DNA of 39,429 bases, taken from Anaeroplasmataceae bacterium (GTDB taxonomy: Bacteria; Bacillota_I; Bacilli_A; Acholeplasmatales; Anaeroplasmataceae). The stretch is taken from contig JAIDZC010000035.1 in assembly GCA_029057785.1 (NCBI GenBank), positions 1-39,429 on the forward strand, written 5' to 3'. Position numbers and translations under genes: made by a program. Positions 1 through 39,429 of this stretch are shown here, piece after piece. Below the pieces are notes generated by a model that ran no database searches, was not told the DNA's origin, and saw nothing but the letters and a program-made list of their open reading frames with translations. How positions within the stretch are numbered: the stretch's first letter is position 1; each line of letters opens with the position of its first letter.

Positions 1-50
1 AAATTCACCTAAATGAATCTGGCTTTTCTTAATTCGTCGTTTCTATCGTC

Positions 51-134
51 ATATATAGTTTTCAAAGACTAAAAATTAGGTCACATTTTTTTAGCGACCT
101 TGATTATGATACTACAAAATCAAATCAAAGTCAA
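51..134 (-). promoter_or_regulatory. rRNA-operon-type promoter and boxA (leader of an rrn operon running off the left edge)
   Basis: On the minus strand TTGACT (129-134) and TATCAT (106-111) are separated by 17 bases. The expected start is followed by a 7-bp hairpin (78-100, AGGTCGC/GTGACCT with one G-U pair) and then AGTCTTTGAAAACTATATAT (51-70), which matches the Firmicutes boxA antitermination element (TCTTTGAAAACT) found in rrn leaders and 16S-23S spacers. No rRNA sequence lies inside the window, so the rrn assignment is an inference. It would also explain why a contig might end here. Confidence 0.45.
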
Positions 135-163
135 CTATAAACATTAAAAAAATTACAAAAATA

Positions 164-197
164 TTGACTAGAAAAGCATTTCTGTTTTCCTAGTCAA
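164..197 (-). terminator. Intrinsic terminator downstream of ddh
   Basis: Minus-strand hairpin with TTGACTAG/CTAGTCAA arms extended by AAAA/TTTT around a one-base bulge, followed by a T-rich run (163-141). It lies 17 bases beyond the ddh stop codon. Confidence 0.75.
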
Positions 198-214
198 TTT
201 CTTTCATTTCAATA

Positions 215-1189
215 TTATAAAGTATGCTTTAACAAAGAGGAATATTCCTCGATAGATAAATATTTAGGAGCAATATCAAATACAGTTTTGCAGCCCCAAT
301 TCTTTTCTTTAGAAATGCGATAACAAGCCCTTGCATAAGCCACCATAACACTACCAGTAAATTCGGGATTAGAATCTAATTTTAAACTGAACTCTAATTT
401 ATGCTTTACACCGTTTGTTGTACTTCCTGTTCGAATAACAAAGCCGCCATGAGGTATACCCTTATGATGCTTATCTAATTCCTCTTGAGAAATAAAATGA
501 ACATATGTATCATACTCTGCAAAATAATTTGGCATTGTCTTAATAGCTTCTTCTACCTGAGCTGAATTTGCTGCTTTATCCAATACAACATAACAATCTC
601 TAAGATGTTTATCGCGGACAGATAAATTAGGATTTTTACCACTACGAACTAGCTCTAAGGCTTCTTCCTTAGGAATCGTATATTGTCTAGCATCAACCAC
701 CCCTGGTATTCTTCTTATCGCATCACTATGTCCTTGGCTAACTCCCTTTCCCCAGAAAGTATAATCTGTACCATTAGGTAATATAGCTTCCATCAAAATT
801 CGATTTAAAGAAAATAGTCCTGGATCCCAGCCTGTAGAAATAATAGCTACCTTTCCACTTTTTTTTGCAGTTGCATCCACATTTTGATAATGTGTATAAA
901 TGTTTGCATGAGTATCAAAGCTATCTACCACATTAAAGTATTTTGTTAATTCTGGTGTTTGGGTAGGTAAGTCAGTGGCAGATCCTCCACATAATACCAT
1001 AACATCTATCTTATCCTGAAAGCTTTCTATGTTATCCATTCCATATACAGGCGTATTACTCTTTACCTTTACATCCTTAGGATTTCTTCTAGTAAAGATA
1101 CCAACAAGTTCCATATCTTGTGCCTGTAAGCAAGCAGCCTCTACACCCTTTCCTAAATTGCCATAACCACATATTCCTATTCTTATCAT
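215..1189 (-). CDS. ddh: meso-diaminopimelate D-dehydrogenase
   Basis: This 324-aa cytoplasmic enzyme reductively aminates tetrahydrodipicolinate to meso-DAP with NADPH and ammonia, the one-step route to lysine and the DAP of peptidoglycan. The N-terminus has the Rossmann motif GICGYGNLGKG, and the length equals that of characterised Ddh proteins (about 320-326 aa). Segments typical of the family are visible: the dinucleotide fold near residues 1-120, STGWDPGLFSLNR near 117-129, and HGGFVIRTGSTTNG near 246-259. The ATG is preceded by TAAGGAGAAAAGAAT. It is probably cotranscribed with the MazG-like gene, which ends 12 bases upstream. The family is patchily distributed among bacteria and is generally thought to have moved horizontally. 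Confidence 0.93.
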   Translation of the reverse strand: MIRIGICGYGNLGKGVEAACLQAQDMELVGIFTRRNPKDVKVKSNTPVYGMDNIESFQDKIDVMVLCGGSATDLPTQTPELTKYFNVVDSFDTHANIYTHYQNVDATAKKSGKVAIISTGWDPGLFSLNRILMEAILPNGTDYTFWGKGVSQGHSDAIRRIPGVVDARQYTIPKEEALELVRSGKNPNLSVRDKHLRDCYVVLDKAANSAQVEEAIKTMPNYFAEYDTYVHFISQEELDKHHKGIPHGGFVIRTGSTTNGVKHKLEFSLKLDSNPEFTGSVMVAYARACYRISKEKNWGCKTVFDIAPKYLSIEEYSSLLKHTL

Positions 1190-1201
1190 ATTCTTTTCTC
1201 C

Positions 1202-1534
1202 TTATTGTTCATCTACTCTTTTAACAGAATCATTCTTATCAAATCCATTTGGAAAACGCAGCTTTAGCTTATCAATATTTCTTTTTAAAACTTCCTCTAA
1301 ATCTATATCTACTGCCGTACAAGCTTCTGCTAAATACCAAGCGATATCTCCAAGTTCTTTAATAAAAGCCTCTTTATTGAATTCATGGTTTTGATATAGA
1401 TGCTTTTTCACTAAGTCTGTTGCTTCCCCTGATTCTCCACATAAACCCATCACTGCATTGATTAAAATATCTTTTTTATTTAAGGTTGGATTTAATGTTT
1501 TCATCGCAAGCCTTTGATATTCATTAATTTCCAT
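1202..1534 (-). CDS. MazG-like nucleotide pyrophosphohydrolase
   Basis: A small (110-aa) all-alpha NTP pyrophosphohydrolase of the MazG superfamily, expected to hydrolyse (d)NTPs to monophosphates and pyrophosphate. The metal-binding pattern is visible: CGESGEATD (ExxE) followed about 25 residues later by ELGDIAWYL (ExxD). The frame is open 16 codons further upstream, but that extension lies inside the GH105 terminator hairpin. The ATG at 1534 has AAAGGAGA at good spacing, so the shorter form is chosen. The substrate cannot be read from sequence; a housecleaning role is usual for the family. It lies directly upstream of ddh. Confidence 0.82.
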   Translation of the reverse strand: MEINEYQRLAMKTLNPTLNKKDILINAVMGLCGESGEATDLVKKHLYQNHEFNKEAFIKELGDIAWYLAEACTAVDIDLEEVLKRNIDKLKLRFPNGFDKNDSVKRVDEQ

Positions 1535-1555
1535 AATCTCTCCTTTAACAAAAGA

Positions 1556-1578
1556 AAATACCTTTATGCAAGGTATTT
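1556..1578 (-). terminator. Hairpin terminator between the GH105 gene and the MazG-like gene
   Basis: Perfect 9-bp stem AAATACCTT/AAGGTATTT with a 5-base loop just after the GH105 stop, followed on the minus strand by TTCTTTTG. The T-tract is imperfect, so partial read-through into the MazG-like gene and ddh is likely. Confidence 0.6.
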
Positions 1579-1584
1579 CCAAAA

Positions 1585-2718
1585 TTAACGATTAATACGT
1601 TTCACCTCAGTATAGGCCATAATGAAAGGTCCAACACCCTTAGCATCATTTTCTACAATTGGCTCTGACATATAATACTCATATGTACCATCACGTCTTG
1701 GATTATTCTCAGGTCCTAATCCAGCAACTAAGCAAATACCACCTAAATTTAAATCATCATTCTTAACTGTTAAATATGTACTACAGATTCCCTCAAAGAT
1801 TTCTAGACCCATTGTTTGATATCTAGGAGGTAAAGCCTTTAACCGAACTCCTTTTAAAATTGCATAAGCAATCATGCTAGAACCGGAAGTCTCTAGATAA
1901 TTCCCTTCTCTGCCTGGGAAGTTTGGAACCTGATAGAACATCTTAGATTTAGGATCCTGAAAGCTTAGTATACTATCCACAGTTTCCTTAAACATTTCCA
2001 TAATTGTATGACGTTCATCAAACATTTGTTCATCCATATATTCATAAACATCAATCATTGCAACTGTAAACCAACCTAAGGATCTTAACCAGAAATTCTT
2101 AGATAAGCCTGTTTTAGAATCTGCCCAAAACATTGTCTTAGCACTATCATAGCCGTGATAATATAGACCTGTCTTAGGATCTCTCATAATGTTATATACA
2201 TTTTTAAATTGATTTACTATATCGCTATAGTTTTGCATCTTGTTTATCTGTGTTTCATAACGTGTGTAGAAAGGTTGCATCATATATAATCCATCTAACC
2301 AAACCTGATTAGGATAGATTTTTTTATGCCAGAAATTTCCTTCTTTAGTTCTTGGATGCATAAGAATTTGTTCATAAACAAGTTCAATCGCCTTTAAATA
2401 TTTTTCTTCCTTTGTATAAGCGTATAAATCAAAAAGCACGCGTGTTTCAGAAACATCATCTGTAGAATACTTTTCCTTTTCATATCCTAAAATTGTTCCA
2501 TCCTCATGAACATAAAAATCTACAAAGTTCTTAACAAATGTAAGATACTTCTCCTCCTTTGTAGTTTTATAAAGTTCTAATAAGGATACCATCATACAAC
2601 CATCAATATAATTCCATGCTGGCTTTTTCCCTTGCTTAATGGATTCAATGTTCCATAAAGGCATATCTGGCTTTGATGTCATAAGCTTTTCAATATAGCT
2701 ATCAATGATTTTGTACAT
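1585..2718 (-). CDS. GH105/GH88-type unsaturated rhamnogalacturonyl hydrolase (YteR/YesR family)
   Basis: A 377-aa (alpha/alpha)6-barrel glycosidase that hydrates the unsaturated uronic acid left at the non-reducing end by pectin lyases and so releases it. Family marks include WNYIDGCMM near residue 35, NQVWLDGLYMMQPF near 137-150 (its Asp aligns with the YteR catalytic Asp143), and the C-terminal YYMSEPIVENDAKGVGPF. Length matches YteR (373 aa). There is no signal peptide, so it should act in the cytoplasm on imported oligosaccharides. It has its own promoter and an AGGAGG-type RBS, and the stop is followed by a hairpin. The pectate lyase at 30637-33837 could supply unsaturated ends of this general kind; exact substrate matching is inference. 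Confidence 0.9.
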   Translation of the reverse strand: MYKIIDSYIEKLMTSKPDMPLWNIESIKQGKKPAWNYIDGCMMVSLLELYKTTKEEKYLTFVKNFVDFYVHEDGTILGYEKEKYSTDDVSETRVLFDLYAYTKEEKYLKAIELVYEQILMHPRTKEGNFWHKKIYPNQVWLDGLYMMQPFYTRYETQINKMQNYSDIVNQFKNVYNIMRDPKTGLYYHGYDSAKTMFWADSKTGLSKNFWLRSLGWFTVAMIDVYEYMDEQMFDERHTIMEMFKETVDSILSFQDPKSKMFYQVPNFPGREGNYLETSGSSMIAYAILKGVRLKALPPRYQTMGLEIFEGICSTYLTVKNDDLNLGGICLVAGLGPENNPRRDGTYEYYMSEPIVENDAKGVGPFIMAYTEVKRINR

Positions 2719-2748
2719 AGTGTTCCTCCTACTGTTTTAGTTACTTCT

Positions 2749-2777
2749 ATTATACAAAAACCATTGCAGTTTTACAA
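2749..2777 (-). promoter_or_regulatory. Sigma-A-type promoter of the GH105 gene
   Basis: Minus strand TTGTAA (2772-2777), 17-base spacer, TATAAT (2749-2754). No cre-like site is visible next to it. No terminator separates it from the operon upstream, so read-through from the GNAT gene is also possible. Confidence 0.7.
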
Positions 2778-2782
2778 GAAAA

Positions 2783-3211
2783 TTAAACCAAAAGCTTATT
2801 TAAAAATAACGCAGATTTGAAATTTGTGCTTAATACATTTTCTTCATTAATAAAAATTTTTGATTCCTTTAAAGGATAAAATTCTAAAGATTTAAAAAGA
2901 TCTTCGATTTGACTACACTCTGCTATACATAGAAGCATTCGTAATCCTTTTTCTCTAGCACTATCCTCCAACATATGTAAAAGCTCTTCTAGGCTTTCTA
3001 GGGATAGAGCCTTTTTAAAAACAAAATATCGTATTAAGCCCTTATCTGTAAATTCCTCAAAGGAAATACAACCTACAATTTTATCTTCATCATAGGCAAT
3101 ACATGCATTGTTTAAAATCTTCTCATCTATTTTTTCTATCGAAGGAACCGAGGTTAAAAATTGAGTAGCTTGATCAAAAATAGATGCGTTGATTTTTTCA
3201 ACTCTAATCAT
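2783..3211 (-). CDS. GNAT-like N-acetyltransferase (YwlB-like position)
   Basis: A 142-aa protein with weak GNAT-fold features: an N-terminal MIRVEKINASIF strand-helix, a central ACIAYDEDKIVGCISFEE segment resembling the GNAT strands before the acetyl-CoA loop, and a helix near residues 75-88. The canonical Q/RxxGxG/A loop is degenerate (SAREKGLRMLL), so catalysis is not certain. It starts one base after the spoIIR stop with AAAGGAGAATAAA before the ATG and is the last gene of the nudix-prmC-tsaC-spoIIR operon. B. subtilis also has a putative acetyltransferase gene (ywlB) near spoIIR, which supports the call. The substrate is unknown. Confidence 0.6.
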   Translation of the reverse strand: MIRVEKINASIFDQATQFLTSVPSIEKIDEKILNNACIAYDEDKIVGCISFEEFTDKGLIRYFVFKKALSLESLEELLHMLEDSAREKGLRMLLCIAECSQIEDLFKSLEFYPLKESKIFINEENVLSTNFKSALFLNKLLV

Positions 3212-3212
3212 T

Positions 3213-3698
3213 TTATTCTCCTTTTATCTTTTTAAAAATACTTAAAATAAGACTCTCATATTTTACTTCTTCACTACTATTTACTTCCAAGAATTCAGGG
3301 TAAACTGTTCCCCACCAGTTTGAGCCTTTACCCTCACCTATAACAACGTATAAAGTCATTTCACTTGTATTTTTGACTGCACTATTATTATATGTTTTAT
3401 TATATAAGGTATGATTACCAAGTTGAACTTCAACATCTTCAACGAGTTCTTTTTCTAATGCAGCTTCAAATAAAGAAATAGTTTGTTTTAAGTTTTTAAG
3501 ATAAGTATTATACTCCTTGTCATAGGCTTCCTTTAAATAGCACACTGTGATATTTTTTGCCTTTTCTTTCACTTTCAAATCAAGTGCTTCATCACTATTA
3601 GGGATAATTCTTACCCGAATTTCTTTCTTCTCTTGGCTTCTTGTAAATATTAAAATTACACATAGTATAATAAGTCCAGCAATTATAATCTTTCTCAT
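3213..3698 (-). CDS. spoIIR: Stage II sporulation protein R (SpoIIR)
   Basis: A 161-aa secreted or membrane-tethered signal protein. In B. subtilis SpoIIR is made in the forespore and triggers SpoIIGA to process pro-sigma-E in the mother cell. Residues 1-20 form a hydrophobic export segment. IRVRIIPNSDEALDLKVKEK follows and matches the family start (IRFHVIANSD..D..LKxKV), and GEGKGSNWWGTVYPEF near residues 121-136 is the diagnostic SpoIIR block. Placement between tsaC and a GNAT gene mirrors the B. subtilis ywk/ywl locus. The SD (AAGGGGG, 3706-3712) can pair with CCCCTT 16 bases upstream. No sigma-F promoter was recognised in the 43-base gap. Confidence 0.87.
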   Translation of the reverse strand: MRKIIIAGLIILCVILIFTRSQEKKEIRVRIIPNSDEALDLKVKEKAKNITVCYLKEAYDKEYNTYLKNLKQTISLFEAALEKELVEDVEVQLGNHTLYNKTYNNSAVKNTSEMTLYVVIGEGKGSNWWGTVYPEFLEVNSSEEVKYESLILSIFKKIKGE

Positions 3699-3741
3699 AA
3701 AAATTCCCCCTTAAGATTATCGTATCCCAAGGGGTAAGCTT

Positions 3742-4290
3742 TTATACATTCCAGAGTTCATTAATTTGTTTTAAAGAGATTGTCCCTTCCCTAAGTAATC
3801 TTAAGGAATCCTCTGTACAATCAATTACTGTTGAGGAAATATTAGAAAACTTTTCTTCTGCAGGATAAATCTGATCTACAAGATTTCCATAAACTTGAAC
3901 TATCTCTTCATAGCTACTTAAAGGAGCTTCTCCGCTTTCGTTTACTGAGGTAGTAAGCATTGGTCCATTTTCCTTTAATAATTCTAATGCAAGATGAGAA
4001 TCAGGAATACGAACACCTATTGTCTTATAACCAATCTTGGCAGTTACTATAGGTTTTGCCTTTAAGATAAGTGTTAATGCACCCGGCATAAATGACATAA
4101 TCATTCTTTTAACTCTTTCATCTACCTCTGCAATTTCTTCAATTTGTGCCAAATCATAGCATAGACAAGCAAGGGGTTTTTCTAAGCTTCTATGTTTTAT
4201 ATCATAGATCTTATGAATATTTTGAATATCAAAAATAGGACATCCTATTCCATAAACTGTATCTGTTGGAAAAATAATGAGTTTAGACAT
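3742..4290 (-). CDS. tsaC: Threonylcarbamoyl-AMP synthase (Sua5/YrdC/YciO family)
   Basis: Makes threonylcarbamoyl-AMP from threonine, bicarbonate and ATP, the first step of t6A37 formation on ANN-decoding tRNAs. Family motifs: FPTDTVYGIG near the N-terminus, KHRSLEKPLACLC (the KxR...KP block), LTLILKAK, and the SxN-type TSVNESGEAPLS. At about 182 aa it is the single-domain TsaC form and lacks the C-terminal Sua5 domain of B. subtilis YwlC. The frame extends five codons to 4305, but that ATG has no SD. The ATG at 4290 has GGTGA six bases upstream and overlaps the prmC stop, which suggests translational coupling. Confidence 0.9.
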   Translation of the reverse strand: MSKLIIFPTDTVYGIGCPIFDIQNIHKIYDIKHRSLEKPLACLCYDLAQIEEIAEVDERVKRMIMSFMPGALTLILKAKPIVTAKIGYKTIGVRIPDSHLALELLKENGPMLTTSVNESGEAPLSSYEEIVQVYGNLVDQIYPAEEKFSNISSTVIDCTEDSLRLLREGTISLKQINELWNV

Positions 4291-5137
4291 TGAAATCACC
4301 GACATAAATAAATGTCATTCTATCCTTTCCTTCTAAATCCTTTAATACCTCAGCCTTGGCATTAGGGAAATACTCCTTAGCTAAAGCTAGCATCTCTTCC
4401 TTTTTATCATACCCATGTTCAAAGCAAATCATAGCTTTTTCTTTTAATAATGGCTTTACACCACTCAAAATAATACGATAAAACTTCATTCCATCCTTAC
4501 CACCAAATAAAGCAATATTCGGCTCATTATCTTTAACTAAAGACATAACATCTTCGTCTTCTGGGATATAAGGCGGATTTGAAATAAATATATCAAATTT
4601 ACGATTTTCAACAGGCTTCAGCATATCGCCTTCTAAAAATTCTACATTAACTCCTAATCTTTGACTATTTTCTTTTGCAACCTCTAAAGCTTCTTTAGAA
4701 ATATCAGTTCCAATAACCTTCATATTTTTTTCTTCTAAAGCAAGGGTAATGGCAATGCATCCAGAGCCTGTAGCTAGATCACAAACATCTACCTTTTGTC
4801 CTTTAAAATGGGCATCATAGCGATAGAGAATCTGCTCTACTAATTCTTCTGTTTCATATCTTGGAATTAATACATTTTCATTCACTTTAAAATCATAACC
4901 ATAAAAACAAGAAGATCCAATTAGATATTGAATAGGTTCATTTTTATAAATATATCTATTATATAAATTATAGAATGCATCATATACTTCTTTAGATACC
5001 TCATCATGTAGCTTCATATAAAGCTCTGTAGAAGAAAGTTTTGTTATATGTTCTAATAACAAAAAAACTGCACTTTCTTCTTTTTCATTAGATACTGCTA
5101 AATCCTCTGCTTCCTGTATTAACTTTTGATATTTCAT
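4283..5137 (-). CDS. prmC: Peptide chain release factor N5-glutamine methyltransferase
   Basis: A SAM-dependent methyltransferase of about 284 aa that methylates the Gln of the GGQ loop of RF1/RF2 in the cytoplasm. The N-terminal helical substrate domain (about 1-90) is followed by the Rossmann fold with DLATGSGCIAITLA (SAM motif I) and FISNPPYIPEDEDV, the NPPY catalytic signature. A GTG four codons upstream (5149) is also open but overlaps the SD AAAGGAG; the ATG at 5137 overlaps the nudix stop (ATGA) and is preferred. Its target RF1 (prfA) is usually next door but here lies about 15 kb away, beside dnaB. Confidence 0.92.
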   Translation of the reverse strand: MKYQKLIQEAEDLAVSNEKEESAVFLLLEHITKLSSTELYMKLHDEVSKEVYDAFYNLYNRYIYKNEPIQYLIGSSCFYGYDFKVNENVLIPRYETEELVEQILYRYDAHFKGQKVDVCDLATGSGCIAITLALEEKNMKVIGTDISKEALEVAKENSQRLGVNVEFLEGDMLKPVENRKFDIFISNPPYIPEDEDVMSLVKDNEPNIALFGGKDGMKFYRIILSGVKPLLKEKAMICFEHGYDKKEEMLALAKEYFPNAKAEVLKDLEGKDRMTFIYVGDFNV

Positions 5138-5589
5138 AGCAATTTCCACTCCTTTAATACATCATTTTTATAAACCAACTTCATTTCAAAATATGATTCA
5201 TTATTAAGTAGCTTATTTAAAAACAAATAATCGCCTTCCCAGAGATCAAGATTTAAAACTTGACTCTTAGGTATCCATTCTAATTTACCTTCATCGCAAT
5301 CTATTAAATTTCCTTCAAACTCTGCACTTTTATATAAATAACTTACCTCATATAAATCATCAATATAAAAATGTAGTTTTCCACAAAGCTCAAAGCTGAA
5401 TAACTTTAAGCCTGTCTCTTCATAGACTTCTCTCAAGAGACACTCTTCTATAGTTTCTCCTTCTTCTTTATGTCCACCCACACCAATCCATTTTCCTTGA
5501 TTGATGTCATTCTTCTTTTTATTCCGATAAAGCATTAAATATTTCTCGTTCTTTTCAATATAGCATAATGTTGTATATTTCAACACCAT
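5134..5589 (-). CDS. NUDIX hydrolase (MutT/8-oxo-dGTPase-like)
   Basis: About 151 aa with a full Nudix box near residues 41-63: GGHKEEGET, then REVYEETGL. Members hydrolyse nucleoside diphosphates linked to X; the MutT-like length and the GKWIGVGGHKEEGE context suggest nucleotide sanitation, but the substrate is not determined. Several start codons crowd together (GTG GTG ATG GTG TTG); the ATG at 5589 has AGAAGAG upstream and is chosen, with GTG 5595 as the alternative. First gene of the prmC-tsaC-spoIIR operon, overlapping prmC by four bases. Confidence 0.88.
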   Translation of the reverse strand: MVLKYTTLCYIEKNEKYLMLYRNKKKNDINQGKWIGVGGHKEEGETIEECLLREVYEETGLKLFSFELCGKLHFYIDDLYEVSYLYKSAEFEGNLIDCDEGKLEWIPKSQVLNLDLWEGDYLFLNKLLNNESYFEMKLVYKNDVLKEWKLL

Positions 5590-5619
5590 CACCACTCTTC
5601 TACAAAATACTCTAGTAGA

Positions 5620-5628
5620 ATTATATCA
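5620..5628 (-). promoter_or_regulatory. Extended -10 promoter of the nudix-prmC-tsaC-spoIIR operon
   Basis: Minus strand TGaTATAAT; the -35 region is weak, as usual for extended -10 promoters. The predicted leader is about 24 bases. Confidence 0.5.
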
Positions 5629-5729
5629 TAAATTTAAATTCGCACACACCTTTTTCATAATTTTGTAGGAAATAAATTCAAAAAAATGATTTAGTGTAGT
5701 TTATTATTTGAAATATTTTTCAAAAAGAA

Positions 5730-5761
5730 AACACCTTCCTACTCTTTTGTAGGAAAGTGTT
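5730..5761 (-). terminator. Intrinsic terminator of the 1006-aa lipoprotein gene
   Basis: A 13-bp stem (AACACTTTCCTAC/GTAGGAAGGTGTT, one G-U pair) with a 6-base loop and the tract TTCTTTTT on the minus strand, six bases after the stop codon. Confidence 0.85.
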
Positions 5762-5767
5762 ATAGTT

Positions 5768-8700
5768 TTAATCTGCTTTACTTAGAGTTTTAGTAGATAT
5801 ATTTACTTTATATAAATGAGAATCTCCTAAATTGTTATAGTAATTCACAAAATAGATATATCCATTTAACACTGTAAAGTCACTTGCATAGTAGCTAGTG
5901 TTACCTGTTTTTCTAGCAAGAATCAATTCTGGAGTTGCTGAAGCTTTCGTTAAATCTAAGCAATAAATTCCAGACCCACTGTCTTTTGTTATATCTGAAC
6001 AGTAATATAATTTATTACCTTCAACAACCAAATGGATAGGATCTGTATCTGTTCCACATACAACAGTTTCATTAGATCCATCTAAATTCATCTTAGATAG
6101 ATTTTTAAATGCCCATGCTAAACCATGCATTTCTCTAAAATAAATTGTATCGTTGTATATAACAAATGTATCAGTATTTCCCTTTTTCACAGTCACAACT
6201 GTATTTGTAGCATCTGTTACAGAAATCTTTAATAAGTCTTTTCCATCAACAAAATATAGATATCCTTTATAATAAGTTAAATAATCAGCACCCTTAGTAT
6301 AAAGAATTGTATCTACGCCAGAAGCATCAATCTTATGAATTGCAGTTCTTGCACCAACGGCATTCTGCTCTACATAGTAAATATTAGTTCCATCAGATAC
6401 TACATCTACACAATCATTTTTAGAAACTAACTCTGCAGTACCACCATTTTTTAAATCTATCTTATATAAATCATTATTCACTCCATAACTTACTTGATTA
6501 AAATATAATGTATCACCAATAATTGTAAAATCACTGACTTTATTTGATGTAATTCTACTTCTTGTGTTTGTCACTGTATTTACGGCATATAACGCTTTAT
6601 CATTATATAAATCTAAATAATATAGTGTATTCTTATAAGCTAATGTTTTACTTCCTGTACTTAACGGAATAACTTCGGGAGCTACAAATCCATCTAGCAC
6701 CTCGGTTACACTTTCAGAAGTTATGTTATATAAACAAAGCATCTGTGTACTAACCTTGTAGTAAGCAAGCTTAGTTCCAGCAAGAGTTAAAGAAGAATAG
6801 TTTTCGTTTTCTTCACCTATTACCTTCGTTCCTACTGCACTACTATCACTTGTTCTTGTTGCAGAAACCTTATAAATCCCTTTTCCATAAATTGCTGAAT
6901 TTAATAAATCAACATTTAAATAATATAGATCATTTCCAACAACAGTTAAATCAGCTCCAGCATCACTTGTAAGCTTTACTAGTTTACTTGTAGAAATTGT
7001 ATAGCTTGCAATGTAATCTCCTAATAGTTTGTTAACCGTAAAATATAGAACCCCATTATTTAGAGTCAAGCATGTAATCTTTTCATCGACAACATTTATT
7101 CTTGATGGTGAGCTTGCTGTTGTTGAAATTCTAGCAAGCTTGTCATCGTTCATACCATCAGCAAAATATAAATATCCATTATAATATTGTAAATACTTAG
7201 CTTTTCCTGATGATAACAACACAGCTTCTGGTTCTGCTGCTTTTGGATTAACTTTATAAATACCACTCTTGTTATTTGTCAGACCATTTAAAGCATAATA
7301 TAGATAAGTTCCGTCTGTACAAAGATAATCTCCTTTTAAAGGGGCTACAGTAGAAACAGTGCCATCTCCTATTTCTTTAATTGAAGATGCAAATAAAGAA
7401 TGGCTCTGGAAATAAAGGTTATTTCCTAATGAAGTAAAATAATAAGGAACATCAAAACTAAGTCTCTTTAGAGTTTCATTATCATAGGAATAAAGACGAT
7501 CATTATCTAATGCATTTGCAAAATACAATGTACCATTTTGATATGTAATATGACGTTCATCTTCTGAGGCAGTAATTTGAAGTTTAGCTGTTAAAACTTT
7601 TGTCTCAAAGTTTTTATTTGTAAGAGTTGCAGTGATCGTATAAGTTCCTGTTTCTACAGCAGAATTCGTAATTGCTGCATTTTCTGCACAAGAATATGTT
7701 ACTGTTGTACCTTCAGGAAGTAATCCTACAATTTCAATTGTATGAGAAGTTGCATCATATTCAAACTTTTCATCATTAAAGGTAATTCCTTCAAATTGTG
7801 CTTTTTTAATAGTTAATGTTGCATCTAAATTTAATGAAGCATATCCATTTCCAGACAACAATACAGAAACTTTATATTGACCTACTTCTGTTTTATTATT
7901 TCCGATATATGTGGCTGTAACACCAGTCGGAAGAGTTCCTGTAACTAATACGGATTGAGCCTCTCCATTAAATATTACTTCTTTATCCTCAAACTCTACT
8001 CCACTTATTTTCTTCAACCATTTTGCATGAAGGGTTGTATCAGCAGTTATTCTTGCACCTGGTGTTGCAACTGAAGTATATGTAGCATCTAAATACCAGC
8101 CTGAAAATACCCAATCGTCTACATCTTTCACTATAGGTAATGGTGTTGGCAATTTTGATGTTTTTTCCACTTTTGCAGGTGCAACTCCATGTTCATGCAT
8201 ATTAAAACTAATGCTATATGTAGAAGTCACCACCTCTTCCCATCTTGCGTGTAATGTTACATTATCAGTTAATGCTTTACCTGCTTTGGCTAAAGTTACA
8301 TAGTTTGATTCTAAATACCAACCTATAAAATGCCAGCCATCCACATCTGCCACTGTTGGCAATGGTGTTGGTAAAGTTGTAGCCTTTTCTACTTTTGTTG
8401 GAGCAACTCCATGACCATGCATATTAAAACTAATACTGTATGTTACTGCTGGAGCATCCATTTCCTCCCATTTAGCATACAAAGTTATTGTTGAAGTTAC
8501 TGTATCCGTATTAAAATTCCATGGCTTAGTACAAGCCTCATCCTTATACCATCCTTTAAATTCATATCCACTTCTAGTTGGATCTGTAGGCTTTGTAACC
8601 TTGCCGCCGGTTTTAATAGATTGCGAAGTCACATTTGAACCATTTAAAGAATTAAAAGTTACTGTATAAAATATTTCTTGACTTGAATCGTCTGGTTTAT

Positions 8701-8788
8701 CAGGTTGTTTTGTAGTTCCACCACAAGAAACCAAACAAAAAAACATAGATAAAACAACAATTCCAAATAAAATCTTTTTTAGTTTCAT
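5768..8788 (-). CDS. Large surface lipoprotein: three InlB B-repeats, two MBG-like domains, C-terminal DUF5050-like propeller
   Basis: A 1006-aa exported lipoprotein. The signal peptide ends in a lipobox, LVSC, with Cys about residue 22. Three InlB/Listeria-Bacteroides B-repeats follow (about 38-107, 112-185, 188-258), each ending in GWY...LYAKW or LHAKW. Two MBG-like beta domains come next (about 260-408; FNGEAQSV and YDATSHTI blocks). From about 410 to the end there are many short repeats of the type LYFANALDNDRLYSYD and YLYFADGMNDDKLARIS, typical of the DUF5050-like propeller. No catalytic motif is visible, so binding of a surface or polymer ligand is more likely than catalysis. It is a single-gene unit with AGGAGG SD, own promoter and terminator. 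The ligand is unknown. Confidence 0.85.
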   Translation of the reverse strand: MKLKKILFGIVVLSMFFCLVSCGGTTKQPDKPDDSSQEIFYTVTFNSLNGSNVTSQSIKTGGKVTKPTDPTRSGYEFKGWYKDEACTKPWNFNTDTVTSTITLYAKWEEMDAPAVTYSISFNMHGHGVAPTKVEKATTLPTPLPTVADVDGWHFIGWYLESNYVTLAKAGKALTDNVTLHARWEEVVTSTYSISFNMHEHGVAPAKVEKTSKLPTPLPIVKDVDDWVFSGWYLDATYTSVATPGARITADTTLHAKWLKKISGVEFEDKEVIFNGEAQSVLVTGTLPTGVTATYIGNNKTEVGQYKVSVLLSGNGYASLNLDATLTIKKAQFEGITFNDEKFEYDATSHTIEIVGLLPEGTTVTYSCAENAAITNSAVETGTYTITATLTNKNFETKVLTAKLQITASEDERHITYQNGTLYFANALDNDRLYSYDNETLKRLSFDVPYYFTSLGNNLYFQSHSLFASSIKEIGDGTVSTVAPLKGDYLCTDGTYLYYALNGLTNNKSGIYKVNPKAAEPEAVLLSSGKAKYLQYYNGYLYFADGMNDDKLARISTTASSPSRINVVDEKITCLTLNNGVLYFTVNKLLGDYIASYTISTSKLVKLTSDAGADLTVVGNDLYYLNVDLLNSAIYGKGIYKVSATRTSDSSAVGTKVIGEENENYSSLTLAGTKLAYYKVSTQMLCLYNITSESVTEVLDGFVAPEVIPLSTGSKTLAYKNTLYYLDLYNDKALYAVNTVTNTRSRITSNKVSDFTIIGDTLYFNQVSYGVNNDLYKIDLKNGGTAELVSKNDCVDVVSDGTNIYYVEQNAVGARTAIHKIDASGVDTILYTKGADYLTYYKGYLYFVDGKDLLKISVTDATNTVVTVKKGNTDTFVIYNDTIYFREMHGLAWAFKNLSKMNLDGSNETVVCGTDTDPIHLVVEGNKLYYCSDITKDSGSGIYCLDLTKASATPELILARKTGNTSYYASDFTVLNGYIYFVNYYNNLGDSHLYKVNISTKTLSKAD

Positions 8789-8811
8789 TATATTTTCCTC
8801 CTAACATAATA

Positions 8812-8841
8812 ATTATACGAAAAAAATGACATTATTTTCAA
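8812..8841 (-). promoter_or_regulatory. Promoter of the 1006-aa lipoprotein gene
   Basis: Minus strand TTGAAA (8836-8841), 18-base spacer, TATAAT (8812-8817), about 25 bases before the ATG. Confidence 0.55.
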
Positions 8842-8929
8842 GCAAATTAACTACACATTTTGTTGAGTTTTAGAAACATGCTATTTTTTTTATACAATTA
8901 TGCCTTTTTTGTAGTTCAAGCAAACAAAA

Positions 8930-8957
8930 AGGAATATCCATCGAATCGGATATTCCT
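8930..8957 (-). terminator. Intrinsic terminator of the XRE/membrane-protein cassette
   Basis: Perfect 10-bp stem AGGAATATCC/GGATATTCCT with an 8-base loop, followed on the minus strand by TTTTGTTT; 12 bases after the stop of the 150-aa membrane protein. Confidence 0.85.
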
Positions 8958-8969
8958 CAAATTATTATT

Positions 8970-9422
8970 TTAGTATTTCTTTGAATAATAAATATACACG
9001 AATAAATAGATAAGTAATACAGCGCCTAAAATACTTAAAAGTGTATAGAATACAGTTGCATCAAAGAATCCAGCAACAATTAATGCTATTCCGCATACAT
9101 AGATAAATATTTTAATTACCATTGCATTGGTTTTAAGTCTAATAAAATTTAATCTTTCATCTGTTTTTCTTAAAACAAAGAAATCTGCATACTCTGTATC
9201 ACAGAAAAAACGAATATATCTATAAATTTTAAATCCTATATATCCTTCTAATAAAACAAATATTGCGTATCTTAATACTAATAAATCACTATATACTTTA
9301 AACTCTTTTTTAAAGAAAGGCAAATTAAAGAATATAAGTAAGATAATTGGCAAAAGAGTTGATAAGCTCATGACAATTAATCTTATTTTCACACCTTTTC
9401 TTAGTTTCTCTTTTGTATCCAT
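8970..9422 (-). CDS. Small four-helix membrane protein paired with an XRE regulator
   Basis: 150 aa with four predicted membrane helices (about 14-34, 45-65, 100-118, 123-145) and a charged loop with several Lys/Arg between helices 2 and 3. The start codon overlaps the stop of the upstream XRE gene, so the two are translationally coupled. Small membrane proteins of this kind often sit beside Cro/XRE repressors in Firmicutes (for example those annotated DUF2178), possibly sensing or sequestering the regulator. I do not recognise a specific family here. Confidence 0.7.
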   Translation of the reverse strand: MDTKEKLRKGVKIRLIVMSLSTLLPIILLIFFNLPFFKKEFKVYSDLLVLRYAIFVLLEGYIGFKIYRYIRFFCDTEYADFFVLRKTDERLNFIRLKTNAMVIKIFIYVCGIALIVAGFFDATVFYTLLSILGAVLLIYLFVYIYYSKKY

Positions 9423-9625
9423 TAAAGTTCACCCTCTTCCAAATCAAATATTTGTTCTACAGGAACATCAAATATTTTCGCCATTTTTAAAGCAAGTGGT
9501 AAAGAGGCAATATACTTCCCTTGTTCAATCGAGATAATGGTTTGTCTAGTAACGCCTAATTTTTTCGCTAGTTCTTCTTGTGTATATTTATAGTTTTTTC
9601 TTAAACTATACAACGTATTTTTCAT
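9422..9625 (-). CDS. XRE-family HTH transcriptional regulator
   Basis: A 67-aa single-domain Cro/CI-type repressor. The HTH is YTQEELAKKLGVTRQTIISIEQGK, cut here to its recognisable parts: TQEELAKKLGV and TRQTIISIEQGK (about residues 14-38). The C-terminal FDVPVEQIFDLEEGE tail is typical of the short YozG/XRE group. A palindrome over its own -10 box (9639-9659) is a likely autoregulatory operator. It is first in a two-gene unit with the 150-aa membrane protein. Confidence 0.9.
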   Translation of the reverse strand: MKNTLYSLRKNYKYTQEELAKKLGVTRQTIISIEQGKYIASLPLALKMAKIFDVPVEQIFDLEEGEL

Positions 9626-9638
9626 CTAAAACCACTCC

Positions 9639-9659
9639 TTTAGGATATTATAGCCTAAA
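9639..9659 (-). promoter_or_regulatory. Promoter and palindromic operator of the XRE cassette
   Basis: The -10 box TATAAT (9647-9652, minus strand) sits inside a TTTAGG...CCTAAA dyad. A weak TTAAAA occurs about 17 bases upstream. Position over the -10 suggests XRE autorepression. The divergent plus-strand gene promoter begins two bases away at 9661, so the site could control both directions. Confidence 0.5.
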
Positions 9660-9660
9660 A

Positions 9661-9687
9661 TTGTCAATTTTTAAAGAATATTATAAA
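9661..9687 (+). promoter_or_regulatory. Possible promoter of the 192-aa membrane protein gene
   Basis: TTGTCA (9661-9666), a short 15-base spacer, TATAAA (9682-9687). An SD AAAGGAAG follows before the ATG at 9705. The spacing is suboptimal, so this is tentative. Confidence 0.35.
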
Positions 9688-9704
9688 AATAAAGGAAGAT
9701 TTAT

Positions 9705-10283
9705 ATGTCATATAACCTAGAATATCACAAACAATTAGATAGAAGTCATATTCTTCCAAACATTTTAAAGGGGGCACAGACAGGCGTTACCTCACAATTC
9801 CTGTCTGATATTTTCATTTCTCTTTTTCTTTACAATGAAAACATCGTAATTGAAGATATTCGTATTAGTACAGTTCCAGCATACTACGCTTCTGTTGCTA
9901 CTGGAATGCTTGCAGGTGTACTTATTATTTATTTAGATCCAATTGCAGTTGTAGCATTTACTACTGTATTTTATGATTTTATATTTGAACTTGTGGATTA
10001 TCATTTGAATGATGACCCAGTAGAGCTTACTCCTGTTGAAACAACATTTGACATCGGAATAACTATGCTACTTGTTGTTCTTTTTGACCCAACAGCTAGA
10101 CATCAATATCTTCGCTATGAACAAAAACGACATTTCGTTGAACCTACTCTAGGACGTGAAGATCGTACAGCAACTATAACCATTTTTATTACAGTTCTAT
10201 CAAGCACCTATAATTTCTTAAAACTTACCTCTCAACAAGAGGAAGAAAATAATAATGAAACAGAATGTACAAATAACTCTTAA
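9705..10283 (+). CDS. Hypothetical membrane protein, 192 aa
   Basis: I do not recognise this protein. It has a hydrophilic start (SYNLEYHKQLDRSHILPN), about three hydrophobic segments (about residues 58-85, 111-128 and 152-170), acidic patches and a polar Glu/Asn-rich tail. There are no Cys residues before the tail and no Trp. The ATG follows AAAGGAAG with acceptable spacing, and the frame has the codon character of neighbouring genes. It is divergent from the XRE cassette, sharing a 79-base regulatory gap, and converges on the KilA-N gene with only nine bases between stops. It is one of only three plus-strand CDSs. Confidence 0.6.
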   Translation: MSYNLEYHKQLDRSHILPNILKGAQTGVTSQFLSDIFISLFLYNENIVIEDIRISTVPAYYASVATGMLAGVLIIYLDPIAVVAFTTVFYDFIFELVDYHLNDDPVELTPVETTFDIGITMLLVVLFDPTARHQYLRYEQKRHFVEPTLGREDRTATITIFITVLSSTYNFLKLTSQQEEENNNETECTNNS

Positions 10284-10292
10284 TACATCATC

Positions 10293-11117
10293 TCATTTTT
10301 TATTAATGGAAAGATATTTTGGTTGATGATTTTTTAAAACTGTAAGCTGTGACTTAGCCATTTGATTTAACTGAATTAATCTTTCTTTTTGAGATAGGTT
10401 TTGTTCAATTAAAATCGCATTATAGCTTTCCATATTAGCTAATACCAATAATTGATCTATAGAAGCATAATCTCTTATATTCCCTTTTAGACTAGGATTA
10501 TCATTCTTCCATTGTAATGCTGTTTTGCCAAATAATGCAACATTCAACAAATCCGCTTCATTTGCATAGATGAAATTGATTTGTTCCTTGGTTAAATTAG
10601 GAACAATGAGATTTTCCTTAATCACATCTGTATGAATATGATAATTCAATTTTGCTAGTTCTCTTTTCGCATCCCAGTCAAGTTCTTTTTGTTCACTTTT
10701 CTTTAAACGCTGAAATTCCGTAATTAAATATAACTTAAACTCTGGACTTAACCAACTAGCAAATTCAAATGCGATATCGCTATGAGCATAGGTTCCACCA
10801 TTATTTCCAGATTTAGAAATTATTCCTATTGCATTTGTTTTTTCTATCCACCTTTGAGGAGATAAATAGAAACTATTTTTCCCAGCAGCAGTTTCAAAGG
10901 TTGTAAATTCGATACCTTTGAAGTATGGATTATGAATCGATTCCCACAAGCCTAAATATCCTATTACATCCTTATTTCTCATCCAAGTTTGAATTGGAAT
11001 TTTAGGTTCTTCTGGATTTGCGTAGCGCGCTAAATCTGTCAAAGAAATATATTCCTCCTTATTTATTTTTTTGAAATTAATTTCAATACCTTTAACTACT
11101 AGCTCATTATTAGCCAT
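10293..11117 (-). CDS. KilA-N domain DNA-binding protein
   Basis: About 274 aa. The first 110 residues carry the KilA-N fold: ISLTDLARYANPEEPK, IQTWMRNKDVIGYLGLWE, then GTYAHSDIAFEFASWLSPEFKLYLITEF, shown here in parts (YAHSDIAFEFASW; SPEFKLYL). The C-terminal half is helical and polar, similar to host-encoded KilA-N proteins. KilA-N is a DNA-binding domain common in phage antirepressors, but no other phage gene is nearby. Three Mets crowd the start; ATG 11117 has AGGAGG six bases upstream and is chosen (11120 is also possible). The promoter at 11156 shows it is an independent transcription unit. Role unknown. Confidence 0.82.
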   Translation of the reverse strand: MANNELVVKGIEINFKKINKEEYISLTDLARYANPEEPKIPIQTWMRNKDVIGYLGLWESIHNPYFKGIEFTTFETAAGKNSFYLSPQRWIEKTNAIGIISKSGNNGGTYAHSDIAFEFASWLSPEFKLYLITEFQRLKKSEQKELDWDAKRELAKLNYHIHTDVIKENLIVPNLTKEQINFIYANEADLLNVALFGKTALQWKNDNPSLKGNIRDYASIDQLLVLANMESYNAILIEQNLSQKERLIQLNQMAKSQLTVLKNHQPKYLSINKK

Positions 11118-11155
11118 CATTCTCCTCCTCATATGCACTAAATATTACTACAAAT

Positions 11156-11164
11156 ATTATATCA
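11156..11164 (-). promoter_or_regulatory. Extended -10 promoter of the KilA-N gene
   Basis: Minus strand TGaTATAAT with no good -35; about 40 bases before the ATG. Confidence 0.45.
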
Positions 11165-11275
11165 TCTTTAATCATAGGAATCTATAATTTGGCTAATTGA
11201 TGAAAAAGAATTTCAAAGGCACTTTATTACGATATTTTGATTAATTTTTATCAAATTATTTTTGCTGGTAAAAAT

Positions 11276-11316
11276 AAAAACCTTCCATAAAATAACAAAC
11301 ATTCTAGAAGGTTTTT
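11276..11316 (-). terminator. Terminator of the NatAB-type operon
   Basis: Stem AAAAACCTTC/GAAGGTTTTT with a 21-base loop, T-rich on both sides; 17 bases after the permease stop. It could also block plus-strand transcription. Confidence 0.75.
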
Positions 11317-11333
11317 TTGTTGTAACTATTAAC

Positions 11334-12488
11334 TTATATATTAAACATAATTCTTTCGCTATTAAACATTTTAGTTAGGCCAAATACTCCTAAGCCAATA
11401 TAAACAACGCTAGATAAAATAAACATTGTAAAGCATAATGGAGATATAGTCATACTTAAGATTCCTGTTAAGCTTTGGATTGCTCCATAAACAGGGATTA
11501 AGTAAAGTGCTGGATTTGTTTGAGCAGTCGTTCCCATAAAGCTTGTAGCACCTAAAAGCATTACTAATATCATTACAGGTATAGATAAGCTAGATGCTTC
11601 CTTTACACTCTTAGCGAATGTTGAAACCATAGTTAATACAACTGTAAACAATAATACAGTTAAAACAATTACTACAAGCAGCATAAGTATGGTTTGAGCA
11701 TTATATGCGGCCAAGGATAAATTTGTTCCTACAAGTTTTGGCAAGGAAGCAATAAGACCTAAGAAGCTAACTAATGCAGAAGTCAAAGCAGTTATACCTA
11801 AGGCTGATACCTTACCAATTGCTATATGGCTTCTCTTTGTAGGTGTAACAAGTAGGGTCGCAATCGTACCACGTTCTTTTTCTCCTGCAATAGAATCAGA
11901 ACAGATTCCCATAGCCCCAGAAAATAAGAAGGTCATCAACAAGAATGGTAACATCATAGAAAAGATTCGGACTGTCAAATCTTCTTCCTTAGCTAAATCA
12001 TATTTTTGATCTCCAATATTGATATCAAAATAATTTGGCTGTAATGCTTCTTCATATGCATTTAATAATCCTGTATACATTGTATATGCCACCATAGAAG
12101 CATCAGATACACTATTATAATAAATATCTATATTAGGTATAGAAGAGTATTCGGGAGAAAAGAAATCCTCTTTATAATAAACATATAAATCCAATTCTTG
12201 ATTTTCTATTTTCTTTAATATCTCTTCTTCTGTAAATGTTTCCTCAATATAAGTGATTTTATATTCTTCAAAACCTTTTTGAAATAGCTCATTAAATTCT
12301 ACAGGTTGGTTTTCTACAATCATAGAAAACTCTTTAATGTCTGTAGATGTGTTATTGCCCATAAAGTCACCCATAACACTATATAATAAGAAAATCAGTA
12401 AACCAGGCAAAATAATTCCAATCAACATTCTAACATCTGTAAAATATCGTTTTAATTCTTTTTTTAATATAATTCCAATAGAACGCAT
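11334..12488 (-). CDS. ABC-2 type transporter permease (NatB-like)
   Basis: A 384-aa exporter permease. There is one membrane helix near residues 22-42, a large extracytoplasmic domain (about 45-170), and then five more helices (about 175-375). The cytoplasmic signature IAGEKERGTIATLLVTPTKR near 200-220 is typical of the NatB/YhaP group. Its start overlaps the stop of the ATPase gene. In B. subtilis NatAB exports Na+ and related systems export other compounds; the substrate here is not determined. Last gene of a four-gene unit with an XRE regulator and a membrane protein. Confidence 0.87.
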   Translation of the reverse strand: MRSIGIILKKELKRYFTDVRMLIGIILPGLLIFLLYSVMGDFMGNNTSTDIKEFSMIVENQPVEFNELFQKGFEEYKITYIEETFTEEEILKKIENQELDLYVYYKEDFFSPEYSSIPNIDIYYNSVSDASMVAYTMYTGLLNAYEEALQPNYFDINIGDQKYDLAKEEDLTVRIFSMMLPFLLMTFLFSGAMGICSDSIAGEKERGTIATLLVTPTKRSHIAIGKVSALGITALTSALVSFLGLIASLPKLVGTNLSLAAYNAQTILMLLVVIVLTVLLFTVVLTMVSTFAKSVKEASSLSIPVMILVMLLGATSFMGTTAQTNPALYLIPVYGAIQSLTGILSMTISPLCFTMFILSSVVYIGLGVFGLTKMFNSERIMFNI

Positions 12489-13261
12489 TATACCTCACCT
12501 ACTTCCTTCTCATAGATTTCAAAGAAGACTTCTTCTAATGTTTTATCCCTTATGATTTCAGATAGTGTATCAGATACTACCATCTTACCATTAATTATAA
12601 TTCCTACTCTATCACAAAGCTTCTCAACTAAAGAAAAAATGTGCGTAGATAATAAAACTGTTTTTCCTTCTTTTTTTAACTCCATTAAAAAGTCTGTCAC
12701 TACCTTAGCAGTAATTACATCTAAACCATTTGTAGGTTCATCAAAGATAACAATGTCAGGATCATGGACAATAGAAATGATTAAAGAAATCTTTTGTTTC
12801 ATTCCTGTAGATAAATCTGCAATCTTGACTTCCTTAAAGCTATCTACACCAAATTTTTGAAATAAAACAGATTTCCTTTGTTCAGCAATATCCTTAGGAA
12901 CCTTATGAAGATTAGAAAAATAATCATAAAGATAATTTGGTGTAAAGAAATCCTCTAGCTTTAATTCACTTGTTAAAAAGCCAATCTTTCCTCTAACCTG
13001 GTCAGGAGACTTTACAACACTCACTCCATCCACTACTGCATCACCACTATCCGCCTTGATTAAAGATGCAATCATACGTAAGGTTGTAGTTTTACCAGCA
13101 CCATTAGGTCCTAACAAACCATATATTTCTCCACGATAAACTTGGAAAGATAATCCATCTACTGCCACCTTTACATTTTCATTCGTCTTATTAATCTTCT
13201 TTTGTTTTTTGGTTAATTTAAAGGTTTTCCTTAAATTATCTACAATTAATATCTCTTCCAT
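12488..13261 (-). CDS. ABC transporter ATP-binding protein (NatA-like)
   Basis: A 257-aa ATPase partner of the downstream ABC-2 permease. Motifs: Walker A GPNGAGKTTT (about 50-59), the ABC signature in the degenerate form LSTGMKQK, Walker B IVIFDEPTNGLD and the switch His in LLSTHIFSL. The FLTSELKLEDFFTPNYLYDYF block resembles the NatA group. An N-terminal Lys-rich insertion (KLTKKQKKINKTNENVK, about 14-30) precedes the nucleotide-binding fold. The start abuts the XRE gene stop and the stop overlaps the permease ATG. Confidence 0.9.
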   Translation of the reverse strand: MEEILIVDNLRKTFKLTKKQKKINKTNENVKVAVDGLSFQVYRGEIYGLLGPNGAGKTTTLRMIASLIKADSGDAVVDGVSVVKSPDQVRGKIGFLTSELKLEDFFTPNYLYDYFSNLHKVPKDIAEQRKSVLFQKFGVDSFKEVKIADLSTGMKQKISLIISIVHDPDIVIFDEPTNGLDVITAKVVTDFLMELKKEGKTVLLSTHIFSLVEKLCDRVGIIINGKMVVSDTLSEIIRDKTLEEVFFEIYEKEVGEV

Positions 13262-13506
13262 TATATATTCACTCTTTCTTCTTTCTTAAGTTCTTCTCTC
13301 ATTTGTATAGTTTCCTCAAACCAAAAAATTTGATCTAATGTTTTTCTTAAGACCTTGCAAATGGCTATACATAATTTGATTGTTGGATTATATTCTCCAC
13401 TCTCTATTAAATTTATAGTTTGTCTTGTCACTCCAACTGCCTGTGCAAGCTCTGCCTGTGACAAATCTAATTCCGCTCTAGCAGACTTCAGTTTCAAATT
13501 CTTCAT
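13261..13506 (-). CDS. XRE-family HTH regulator of the NatAB-type operon
   Basis: An 81-aa Cro/CI-type regulator. The HTH shows LSQAELAQAVGVTRQTINLIES (visible parts: SQAELAQAVGV, TRQTINLIESGEY), followed by NPTIKLCIAICKVL and a short tail. A TTG two codons upstream (13512) is also open; both starts share the AAAGGTG upstream and I prefer ATG 13506. It overlaps the 3' end of the 215-aa membrane protein gene by about 29 bases and runs directly into the ATPase gene, so it probably controls its own operon. Confidence 0.88.
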   Translation of the reverse strand: MKNLKLKSARAELDLSQAELAQAVGVTRQTINLIESGEYNPTIKLCIAICKVLRKTLDQIFWFEETIQMREELKKEERVNI

Positions 13507-14125
13507 CTTCAATAAACACCTTTCTTTTATCTATTTTATATTTCACAAATAAATTCACTGCCGTAACAAGTAAAACCACTCCACCTAATAAATTAATAAA
13601 AGAGACACTCACTTGTCCATCAACAATCAATTCGTTTTGTACGATAGATACCATTCCTACAATGCTATCAATCAACCCAACAATACACAAAAAAATACTA
13701 AGTCTAAGCTTGTTTTCTCCTTCACTTGTATATGCATCCTTCCATATTGCCATAATTGCAAATACGCCAATAGAAATCATTCCCCAAGTAAAAATACCAA
13801 CTAAATAGTTTGACCAATCATATTTTAATGAATACCGAACGATTCCATCCAAAAGTAAGCAAGAAAGTAAAAAGAAAAAACTTACACAAAAACAAGTGCC
13901 TCTACTCTTCAATTGTCTTTCATCAAAATGCGTTTGAGTTAATTTTTTCTTGCGAATCATAAATGAAATTAGACTCACACTTAAAACAGAAATGAATAAC
14001 CCTGTACAGAAACCCAACGGATACATCAATTCTTGTTTTTTAGTAATTAGCCATGTAATGAATAACACTACATCAACCACTGCAAATAAAGCATTTACCA
14101 AAATTGGAAATAAATATTTCTTCAT
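13478..14125 (-). CDS. Membrane protein, first gene of the NatAB-type operon
   Basis: 215 aa with about six hydrophobic helices in pairs (about 5-25, 33-55, 79-95, 103-125, 140-160, 174-192) and a cytoplasmic KKKLTQTHFDERQLKSRG loop near 60-77. The loop's DERQ motif resembles the DERE/DERQ loop of small XRE-partner membrane proteins (DUF2178/DUF3796 type). The tail is acidic. An AGGAGG SD and a near-consensus promoter precede it. The cassette logic (membrane protein, XRE regulator, exporter) parallels the cassette at 8970-9625, suggesting the membrane protein tunes the regulator; this is inference. Confidence 0.72.
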   Translation of the reverse strand: MKKYLFPILVNALFAVVDVVLFITWLITKKQELMYPLGFCTGLFISVLSVSLISFMIRKKKLTQTHFDERQLKSRGTCFCVSFFFLLSCLLLDGIVRYSLKYDWSNYLVGIFTWGMISIGVFAIMAIWKDAYTSEGENKLRLSIFLCIVGLIDSIVGMVSIVQNELIVDGQVSVSFINLLGGVVLLVTAVNLFVKYKIDKRKVFIEDEEFETEVC

Positions 14126-14146
14126 TAGGAAAACCTCCTAAATAAT

Positions 14147-14174
14147 ATTATACTCTCTTTTTATATAATGTCAA
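14147..14174 (-). promoter_or_regulatory. Strong promoter of the NatAB-type operon
   Basis: Minus strand consensus TTGACA (14169-14174), 16-base spacer, consensus TATAAT (14147-14152). Confidence 0.75.
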
Positions 14175-14186
14175 CTATATCCGACA

Positions 14187-14213
14187 TTTTGTTGCGTTTA
14201 TTTGTCAACAAAA
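14187..14213. promoter_or_regulatory. Inverted repeat upstream of the NatAB-type promoter
   Basis: Perfect 8-bp arms TTTTGTTG (14187-14194) and CAACAAAA (14206-14213), 11 bases apart, lying just upstream of the -35. A second TTGACA overlaps it on the minus strand. It is a candidate binding site for the operon's XRE protein. Confidence 0.35.
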
Positions 14214-14223
14214 ATTATAAAAA

Positions 14224-14252
14224 ATCCTTTAAGACTTGAAGCCCCAAAGGAT
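14224..14252 (-). terminator. Terminator of the pdaA-like gene
   Basis: Stem ATCCTTT/AAAGGAT with a 15-base loop followed by TTTTTTATAATTTTT on the minus strand. Confidence 0.7.
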
Positions 14253-14283
14253 ATTTATAAAAATCAACTTTTAAAATAGCATA

Positions 14284-14946
14284 TTATACAAGCTCATCTA
14301 AGCTACTAAAAACGAATCCCTTTTCTCTTAGCTTATCTATAGCTGTACCTAACACCTTAACATTTGATTTCGTAAGTGTATGCATTAAAATGATAGATCC
14401 ATTTTTAGTTTGTTTTAAAATATTGCTTAAAGCATAATCTACTCCTCTATCATCATAGTAAACATAATCATAATAACAAACATCCCATTTAAAAATTGTA
14501 TAGCCTAATTCATTTAAGATAGCCTGTTTATTTTTATTAATTTTTCCCATAGGAGGTCTAAAGTATTTCGTAACAGGCTTTCCTGTGATTTCATAAACAG
14601 CTTTTTCGTATTTTTCTATATCTTCTCGAAATTGTTGATTTGTTAATCTTGTAATATCTTTATGACACATAGTATGATTTCCTAAGGTTTGTTCATTTAC
14701 AATACGATTAATTAAAATGGGATTTTGAACTAAAAAATCGCCTTCAATAAAAAATGTTGCAGGAACATTCTTCTCTTTTAATATATCTAGTATATCCCTT
14801 GTATTTTTATAGGAGTGTCCATCATCAAAGGTTAAATAAATATGATTAGAATTTACATCTCCTTGATAGATAATTTCTCCTGCCGCACTTGCTGAAACAG
14901 ATAAACAACAAAATAAGGATAATATAAGTAACCATAATTTCTTCAT
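14284..14946 (-). CDS. pdaA: Polysaccharide deacetylase, PdaA-like (muramic delta-lactam de-N-acetylase)
   Basis: A 220-aa exported NodB-fold deacetylase with a signal peptide (about 1-22, cleavage after ASA). NodB motifs: TFDDG, H-x3-H in GNHTMCHKD, RPPMG and LMHT. Similarity to B. subtilis PdaA is clearest in VYEITGK, LGYTIFKWDVCYYDY and the end block NGSIILMHTLTKSNV...GTAIDKL..KGF.FSSLDEL. PdaA removes N-acetyl groups from muramic acid on the way to the delta-lactam of spore cortex. The protein is shorter than PdaA (about 263 aa) because the N-terminal region is reduced. A related vegetative deacetylase remains possible. SD GGTGAT precedes the ATG; it is a monocistronic unit with a terminator. 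Confidence 0.78.
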   Translation of the reverse strand: MKKLWLLILSLFCCLSVSASAAGEIIYQGDVNSNHIYLTFDDGHSYKNTRDILDILKEKNVPATFFIEGDFLVQNPILINRIVNEQTLGNHTMCHKDITRLTNQQFREDIEKYEKAVYEITGKPVTKYFRPPMGKINKNKQAILNELGYTIFKWDVCYYDYVYYDDRGVDYALSNILKQTKNGSIILMHTLTKSNVKVLGTAIDKLREKGFVFSSLDELV

Positions 14947-15002
14947 TATATCACCAATAGTAGTATTCTACAAAACTCAACAAATTATGAGATAAAATTA
15001 AA

Positions 15003-15038
15003 AAACATTCCATTCAAAAAGATTTTGACAGAATGTTT
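15003..15038 (-). terminator. Terminator of the small lipoprotein gene
   Basis: Interrupted stem AAACATTC/GAATGTTT with inner TCAAAA/TTTTGA pairing, T-rich on both flanks. Confidence 0.6.
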
Positions 15039-15047
15039 CTTATTTTT

Positions 15048-15464
15048 TTACACAACTTGAATTGTAAATTCATAAGAATACGCAAACTCACGTAATAAAA
15101 AAGCTGCAAATGGGGTAGACTCACATTTTTTTAAACAAGTTAAATTATAATATACATTACACCTATAGTCTTGATCTTCCGGCGTTGTTGTACAAACTAT
15201 TTCAAAAATAGTTTCATCGTATTCAAATTCTATATATTCTGGTAATAATTCAATTGTTGAATTTGGTCTGAAGCGTAATATGTAAGTTTGATTTTCTTCG
15301 AAAACATATACACCTTGGTCTTGTGCCAAAAAAGTTCTATCCGAGCTTACTATCTCTAGCTTAAACATCTTTCTTCTATAGGGTTCCCTATCTTTTTTCT
15401 TGCATCCGCATATTAAAAAACAAATAAAGAAAACAAGAACAAATATAATCACTTTCTTTTTCAA
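15048..15464 (-). CDS. Small lipoprotein of unknown function next to a cysteine peptidase
   Basis: 138 aa with a signal peptide and lipobox LICGC (the Cys at residue 21 probably lipidated), followed by a basic KKKDREPYRRK stretch and a beta-rich domain with four further Cys (CTTTPEDQDYRC and NLTCLKKC). The start is TTG, with AGGGTG eight bases upstream. It follows the secreted peptidase gene by 30 bases and is probably cotranscribed. I do not recognise the family; the chagasin motifs NPTTGY and RPW are absent. A role as inhibitor or partner of the peptidase is speculation from position only. Confidence 0.65.
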   Translation of the reverse strand: MKKKVIIFVLVFFICFLICGCKKKDREPYRRKMFKLEIVSSDRTFLAQDQGVYVFEENQTYILRFRPNSTIELLPEYIEFEYDETIFEIVCTTTPEDQDYRCNVYYNLTCLKKCESTPFAAFLLREFAYSYEFTIQVV

Positions 15465-15494
15465 GTGCTTTACACCCTCTCTCTTTATGATTTT

Positions 15495-16805
15495 TTAACT
15501 TAAATATATAAAATCCATACTTAATTCATTACTTAAATTTGGATCAAAAAATTGAGAATGACTAGTATCCCAACCATCAGCTACTTCGAAAAAATAAGCA
15601 TATGATTTAGATTTGAAAATCCACCATCCAGATTCATAACTATACTTATGATATCCTATTAATACCATAGCGTGATCAAAATATGTTAAGCTTCCATTTA
15701 CAGTCAAATAACACGCTTTATTATTATCAATTTGATTTATTGCAGTAGATACTTTTGAAGTTTCTTTTAATGTAGCATTGTTCCCATATTTAGTTAAAAT
15801 AAGATTCATGATTTCTTTGATTTGATTATCGTATACTCCTGATACTGGTGTATAATTAAATTTTCCAACTGCATATGTCCTTATCTCATCATAAAGTATA
15901 GGCATACCTATCAAAGCTTGATTATTCGCTTCCCACATATAACTATTGCCTGCCTCAAATCCGAATTTTTCATTTGTTTCTGTTTGTACCCATACTATGC
16001 CAGTTCCATAGGTATTATATAACGGGTCATTTATGATATCTCCACGTTTATCTGCAGTTTCTTTTGGCAATCCAGAAATATGACCTCTATTTTGCCACTC
16101 TCTTAACAAACAAAAACATGAATTTAGAGAACAATTCCCTTCAGCTCCTTTGGTACGATCTATTTTATTTCCATTTGAATCCACTCTGTATGAAGCATAG
16201 TAACTTGTGTTTCTTTGATGAGAATACTCAAAAGCTTTGCTTAATGGTTGCACCTTACTTTCTAATACATAACTTGGATAACGTTCTTGGACATGAGTAT
16301 CTATGTCAACGGAAGAGATATTCCCATCTGCTGTACCAGTAGATGGTACTGATGCTGATGGAAACATTGCAGTTTTATTTCCATACTTTTGATAATCACC
16401 ATTTTCATCTAAAAATAAAAATCCATCGATATAACTAAAATATAGATTCTTTTCATTACGATACTCTGAATAATCTCCAGTTGTTTGTAGGGAATATATT
16501 GTATAATCCCCTGTCATAACCAAATATCCATTATCTTCATTAAAATCAATATATACACCATAGTTATCATCTTCTACTAACCATAATAGAGTAGAATATT
16601 CAATACTAGAAGCATATAGTTTGCTATTCATCCCCTCTGTATCATTATATTTTTGAACAAAAACATTTATGTTTTTCTTTAAAAATGATATGGCTTCTTC
16701 GCAATCTTTTTTTGTCCACTGCAGATTGTTATTTGCCGAAACAACTATACTTCCTGTTAGAATAGCGAAAAGAATACTTATACAAACAAAAATTTTTTTC
16801 TTCAT
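15495..16805 (-). CDS. Secreted papain-like cysteine peptidase
   Basis: 436 aa with a clear signal peptide (about 1-24, cleavage near VSANN), a propeptide-like region (about 25-210) and a C-terminal papain-like domain. Candidate catalytic residues are Cys in EGNCSLNSCFCLL (about residue 225), His in FDHAMVLIGYH (about 378) and an Asn/Asp position in VADGWDTSHSQFF (about 410). The layout resembles clan CA families C10, C39-like and C47 without a firm match. Substrate and activation are unknown. It probably forms an operon with the small lipoprotein downstream. A Spo0A-like box lies about 60 bases upstream of the ATG. Confidence 0.75.
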   Translation of the reverse strand: MKKKIFVCISILFAILTGSIVVSANNNLQWTKKDCEEAISFLKKNINVFVQKYNDTEGMNSKLYASSIEYSTLLWLVEDDNYGVYIDFNEDNGYLVMTGDYTIYSLQTTGDYSEYRNEKNLYFSYIDGFLFLDENGDYQKYGNKTAMFPSASVPSTGTADGNISSVDIDTHVQERYPSYVLESKVQPLSKAFEYSHQRNTSYYASYRVDSNGNKIDRTKGAEGNCSLNSCFCLLREWQNRGHISGLPKETADKRGDIINDPLYNTYGTGIVWVQTETNEKFGFEAGNSYMWEANNQALIGMPILYDEIRTYAVGKFNYTPVSGVYDNQIKEIMNLILTKYGNNATLKETSKVSTAINQIDNNKACYLTVNGSLTYFDHAMVLIGYHKYSYESGWWIFKSKSYAYFFEVADGWDTSHSQFFDPNLSNELSMDFIYLS

Positions 16806-16865
16806 AAAATTTGTTTCTCCTTACTATAAGGATATCATCTTTTATTTTCCTATTCAAGGAAAACC

Positions 16866-16876
16866 TTTCGACAAAT
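16866..16876 (-). promoter_or_regulatory. Candidate Spo0A box upstream of the cysteine peptidase gene
   Basis: Minus strand ATTTGTCGAAA contains TTTGTCGAA, a full match to the 0A-box core TTTGTCRAA. It lies about 9 bases upstream of a possible -35 (TTGAAT, 17-base spacer, TATCCT). A 9-base match can occur by chance; the spoIIR and pdaA-like genes in the window make Spo0A likely to be present. Confidence 0.35.
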
Positions 16877-16888
16877 TACGACATTGCA

Positions 16889-19800
16889 TTATTTATCTAT
16901 ATCATTGAAATAATTGACTATTTCCTTAAAGTAGTCTAATTTCTCTCTTCCCTGAATATCTAAAAGAATATGAATTTCGCTCTTATTATAGGTAAGCTTT
17001 AAATTCGTATACTTTAACATTTCAGTAAATAAGAAGTTCCCATCCATTTGATTGGTTTTATCTTCAGTAAAGATAAAATCATAATATCTTTTGTTTGTTG
17101 TATCTATCTTATAAATCTCAAGATGCTTACAATAATTCTTCATCAGCTTTTCATACATATATAAAGATAGTTCTTCATCAATTTCACCAAAACGATCCTT
17201 TAATTCCAACTCTAAATCCTTTAAATTCTTTAAAGATTTTAGTTTGTCAATCTTTTTGTGAATTTCAATTCTTACATCTTCATTTTCAATGTATTCTTTA
17301 GAAATTGTTCTAGAAACTAAAGGTGTTGCAATAGACTGATCTACTACCTCTTCTGGATGAGCTGAGATATGTTCTATTTCTTCATTTAATATCTTTAAAT
17401 ACATATCTAATCCAACAGATTCAACAAAGCCAGATTGTTCCTCGCCTAATAAATCACCACTACCACGAATGGATAAATCACGCATTGCGATTTTAAAACC
17501 ACTACCAAGCTCATTAAATTCCTTGATAGTTTCTAATCTCTTTTCTGCTTCTTCAGTTAAAACCTTTCTAGGTTCATACATCATGTAAGCATAAGCAATT
17601 TTGTTTGATCTTCCTACACGACCACGAATTTGATAAAGCTGAGCTAAACCTAAACGATTGGCATCGTGTATGATTAAAGTATTTGTATCAGGCATATCAA
17701 TTCCTGTTTCGATGATGGTAGTGCATAACAAAACATCATATTCATGATTAATAAAATCACGAATGCGGTTTTCTAACTGGTCATGTGTAAGCTTACCATG
17801 ACCCACACAAATTCTTGCCATTGGGACAAGCTGTTTTAATTTAACTTGCATCTCATCAATAGATTCAACAAAATTATATAAATAAAATACCTGACCCCCA
17901 CGAGATAATTCTCTTTCTATTGCATCAGCGATAATTCTATCATTTCTTTCTAAAACATAGGTTTGAACTGGATATCTATTTTTAGGAGGAGTTTCAATCA
18001 TAGATAAATCCTTTAGTCCTAGCATAGACATTTGTAAAGTTCTTGGAATAGGTGTAGCAGATAAGGTAATACAATCTACATTCACCTTTAATTCCTTAAT
18101 CTTCTCTTTATGGGTTACACCAAAACGTTGTTCCTCATCTACAATCAATAATCCCAAATCCTTATAGACAACCTCATTAGATAAAAGTCTATGAGTTCCA
18201 ATGATGACATCTACTCCACCCTTTTTCAAATCTGCAAGAATTTGTTTTTGTTTAGAAGCAGGAACAAAACGATTTAATAGCTCCACACGTACTCCATAGT
18301 CTTCCATACGACTTTTGAAGGTTCTATAATGTTGGCTTGCAAGAATGGTTGTAGGTGCAAGCATGGCAACCTGCTTCCCACTATACACTGCCTTAAAGGC
18401 AGCACGCATCGCAACCTCTGTTTTACCATAACCAACATCACCACATACAAGTCTATCCATAGGACGTGGAGATTCCATATCGGCCTTTACAGCATCTATG
18501 GCATTCTTTTGATCAGGTGTAAGCTCATAGATAAAATCTGCTTCAAACTCTAGCTGTTCTGTTGTATCTGGTAAGAACTCAAATCCCTTTGCATTCTGTC
18601 TTGCCGCATAAAGCTTAATTAAATCACCTGATATATCATGAACTCTTTTACGAACTCTAGCCTTGGTTCTTGCCCAAGCGGTAGAGCCTATCTCATGTAA
18701 TTTAACACCCTCTACATCCTTAGAGGCATACTTCATAATGGATGATATTTGTTCTAAGGGAATATAAAGGCTTGATCCTTTATTATACATTACATATAAG
18801 AAATCTCTTTTGATTCCACTAGACTCCATTGTCTTCATTCCTAAGTATTTTCCAATACCATAGTCATAATGAACCACATAATCTCCAACCTCAAGCTCAT
18901 CATACTTAGAGATTTTAATTGCATTCTTATAGATGGATTTATACCTTGCTTTTCTAGGAGCATAGGAAACCTCAAATAGGGAGGCCTCATTTAAGAATAG
19001 TATTCCATCATAAATCAAATCAAAGGCAGGATAATTTCCATAGATACAGTTAATTTGTCCATATTCTATTTTATCTACATCATCTACACGAACTAAAAAA
19101 AGACTTTCTTCTAAACATACTTCTAATAAGCGTTTAAAACGCTCTTCATTGGTATAACTAAAGATGATGTATTTATTATCCTTATATCTCTTAAAATCCT
19201 CAATAATTGTTTTTTCTTGAGCCTTGTAGGCTGCAATCTCTTTAGCACCCACAGTGTAATCTAAGCCACCTATAGAGCGTAGACCCTCAAGTGTCACATT
19301 TGCTTGGGTAAATATAGTATCCACATTTTCATATAGCTTCATATTTGCTATACTAAAGCCACCAATTCTACCACAATATTCATTTAAATCCAATTCAAGC
19401 TGATCAAACATTTCTCTAGATTTTGCTGGATCAATCACATAAATTCTCCTCAGCTCTACAAAATCGAAAATCGTAGAAATATTGGGATTAAAGAATTCTA
19501 AATATCTTGAGATGTTATCAAGATTCTGATGATTTTCTAAGGAAAACAAATCCTTATTTAATTGTTCTGTTTCGATTTGAGACAATGAAAAGCCATCCAT
19601 AAAACTCATGATTTTCTTTTTGGCAGAAATGAAATCTGCATCATCGTACATAAATTCTGTTACAGGTAAAATGGCACATTGATTCGTTTCTTCTAAGGAA
19701 CGTTGTGTTTCCATATCAAAAAACTTAATCGTATCTACATCATCACCAAAAAAATCAATACGAATCGGTTTTTCAAAGCCTAAAGGAAAAATATCAACTA

Positions 19801-20320
19801 TACTACCACGTCTTGAAAACTCTCCTGTCTTGGTAATGGTAAATACATTTTCATATCCTAAACGAACAAGACGATTTAATAAATCATGAAGTTCAATGGT
19901 CATATTCTTCTTTAAGGTGAAAATATTTCCAAGCCAAGTTTCCCTAGGCATTTCATATTTAATAGCACCATGAATATTCATAATTACAATTTTCTTTTCT
20001 TCTGTTAATAAAGTATAAATTGTTTGAATACGCTCAAAAAGGAAATCACCAGTAGATGCCACCATAGCTGCAGAAATAAGCTCGTCTGCAGGAAAGAATA
20101 ATACATCCTCTTCCTTCACAAAACCAATTAATCCATCGTAGTATTTTTGGGCTAAATAAAGACTTGGCAAAACGACAAAAATGCTTGAAATTCCTCTGTA
20201 AAAATCACAAGCAATCATCATCATATTAAAATCATCACAGGCTCCCCCTAAGCGAACCTTACTTTTGTTAAAGTATTCCTTGATATTAGGGCTCTTTAAC
20301 AACAATGGATAAATATCCAT
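16889..20320 (-). CDS. mfd: Transcription-repair coupling factor
   Basis: A 1143-aa ATP-dependent translocase that removes stalled RNA polymerase at lesions and recruits UvrA (E. coli 1148 aa, B. subtilis 1177 aa). Domains: degenerate UvrB-like module (about 1-330), RNA-polymerase-interaction domain with VGDYVVHYDYGIGKYLG (about 487-550), RecG-like motor with GDVGYGKTE (Walker A), VDEEQRFG (Walker B/DEEQ), GRVGRS (motif VI), TRG region, then a C-terminal regulatory domain. The ATG follows GGGAGGTG. It follows prfA after a hairpin, an arrangement I do not recall as typical. Confidence 0.97.
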   Translation of the reverse strand: MDIYPLLLKSPNIKEYFNKSKVRLGGACDDFNMMMIACDFYRGISSIFVVLPSLYLAQKYYDGLIGFVKEEDVLFFPADELISAAMVASTGDFLFERIQTIYTLLTEEKKIVIMNIHGAIKYEMPRETWLGNIFTLKKNMTIELHDLLNRLVRLGYENVFTITKTGEFSRRGSIVDIFPLGFEKPIRIDFFGDDVDTIKFFDMETQRSLEETNQCAILPVTEFMYDDADFISAKKKIMSFMDGFSLSQIETEQLNKDLFSLENHQNLDNISRYLEFFNPNISTIFDFVELRRIYVIDPAKSREMFDQLELDLNEYCGRIGGFSIANMKLYENVDTIFTQANVTLEGLRSIGGLDYTVGAKEIAAYKAQEKTIIEDFKRYKDNKYIIFSYTNEERFKRLLEVCLEESLFLVRVDDVDKIEYGQINCIYGNYPAFDLIYDGILFLNEASLFEVSYAPRKARYKSIYKNAIKISKYDELEVGDYVVHYDYGIGKYLGMKTMESSGIKRDFLYVMYNKGSSLYIPLEQISSIMKYASKDVEGVKLHEIGSTAWARTKARVRKRVHDISGDLIKLYAARQNAKGFEFLPDTTEQLEFEADFIYELTPDQKNAIDAVKADMESPRPMDRLVCGDVGYGKTEVAMRAAFKAVYSGKQVAMLAPTTILASQHYRTFKSRMEDYGVRVELLNRFVPASKQKQILADLKKGGVDVIIGTHRLLSNEVVYKDLGLLIVDEEQRFGVTHKEKIKELKVNVDCITLSATPIPRTLQMSMLGLKDLSMIETPPKNRYPVQTYVLERNDRIIADAIERELSRGGQVFYLYNFVESIDEMQVKLKQLVPMARICVGHGKLTHDQLENRIRDFINHEYDVLLCTTIIETGIDMPDTNTLIIHDANRLGLAQLYQIRGRVGRSNKIAYAYMMYEPRKVLTEEAEKRLETIKEFNELGSGFKIAMRDLSIRGSGDLLGEEQSGFVESVGLDMYLKILNEEIEHISAHPEEVVDQSIATPLVSRTISKEYIENEDVRIEIHKKIDKLKSLKNLKDLELELKDRFGEIDEELSLYMYEKLMKNYCKHLEIYKIDTTNKRYYDFIFTEDKTNQMDGNFLFTEMLKYTNLKLTYNKSEIHILLDIQGREKLDYFKEIVNYFNDIDK

Positions 20321-20349
20321 TTAAACACCTCCCAATATAAACACCAAAA

Positions 20350-20373
20350 GACCTAACAGAAGTCTGTTAAGTC
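20350..20373 (-). terminator. Hairpin between prfA and mfd
   Basis: An 11-bp stem GACTTAACAGA/TCTGTTAGGTC (one G-U pair) with a 2-base inner loop, followed by TTTTGGTGTTT. The weak T-tract suggests partial termination, which would lower mfd relative to prfA. Confidence 0.6.
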
Positions 20374-20376
20374 CTA

Positions 20377-21453
20377 CTACAATTTCAATGCTTCGCCACT
20401 AGATAATTTTCTTTTTTGATCCTCATTAATGAGTTGCTCAATAACTAAGTCTAGCTTACCATCTATTACTGCATCTAAGCGGTTAATTGTAAATCCAATA
20501 CGATGATCCGTAACACGATTTTGTGGATAGTTGTATGTACGAATCTTTTCAGAACGATCTCCACGTCCAATCAAAGACTGACGAGTAGCACCTTCTTTTT
20601 CTTCCTTTTCCTGAAGCATTTGATCATACATTCTTGTTTTTAATAAAGCTAACGCTGTAGCCTTATTTTCATGCTGAGAACGATGAATCTGACATGCAAC
20701 ATACATTCCAGTTGGAATATGGGTTACACGCACTGCAGAATAGGTTGTATTTACACCCTGTCCACCAGGTCCTGAGGAACAGAAGGTATCTATACGAATT
20801 TCTGCCATATCTAATTCAAAATCAATATCTGCAGCCTCTGGCATAACTAACACTGTTGAGGTTGAGGTGTGAATTCTCCCCTGTGCTTCTGTAACGGGAA
20901 CACGCTGAACACGATGCGCACCAGATTCATATTTTAAGTAGGAATACACCATTTCTCCACTCACCTTAAATTGGATTTGAGAATATCCTCCCATTTCAGA
21001 AGCCATAGCATCTAGCACTTCAATTTTCCAACCCTTAGATTCTGCATATTTAGAATACATACGGAACAAATCTCCCGCAAAGATGTTTGCCTCATCACCA
21101 CCAGCAGCACCACGAATTTCAACGATAACATCCTTTTCGTCATTAGGATCCTTAGGCAATAATAGAATTTTAACCTCTTCTTCAATTGCTGCGATTCTAG
21201 CAGTTGCTTCCTCTAACTCCAAAGCAGCCATTTCTGCCATTTCAGCATCATCAGAATTTTTCATTTCCTTTAAATCAGGAATGGAATTTTCAAGCTTAAG
21301 TTGTTCACGATATAACATGACAGGCTTTTCTAGACTTCTTTGTTCCTTTGAAAGCTCTGTTAATCTTTTGACATCACATACGACTTCTGGATCAGATAGA
21401 AGTTTATTTATCTCTTCGTATCGTTCATCCATTATTTTTAATCGATCTAACAT
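20377..21453 (-). CDS. prfA: Peptide chain release factor 1
   Basis: A 358-aa RF1 that reads UAA and UAG. The codon-recognition tripeptide region reads RVPVTEAQGRIHTST (PxT as in RF1, not SPF of RF2), and the peptidyl-hydrolysis loop is GPGGQGVNTT (about residues 229-238); the usual His after GGQ is replaced by Gly. C-terminal RGDRSEKIRTYNYPQNRVTDHRI is a family block, here visible in parts (RSEKIRTYN, PQNRVTDHRIG). The ATG has TAAGGAG overlapping the dnaB stop. RF1 is normally beside prmC; here it follows dnaB. Confidence 0.97.
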   Translation of the reverse strand: MLDRLKIMDERYEEINKLLSDPEVVCDVKRLTELSKEQRSLEKPVMLYREQLKLENSIPDLKEMKNSDDAEMAEMAALELEEATARIAAIEEEVKILLLPKDPNDEKDVIVEIRGAAGGDEANIFAGDLFRMYSKYAESKGWKIEVLDAMASEMGGYSQIQFKVSGEMVYSYLKYESGAHRVQRVPVTEAQGRIHTSTSTVLVMPEAADIDFELDMAEIRIDTFCSSGPGGQGVNTTYSAVRVTHIPTGMYVACQIHRSQHENKATALALLKTRMYDQMLQEKEEKEGATRQSLIGRGDRSEKIRTYNYPQNRVTDHRIGFTINRLDAVIDGKLDLVIEQLINEDQKRKLSSGEALKL

Positions 21454-21462
21454 AATATCTCC

Positions 21463-22806
21463 TTATTCATCTTTCTTTTCCGTAAAGCGGGAATACTCTC
21501 CAGTAAACATAAATGGTAATCCATTATTTGTAGACCCAGAACGGTTTTTAGAAATAATTAAATCTGCTTCATTTTTTCTTGTAGAAGATTTATTATAATA
21601 ATCCTCACGATACAAAAACATTACAATATCTGCATCCTGTTCAATAGAACCTGAATCACGTAAATCCGCCATAATTGGTTTCTTATCATCTCTTTTTTCA
21701 ACTTCACGTGATAATTGTGATAAAGCTAATACAGGTACACTTAATTCTCTTGCCATAAGTTTTAAACTACGAGAGATTTTAGAAACACGCTCTTGTTGAG
21801 TAGCCCTGCTATTTGCACTATCACTTTCAATTAATTGAAGATAGTCAATCACAATAAAATCAAGACCAACATCACTGGCTAGCTTACGACACTTAGCACG
21901 AATGGAGGATATACTTGCATCTGAGGAGTCATCAAAGTATAAGTTTAATTGACCTAAATTATTACAAGCCGTATTAAAACGAGTCCAATCATTCTTGGTT
22001 CCGATTCGTCCACTCTTAATGTTGTTTAAACGTATATTACTATCACAAGCAATCATACGTTCTACTAATTGTTCCGCAGACATTTCCAAAGAAAAGATTG
22101 CTACAGTAGCATGACCACCCTTATTTGCTCTAGCCATACGCACTGCTAGGTTCATTGCCATTGCAGATTTACCCATTGCAGGACGTGCAGCCAAAATAAT
22201 CAGCTGTCCTGGTTGAAAGCCCTGTGTATATTTATTTAAAGATCCAAAACCTGTATCTAAACCAACAACCTCATCTGTACGACTTGAGTTTTGTTCAGTG
22301 TTTGTTAAAACTGTTTTACTTACAACTGAAATCGGCTTGAAGCTGTCAACCTTTCTACGCTTGGAGAGTTCAAAGACTTCCTTTTCCACAAGATCAACAT
22401 AATCAAATGCTTCTACCTTGCTATCATAACCATCTTGAGCAAGTTTTGTAAGCTTTTGAATAGTTGTTCTTTTTATTGATGCTTCACTAACCAAATCACA
22501 ATAGGATTCAAAATTCAAAGTAGAGTAACTTCTATCCGCAATGGAAGATAAATACTCAATTCCTCCACATTGTTCTAATAAATGATTTGCCTCTAAAGTG
22601 GAAACAACTGTTGTAACATCAATGTTCTTTCCTTCTTTAGAAAGATTTAGCATCGTACGATAAATCAAACGATTCTTTGCATCATAAAAGTCGTCTGGAA
22701 GAAGTATATCAGAGAGTTCAATGATTAAATTTTCATCCATTAAAATACAACCAATCAAAGCAATCTCTGCCTCAACGTTTGCTGGCACACTTGGCACTTG
22801 TTGCAT
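21463..22806 (-). CDS. dnaB: Replicative DNA helicase DnaB (DnaC in B. subtilis)
   Basis: A 447-aa hexameric 5'-3' helicase of the replication fork. N-terminal primase-binding domain (about 1-110) with VPANVEAEIALIGCILMD; C-terminal RecA-type motor with ARPAMGKSAMAMN (Walker A), LDFIVIDYLQLI (Walker B), ALSQLSREVEKR and DLRDSGSIEQDADIVMF. Length matches B. subtilis DnaC (454 aa). SD AAGGAGGAG precedes the ATG, 11 bases after the gdpP-rplI stop, consistent with the conserved gdpP-rplI-dnaB order. Confidence 0.97.
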   Translation of the reverse strand: MQQVPSVPANVEAEIALIGCILMDENLIIELSDILLPDDFYDAKNRLIYRTMLNLSKEGKNIDVTTVVSTLEANHLLEQCGGIEYLSSIADRSYSTLNFESYCDLVSEASIKRTTIQKLTKLAQDGYDSKVEAFDYVDLVEKEVFELSKRRKVDSFKPISVVSKTVLTNTEQNSSRTDEVVGLDTGFGSLNKYTQGFQPGQLIILAARPAMGKSAMAMNLAVRMARANKGGHATVAIFSLEMSAEQLVERMIACDSNIRLNNIKSGRIGTKNDWTRFNTACNNLGQLNLYFDDSSDASISSIRAKCRKLASDVGLDFIVIDYLQLIESDSANSRATQQERVSKISRSLKLMARELSVPVLALSQLSREVEKRDDKKPIMADLRDSGSIEQDADIVMFLYREDYYNKSSTRKNEADLIISKNRSGSTNNGLPFMFTGEYSRFTEKKDE

Positions 22807-22817
22807 ACTACTCCTCC

Positions 22818-23261
22818 TTATTTTTCAATAACATTAATTTCAAATGTAGCAATAATATCCTTATCTAAACGAACATTAGCAGTGAAGATACCTACAGAAT
22901 TAATTTCAGCAGGCAATTCCACCTTCTTCTTATCAAGGTGAATTCCTGTTTGAGATTCAAACTCTTCACAAATGTACTTTGTTGTAATGTGACCAAAGTT
23001 CTTACCTTCAGCACCCACCTTAATATATACAGATATAAATTTATCTTGAATCTCAGTTTTTAATTTTTCCAATACATTTCTTCTATTTTCACTATCAATA
23101 CGTGCTTGCTCTTGTTCAGCAGCAAGTTTCTTTAAGTTCTCTTCAGATGCAACAATAGCAAGCTTATTTGTAATAAGGAAGTTTCCATAACCATTTGCCA
23201 CATCAAGGATATCATCCTTTTTCCCTTTGCCTTTAACATCTGCAACCAAAATAACCTTCAT
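22818..23261 (-). CDS. rplI: Ribosomal protein bL9, in-frame internal translation product
   Basis: The 3' part of the gdpP-rplI frame read from its internal ATG gives 147 aa, the normal length of bL9 (E. coli 149). The N-domain ([30 protein letters not shown], shown by [15 protein letters not shown] and [10 protein letters not shown]), the long connecting helix (about 40-75) and the C-domain with [11 protein letters not shown] are complete. bL9 binds domain V of 23S rRNA near the L1 stalk. Whether free bL9 is made from this start, or only the fusion, is inference from the internal SD. Confidence 0.7.
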
Positions 23262-25256
23262 TTTACCATCTCCTAAATCAACATAATCTCTTTTTAAAAT
23301 TTCAATCAAACGTGTTCTTACTTCTTCAATTGTAACACCCTTAATTTGAGTAGCGGCAGCATTGAAGTGTCCTCCGCCCTCCATCTCTTCCATTATGATT
23401 TGGACATTGATATCATTACTTCTTGCTGAAACACCAACATAGTTCTTATCAATACGACCAATCGTAAAGGCTGCTTCAATTCCTTCAATAGTTAACAGCT
23501 TATCTGAAATCTTAGCCAAGGTTGTACGATCTGGAATATATCTATCCTCTGGCTCTGCCACAATCGCAAACCTTTTTTCATAAATAAATGCATCAACCAT
23601 AGCTTCTGCTAAAATACGTTCCACATCATAAGAATCTCTTAATAATCTACGTACCAAAACCATATCTGCTCCCATTGTGTTCAATGTAGATGCCGCTTCA
23701 AAGGTTCTTGTTCTTGTACGATATGTAAAGTTATTTGTATCTACAACAATACCCGCAAGCATTATAGAGGCAACTAATGGATCAAGTTCAAAAGAATTAT
23801 TATAGAATAGGAACATTTCTGAAACTAGTTCAACTGTTGATGAAGCAGAAGTTTCTACATAATAGGACACGGTTTGTGTATAACCTGCATCACTTGCACG
23901 GTGATGGTCTATAACAGATACATTATTACATTGTGCTAATATATCAGGAAACATCGCAAGTCTTGGAGATTGTGTATCTGTCATAATTAACAAGGTATCA
24001 GGACGAATGAGTTCTTTAGCCTGTGCTTTAGTAACAAAGGCACTATAAATGGATTTATCTGTATGATTCTTTATTTTATCGAATACCTTTTGGACTGTTG
24101 CATCTGCAAGTTTAGGCTCAAATACCATTTTACAATCCTTAGTAGAGGTACTTGCTAAATACCATACAGCAAGCATAGATCCAATTGCATCGCAGTCAGC
24201 CAAATCATGACACATAATCAAAACATTACTACTAGACTCAATAGCTTCTCTTAGAGCCATAGTTTGAATACGAGCTTCAACTAATGTATTCTTCTCTAAG
24301 GAGTTTGTATTACCACCAAAATATTGAATCTTTTGATTTTGGATATTTACTACAACTTGATCTCCACCACGCTTTTCTGCAAGTTCGATTGCATTTTGAG
24401 CTAAGGTGACTAGCTCTGCAGCTTCAACATCAAAACAAGCAACACCCATGGACATACTTGCTTTCAAGTGATTCTTATTAGAAATCTCACGTACTTGATT
24501 TAAAACAGAAAACTTATCTGCAATCATTTTGTCTAATGCTTCATGATCTAATACAACAAACATTTGATTACTAGTCAAGGTTTCTAAACAGCACCCATGG
24601 CTATGTACCCAATCAGAAATTACACCTAAGATTTGTCCACGAATACTTGTTTGCTCCTGCATATCATAACGCTTTAAAGAGCCTTCTAGGTTATCTATAT
24701 CAATTAAAGCAAATGCTGTAATTCTATCATTATACTTTTGGATGGTCTCTTCTCGATATGTAACGTCAAAGAAATATAAAATGCGGTTTTCAACATTATG
24801 AATAACATCAAACTGTGAATCATATGCTGTAATTAAAAGTTTTTCTTTGCCTTCTTTTAACTCTTCAATAAAACCACTTGTAATTGAATCTAATGAATTG
24901 TTAATTAGGTTATCTTTGAATACCTGTCTTGCATAATCATTTGCCCATTTCACTTCCATGCTTGCATCATAAACAATGATACCAATAGGCAATTTAGTAA
25001 AAGCTTCATCACCTGCAGCAGAAACATGGTGAGATATCGAGTTCCAAACATTCAATCTGTTTTCTAACCATGTTATTTTCTCTACATTCTTTCTATTCAA
25101 AACTAACATACCCAATACTACTGTACAAATAATAAAGGCTACCGTAAAGGATAAATACACAAAGAATAGTGTAGTGCTTTTATAATTATAATATGTAAGG
25201 TATGCAAATACGATTGTTATACCTAAAGAAATAAGTGCAGCTATAAATTTTTTCAA
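22818..25256 (-). CDS. gdpP-rplI: GdpP-type c-di-AMP phosphodiesterase fused to ribosomal protein bL9
   Basis: About 812 aa. Residues 1-60 hold two membrane helices; a PAS-like region (about 75-150) and a degenerate GGDEF domain (about 165-290) follow. The DHH phosphoesterase shows [12 protein letters not shown] (HxxxDxD), [14 protein letters not shown] and a downstream Asp in VVDTNN; DHHA1 ends in [11 protein letters not shown]. GdpP hydrolyses c-di-AMP to pApA. From about residue 666 the frame continues without a stop into a complete bL9 ([13 protein letters not shown]... to EINVIEK, about 147 aa, both L9 domains). The usual separate rplI is therefore fused in frame. A good internal SD/ATG remains (see 23259-23274). 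TTG 25256 is chosen because AGAGGGTG lies six bases upstream; GTG 25265 abuts the SD. Confidence 0.93.
23259..23274 (-). promoter_or_regulatory. Internal Shine-Dalgarno and ATG of rplI inside the gdpP-rplI frame
   Basis: On the minus strand AGGAG (23270-23274) is followed after eight bases by ATG (23259-23261), which begins the bL9 sequence. The codons GAT TTA GGA GAT GGT AAA ATG stay in the GdpP frame. Confidence 0.8.
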
Positions 25257-25283
25257 ATTCGTCACCCTCTTTTCTATTTTAAC

Positions 25284-25312
25284 ATTATATCAAATTAATC
25301 ACAAATAATCAA
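25284..25312 (-). promoter_or_regulatory. Promoter of the gdpP-rplI-dnaB-prfA(-mfd) operon
   Basis: Minus strand TTGATT (25307-25312), 17-base spacer with TG extension, TATAAT (25284-25289). The further gap up to 25487 holds no gene that I can see; it contains an imperfect TTGACA...TGTCAA dyad (about 25433-25453). Confidence 0.7.
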
Positions 25313-25487
25313 TTAACTTGTGTGTTTCCTTTTGAAAAATCCTAACATTAAAAGAGATAATCTTTTCAATTCCTTCTTACACCTGTGATGAAACGGTAGT
25401 TCAATTTCCAATTCATCTTATATAAACCATATTTGACACAAAAATTTTGTCAATTAAAATCCTCAGATTTTACTAATGCAAAAACAA

Positions 25488-25517
25488 AGGACTTACAGTT
25501 TTATGCCTGTAAGTCCT
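25488..25517 (-). terminator. Terminator of the ABC-transporter operon
   Basis: Perfect 11-bp stem AGGACTTACAG/CTGTAAGTCCT with an 8-base loop, overlapping the last base of the ATPase gene, followed by TTGTTTTTG. Confidence 0.85.
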
Positions 25518-26185
25518 TATTCTAAAATATATTTAAGAATATCTGTTCTGATATTTTGTTGTTCAGAAAGAGTTCTAGGTAAACTACTATTAATTTGATA
25601 TGTTTTAGATATATTGCCCTCTCTTAAAATGAATATATCATCTGCTAGAAGTATTGCCTCATCTATATCATGTGTTACAAATAATACTGTTTTCTTATCC
25701 ATATTCCATAGATTGCTAAAATATGAAATCAGCTTGTATTTCAAAGATAAATCTAGTGATGAAAAGGGTTCATCCATCAAAATAATTGGAGCGTCAAACA
25801 AGAAAGCTCTTGCGATAGAGACTCTTTGAGCCTCTCCACCGCTAAGTTTTGTTGGATAGGCATCCTTTTTATCAAGAATTTCTAATTTAGAAAGAATTTC
25901 TTCTATTCTTTCATCTGTAGCCTCTTGTGAAACAAATTTCAAATTTTCTTTCACTGTTAAAGAAGGAATCAATCGAGCCTCTTGAAAAATATAAGAAAGC
26001 TTCCCATTTCCTTCAATAGAACCACTATAATTTGTTAGTCCTGCAATCATATTCAGTAGTGTTGTTTTTCCTACTCCACTTTCTCCCAAAATACAAGTAA
26101 TCTTATTTTCAGCAAATTCTAAAGAAAAGTGATCAAAAATAACACGTTCATCATATTTTTTACATATGTCTGTTAGTTTAATCAT
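25517..26185 (-). CDS. ABC transporter ATP-binding protein (NitT/TauT/SsuB-type)
   Basis: A 222-aa import ATPase. Walker A GESGVGKTTLL, signature LSGGEAQRVSIARAF, Walker B IILMDEPFSSLD, and switch His in VTHDIDEA. The short length and the absence of a C-terminal regulatory domain match SsuB/TauB/ThiZ proteins. Its start overlaps the permease gene by eight bases. It energises uptake by the neighbouring permease and lipoprotein. Confidence 0.92.
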   Translation of the reverse strand: MIKLTDICKKYDERVIFDHFSLEFAENKITCILGESGVGKTTLLNMIAGLTNYSGSIEGNGKLSYIFQEARLIPSLTVKENLKFVSQEATDERIEEILSKLEILDKKDAYPTKLSGGEAQRVSIARAFLFDAPIILMDEPFSSLDLSLKYKLISYFSNLWNMDKKTVLFVTHDIDEAILLADDIFILREGNISKTYQINSSLPRTLSEQQNIRTDILKYILE

Positions 26186-26924
26186 GGCACATCACCTTCT
26201 TTAACAAATGTAGGATAGCTTCACTGATCATACTTAATACAATCGCAACTATCGTCAAAGCAAATAGTTTCTCAACTTCTATGTTCACCTTTGCAAATTG
26301 CATAAGCTTACCAATACTATTTCTTGTTTGTGCTAATGCCTCAGCAGCAATAACCAACTTAATATTCAAACTAAAAGCTGTGGCTGTATTTTCTAAAATC
26401 ACTGGCTTCATACTTGGAATATAAAGCTTTAAGATTTGATTTTTTTTAGACACATGATAAACATTTGCCATTTCTATTAGTTTTTTATCTATTTGATGAA
26501 ATCCAGATAAAAAGGCTTGATAGAGCGTAGGACAGATTACAATGCCTGCAATCACTATTGGAGTTTGACTAGGACTAATCATGATAATTAAGATTAACAA
26601 TATTGCCATAGTAGGAACAGCTCTTACAATAGCCATAAAAGGGTTTAAAAATTTTTCTATTTCCTTGTAAGCATAGGCCAAAACAGAACAAAATAAAGCT
26701 ATAATAAAAGCTATTAAAAAGCCCTCAATACATCTTAAATAAGTCCATCCTAAGGATATCCAAAAGTTAGAATCTTTAATGAGCTCTCCTAAATTCAAAA
26801 ATGACTGTGCGGGAGTAGGTAAAATTAAATCTACCCCTATCCACCAACAGGCAACATACCAGATGAGTAAAATCAAAAGAATGACTGCTAGTGGATATAT
26901 TAAATTAACTAGCAGTTTCTTCAT
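26178..26924 (-). CDS. ABC transporter permease (NitT/TauT/SsuC-type)
   Basis: 248 aa with about six membrane helices and the importer EAA-type loop EMANVYHVSKKNQILKLYIP near residues 150-170. The N-terminal LPTPAQSFLNLGEL matches the family's P-S/A-P block. SD GGAGG precedes the ATG, overlapping the end of the binding-protein gene. Substrate undetermined: family members carry nitrate, sulfonates, taurine, pyrimidine thiamine precursors or riboflavin. Confidence 0.9.
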   Translation of the reverse strand: MKKLLVNLIYPLAVILLILLIWYVACWWIGVDLILPTPAQSFLNLGELIKDSNFWISLGWTYLRCIEGFLIAFIIALFCSVLAYAYKEIEKFLNPFMAIVRAVPTMAILLILIIMISPSQTPIVIAGIVICPTLYQAFLSGFHQIDKKLIEMANVYHVSKKNQILKLYIPSMKPVILENTATAFSLNIKLVIAAEALAQTRNSIGKLMQFAKVNIEVEKLFALTIVAIVLSMISEAILHLLKKVMCHD

Positions 26925-26937
26925 TGCTTACCTCCAA

Positions 26938-28119
26938 TTAATTCAAAAAGAAATTATCGTCTAAATCTAGTTTGGCAAGTTCTTTTACATACTCTTTTAC
27001 AGAAGTTTTAACTAAACTTGCAAGTTCTACTCTTACATTACATCTTTTTATAGTGTCTGCAGTAAAAGTCATATTGCCCAGATTACTTTCATATTTTTTA
27101 AACACCTCTGGCAATGTTTCTAAATGGCTATTTAAATAACTTGCATTACCTTCAAGTTTTTGTAATAATGCTTTAACATAATCAGGGTATGCTTTAGCAA
27201 ATTCTTCTTTTACTACTAAACATGCCTGTGGATATCCATCATAAGTTGTAAGTTTCTTATATTCTGCTTGTAAATCAACTGTAATCTTCATTTCTGGAAT
27301 TAAGGATTGTGCACGCGTAACCTGTGGTTCACCTAACACTCCATAGATTTCTGTTCCTTTTAATACTGCTTGTTTAATTTGAGGAATAATTTCAGATGCA
27401 TCATTTACTGTAGATAATGCTACTTTTCCTGAAATTGCTTCTCCTGATTCCTCATAAGGAATGTTATTTCCATCTAACACATACTTTACCATTTGAATAG
27501 TAGTTGCAGCAGTCGTTAAAATTAGTTTCCCCTTTAAATCTTCCAAAGAAGAAATTTCATGAGTTCCTGTTATATATAGATTACCAAAAACATTTACGCT
27601 TGCCAATTGAATTTTAATTCCTTGCTTTACATATAACTGTGCTGCAGCAGTTGTTGGCATAATAGCTAAATCGCAAGCATCTTGTGCTACTCTAGCAGCT
27701 ATCTCTGCTGCTTGAACAATATGGAAATTTGTCTTTGTTTTTTCATAAACAAAATTTTCATCTAATACATTGGCTAATGCTAATGCTGGTGTTCCGTCTG
27801 GCATATAAATATTTACTTCACTAGGATATTTATGCTCCCATGCTGCATATAAAGTAGTATCTTTAGATATAGTTTCTCCGGCAACGGCTGGTATTTCTAA
27901 ATCCTTGTCTTTATACCATTTTATAAAAACCCATCCATTATCATCTTCCAATATAGGTAACGGATCTGGTAACTTTTCACCCCGAATTTTCTCTGGAGCT
28001 TTCCCATGTCCATTAACTTCATATGTTATATTAAATCCTTCTGTTGGTTCTGTTGTCTCTTTACAAGAAACCAAGCTGAAGCTTAATAATAATACAAAAA
28101 AGAATATTATTTTTTTCAT
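26938..28119 (-). CDS. ABC transporter substrate-binding lipoprotein with an N-terminal InlB B-repeat
   Basis: A 393-aa lipoprotein: lipobox LVSC (Cys about 19), one B-repeat (about 28-94; GWVFIKWYKDKD, then LYAAWEHK), and an NMT1/SsuA-type binding protein (about 97-393; MPDGTPALALANVL, DLAIMPTTAAAQLYV, SSLEDLKGKLILTT). The binding fold is complete in length. Known family members import nitrate, sulfonate or thiamine precursors; the present substrate cannot be read. No riboswitch-like structure (for example a TPP element) is visible in the short leader. GAGGTG precedes the ATG. The B-repeat between anchor and binding domain is unusual. Confidence 0.88.
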   Translation of the reverse strand: MKKIIFFFVLLLSFSLVSCKETTEPTEGFNITYEVNGHGKAPEKIRGEKLPDPLPILEDDNGWVFIKWYKDKDLEIPAVAGETISKDTTLYAAWEHKYPSEVNIYMPDGTPALALANVLDENFVYEKTKTNFHIVQAAEIAARVAQDACDLAIMPTTAAAQLYVKQGIKIQLASVNVFGNLYITGTHEISSLEDLKGKLILTTAATTIQMVKYVLDGNNIPYEESGEAISGKVALSTVNDASEIIPQIKQAVLKGTEIYGVLGEPQVTRAQSLIPEMKITVDLQAEYKKLTTYDGYPQACLVVKEEFAKAYPDYVKALLQKLEGNASYLNSHLETLPEVFKKYESNLGNMTFTADTIKRCNVRVELASLVKTSVKEYVKELAKLDLDDNFFLN

Positions 28120-28220
28120 TTTTACACCTCACACTATTTAATATCATACACCTTTTTAGCGATAATTAAAAGCAAATTTGAAAAAGATTTATTATTTCAA
28201 TAGCAAATAAACTCTTTTTA

Positions 28221-28229
28221 TGCTATACT
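28221..28229 (+). promoter_or_regulatory. Extended -10 promoter of the DUF1016 leader transcript
   Basis: TGcTATACT (TG at 28221-28222, -10 at 28224-28229). The -35 is poor (TAGCAA at 17-base spacing). The predicted start is near 28236. Confidence 0.5.
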
Positions 28230-28236
28230 ACTATCG

Positions 28237-28253
28237 AGTAAAGGGAGGTTACT
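28237..28253 (+). promoter_or_regulatory. 5' hairpin with the leader Shine-Dalgarno in its loop
   Basis: AGTAA (28237-28241) and TTACT (28249-28253) can pair, leaving AGGGAGG as the loop. The stem is short, so stability is modest. It would start at, or within one base of, the predicted 5' end. Confidence 0.35.
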
Positions 28254-28257
28254 TTAT

Positions 28258-28305
28258 ATGTATATCATCTATTTTACAAGTTTATCTATCATTCCCGTAA
28301 AGTGA
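28258..28305 (+). CDS. Possible 15-codon leader peptide upstream of the DUF1016 gene
   Basis: ATG preceded by AGGGAGGT with seven-base spacing encodes MYIIYFTSLSIIPVK and stops at TGA (28303-28305), whose first base is the last base of the 5' terminator arm. The peptide is hydrophobic. It could be a regulatory leader (a ribosome on its last codons would cover the 5' arm) or a free small peptide. Short ORFs arise by chance; the SD, promoter and stop position are the only support. Confidence 0.4.
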   Translation: MYIIYFTSLSIIPVK

Positions 28306-28327
28306 AATACTTTATGGGATTTTTTTT
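28293..28327 (+). terminator. Intrinsic terminator (attenuator candidate) before the DUF1016 gene
   Basis: An 11-bp stem TCCCGTAAAGT/ACTTTATGGGA (one G-U pair), loop GAAAT, followed by eight T residues. It lies 25 bases upstream of the DUF1016 ATG, so any transcript from the upstream promoter must pass it. Confidence 0.8.
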
Positions 28328-28351
28328 ATTGAGAAAACAAAGGAGGATTTT

Positions 28352-29344
28352 ATGATGTTAAAAGATAAACAAACAAGCATTTTAGAAAAAAACTACTTTA
28401 AGGATTTAGAAAGAATCAAACAAACGATAAAAAACAACCAGTATAAAGCTATGGTTGTTGTTAATAGTACAATGATTCTTACCTATTATGAAATTGGTAC
28501 TATTATTAACCAAAGAAAATCTTGGGGAAATAAGTATATTGAGAGATTAGCTCAAGACTTGAAGGAATTTGGCAAGGGTTTTTCATATGATTCTTTAAAA
28601 AGAATGGCACAATTTTCAAATGAGTTTACAATGCAAGAAATTAGGGAACAAGCTGTTCCCCAAATTCCATGGGGAACACTTTTAGAAATTATGAAAAAAT
28701 CTCGGTCTCATAAAGAGATGTTATGGTATATCAATGAAACTCATAGAAATGGATGGTCTAGAAGTATGGTATTAAACCAGTTTAAGCTTAAAGCCTATGA
28801 AAGAAGTCTTGTTGAACCTATCACTTCTTCTAATATCCTCGAAAATAAAGATTCTGACTTAGTTCATGAATTATTTAAAGATACTTATGTCTTTGATTTC
28901 ATCGATCCTAATCATATTAAAAATGAAAAGGATTTAAAAGAGAAAATGTTAGGCCATATCTTAGAAGTACTAAAGGAACTAGGTACTGGTTTTAGCTTAG
29001 TAGGAAAAGAATTTGAAATTAAAGTAGATGATAACGAAATCTATAAGATTGATTTACTTCTTTACCATACAAAGATACATGCCTATATTGTGATCGAAGT
29101 AAAAACTGGTAAATTTCAACCTAAGGATTATGGACAACTTGTCTTTTATGTGAATGCGATAGATATATTAGAAAAGACAGATGAGGACAATTCTACGATA
29201 GGTTTACTTTTATGCAAGGATGCCAATCGATTTGTTGCACAAACTACAATAAAAGGTTCTTCTATTCCTGTAGGAATTTCTAAGTATAAGTTCTTAGAGG
29301 AATTACCTGAGTATTTGAATAAAAGATTAAAGGAGAAAAAATAA
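28352..29344 (+). CDS. DUF1016 (YhcG-type) PD-(D/E)XK nuclease-family protein
   Basis: 330 aa. The N-terminal DUF1016_N helical domain (about 15-160) includes YYEIGTIINQRKSWGNKYIERL and LAQDLKEFGKGFSYDSLKRM-type blocks, shown here in short form (YYEIGTIIN, FSYDSLKRM), and PQIPWGTLLEI. The C-terminal half carries a PD-(D/E)XK core: the Asp in YKIDLLLYH and EVK in YIVIEVKTG, then FQPKDYGQL. Function of the family is not settled; it occurs in accessory and defence-associated regions and may cut nucleic acid. SD AAAGGAGG precedes the ATG. It sits alone on the plus strand between rpsR and the ABC operon. Confidence 0.88.
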   Translation: MMLKDKQTSILEKNYFKDLERIKQTIKNNQYKAMVVVNSTMILTYYEIGTIINQRKSWGNKYIERLAQDLKEFGKGFSYDSLKRMAQFSNEFTMQEIREQAVPQIPWGTLLEIMKKSRSHKEMLWYINETHRNGWSRSMVLNQFKLKAYERSLVEPITSSNILENKDSDLVHELFKDTYVFDFIDPNHIKNEKDLKEKMLGHILEVLKELGTGFSLVGKEFEIKVDDNEIYKIDLLLYHTKIHAYIVIEVKTGKFQPKDYGQLVFYVNAIDILEKTDEDNSTIGLLLCKDANRFVAQTTIKGSSIPVGISKYKFLEELPEYLNKRLKEKK

Positions 29345-29369
29345 AAGACTATTGAAATCAATAGTCTTT
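29344..29369. terminator. Shared terminator of the convergent DUF1016 and rpsR genes
   Basis: Perfect 10-bp stem AAAGACTATT/AATAGTCTTT with loop GAAATC. The minus-strand side has the better T-tract (TATTTTTTC), so it serves mainly the rpsF-ssb-rpsR operon. Confidence 0.75.
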
Positions 29370-29377
29370 CAAAATTA

Positions 29378-29623
29378 CTAGTCTTTTACGAATGGTAATA
29401 AAGCCATATGACGAGCACGCTTAATAGCGATTGCTAACTTTCTTTGATATTTAGCAGATGTACCAGTAATACGACGAGGTAAAATTTTGCCTCTATCTGT
29501 TACAAATTTTCTTAATAAATCTACATCTTTAAAATCAATATGCTCAATATGGTTTTGTGTAAAATAACAAACCTTTTTACGACCACGACGTTCGCCACGA
29601 TCTGGTTTACGATTTTGTTGCAT
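29378..29623 (-). CDS. rpsR: 30S ribosomal protein bS18
   Basis: 81 aa, typical bS18 with [33 protein letters not shown] (seen in parts: [18 protein letters not shown]) and the C-terminal [12 protein letters not shown]. The one Cys (CYFT) gives no complete zinc-binding set. A TTG two codons upstream is open, but ATG 29623 has AAAGGAGG eight bases before it. Last gene of rpsF-ssb-rpsR. Confidence 0.97.
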
Positions 29624-29644
29624 AATCAATTCCTCCTTTTAGTT

Positions 29645-30151
29645 TTAGAATGGTAAATCATCATCAGCTACATCCATATTGAAGCTTTGAGGAGCCTCTG
29701 GTTCTGGCTGAGATGTAGGTGTGCCTGCATTGTAGGTGCCACCATAATTAGGGGTATTATACCCTTGATAATTATTATTTGGTTGTTGATAACCTTGATT
29801 TGGCTGATAAGATGTAGGTTGGGCATTAGGATCTCTTGGTGTTAGATTTTCTACACGCTCTACAATAACATCTGTCGTATATCTTGTTTGATTATCTTGT
29901 CCTTGATAAGAACCTGTTTGGATTCTACCTTCAACAGAAAGTAAGTATCCTTTTCTAATAAAACGAGAAATAAAATCAGCTTGTTGACCAAAGGCTACAC
30001 AATTAATAAAATCAGCTTGTCTATTTCCGTTTGCATCTCTGCTTCCAACACGGTCAATAGCCACTGTAAATCTCAAATTAGACATCCCTGATTGTGTGTA
30101 ACGAATTTCAGGATCCTTGGTAATTCTACCAATAAGCATTACTTTATTCAT
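29645..30151 (-). CDS. ssb: Single-stranded DNA-binding protein
   Basis: 168 aa. OB fold (about 1-105; MNKVMLIGRITKDPEIRYTQSG, visible parts MNKVMLIGRITKDPE and FINCVAFGQQADF), a Gln/Asn/Pro/Gly-rich flexible linker (about 115-155), and the acidic tip MDVADDDLPF, which recruits DNA-repair and replication partners. It covers single-stranded DNA at the fork. Lies between rpsF and rpsR as in most Firmicutes. Confidence 0.97.
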   Translation of the reverse strand: MNKVMLIGRITKDPEIRYTQSGMSNLRFTVAIDRVGSRDANGNRQADFINCVAFGQQADFISRFIRKGYLLSVEGRIQTGSYQGQDNQTRYTTDVIVERVENLTPRDPNAQPTSYQPNQGYQQPNNNYQGYNTPNYGGTYNAGTPTSQPEPEAPQSFNMDVADDDLPF

Positions 30152-30165
30152 GGTTAACTCCTGTC

Positions 30166-30453
30166 TTATTCTCCGTCAACAACCACAATATGACGAATAA
30201 TATTTTCATTATAACCTGCGATACGATCAAACTCAGTTAGAGCTTTAGGAGTAGCCTCTACTAGCATCCAAACATAATATCCCTTACGAGAATGTTCGAT
30301 TTCATAAGCTAATTCTCTTAAACCCCATTCCTTACATTCTAAAACCTTAGATTGATTGCTTGTAAAAATGTTACTTACATTTGCAACCTCGGCTTTAATT
30401 GACTCTTGGTCTAAATTCGCACGAAGAATATACATAACTTCATACTTTTTCAT
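30166..30453 (-). CDS. rpsF: 30S ribosomal protein bS6
   Basis: 95 aa, full length. Family blocks MKKYEVMYILRANLD, EWGLRELAYEIEHSRKGYYVWM (parts GLRELAYEIE and KGYYVWM) and a terminal HIVVVDGE. It forms a heterodimer with bS18 on the platform of the 30S subunit. AAGGAGG precedes the ATG. First gene of the rpsF-ssb-rpsR operon; its leader hairpin (30482-30501) may bind S6:S18. Confidence 0.97.
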   Translation of the reverse strand: MKKYEVMYILRANLDQESIKAEVANVSNIFTSNQSKVLECKEWGLRELAYEIEHSRKGYYVWMLVEATPKALTEFDRIAGYNENIIRHIVVVDGE

Positions 30454-30481
30454 ATTTTTTCAACCTCCTTATGGACTTTTG

Positions 30482-30501
30482 GCCTAGCATAGCTTCTAGG
30501 C
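30482..30501 (-). promoter_or_regulatory. rpsF leader hairpin, possible S6:S18 autoregulatory element
   Basis: A 6-bp stem GCCTAG/CTAGGC with an 8-base loop in the about 70-base leader; a weaker outer stem (ATG.CTT / AAG.CAT) is possible. Many bacteria regulate this operon through an S6:S18-binding leader. The conserved CCG bulge of that motif was not found, so this is only a candidate. Confidence 0.3.
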
Positions 30502-30529
30502 AAGGGCATTTCTTCAAAAATACGACCTA

Positions 30530-30558
30530 ATTATAGCATACCTTTTGGTAATCTGCAA
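30530..30558 (-). promoter_or_regulatory. Promoter of the rpsF-ssb-rpsR operon
   Basis: Minus strand TTGCAG (30553-30558), 17-base spacer ending in TGC, TATAAT (30530-30535): near-consensus, with an extended -10. Confidence 0.8.
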
Positions 30559-30597
30559 GACAATTTGAATAATTTTTATTTTAAAATTTTTGTAAAA

Positions 30598-30623
30598 AAT
30601 GGAAGCTGAAACCTACTTCCATT
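30598..30623 (-). terminator. Terminator of the pectate-lyase lipoprotein gene
   Basis: An 8-bp stem AATGGAAG/CTTCCATT with a 10-base loop, followed by TTTTACAAAAATTTT on the minus strand. Confidence 0.7.
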
Positions 30624-30636
30624 TTAAAATCTAACT

Positions 30637-33600
30637 TTATTTCTTTAATTCCATATAAAATAGATTAGCTCCATCTGCTTTTGTAATCTTATGGGCACCC
30701 GAGCTTAAGGTAATTGTAGCAATTCCATTATTTGCAGTATACTTAGTTCCATCTACTTTTATCGTTGCAGAAGACTCAACAAACACTAAAATCAAAGTCA
30801 TAGAGTCGTTGGTATTAAAAGTAATATCTGTAGAAGATTCTAGCTTTAAACATTGTGTAAGGTTCAATCCGTTATAGGTTACACTTCCTTTACCTGTTGA
30901 AAGGTTACCATTAATTGTAAATATATTGCTATCCTTGCCAGATGTAGTAAAGTTGTGAACGATATTATCTGAAATAACTGGTGAATTTCCATCACCATCT
31001 CCATCACCATCGCCGTCTCCATTACCAGAATTGCCATTACCTAATGTACCTTCAATTCCTAATACTCGAACTAATTTAGACTTATAAGATAAAACTGCAT
31101 TACTTAATTCAGGAATAATCTCATAATTGCGATCTTGAGTGGTGTTATCAAAATTCCACTTTAAGTCGCCACCATTTACTCTACCAGCATATTTCATTAC
31201 CTTTTCTCTTGCTACTTCTGGTGTATCTACACTATATGAATACATAAGATTTGAGTCTGTGTCAAAGTTATTGTAGGTTGAACCTCCAGATAGTGTCTTA
31301 ACCGAACTAGGTACTTGTTCATTTCTTGAGGCGGCAACATAAGCATCAAAGCTTGTAGAATTCTCTTGATAAGAAATGACTTTACAATCAGAGCCTCCCT
31401 CAATATGGTTTCCAAATGCCTTAATGATACCACCTGATTCTCCACTGAAGGTACCATCTCCTAAAGCATCTGTTCCTTGGGCAGCACTCATCATTGGATT
31501 TTTACAATTTCTAAAGTAATTATTCTCTACAAATGCAGAGGCAGAGGTTGTAACACCTACGCCATATTTTGCATTTCCATCAAAGTAATTGTTATAAATA
31601 TGAACTGTGCAAGTACGAATTCTTGGATGTCTAGAATCAGAATGGTCATACCAATTATGATGATAAGTAATATAGTTATCTTCTTTTTCTGTCTTCATAC
31701 CTTGTAAATTGCATTTTCCAGAATCCCAGAAATGATTATAAGAAATCGTGACATTCGTAGAAATCTTAGTATCTACGGAGCCATCTCCCTTTGCCTTATC
31801 TCCTGATCCCTTCTTACCATAATAGATATCTAAATTATGCACCCAAATATTGCAATTGTCCGTATCAATAGAGATACCATCATCCATTTGATTCATAACG
31901 GCAAAATTTCTAAACTCCACATTACCACAGTTACGAGCTAAGAATCCAAATCCAAATAATGTTGTATCTTCTCCAACTCCTTCAATCGTAACATTTAATT
32001 CAGAGAAAGCAGATTTACCTTTTATCTGAAGTCCTTCAGAGGAACTTCCCATAGCATCTAAATCTGAAGTAGTAATTAAACCAAGGAAACGAATACACAA
32101 AGGTTGAGTTGAATTCGCCTGTTGTTTTCCATTTAAAATTCCTTGAATTCCTGTTAGTTTTGTAGAAACACCATTTATATTTAAATCACAAGTAACTGTC
32201 TTTGCATTATTTGCCGTAACATAGACAACAACTGCATCACTCTTCAATGTTCCATCATCATTATAAGCACCTGAAGCAGTTTTAAATTTTGAATTTTGAG
32301 AAAATGCAAATCCGCTTCTTTCATGAGCCACAACAGTTACGCTTTCAGTTGCTACAGTATTTAACTCTTGATCATCTTGTACAGGAACAGCCTTCACCAC
32401 ATAATCTCCAGCTGTCAACCCTAGAATATCTGCACGATATTTATCAGGATACTCTCGAATTAATTGCTGATCTATTTTTTTATAAGCAGAATCTGCTTCA
32501 TTTGCTTTTTTATAATAAACATGATAATCCGTACAATCTGCAAAAGTCTCCCATTCTAGGTATGCGCCTTCCAAATACCCTTCTGCTTCATCAATCACGA
32601 AATCATTTTGTCCTACCCATTTAGCATACAAAGTGACATCCTCAGTTAATTTTAATCCTGGTGTTGCCTTAACGTTAAAGTTGGAATCTAGATACCAACC
32701 TGCAAACACATAACCATCATTAGTTGTAAGAATAGGTAATTCCTTTGGAAGAGCTGTTGCTTCATTAACACTTGCAGGCTGTTCTCCTTTGCCATTTGTA
32801 TTATAATAAATACTATATGTTTCTAAAGCAGGATCTTCTTTTATTTCCCACTTTGCATATAGAGTTGTATTAGCACTTATTGCTTTTCCAGCTTCTGCTG
32901 GTGTAGTACAATTCTCTTCTAGATACCAACCTACAAAATGCCAGCCTTCTACATCATCTACTGTTGGTAGTGGATTTGGTAATGCTGTTACATCTGTTAA
33001 TCCTGTAGGAGCTTCTCCATGACCAAGCATATTAAATGCAATACTATACTTCTCTGGAGCTGGTTCTTCTTTTATTTCCCACTTTGCATATAAAATTGTA
33101 TCAGTTTTTATTTCTGTTCCAGATACCGCTAATGTAATACAATCTTCTTCTAGATACCAACCTACAAAATGCCAACCCTCTACATCCTCTGCTACTGGTA
33201 GTGGATTTGGTAATGCAACAACATTGGGTAACGCTACAGGAGCAGTTCCATGTCCTTGCATATCATATGTCACACTATACTTCTCTGGTGTTGGCTCTTC
33301 TTTTCTTTCCCATTTTGCATGTAGTGTTGTATCAGCTTCAATTGTATCTCCAGCTTTTGCTGATACAATAAAATTATCTTCCAAATACCATCCAACAAAA
33401 TGCCAACCTTCTACATCTTCTATAGTTGGCAAAGGATTAGGTAATGTGGTTACTCCAGTTATACTTGTAGGAGATGTTCCATGTTCATGCATATTAAATG
33501 TAATATTATACCTTACAATTTCATCCCATTTCGCATATAAAATAATATTATTTGTGACGACATCCTTATCAAAATCCCATTCTGTTTGATAAGTCTCCTC

Positions 33601-33837
33601 CAAATACCATCCTTTAAATATAAAATCAGCTTTTTCAGGATCTGTTGGTTTTTCTACTTTTTGGCCTTCTTGAATTTGTTTAGCTGTAGATGGATTACCA
33701 TTTTTATAATCAAAGGTGACAACATACTTCGCCACCTCATCTGTTGGCTCCTCATATGGTTCGTTTGTAGAACAAGCAACCAAACCAAAAGTTGCAAAAA
33801 TTGCCCCACATGCTACAAGTAATTTTTTTATCTTCAT
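30637..33837 (-). CDS. Pectate lyase (PL1-type) lipoprotein with five InlB B-repeats
   Basis: 1066 aa. Lipobox LVAC (Cys about 22), five B-repeats (about 37-410), a fibronectin-III-like domain (about 412-510), a PL1-type parallel beta-helix (about 515-905), a Gly-Asp linker (about 936-950) and a beta-rich C-terminal domain (to 1066). PL1 marks: MDDGISIDTDNCNIWVHNLD (Ca site region), ISYNHFWDSGKC and NWYDHSDSRHPRIR (with the catalytic Arg region). It would cleave polygalacturonate by beta-elimination at the cell surface. Its products have the unsaturated ends handled by GH105-type enzymes. Own promoter; cre-like site in the leader. The WYDH in place of the common HHNxFxxx sequence is a family variation. 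Confidence 0.92.
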   Translation of the reverse strand: MKIKKLLVACGAIFATFGLVACSTNEPYEEPTDEVAKYVVTFDYKNGNPSTAKQIQEGQKVEKPTDPEKADFIFKGWYLEETYQTEWDFDKDVVTNNIILYAKWDEIVRYNITFNMHEHGTSPTSITGVTTLPNPLPTIEDVEGWHFVGWYLEDNFIVSAKAGDTIEADTTLHAKWERKEEPTPEKYSVTYDMQGHGTAPVALPNVVALPNPLPVAEDVEGWHFVGWYLEEDCITLAVSGTEIKTDTILYAKWEIKEEPAPEKYSIAFNMLGHGEAPTGLTDVTALPNPLPTVDDVEGWHFVGWYLEENCTTPAEAGKAISANTTLYAKWEIKEDPALETYSIYYNTNGKGEQPASVNEATALPKELPILTTNDGYVFAGWYLDSNFNVKATPGLKLTEDVTLYAKWVGQNDFVIDEAEGYLEGAYLEWETFADCTDYHVYYKKANEADSAYKKIDQQLIREYPDKYRADILGLTAGDYVVKAVPVQDDQELNTVATESVTVVAHERSGFAFSQNSKFKTASGAYNDDGTLKSDAVVVYVTANNAKTVTCDLNINGVSTKLTGIQGILNGKQQANSTQPLCIRFLGLITTSDLDAMGSSSEGLQIKGKSAFSELNVTIEGVGEDTTLFGFGFLARNCGNVEFRNFAVMNQMDDGISIDTDNCNIWVHNLDIYYGKKGSGDKAKGDGSVDTKISTNVTISYNHFWDSGKCNLQGMKTEKEDNYITYHHNWYDHSDSRHPRIRTCTVHIYNNYFDGNAKYGVGVTTSASAFVENNYFRNCKNPMMSAAQGTDALGDGTFSGESGGIIKAFGNHIEGGSDCKVISYQENSTSFDAYVAASRNEQVPSSVKTLSGGSTYNNFDTDSNLMYSYSVDTPEVAREKVMKYAGRVNGGDLKWNFDNTTQDRNYEIIPELSNAVLSYKSKLVRVLGIEGTLGNGNSGNGDGDGDGDGDGNSPVISDNIVHNFTTSGKDSNIFTINGNLSTGKGSVTYNGLNLTQCLKLESSTDITFNTNDSMTLILVFVESSATIKVDGTKYTANNGIATITLSSGAHKITKADGANLFYMELKK
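32622..33533 (-). repeat. Tandem 231-bp InlB B-repeat units inside the pectate-lyase gene
   Basis: Blocks such as TAGATACCAACCTACAAAAT recur near 32920, 33151 and (diverged) 33382, exactly 231 bases (77 codons) apart. Copies 2-4 are the most alike; copies 1 and 5 are diverged. The same repeat family occurs in the lipoproteins at 5768-8788 and 26938-28119. Confidence 0.85.
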
Positions 33838-33873
33838 AATTCTTCTCCTTCGTTATCACATCATAGATTCTCG

Positions 33874-33887
33874 TGAAAACGCTTTTT
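33874..33887 (+). promoter_or_regulatory. CcpA-type cre box in the leader of the pectate-lyase gene
   Basis: TGAAAACGCTTTTT matches the cre consensus TGWAARCGYTWNCW at 13 of 14 positions. It starts about three bases after the predicted transcription start on the minus strand, a position typical for roadblock repression by CcpA. Confidence 0.6.
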
Positions 33888-33896
33888 AATATAGAT

Positions 33897-33905
33897 ATTA
33901 TACCA
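33897..33905 (-). promoter_or_regulatory. Extended -10 promoter of the pectate-lyase gene
   Basis: Minus strand TGgTATAAT with a weak TTAAAA 17 bases upstream. Confidence 0.6.
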
Positions 33906-33993
33906 CATATTCACTTGACTTTTAAGAGGAAATTATAAAAAGTTACTCTATTTATTTTTGACAAAATATGGTACAATGAAAAAGGTGATAAAC

Positions 33994-36237
33994 ATGAGTG
34001 AACTACTAGCTCCTGCTGGCAACTATGAAGCATTAGTTGCAGCAATATCAAATGGTGCTGATGCCATATATTTAGGAATGAATCAATTTGGCGCAAGAGC
34101 TTATTCTGCTAACTTTGATAAAGAAAGTTTTATAGAAGCTATTTCCTATGCCCATTTAAGAAATGTAAAAATCTATGTGACATTAAATACAATTATCTTT
34201 GAAGATGAATTACAGTCCGTTTACGAGATGATTGATTTTTTAAATGAAAATCATGTGGATGGAATCATCATTCAGGATTTAGCTGTTTTTAATTATATTG
34301 TAGGCAGATATCCTAATATAGAGGCGCATTGTTCAACTCAAATGGGAATTGATGATGTAGAAGGAACACTTCTATTCAAAAAGCTTGGAGCTAAACGTGT
34401 AGTTCTTTCTCGTGAGGTAGAAATTGAAGAAGCTAAGAAAATTAAGAAGATAGCCAAAATACCCCTTGAGATATTTATTCATGGAGCTCTTTGCGTATCC
34501 TATTCAGGAAACTGCTTAATGTCTGGTTTAATCGGATATCGCAGTGGAAACCGTGGTCGTTGTGTAGGTTCCTGTAGAAAGCTTTATACACTAGTGGATG
34601 AAACTACAAATCAAAGCTTTTCTCCTTCTTATCTTCTTTCTATGAAAGACTTAAATACACTATCTAACATTCATGAACTCAAAGAAATGGATTCTTTAAA
34701 AATTGAAGGGAGAATGAAAGAACCCAGTTATGTAGCGAATGTTGTTTCTGCCTATAGAAAGGCTTTAGATGGGAAAAGTAAGGCTGAAGATTCTTTGAAT
34801 CTATCTAAAACATTCCATAGAACCTTTACAAAAGGATATATTTTTCATGAAGACAAAAAGGACATTACAAATATTTCTAGACCAAATAATTTTGGTGTTC
34901 CCATCGGCAAGATTGTAGATAAAAATCATATAGGTTATAAATTAGAATTAACTTCTCCTTTATTCCAAAACGATATTATTCGTATTGATCATAATAATGA
35001 GGATATTAATCTAACCGTTGTCAAGCTTTATGATGAACATAAAAACTATATATCTTCTGCAAGTCAATATTGTTATATTCAGGTTAAAGAGGATTTATCT
35101 AACGGGGATATCGTCTACAAAACAAAGGATTATCAATTCTATCGGGATTTATCCAAAACCTATCCAAAAGAATTTAGAAGATTCAAAATAGATTTTATTG
35201 TTTCTGCCTTTGCTAACACACCTTTAACAATACACGCAACATGCGGAGAATATCAAATATCCTATGAGTCAAATACCCAATTAGATTTTGCAAAAACTCA
35301 ACCCACTTCTAGGGAAGCTGTTTTAGAACAACTTAATAGACTAAAAGAAAGTGTCTATGCTTTAGGTACGTTAGAGTATTATGCAGATTCTGCTTATATT
35401 CCTGCAAAGCTGCTAAATGAGGCAAGACGTTTTATAGTATCAAAATTAAATGAAGTTCGCTTAGAAAGACAATATCAGGTATTACCTCTGCCTTCTTTAA
35501 AGCCTATATCCTATTCATATACTGAGCCTGTTCTTGCTGCCTATGCAACTACCAAGGAACAATATGAAGCTGCAAAAGAATGTGGAATCTCTATTATTTA
35601 TTCAAAAGAAAATACAATAAGACGAAATGCTGTTAGTTATCCTAAAAAGGAAGGAATGGTTTTGGTTGGTGGATATGGTGGAGTTGCAAGCTATGCTTCT
35701 ACAAATGAAACGATTAGTGATTTTTCTTTAAATGTTGTCAATTCCAAAGCTGTATATCTTCTTCACTCTTTAGGAGTAAATCGAGTAACATTATCCTATG
35801 AATTAAATAAAAACCAAATTCAAAGCTTAATCGCTGGCTATGAAAAAGAAAATGGCGGACTTCCAAACTTAGAAATGATTGTCTATGGTCATACACACCT
35901 TCTTTTCACAAAGTATTGTCCACTTAAGAAAATGAATTTATGTGGAACTTGTAAAAAGCATTCCTATAGTCTTAAAGATGATTATGGAACCTTTCCTATT
36001 CTATCTCATGAGGACTGTACAACAACCTTATTAAATGGAAAAATCCTCAATTTGATTGATGAATTAGATACGATAAATAATATATCTGTCTTTAGATTAC
36101 AATTCACAATTGAATCAAAAGAGGAAACAAAATCCATTATACAGCAATTTCAAGAGAAGCTGAAAAGTAAACAAAAAACAAAACTCTTCAATTCTACAAC
36201 AGATACAAGAGGACATTTTAATAAAGAAATATTATAA
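33994..36237 (+). CDS. U32 family peptidase-like RNA-hydroxylation protein (TrhP/RlhA-type)
   Basis: About 747 aa. Starts SELLAPAGNYEALVAAISNG and contains the complete U32 signature EIFIHGALCVSYSGNCLMS (about residue 160-178), followed by GNRGRCVGSCRKLY. These Cys residues may hold an Fe-S cluster. A DUF3656-type C-terminal half (about 310-700) and a late CPLKKMNLCGTC block follow. Characterised relatives (E. coli RlhA/TrhP, B. subtilis TrhP) use prephenate to hydroxylate 23S rRNA or tRNA; some were called collagenases. The frame runs 12 codons upstream, but ATG 33994 has AAAGGTGAT and the family start; chosen. Plus strand, divergent from the pectate lyase. Confidence 0.9.
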   Translation: MSELLAPAGNYEALVAAISNGADAIYLGMNQFGARAYSANFDKESFIEAISYAHLRNVKIYVTLNTIIFEDELQSVYEMIDFLNENHVDGIIIQDLAVFNYIVGRYPNIEAHCSTQMGIDDVEGTLLFKKLGAKRVVLSREVEIEEAKKIKKIAKIPLEIFIHGALCVSYSGNCLMSGLIGYRSGNRGRCVGSCRKLYTLVDETTNQSFSPSYLLSMKDLNTLSNIHELKEMDSLKIEGRMKEPSYVANVVSAYRKALDGKSKAEDSLNLSKTFHRTFTKGYIFHEDKKDITNISRPNNFGVPIGKIVDKNHIGYKLELTSPLFQNDIIRIDHNNEDINLTVVKLYDEHKNYISSASQYCYIQVKEDLSNGDIVYKTKDYQFYRDLSKTYPKEFRRFKIDFIVSAFANTPLTIHATCGEYQISYESNTQLDFAKTQPTSREAVLEQLNRLKESVYALGTLEYYADSAYIPAKLLNEARRFIVSKLNEVRLERQYQVLPLPSLKPISYSYTEPVLAAYATTKEQYEAAKECGISIIYSKENTIRRNAVSYPKKEGMVLVGGYGGVASYASTNETISDFSLNVVNSKAVYLLHSLGVNRVTLSYELNKNQIQSLIAGYEKENGGLPNLEMIVYGHTHLLFTKYCPLKKMNLCGTCKKHSYSLKDDYGTFPILSHEDCTTTLLNGKILNLIDELDTINNISVFRLQFTIESKEETKSIIQQFQEKLKSKQKTKLFNSTTDTRGHFNKEIL

Positions 36238-36242
36238 AAAAG

Positions 36243-36277
36243 AAAACAAGCAGATTCATTAAAAATCTGCTTGTTTT
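36243..36277. terminator. Bidirectional terminator between the U32 gene and the Cys-rich lipoprotein gene
   Basis: A perfect 14-bp stem AAAACAAGCAGATT/AATCTGCTTGTTTT with a 7-base loop and T-tracts on both strands. Confidence 0.9.
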
Positions 36278-36281
36278 TAAT

Positions 36282-39200
36282 TTAATATTGTAATTGATTT
36301 ATAGAAAAGGACTCCATATAAGAACCAGTTTCTGTATCATAACCAATATAGAATTTGTGGGTAATGATTTCAAAATGTCCTTTATAAGAAATTTCTTGTT
36401 CTTCTTTGATTATAAAGGATGGGTTATTATTACATATATAATATATATTCCCTTCCTGATCTGTTTCAGGATAATATAGTGAGAAGAAAGAATTTTCTGA
36501 AATTCTATAATCTAATCCACATGGACATGACTGAATAACCAATAATCCTTCTCCACCAAACTCGCTTAAATCAATTCTCTTCATAGAATAGATTTTATGT
36601 TCACTTCCAGTTTCCACTATAATCTGATCACATGTCTTACAATGACCTGTTAACACCCAACTATCATAGCATTCTAAGCCATCATTTAAGATTTCACATT
36701 CGATATGATCATAGAAATGTCTAGTTTCAACCATTTCATATTCTAAATCTTTTACTTTTACTTCATTGACATAGAAATTATAGGAATAAGTTGTTATAGA
36801 GAAGCATCCTTCTAATTTTGTATCCACAACAACAGAAATAGTCAATCCACATACATCACAATAGTATTGGCTACCATCATAACGCAAATCACAAGAAAAA
36901 CCTCTCATTTCTCCGCATGCGCAATCATAAAAACTTAGTTTATGATCCTCGCAGATTTCAGCATCTCCTAAATCAATGGAATATCCTAAATTAAAATGAT
37001 ATTCACACTCTTGAACGATGGCAAGTTCTTTACATATACCACAATATCCTTTAATAAGTACTCCAGATCTACAATTTTTCACTTTTGTTAAAAATTCATA
37101 ACTATAAGTCATATCACTATGTCCATTAATGTAATATGTAGTTTGTTCTTGACCACATTTTGAACAAACATAGTGTAACTCTCCAATATCCGTACAACCA
37201 GTAGGCTCTTTTGATTTTGCCTCATCTAAAACAAAATCGTGTTGATCTTCAGATAGCTTATATTCATTTGTTTCTAAATTGATATACAAATATAAAGAAT
37301 CATGTGAAGGATAGAAATCAACACCTTCATCTAGAATCTCCTCACGAATTAAAACACCATCCTCATAATACTTTTGGGTGGCTTTATAGCTATATGTAAC
37401 AGCAGATTCTAATGAAATATTAAACTCAAGCCAATTGGCACAATTATCTGAAGAACCATTAATTGTTATAGCATCCAAACTGTATAATGTTTGTATCGTA
37501 CGAGTTTGAGTAATAATGTAATACATTTTTTCTCCCACTTCGTATTGATCCGTATTCTCTTCTGTCTCTACTTTTTGGAAGGCAACAGTTTTACCATCTT
37601 CCTCAATGATTTCATATCCTGCTTCAGATAATACCTCGACAAGCTTATTCAAATCAATAGAGGTTTTCTTTGTGAATTCTTCTTCTAAATTATCATAATC
37701 TATAGCTAAGTCTATGTTTGGTAAAATCTCTACATCTAGATCTGCTTCTTGAGTTTCTGTTTCAGTAAGAATTGCAATTTTACCAGCAAGGCTCAAACGA
37801 AGGAAATTTCCTTTAACATCTGTATATATAGAAATATCTATGTCTTTACCATATTCACTAATGTATAATGAAAGAATTTCTTTAATATTGATTTCCTCAG
37901 AAGTTCCCTCATCTCCACTAGATAATTGAAGTAAATCAAGAAGTGTATATTCCTTTGCCATTGCAATATAAGTTTCTAGCATAGGCTTTAATTCATCTGT
38001 ATCTAAGTTGAGATTTGCTAAAAATTGTTTTAGTGTTACATCTTTAAATAAAGGCGAACGTAAAATTTCTAAAGCTGTTCCATCTAATTCTTCTTTTCCT
38101 GAAATCATAACAAGAATAGCCTTTAGATCATATTCTTCACCCATATTTTCCTTAATCATTGCATCAAGTACATCAAATAAATCCACTAAAGTCAATCCTA
38201 AGCCTTCTAATAAATCCATTGTTTCAGCAATAGTATAATCAAATAAATTAGGAACAATTGTTTCTATTTGCTCAAATACACCTTCTCCATAAAGCACATC
38301 AATTAACTCACTAATTTTTAAAGAACATGCTTTATCAAACAAATCAACAACCTTATTAAAATCTAATGTGAACTTATATCCACCTTCACTAGACTCTCTA
38401 TTGAATATTTTAGGGAATACTCCACTCAATGCTAAAGAAAGCTTATTCTCATTTTCTTTGATTGCTTGTGTAATTAATGGCATTGCCTTTACAAGTTCAA
38501 TAATTGTTTTAATTTCATCATAGCCTTCCATTTGGTCTAAATCATAAGCCTCATAGAAGGTTTGTTCATTAACAATGGTCATATCCCAAGAAATCGCATC
38601 CAATTCATCTTGATTTGCTTCTACTCCTTGGTAAATCTTCATATAAAACTTATTATTTTTTATTATAGCATTACCCTTCATTGTTTCCTTAAAAGGTGGA
38701 TATTGATATGCTGAATCAAAGCTACCATATCCTGTAACTACTCCTTCTTCAGTAACTGTAAAAAGCAGTTCAGCAAATGTAATATCTAATACAGTCTCAT
38801 AAGTTTCACTATATATCTTTGCATTTAAATTGTTTACTTTAAGTGCAATGCTATTTTCCTCAAAAGAAGTAATAAGCGCATCAAAAAATGCATTATCTAA
38901 AATTTTTTCTCCACAAACATCACAAATAGTAACACCTTGATGTCCAAGTGGATCTTTATAGTTTTCAAGAACTTCTAAGCCACATTCAGAACATACTTTT
39001 TTTGTATATCCCTTTTCTGTACAAGTTGGAGCTATAACCTCCTCTGTAAATGTATGAGCAATACTTGAAGAAGTTTGTTCATATCCACATTCTGTACAAA
39101 CTCTCTTCTTTTCAGTAGATGAATCTACCCATTGTCCATATGTATGGCTCTTTTTTTCATCAATCTCCCCACATTCACATTCATGCCAATGCTCAATTTC

Positions 39201-39314
39201 ATCATGATTCTCTTTGGTGTACGCGTGAACGTGCTTATCCCCACATGAAATAAGCGTCAAGCTACATAATAAAACAAAGCATACAAAAACACAAAATCGA
39301 ATTGTTTTCTTCAT
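36282..39314 (-). CDS. Large Cys-rich lipoprotein with zinc-ribbon-like CxxC modules
   Basis: About 1010 aa. Signal peptide and lipobox LISC (Cys about 24). Residues 30-140 hold repeated CxxC/CECG modules (HECECGE, VCTECGYEQ, VCSECGLE, ICDVCGEK), and a second Cys-rich region runs from about 700 to the end (YVCSKCGQEQ, GYCGICKE, DCACGEMRG, YYCDVCGL, GHCKTCDQ, SCPCGLDY). The middle (about 140-690) is predicted helical with repeated leucine-rich segments. The spacing of the pairs resembles zinc ribbons; metal binding outside the cell is inference. I do not recognise the family. GTG 39323 also begins the frame; ATG 39314 is chosen. Its upstream region ends abruptly in GC-rich sequence. Confidence 0.8.
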   Translation of the reverse strand: MKKTIRFCVFVCFVLLCSLTLISCGDKHVHAYTKENHDEIEHWHECECGEIDEKKSHTYGQWVDSSTEKKRVCTECGYEQTSSSIAHTFTEEVIAPTCTEKGYTKKVCSECGLEVLENYKDPLGHQGVTICDVCGEKILDNAFFDALITSFEENSIALKVNNLNAKIYSETYETVLDITFAELLFTVTEEGVVTGYGSFDSAYQYPPFKETMKGNAIIKNNKFYMKIYQGVEANQDELDAISWDMTIVNEQTFYEAYDLDQMEGYDEIKTIIELVKAMPLITQAIKENENKLSLALSGVFPKIFNRESSEGGYKFTLDFNKVVDLFDKACSLKISELIDVLYGEGVFEQIETIVPNLFDYTIAETMDLLEGLGLTLVDLFDVLDAMIKENMGEEYDLKAILVMISGKEELDGTALEILRSPLFKDVTLKQFLANLNLDTDELKPMLETYIAMAKEYTLLDLLQLSSGDEGTSEEINIKEILSLYISEYGKDIDISIYTDVKGNFLRLSLAGKIAILTETETQEADLDVEILPNIDLAIDYDNLEEEFTKKTSIDLNKLVEVLSEAGYEIIEEDGKTVAFQKVETEENTDQYEVGEKMYYIITQTRTIQTLYSLDAITINGSSDNCANWLEFNISLESAVTYSYKATQKYYEDGVLIREEILDEGVDFYPSHDSLYLYINLETNEYKLSEDQHDFVLDEAKSKEPTGCTDIGELHYVCSKCGQEQTTYYINGHSDMTYSYEFLTKVKNCRSGVLIKGYCGICKELAIVQECEYHFNLGYSIDLGDAEICEDHKLSFYDCACGEMRGFSCDLRYDGSQYYCDVCGLTISVVVDTKLEGCFSITTYSYNFYVNEVKVKDLEYEMVETRHFYDHIECEILNDGLECYDSWVLTGHCKTCDQIIVETGSEHKIYSMKRIDLSEFGGEGLLVIQSCPCGLDYRISENSFFSLYYPETDQEGNIYYICNNNPSFIIKEEQEISYKGHFEIITHKFYIGYDTETGSYMESFSINQLQY

Positions 39315-39362
39315 ATTTTTCACATACCTTTCCTTATTTAATTTATTATAGATATTATTATT

Positions 39363-39429
39363 GCGCAGCCGCCCGCAATCCTCGACAGTGTGTTTCGACT
39401 TGACAGCGGAATGGGGATCTATAGCAGAA
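39363..39429. other. GC-rich end segment unlike the rest of the window
   Basis: About 38 of these 67 bases are G or C, in sharp contrast to the AT-rich genome before it. The change falls at ATTATTATTG/CGCAGCCGCC, in the expected -35 region of the Cys-rich lipoprotein promoter (-10 TATAAT at about 39345). I see no gene in it. A chimeric join or assembly artefact is a likely explanation; a true boundary with foreign DNA is possible. Confidence 0.55.

Follow-up and report, generated by a model that had tools for sequence, protein, structure and literature searches.

In-frame internal starts give N-terminally truncated isoforms, as in IF2 alpha/beta (infB) and CheA-L/S, and in Thermus rpmH and rnpA overlap in different frames, yielding unrelated peptides. 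In the gdpP (yybT)-rplI-dnaB neighbourhood of Firmicutes, a stop codon separates the genes. A fused form is annotated as NCBIfam NF011110 / PRK14538 ('putative bifunctional signaling protein/50S ribosomal protein L9'), the description of which, as shown, presents a bifunctional fusion protein and leaves a nested start for free bL9 unmentioned. The window analysed here, a stretch of 39,429 nucleotides (contig JAIDZC010000035.1) from an Anaeroplasmataceae bacterium, has the Firmicutes gene order, with dnaB and prfA following, but its rplI lies wholly within the gdpP frame. The fused protein of the window has the domain order and length of NF011110 and scores 766.7 bits with that model (cut-off 707; residues 33-815), so the fusion itself is a known architecture. 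As in infB and CheA, one open reading frame carries two same-frame starts for two functional products, which are predicted here, and as in Thermus rpmH/rnpA, a ribosomal-protein gene is nested with another gene.

The fused gene is an 815-codon frame (22818-25265, minus strand, GTG start, TAA stop), unbroken from the GdpP domains through Ribosomal_L9_N and Ribosomal_L9_C. Its GdpP part has the complete domain order of PAS, degenerate GGDEF, DHH and DHHA1, comprising PAS_GdpP (Pfam PF21370, residues 82-168, 24762-25022), GGDEF_GdpP (PF24898, residues 188-312, 24330-24704), a DHH phosphoesterase domain with the DHH motif present (PF01368, residues 347-506, 23748-24227), and DHHA1 with the GGGH motif present (PF02272, residues 579-657, 23295-23531), all on the minus strand. 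By these domains the protein is a GdpP-type c-di-AMP phosphodiesterase with predicted hydrolytic activity, and since the source genome has one diadenylate cyclase gene, the GdpP substrate is expected. The bL9 model begins exactly at the Met that is residue 669 of the fused protein (TIGR00158 positions 1-147, 96.5 bits against a cut-off of 58.6; Pfam PF01281 and PF03948 also matched), and the nested rplI frame, 147 codons plus stop, is in frame with GdpP (22818-23261, minus strand) and retains the GY[AG] motif. The sequence-only reading had named a separate rplI elsewhere as a finding that would count against it; no second L9 was found in the source genome, which is 97.7% complete, and the nested frame is its sole L9. 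A promoter-like site, TTGATT-17-TATAAT with TG before the -10, lies just upstream of the fused gene (25284-25312, minus strand; consensus match only). The ABC-transporter genes upstream (25517-28119) are set apart from the fused gene by a terminator-like 12-bp hairpin (25487-25518, minus strand) in the gap following the ABC-transporter ATPase gene, and the downstream genes (dnaB, prfA, mfd) were named from ORF translations. For a possible separate internal rplI promoter, only chance-level promoter-like matches were found inside the gene (11 versus 15.2 expected).

At the junction the minus strand reads 5'-GATTTAGGAGATGGTAAAATGAAGGTTATT-3', giving the in-frame peptide Asp-Leu-Gly-Asp-Gly-Lys-Met-Lys across the internal Shine-Dalgarno (SD) sequence and ATG. 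The AGGAG that the sequence-only reading had placed 8 nt before the bL9 ATG, in the GdpP frame, was confirmed at 23270-23274 on the minus strand, within the Leu-Gly-Asp codons, followed by the 8-nt spacer ATGGTAAA (23262-23269) and the ATG that forms bL9 codon 1 (23261-23259; TIGR00158 position 1). We propose that one mRNA is translated from two in-frame starts. Ribosomes starting at the upstream GTG codon (25265) would make a membrane c-di-AMP phosphodiesterase of the GdpP type that ends in a bL9 domain, and those initiating at the nested SD-ATG (23274-23259) would make a free, ribosome-competent bL9 of 147 aa. The nested start would thus provide ribosomal bL9, which is needed in much greater quantity than the signalling enzyme, without a separate gene. 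Taken alone, the SD of the window (-8.0 kcal/mol) is suggestive only: although just 0.46% of the 3,709 in-frame Met codons used as controls reach -8, random synonymous codons for the same peptide (mean -6.6) do so in 20% of draws (p 0.20). The significance of the internal SD comes from comparison across the family, not from the single site in the window.

For this comparison, 216 fused junctions were sampled, and the 5 genomes with a second, free rplI were set apart, leaving 211 single-copy cases. Anti-SD pairing energy was computed over positions -20 to -4, and the remaining in-frame Met codons of these genes (n=3,709) served as controls; the canonical anti-SD TGGATCACCTCCTT is present at the 16S 3' end in four relatives (loci confirmed as 16S by Rfam). 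Pairing at the bL9 start averaged -9.0 kcal/mol (n=211) against -1.5 at the controls, with 82% of bL9 starts at or below -7 against 0.8% of control Met codons, and the bL9 start exceeded its own control in SD strength in 66/66 genera, consistent with a conserved function of the site in all 66. The SD occupies all three codon phases among the fused genes (141/52/13) and lies within differing peptides (EGG, KEE, QEE, LGD), and thus a shared peptide cannot explain it. The sequence-only reading had raised the question of whether the SD is conserved beyond its surrounding codons; in 61 of the 66 genera it is stronger than synonymous recoding predicts (genus-level paired Wilcoxon test, p 6e-11). Gene by gene, the same test gave p<0.05 in only 16% of genes, being weak at this level because purine-rich peptides favour SD-like codons. 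The SDs of genus g18 are weaker (mean -5.4; L065-L070, L139-L160), and in G125, G128 and G129 nearly absent (about -0.2), with start codon and fusion retained across the genus; initiation in g18 may depend on features besides the SD. SD-like sequence alone was rejected as a diagnostic, since the GGGH motif, some 100 nt ahead of the bL9 start, matches equally well and is peptide-driven. This DHHA1 motif (about 23360-23380 in the window; profile mean -9.6 kcal/mol) offers a useful negative control for intragenic SD scans.

The codon at the start position is constrained as well. In all single-copy fused genes bL9 codon 1 is ATG, GTG or TTG (in G111, the ATG is three codons earlier), and where it encodes Val, GTG was found in 21/21 cases, compared with 11% GTG among the Val codons of these genes; the 21 cases are not all independent, since they are confined to five genera. 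In G111 (L156) the start has apparently moved three codons upstream, reading AGAAGGAG...ATG AAA AAG AAA. In 50 of 66 genera, local folding corrected for composition was weaker at the bL9 start than it was at the control Met codons (p 2e-6). On these sequence comparisons, selection acts on the internal start independently of the encoded peptide. Free bL9 might instead be cut out of the fusion by a protease acting between the domains, with SD and ATG as leftovers, and the junction after DHHA1 is indeed a short variable linker, as a cleavage site could be. However, it is the linker peptide that varies (EGG, KEE, QEE, LGD, GGD), whereas SD pairing and spacing are conserved, as is the presence of a start-type codon, and proteolysis leaves unexplained both the exclusive use of GTG for Val and the loss of the SD only beside a free rplI, making this explanation highly improbable.

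That loss was seen in the five genomes set apart above, in which the fused gene is directly followed, within one contig, by a free rplI that has an SD of its own: G007 (L091) and G018 (L083) of family f1, and G408 (L222), G414 (L223) and G420 (L221) of family f9, forming two separate lineages on the tree. In their fused copies the SD is lost in 5/5 (0 to -1.2 kcal/mol), the bL9 start codon is lost in three (ACT, AAG, AAG), and the GY[AG] motif of the bL9 N-domain is lost in all five; the free copies have SDs of -4.7 to -10.3 kcal/mol, and the motif is kept in 5/5 of them and in 209/211 single fused copies. The association of SD loss with a free rplI gave a Fisher p of 1e-7, computed without correction for relatedness and representing two independent lineages only. 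Fused domain and free copy are 36-43% identical in these genomes. Decay of SD, start codon and GY[AG] beside a free rplI is as expected if the nested start elsewhere supplies ribosomal bL9, and species with a second rplI thus form a ready control, being the only ones in which the nested start and the ribosomal motif decay. An SD acting in elongation, as a domain-boundary pause for folding, would also place SD-like sequence between two domains; such a pause would need neither a start codon at 5-13 nt beyond the SD nor a preference for GTG among the Val codons, and the SD is lost beside free rplI though the domain boundary remains, so that a pausing role has an almost negligible probability.

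It is also conceivable that no free bL9 is made, and that the fusion itself enters ribosomes, some of them membrane-tethered, or that the ribosome can dispense with bL9, which is inessential in E. coli; the relative G238, 97% complete, is without an L9 match. Mutants dependent on bL9 have been studied (PMC4399890). Retention of a strong, position-specific initiation signal in 66 genera, and of the GY[AG] motif in fused bL9 only where a free copy is absent, argue against this explanation, which we regard as extremely unlikely. The comparison gives strong evidence for production of free bL9 from the nested start; this bL9 would then enter ribosomes, and two in-frame starts on one mRNA very probably yield both the GdpP-bL9 fusion and free bL9. 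The dual output suggested by the sequence-only reading from the kept SD and ATG is thereby strongly supported, with SD and start decaying only beside a free rplI copy.

The fusion protein may be needed too. No stop was regained before bL9 at any of the 216 junctions, though at a typical junction 7-8 of the 12 codons ahead of it could become a stop by a single substitution. Between G007 and G018, dN/dS was 0.115 for fused bL9, 0.135 for free bL9 and 0.151 for GdpP, and the fused bL9 domain is under purifying selection even beside a free bL9. Since no stop was regained and the fused domain is under purifying selection, the fusion protein would be made and used, and probably has a role of its own. 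Alternatively, only free bL9 matters and the fusion is a harmless read-through by-product of a lost stop; consistent with this, fused bL9 evolves faster than free bL9 in the tandem genomes of f9 g89 (dN/dS 0.32 against 0.16, G414-G420). A by-product is nevertheless unlikely, given that stops so easily reached were not regained and that in G007-G018 the fused domain is constrained as strongly as free bL9 and GdpP. A study of an atypical GdpP in Mycoplasma bovis reported rplI and dnaB among down-regulated genes (PMC10720645), a lead only.

The nearest named relatives of the source are Anaeroplasmataceae MAGs at 97% identity, and the fusion spans three orders and about 275 genomes. In the source's own order L9 was found in 153/160 genomes, nearly all in frames of about 800-870 codons, the shorter L9-containing frames that were inspected lying at contig ends; L9 is fused likewise in a second order (f9/f19, 39/43 genomes) and a third (f16/f23/f24, 83/90 genomes). 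Genus g18, presumed to be phytoplasmas on the strength of its genome sizes (0.3-0.9 Mb), also carries the fusion. Within the same class, gdpP and rplI are split, with a stop before rplI, in the f7 order, f12, f15 and f20, as they are in Listeria and Priestia records, and in a plasmid search the gdpP/rplI pairs among the matches listed (top annotated) were all split. Since the fusion is common to three orders, it is old, and a recent stop-loss fusion was rejected: the relatives' junctions that were read in the source's own order and two others are all fused, the split relatives seen belonging to other orders. The sequence-only reading had ascribed the arrangement to stop loss, which remains a possible origin, as in G161 (f7) a TAA lies two codons ahead of the ATG in the same frame, and fused and split states can thus be a very small step apart; it does not hold as a local event, the arrangement being common to at least three orders and an annotated family. 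On the GdpP tree split lineages fall between fused ones, and grouping the split rows together was unrejected (AU p 0.31), so that one origin with later splits and several fusions both remain compatible with the sequences. G238 (f9, genus g89) has only a trace GdpP-bL9 match (E 8.8e-7) besides its missing L9, and may have lost the entire fused gene; g89 is also the genus in which other genomes acquired a free rplI.

On this evidence a gene that databases describe as a bifunctional fusion most likely makes two proteins, and annotation pipelines would accordingly overlook the start of free bL9 in such genomes. The family forms a clade-wide, naturally replicated case in which the only gene for a core ribosomal protein is an in-frame internal start within a signalling enzyme. 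The arrangement makes testable why GdpP and bL9 remain joined, and likewise a tie between c-di-AMP turnover and the ribosome in very reduced genomes, presumed phytoplasmas included. As a tentative wider interpretation, one gene could yield, throughout three orders of Bacilli (wall-less and related forms), both bL9 and a membrane c-di-AMP phosphodiesterase-bL9 in which the fused domain is selected for a role of its own, for instance in coupling c-di-AMP breakdown to ribosomes or bL9 supply, tying a second-messenger enzyme to ribosome production; uncoupling would follow only after gain of a second rplI, the fused domain then losing its ribosomal signature and staying selected. This is possible, though doubtful as a whole.

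In the open-access PMC literature, no account of the fusion's products or dual output and no proteomic report relevant to a free bL9 product were found, and the main text of an A. laidlawii core-proteome paper (PMC3139596) does not address dual output. The fusion itself is already known; conservation of the nested start, and the loss of that start upon gain of a second rplI, seem undescribed in the literature searched (open-access PMC). Compared with Thermus rpmH/rnpA, the frame in the window is shared and the long product contains bL9. Compared with infB and CheA, the predicted short product is a complete ribosomal protein, the sole copy in its genome, with no known functional tie to the enzyme that precedes it.
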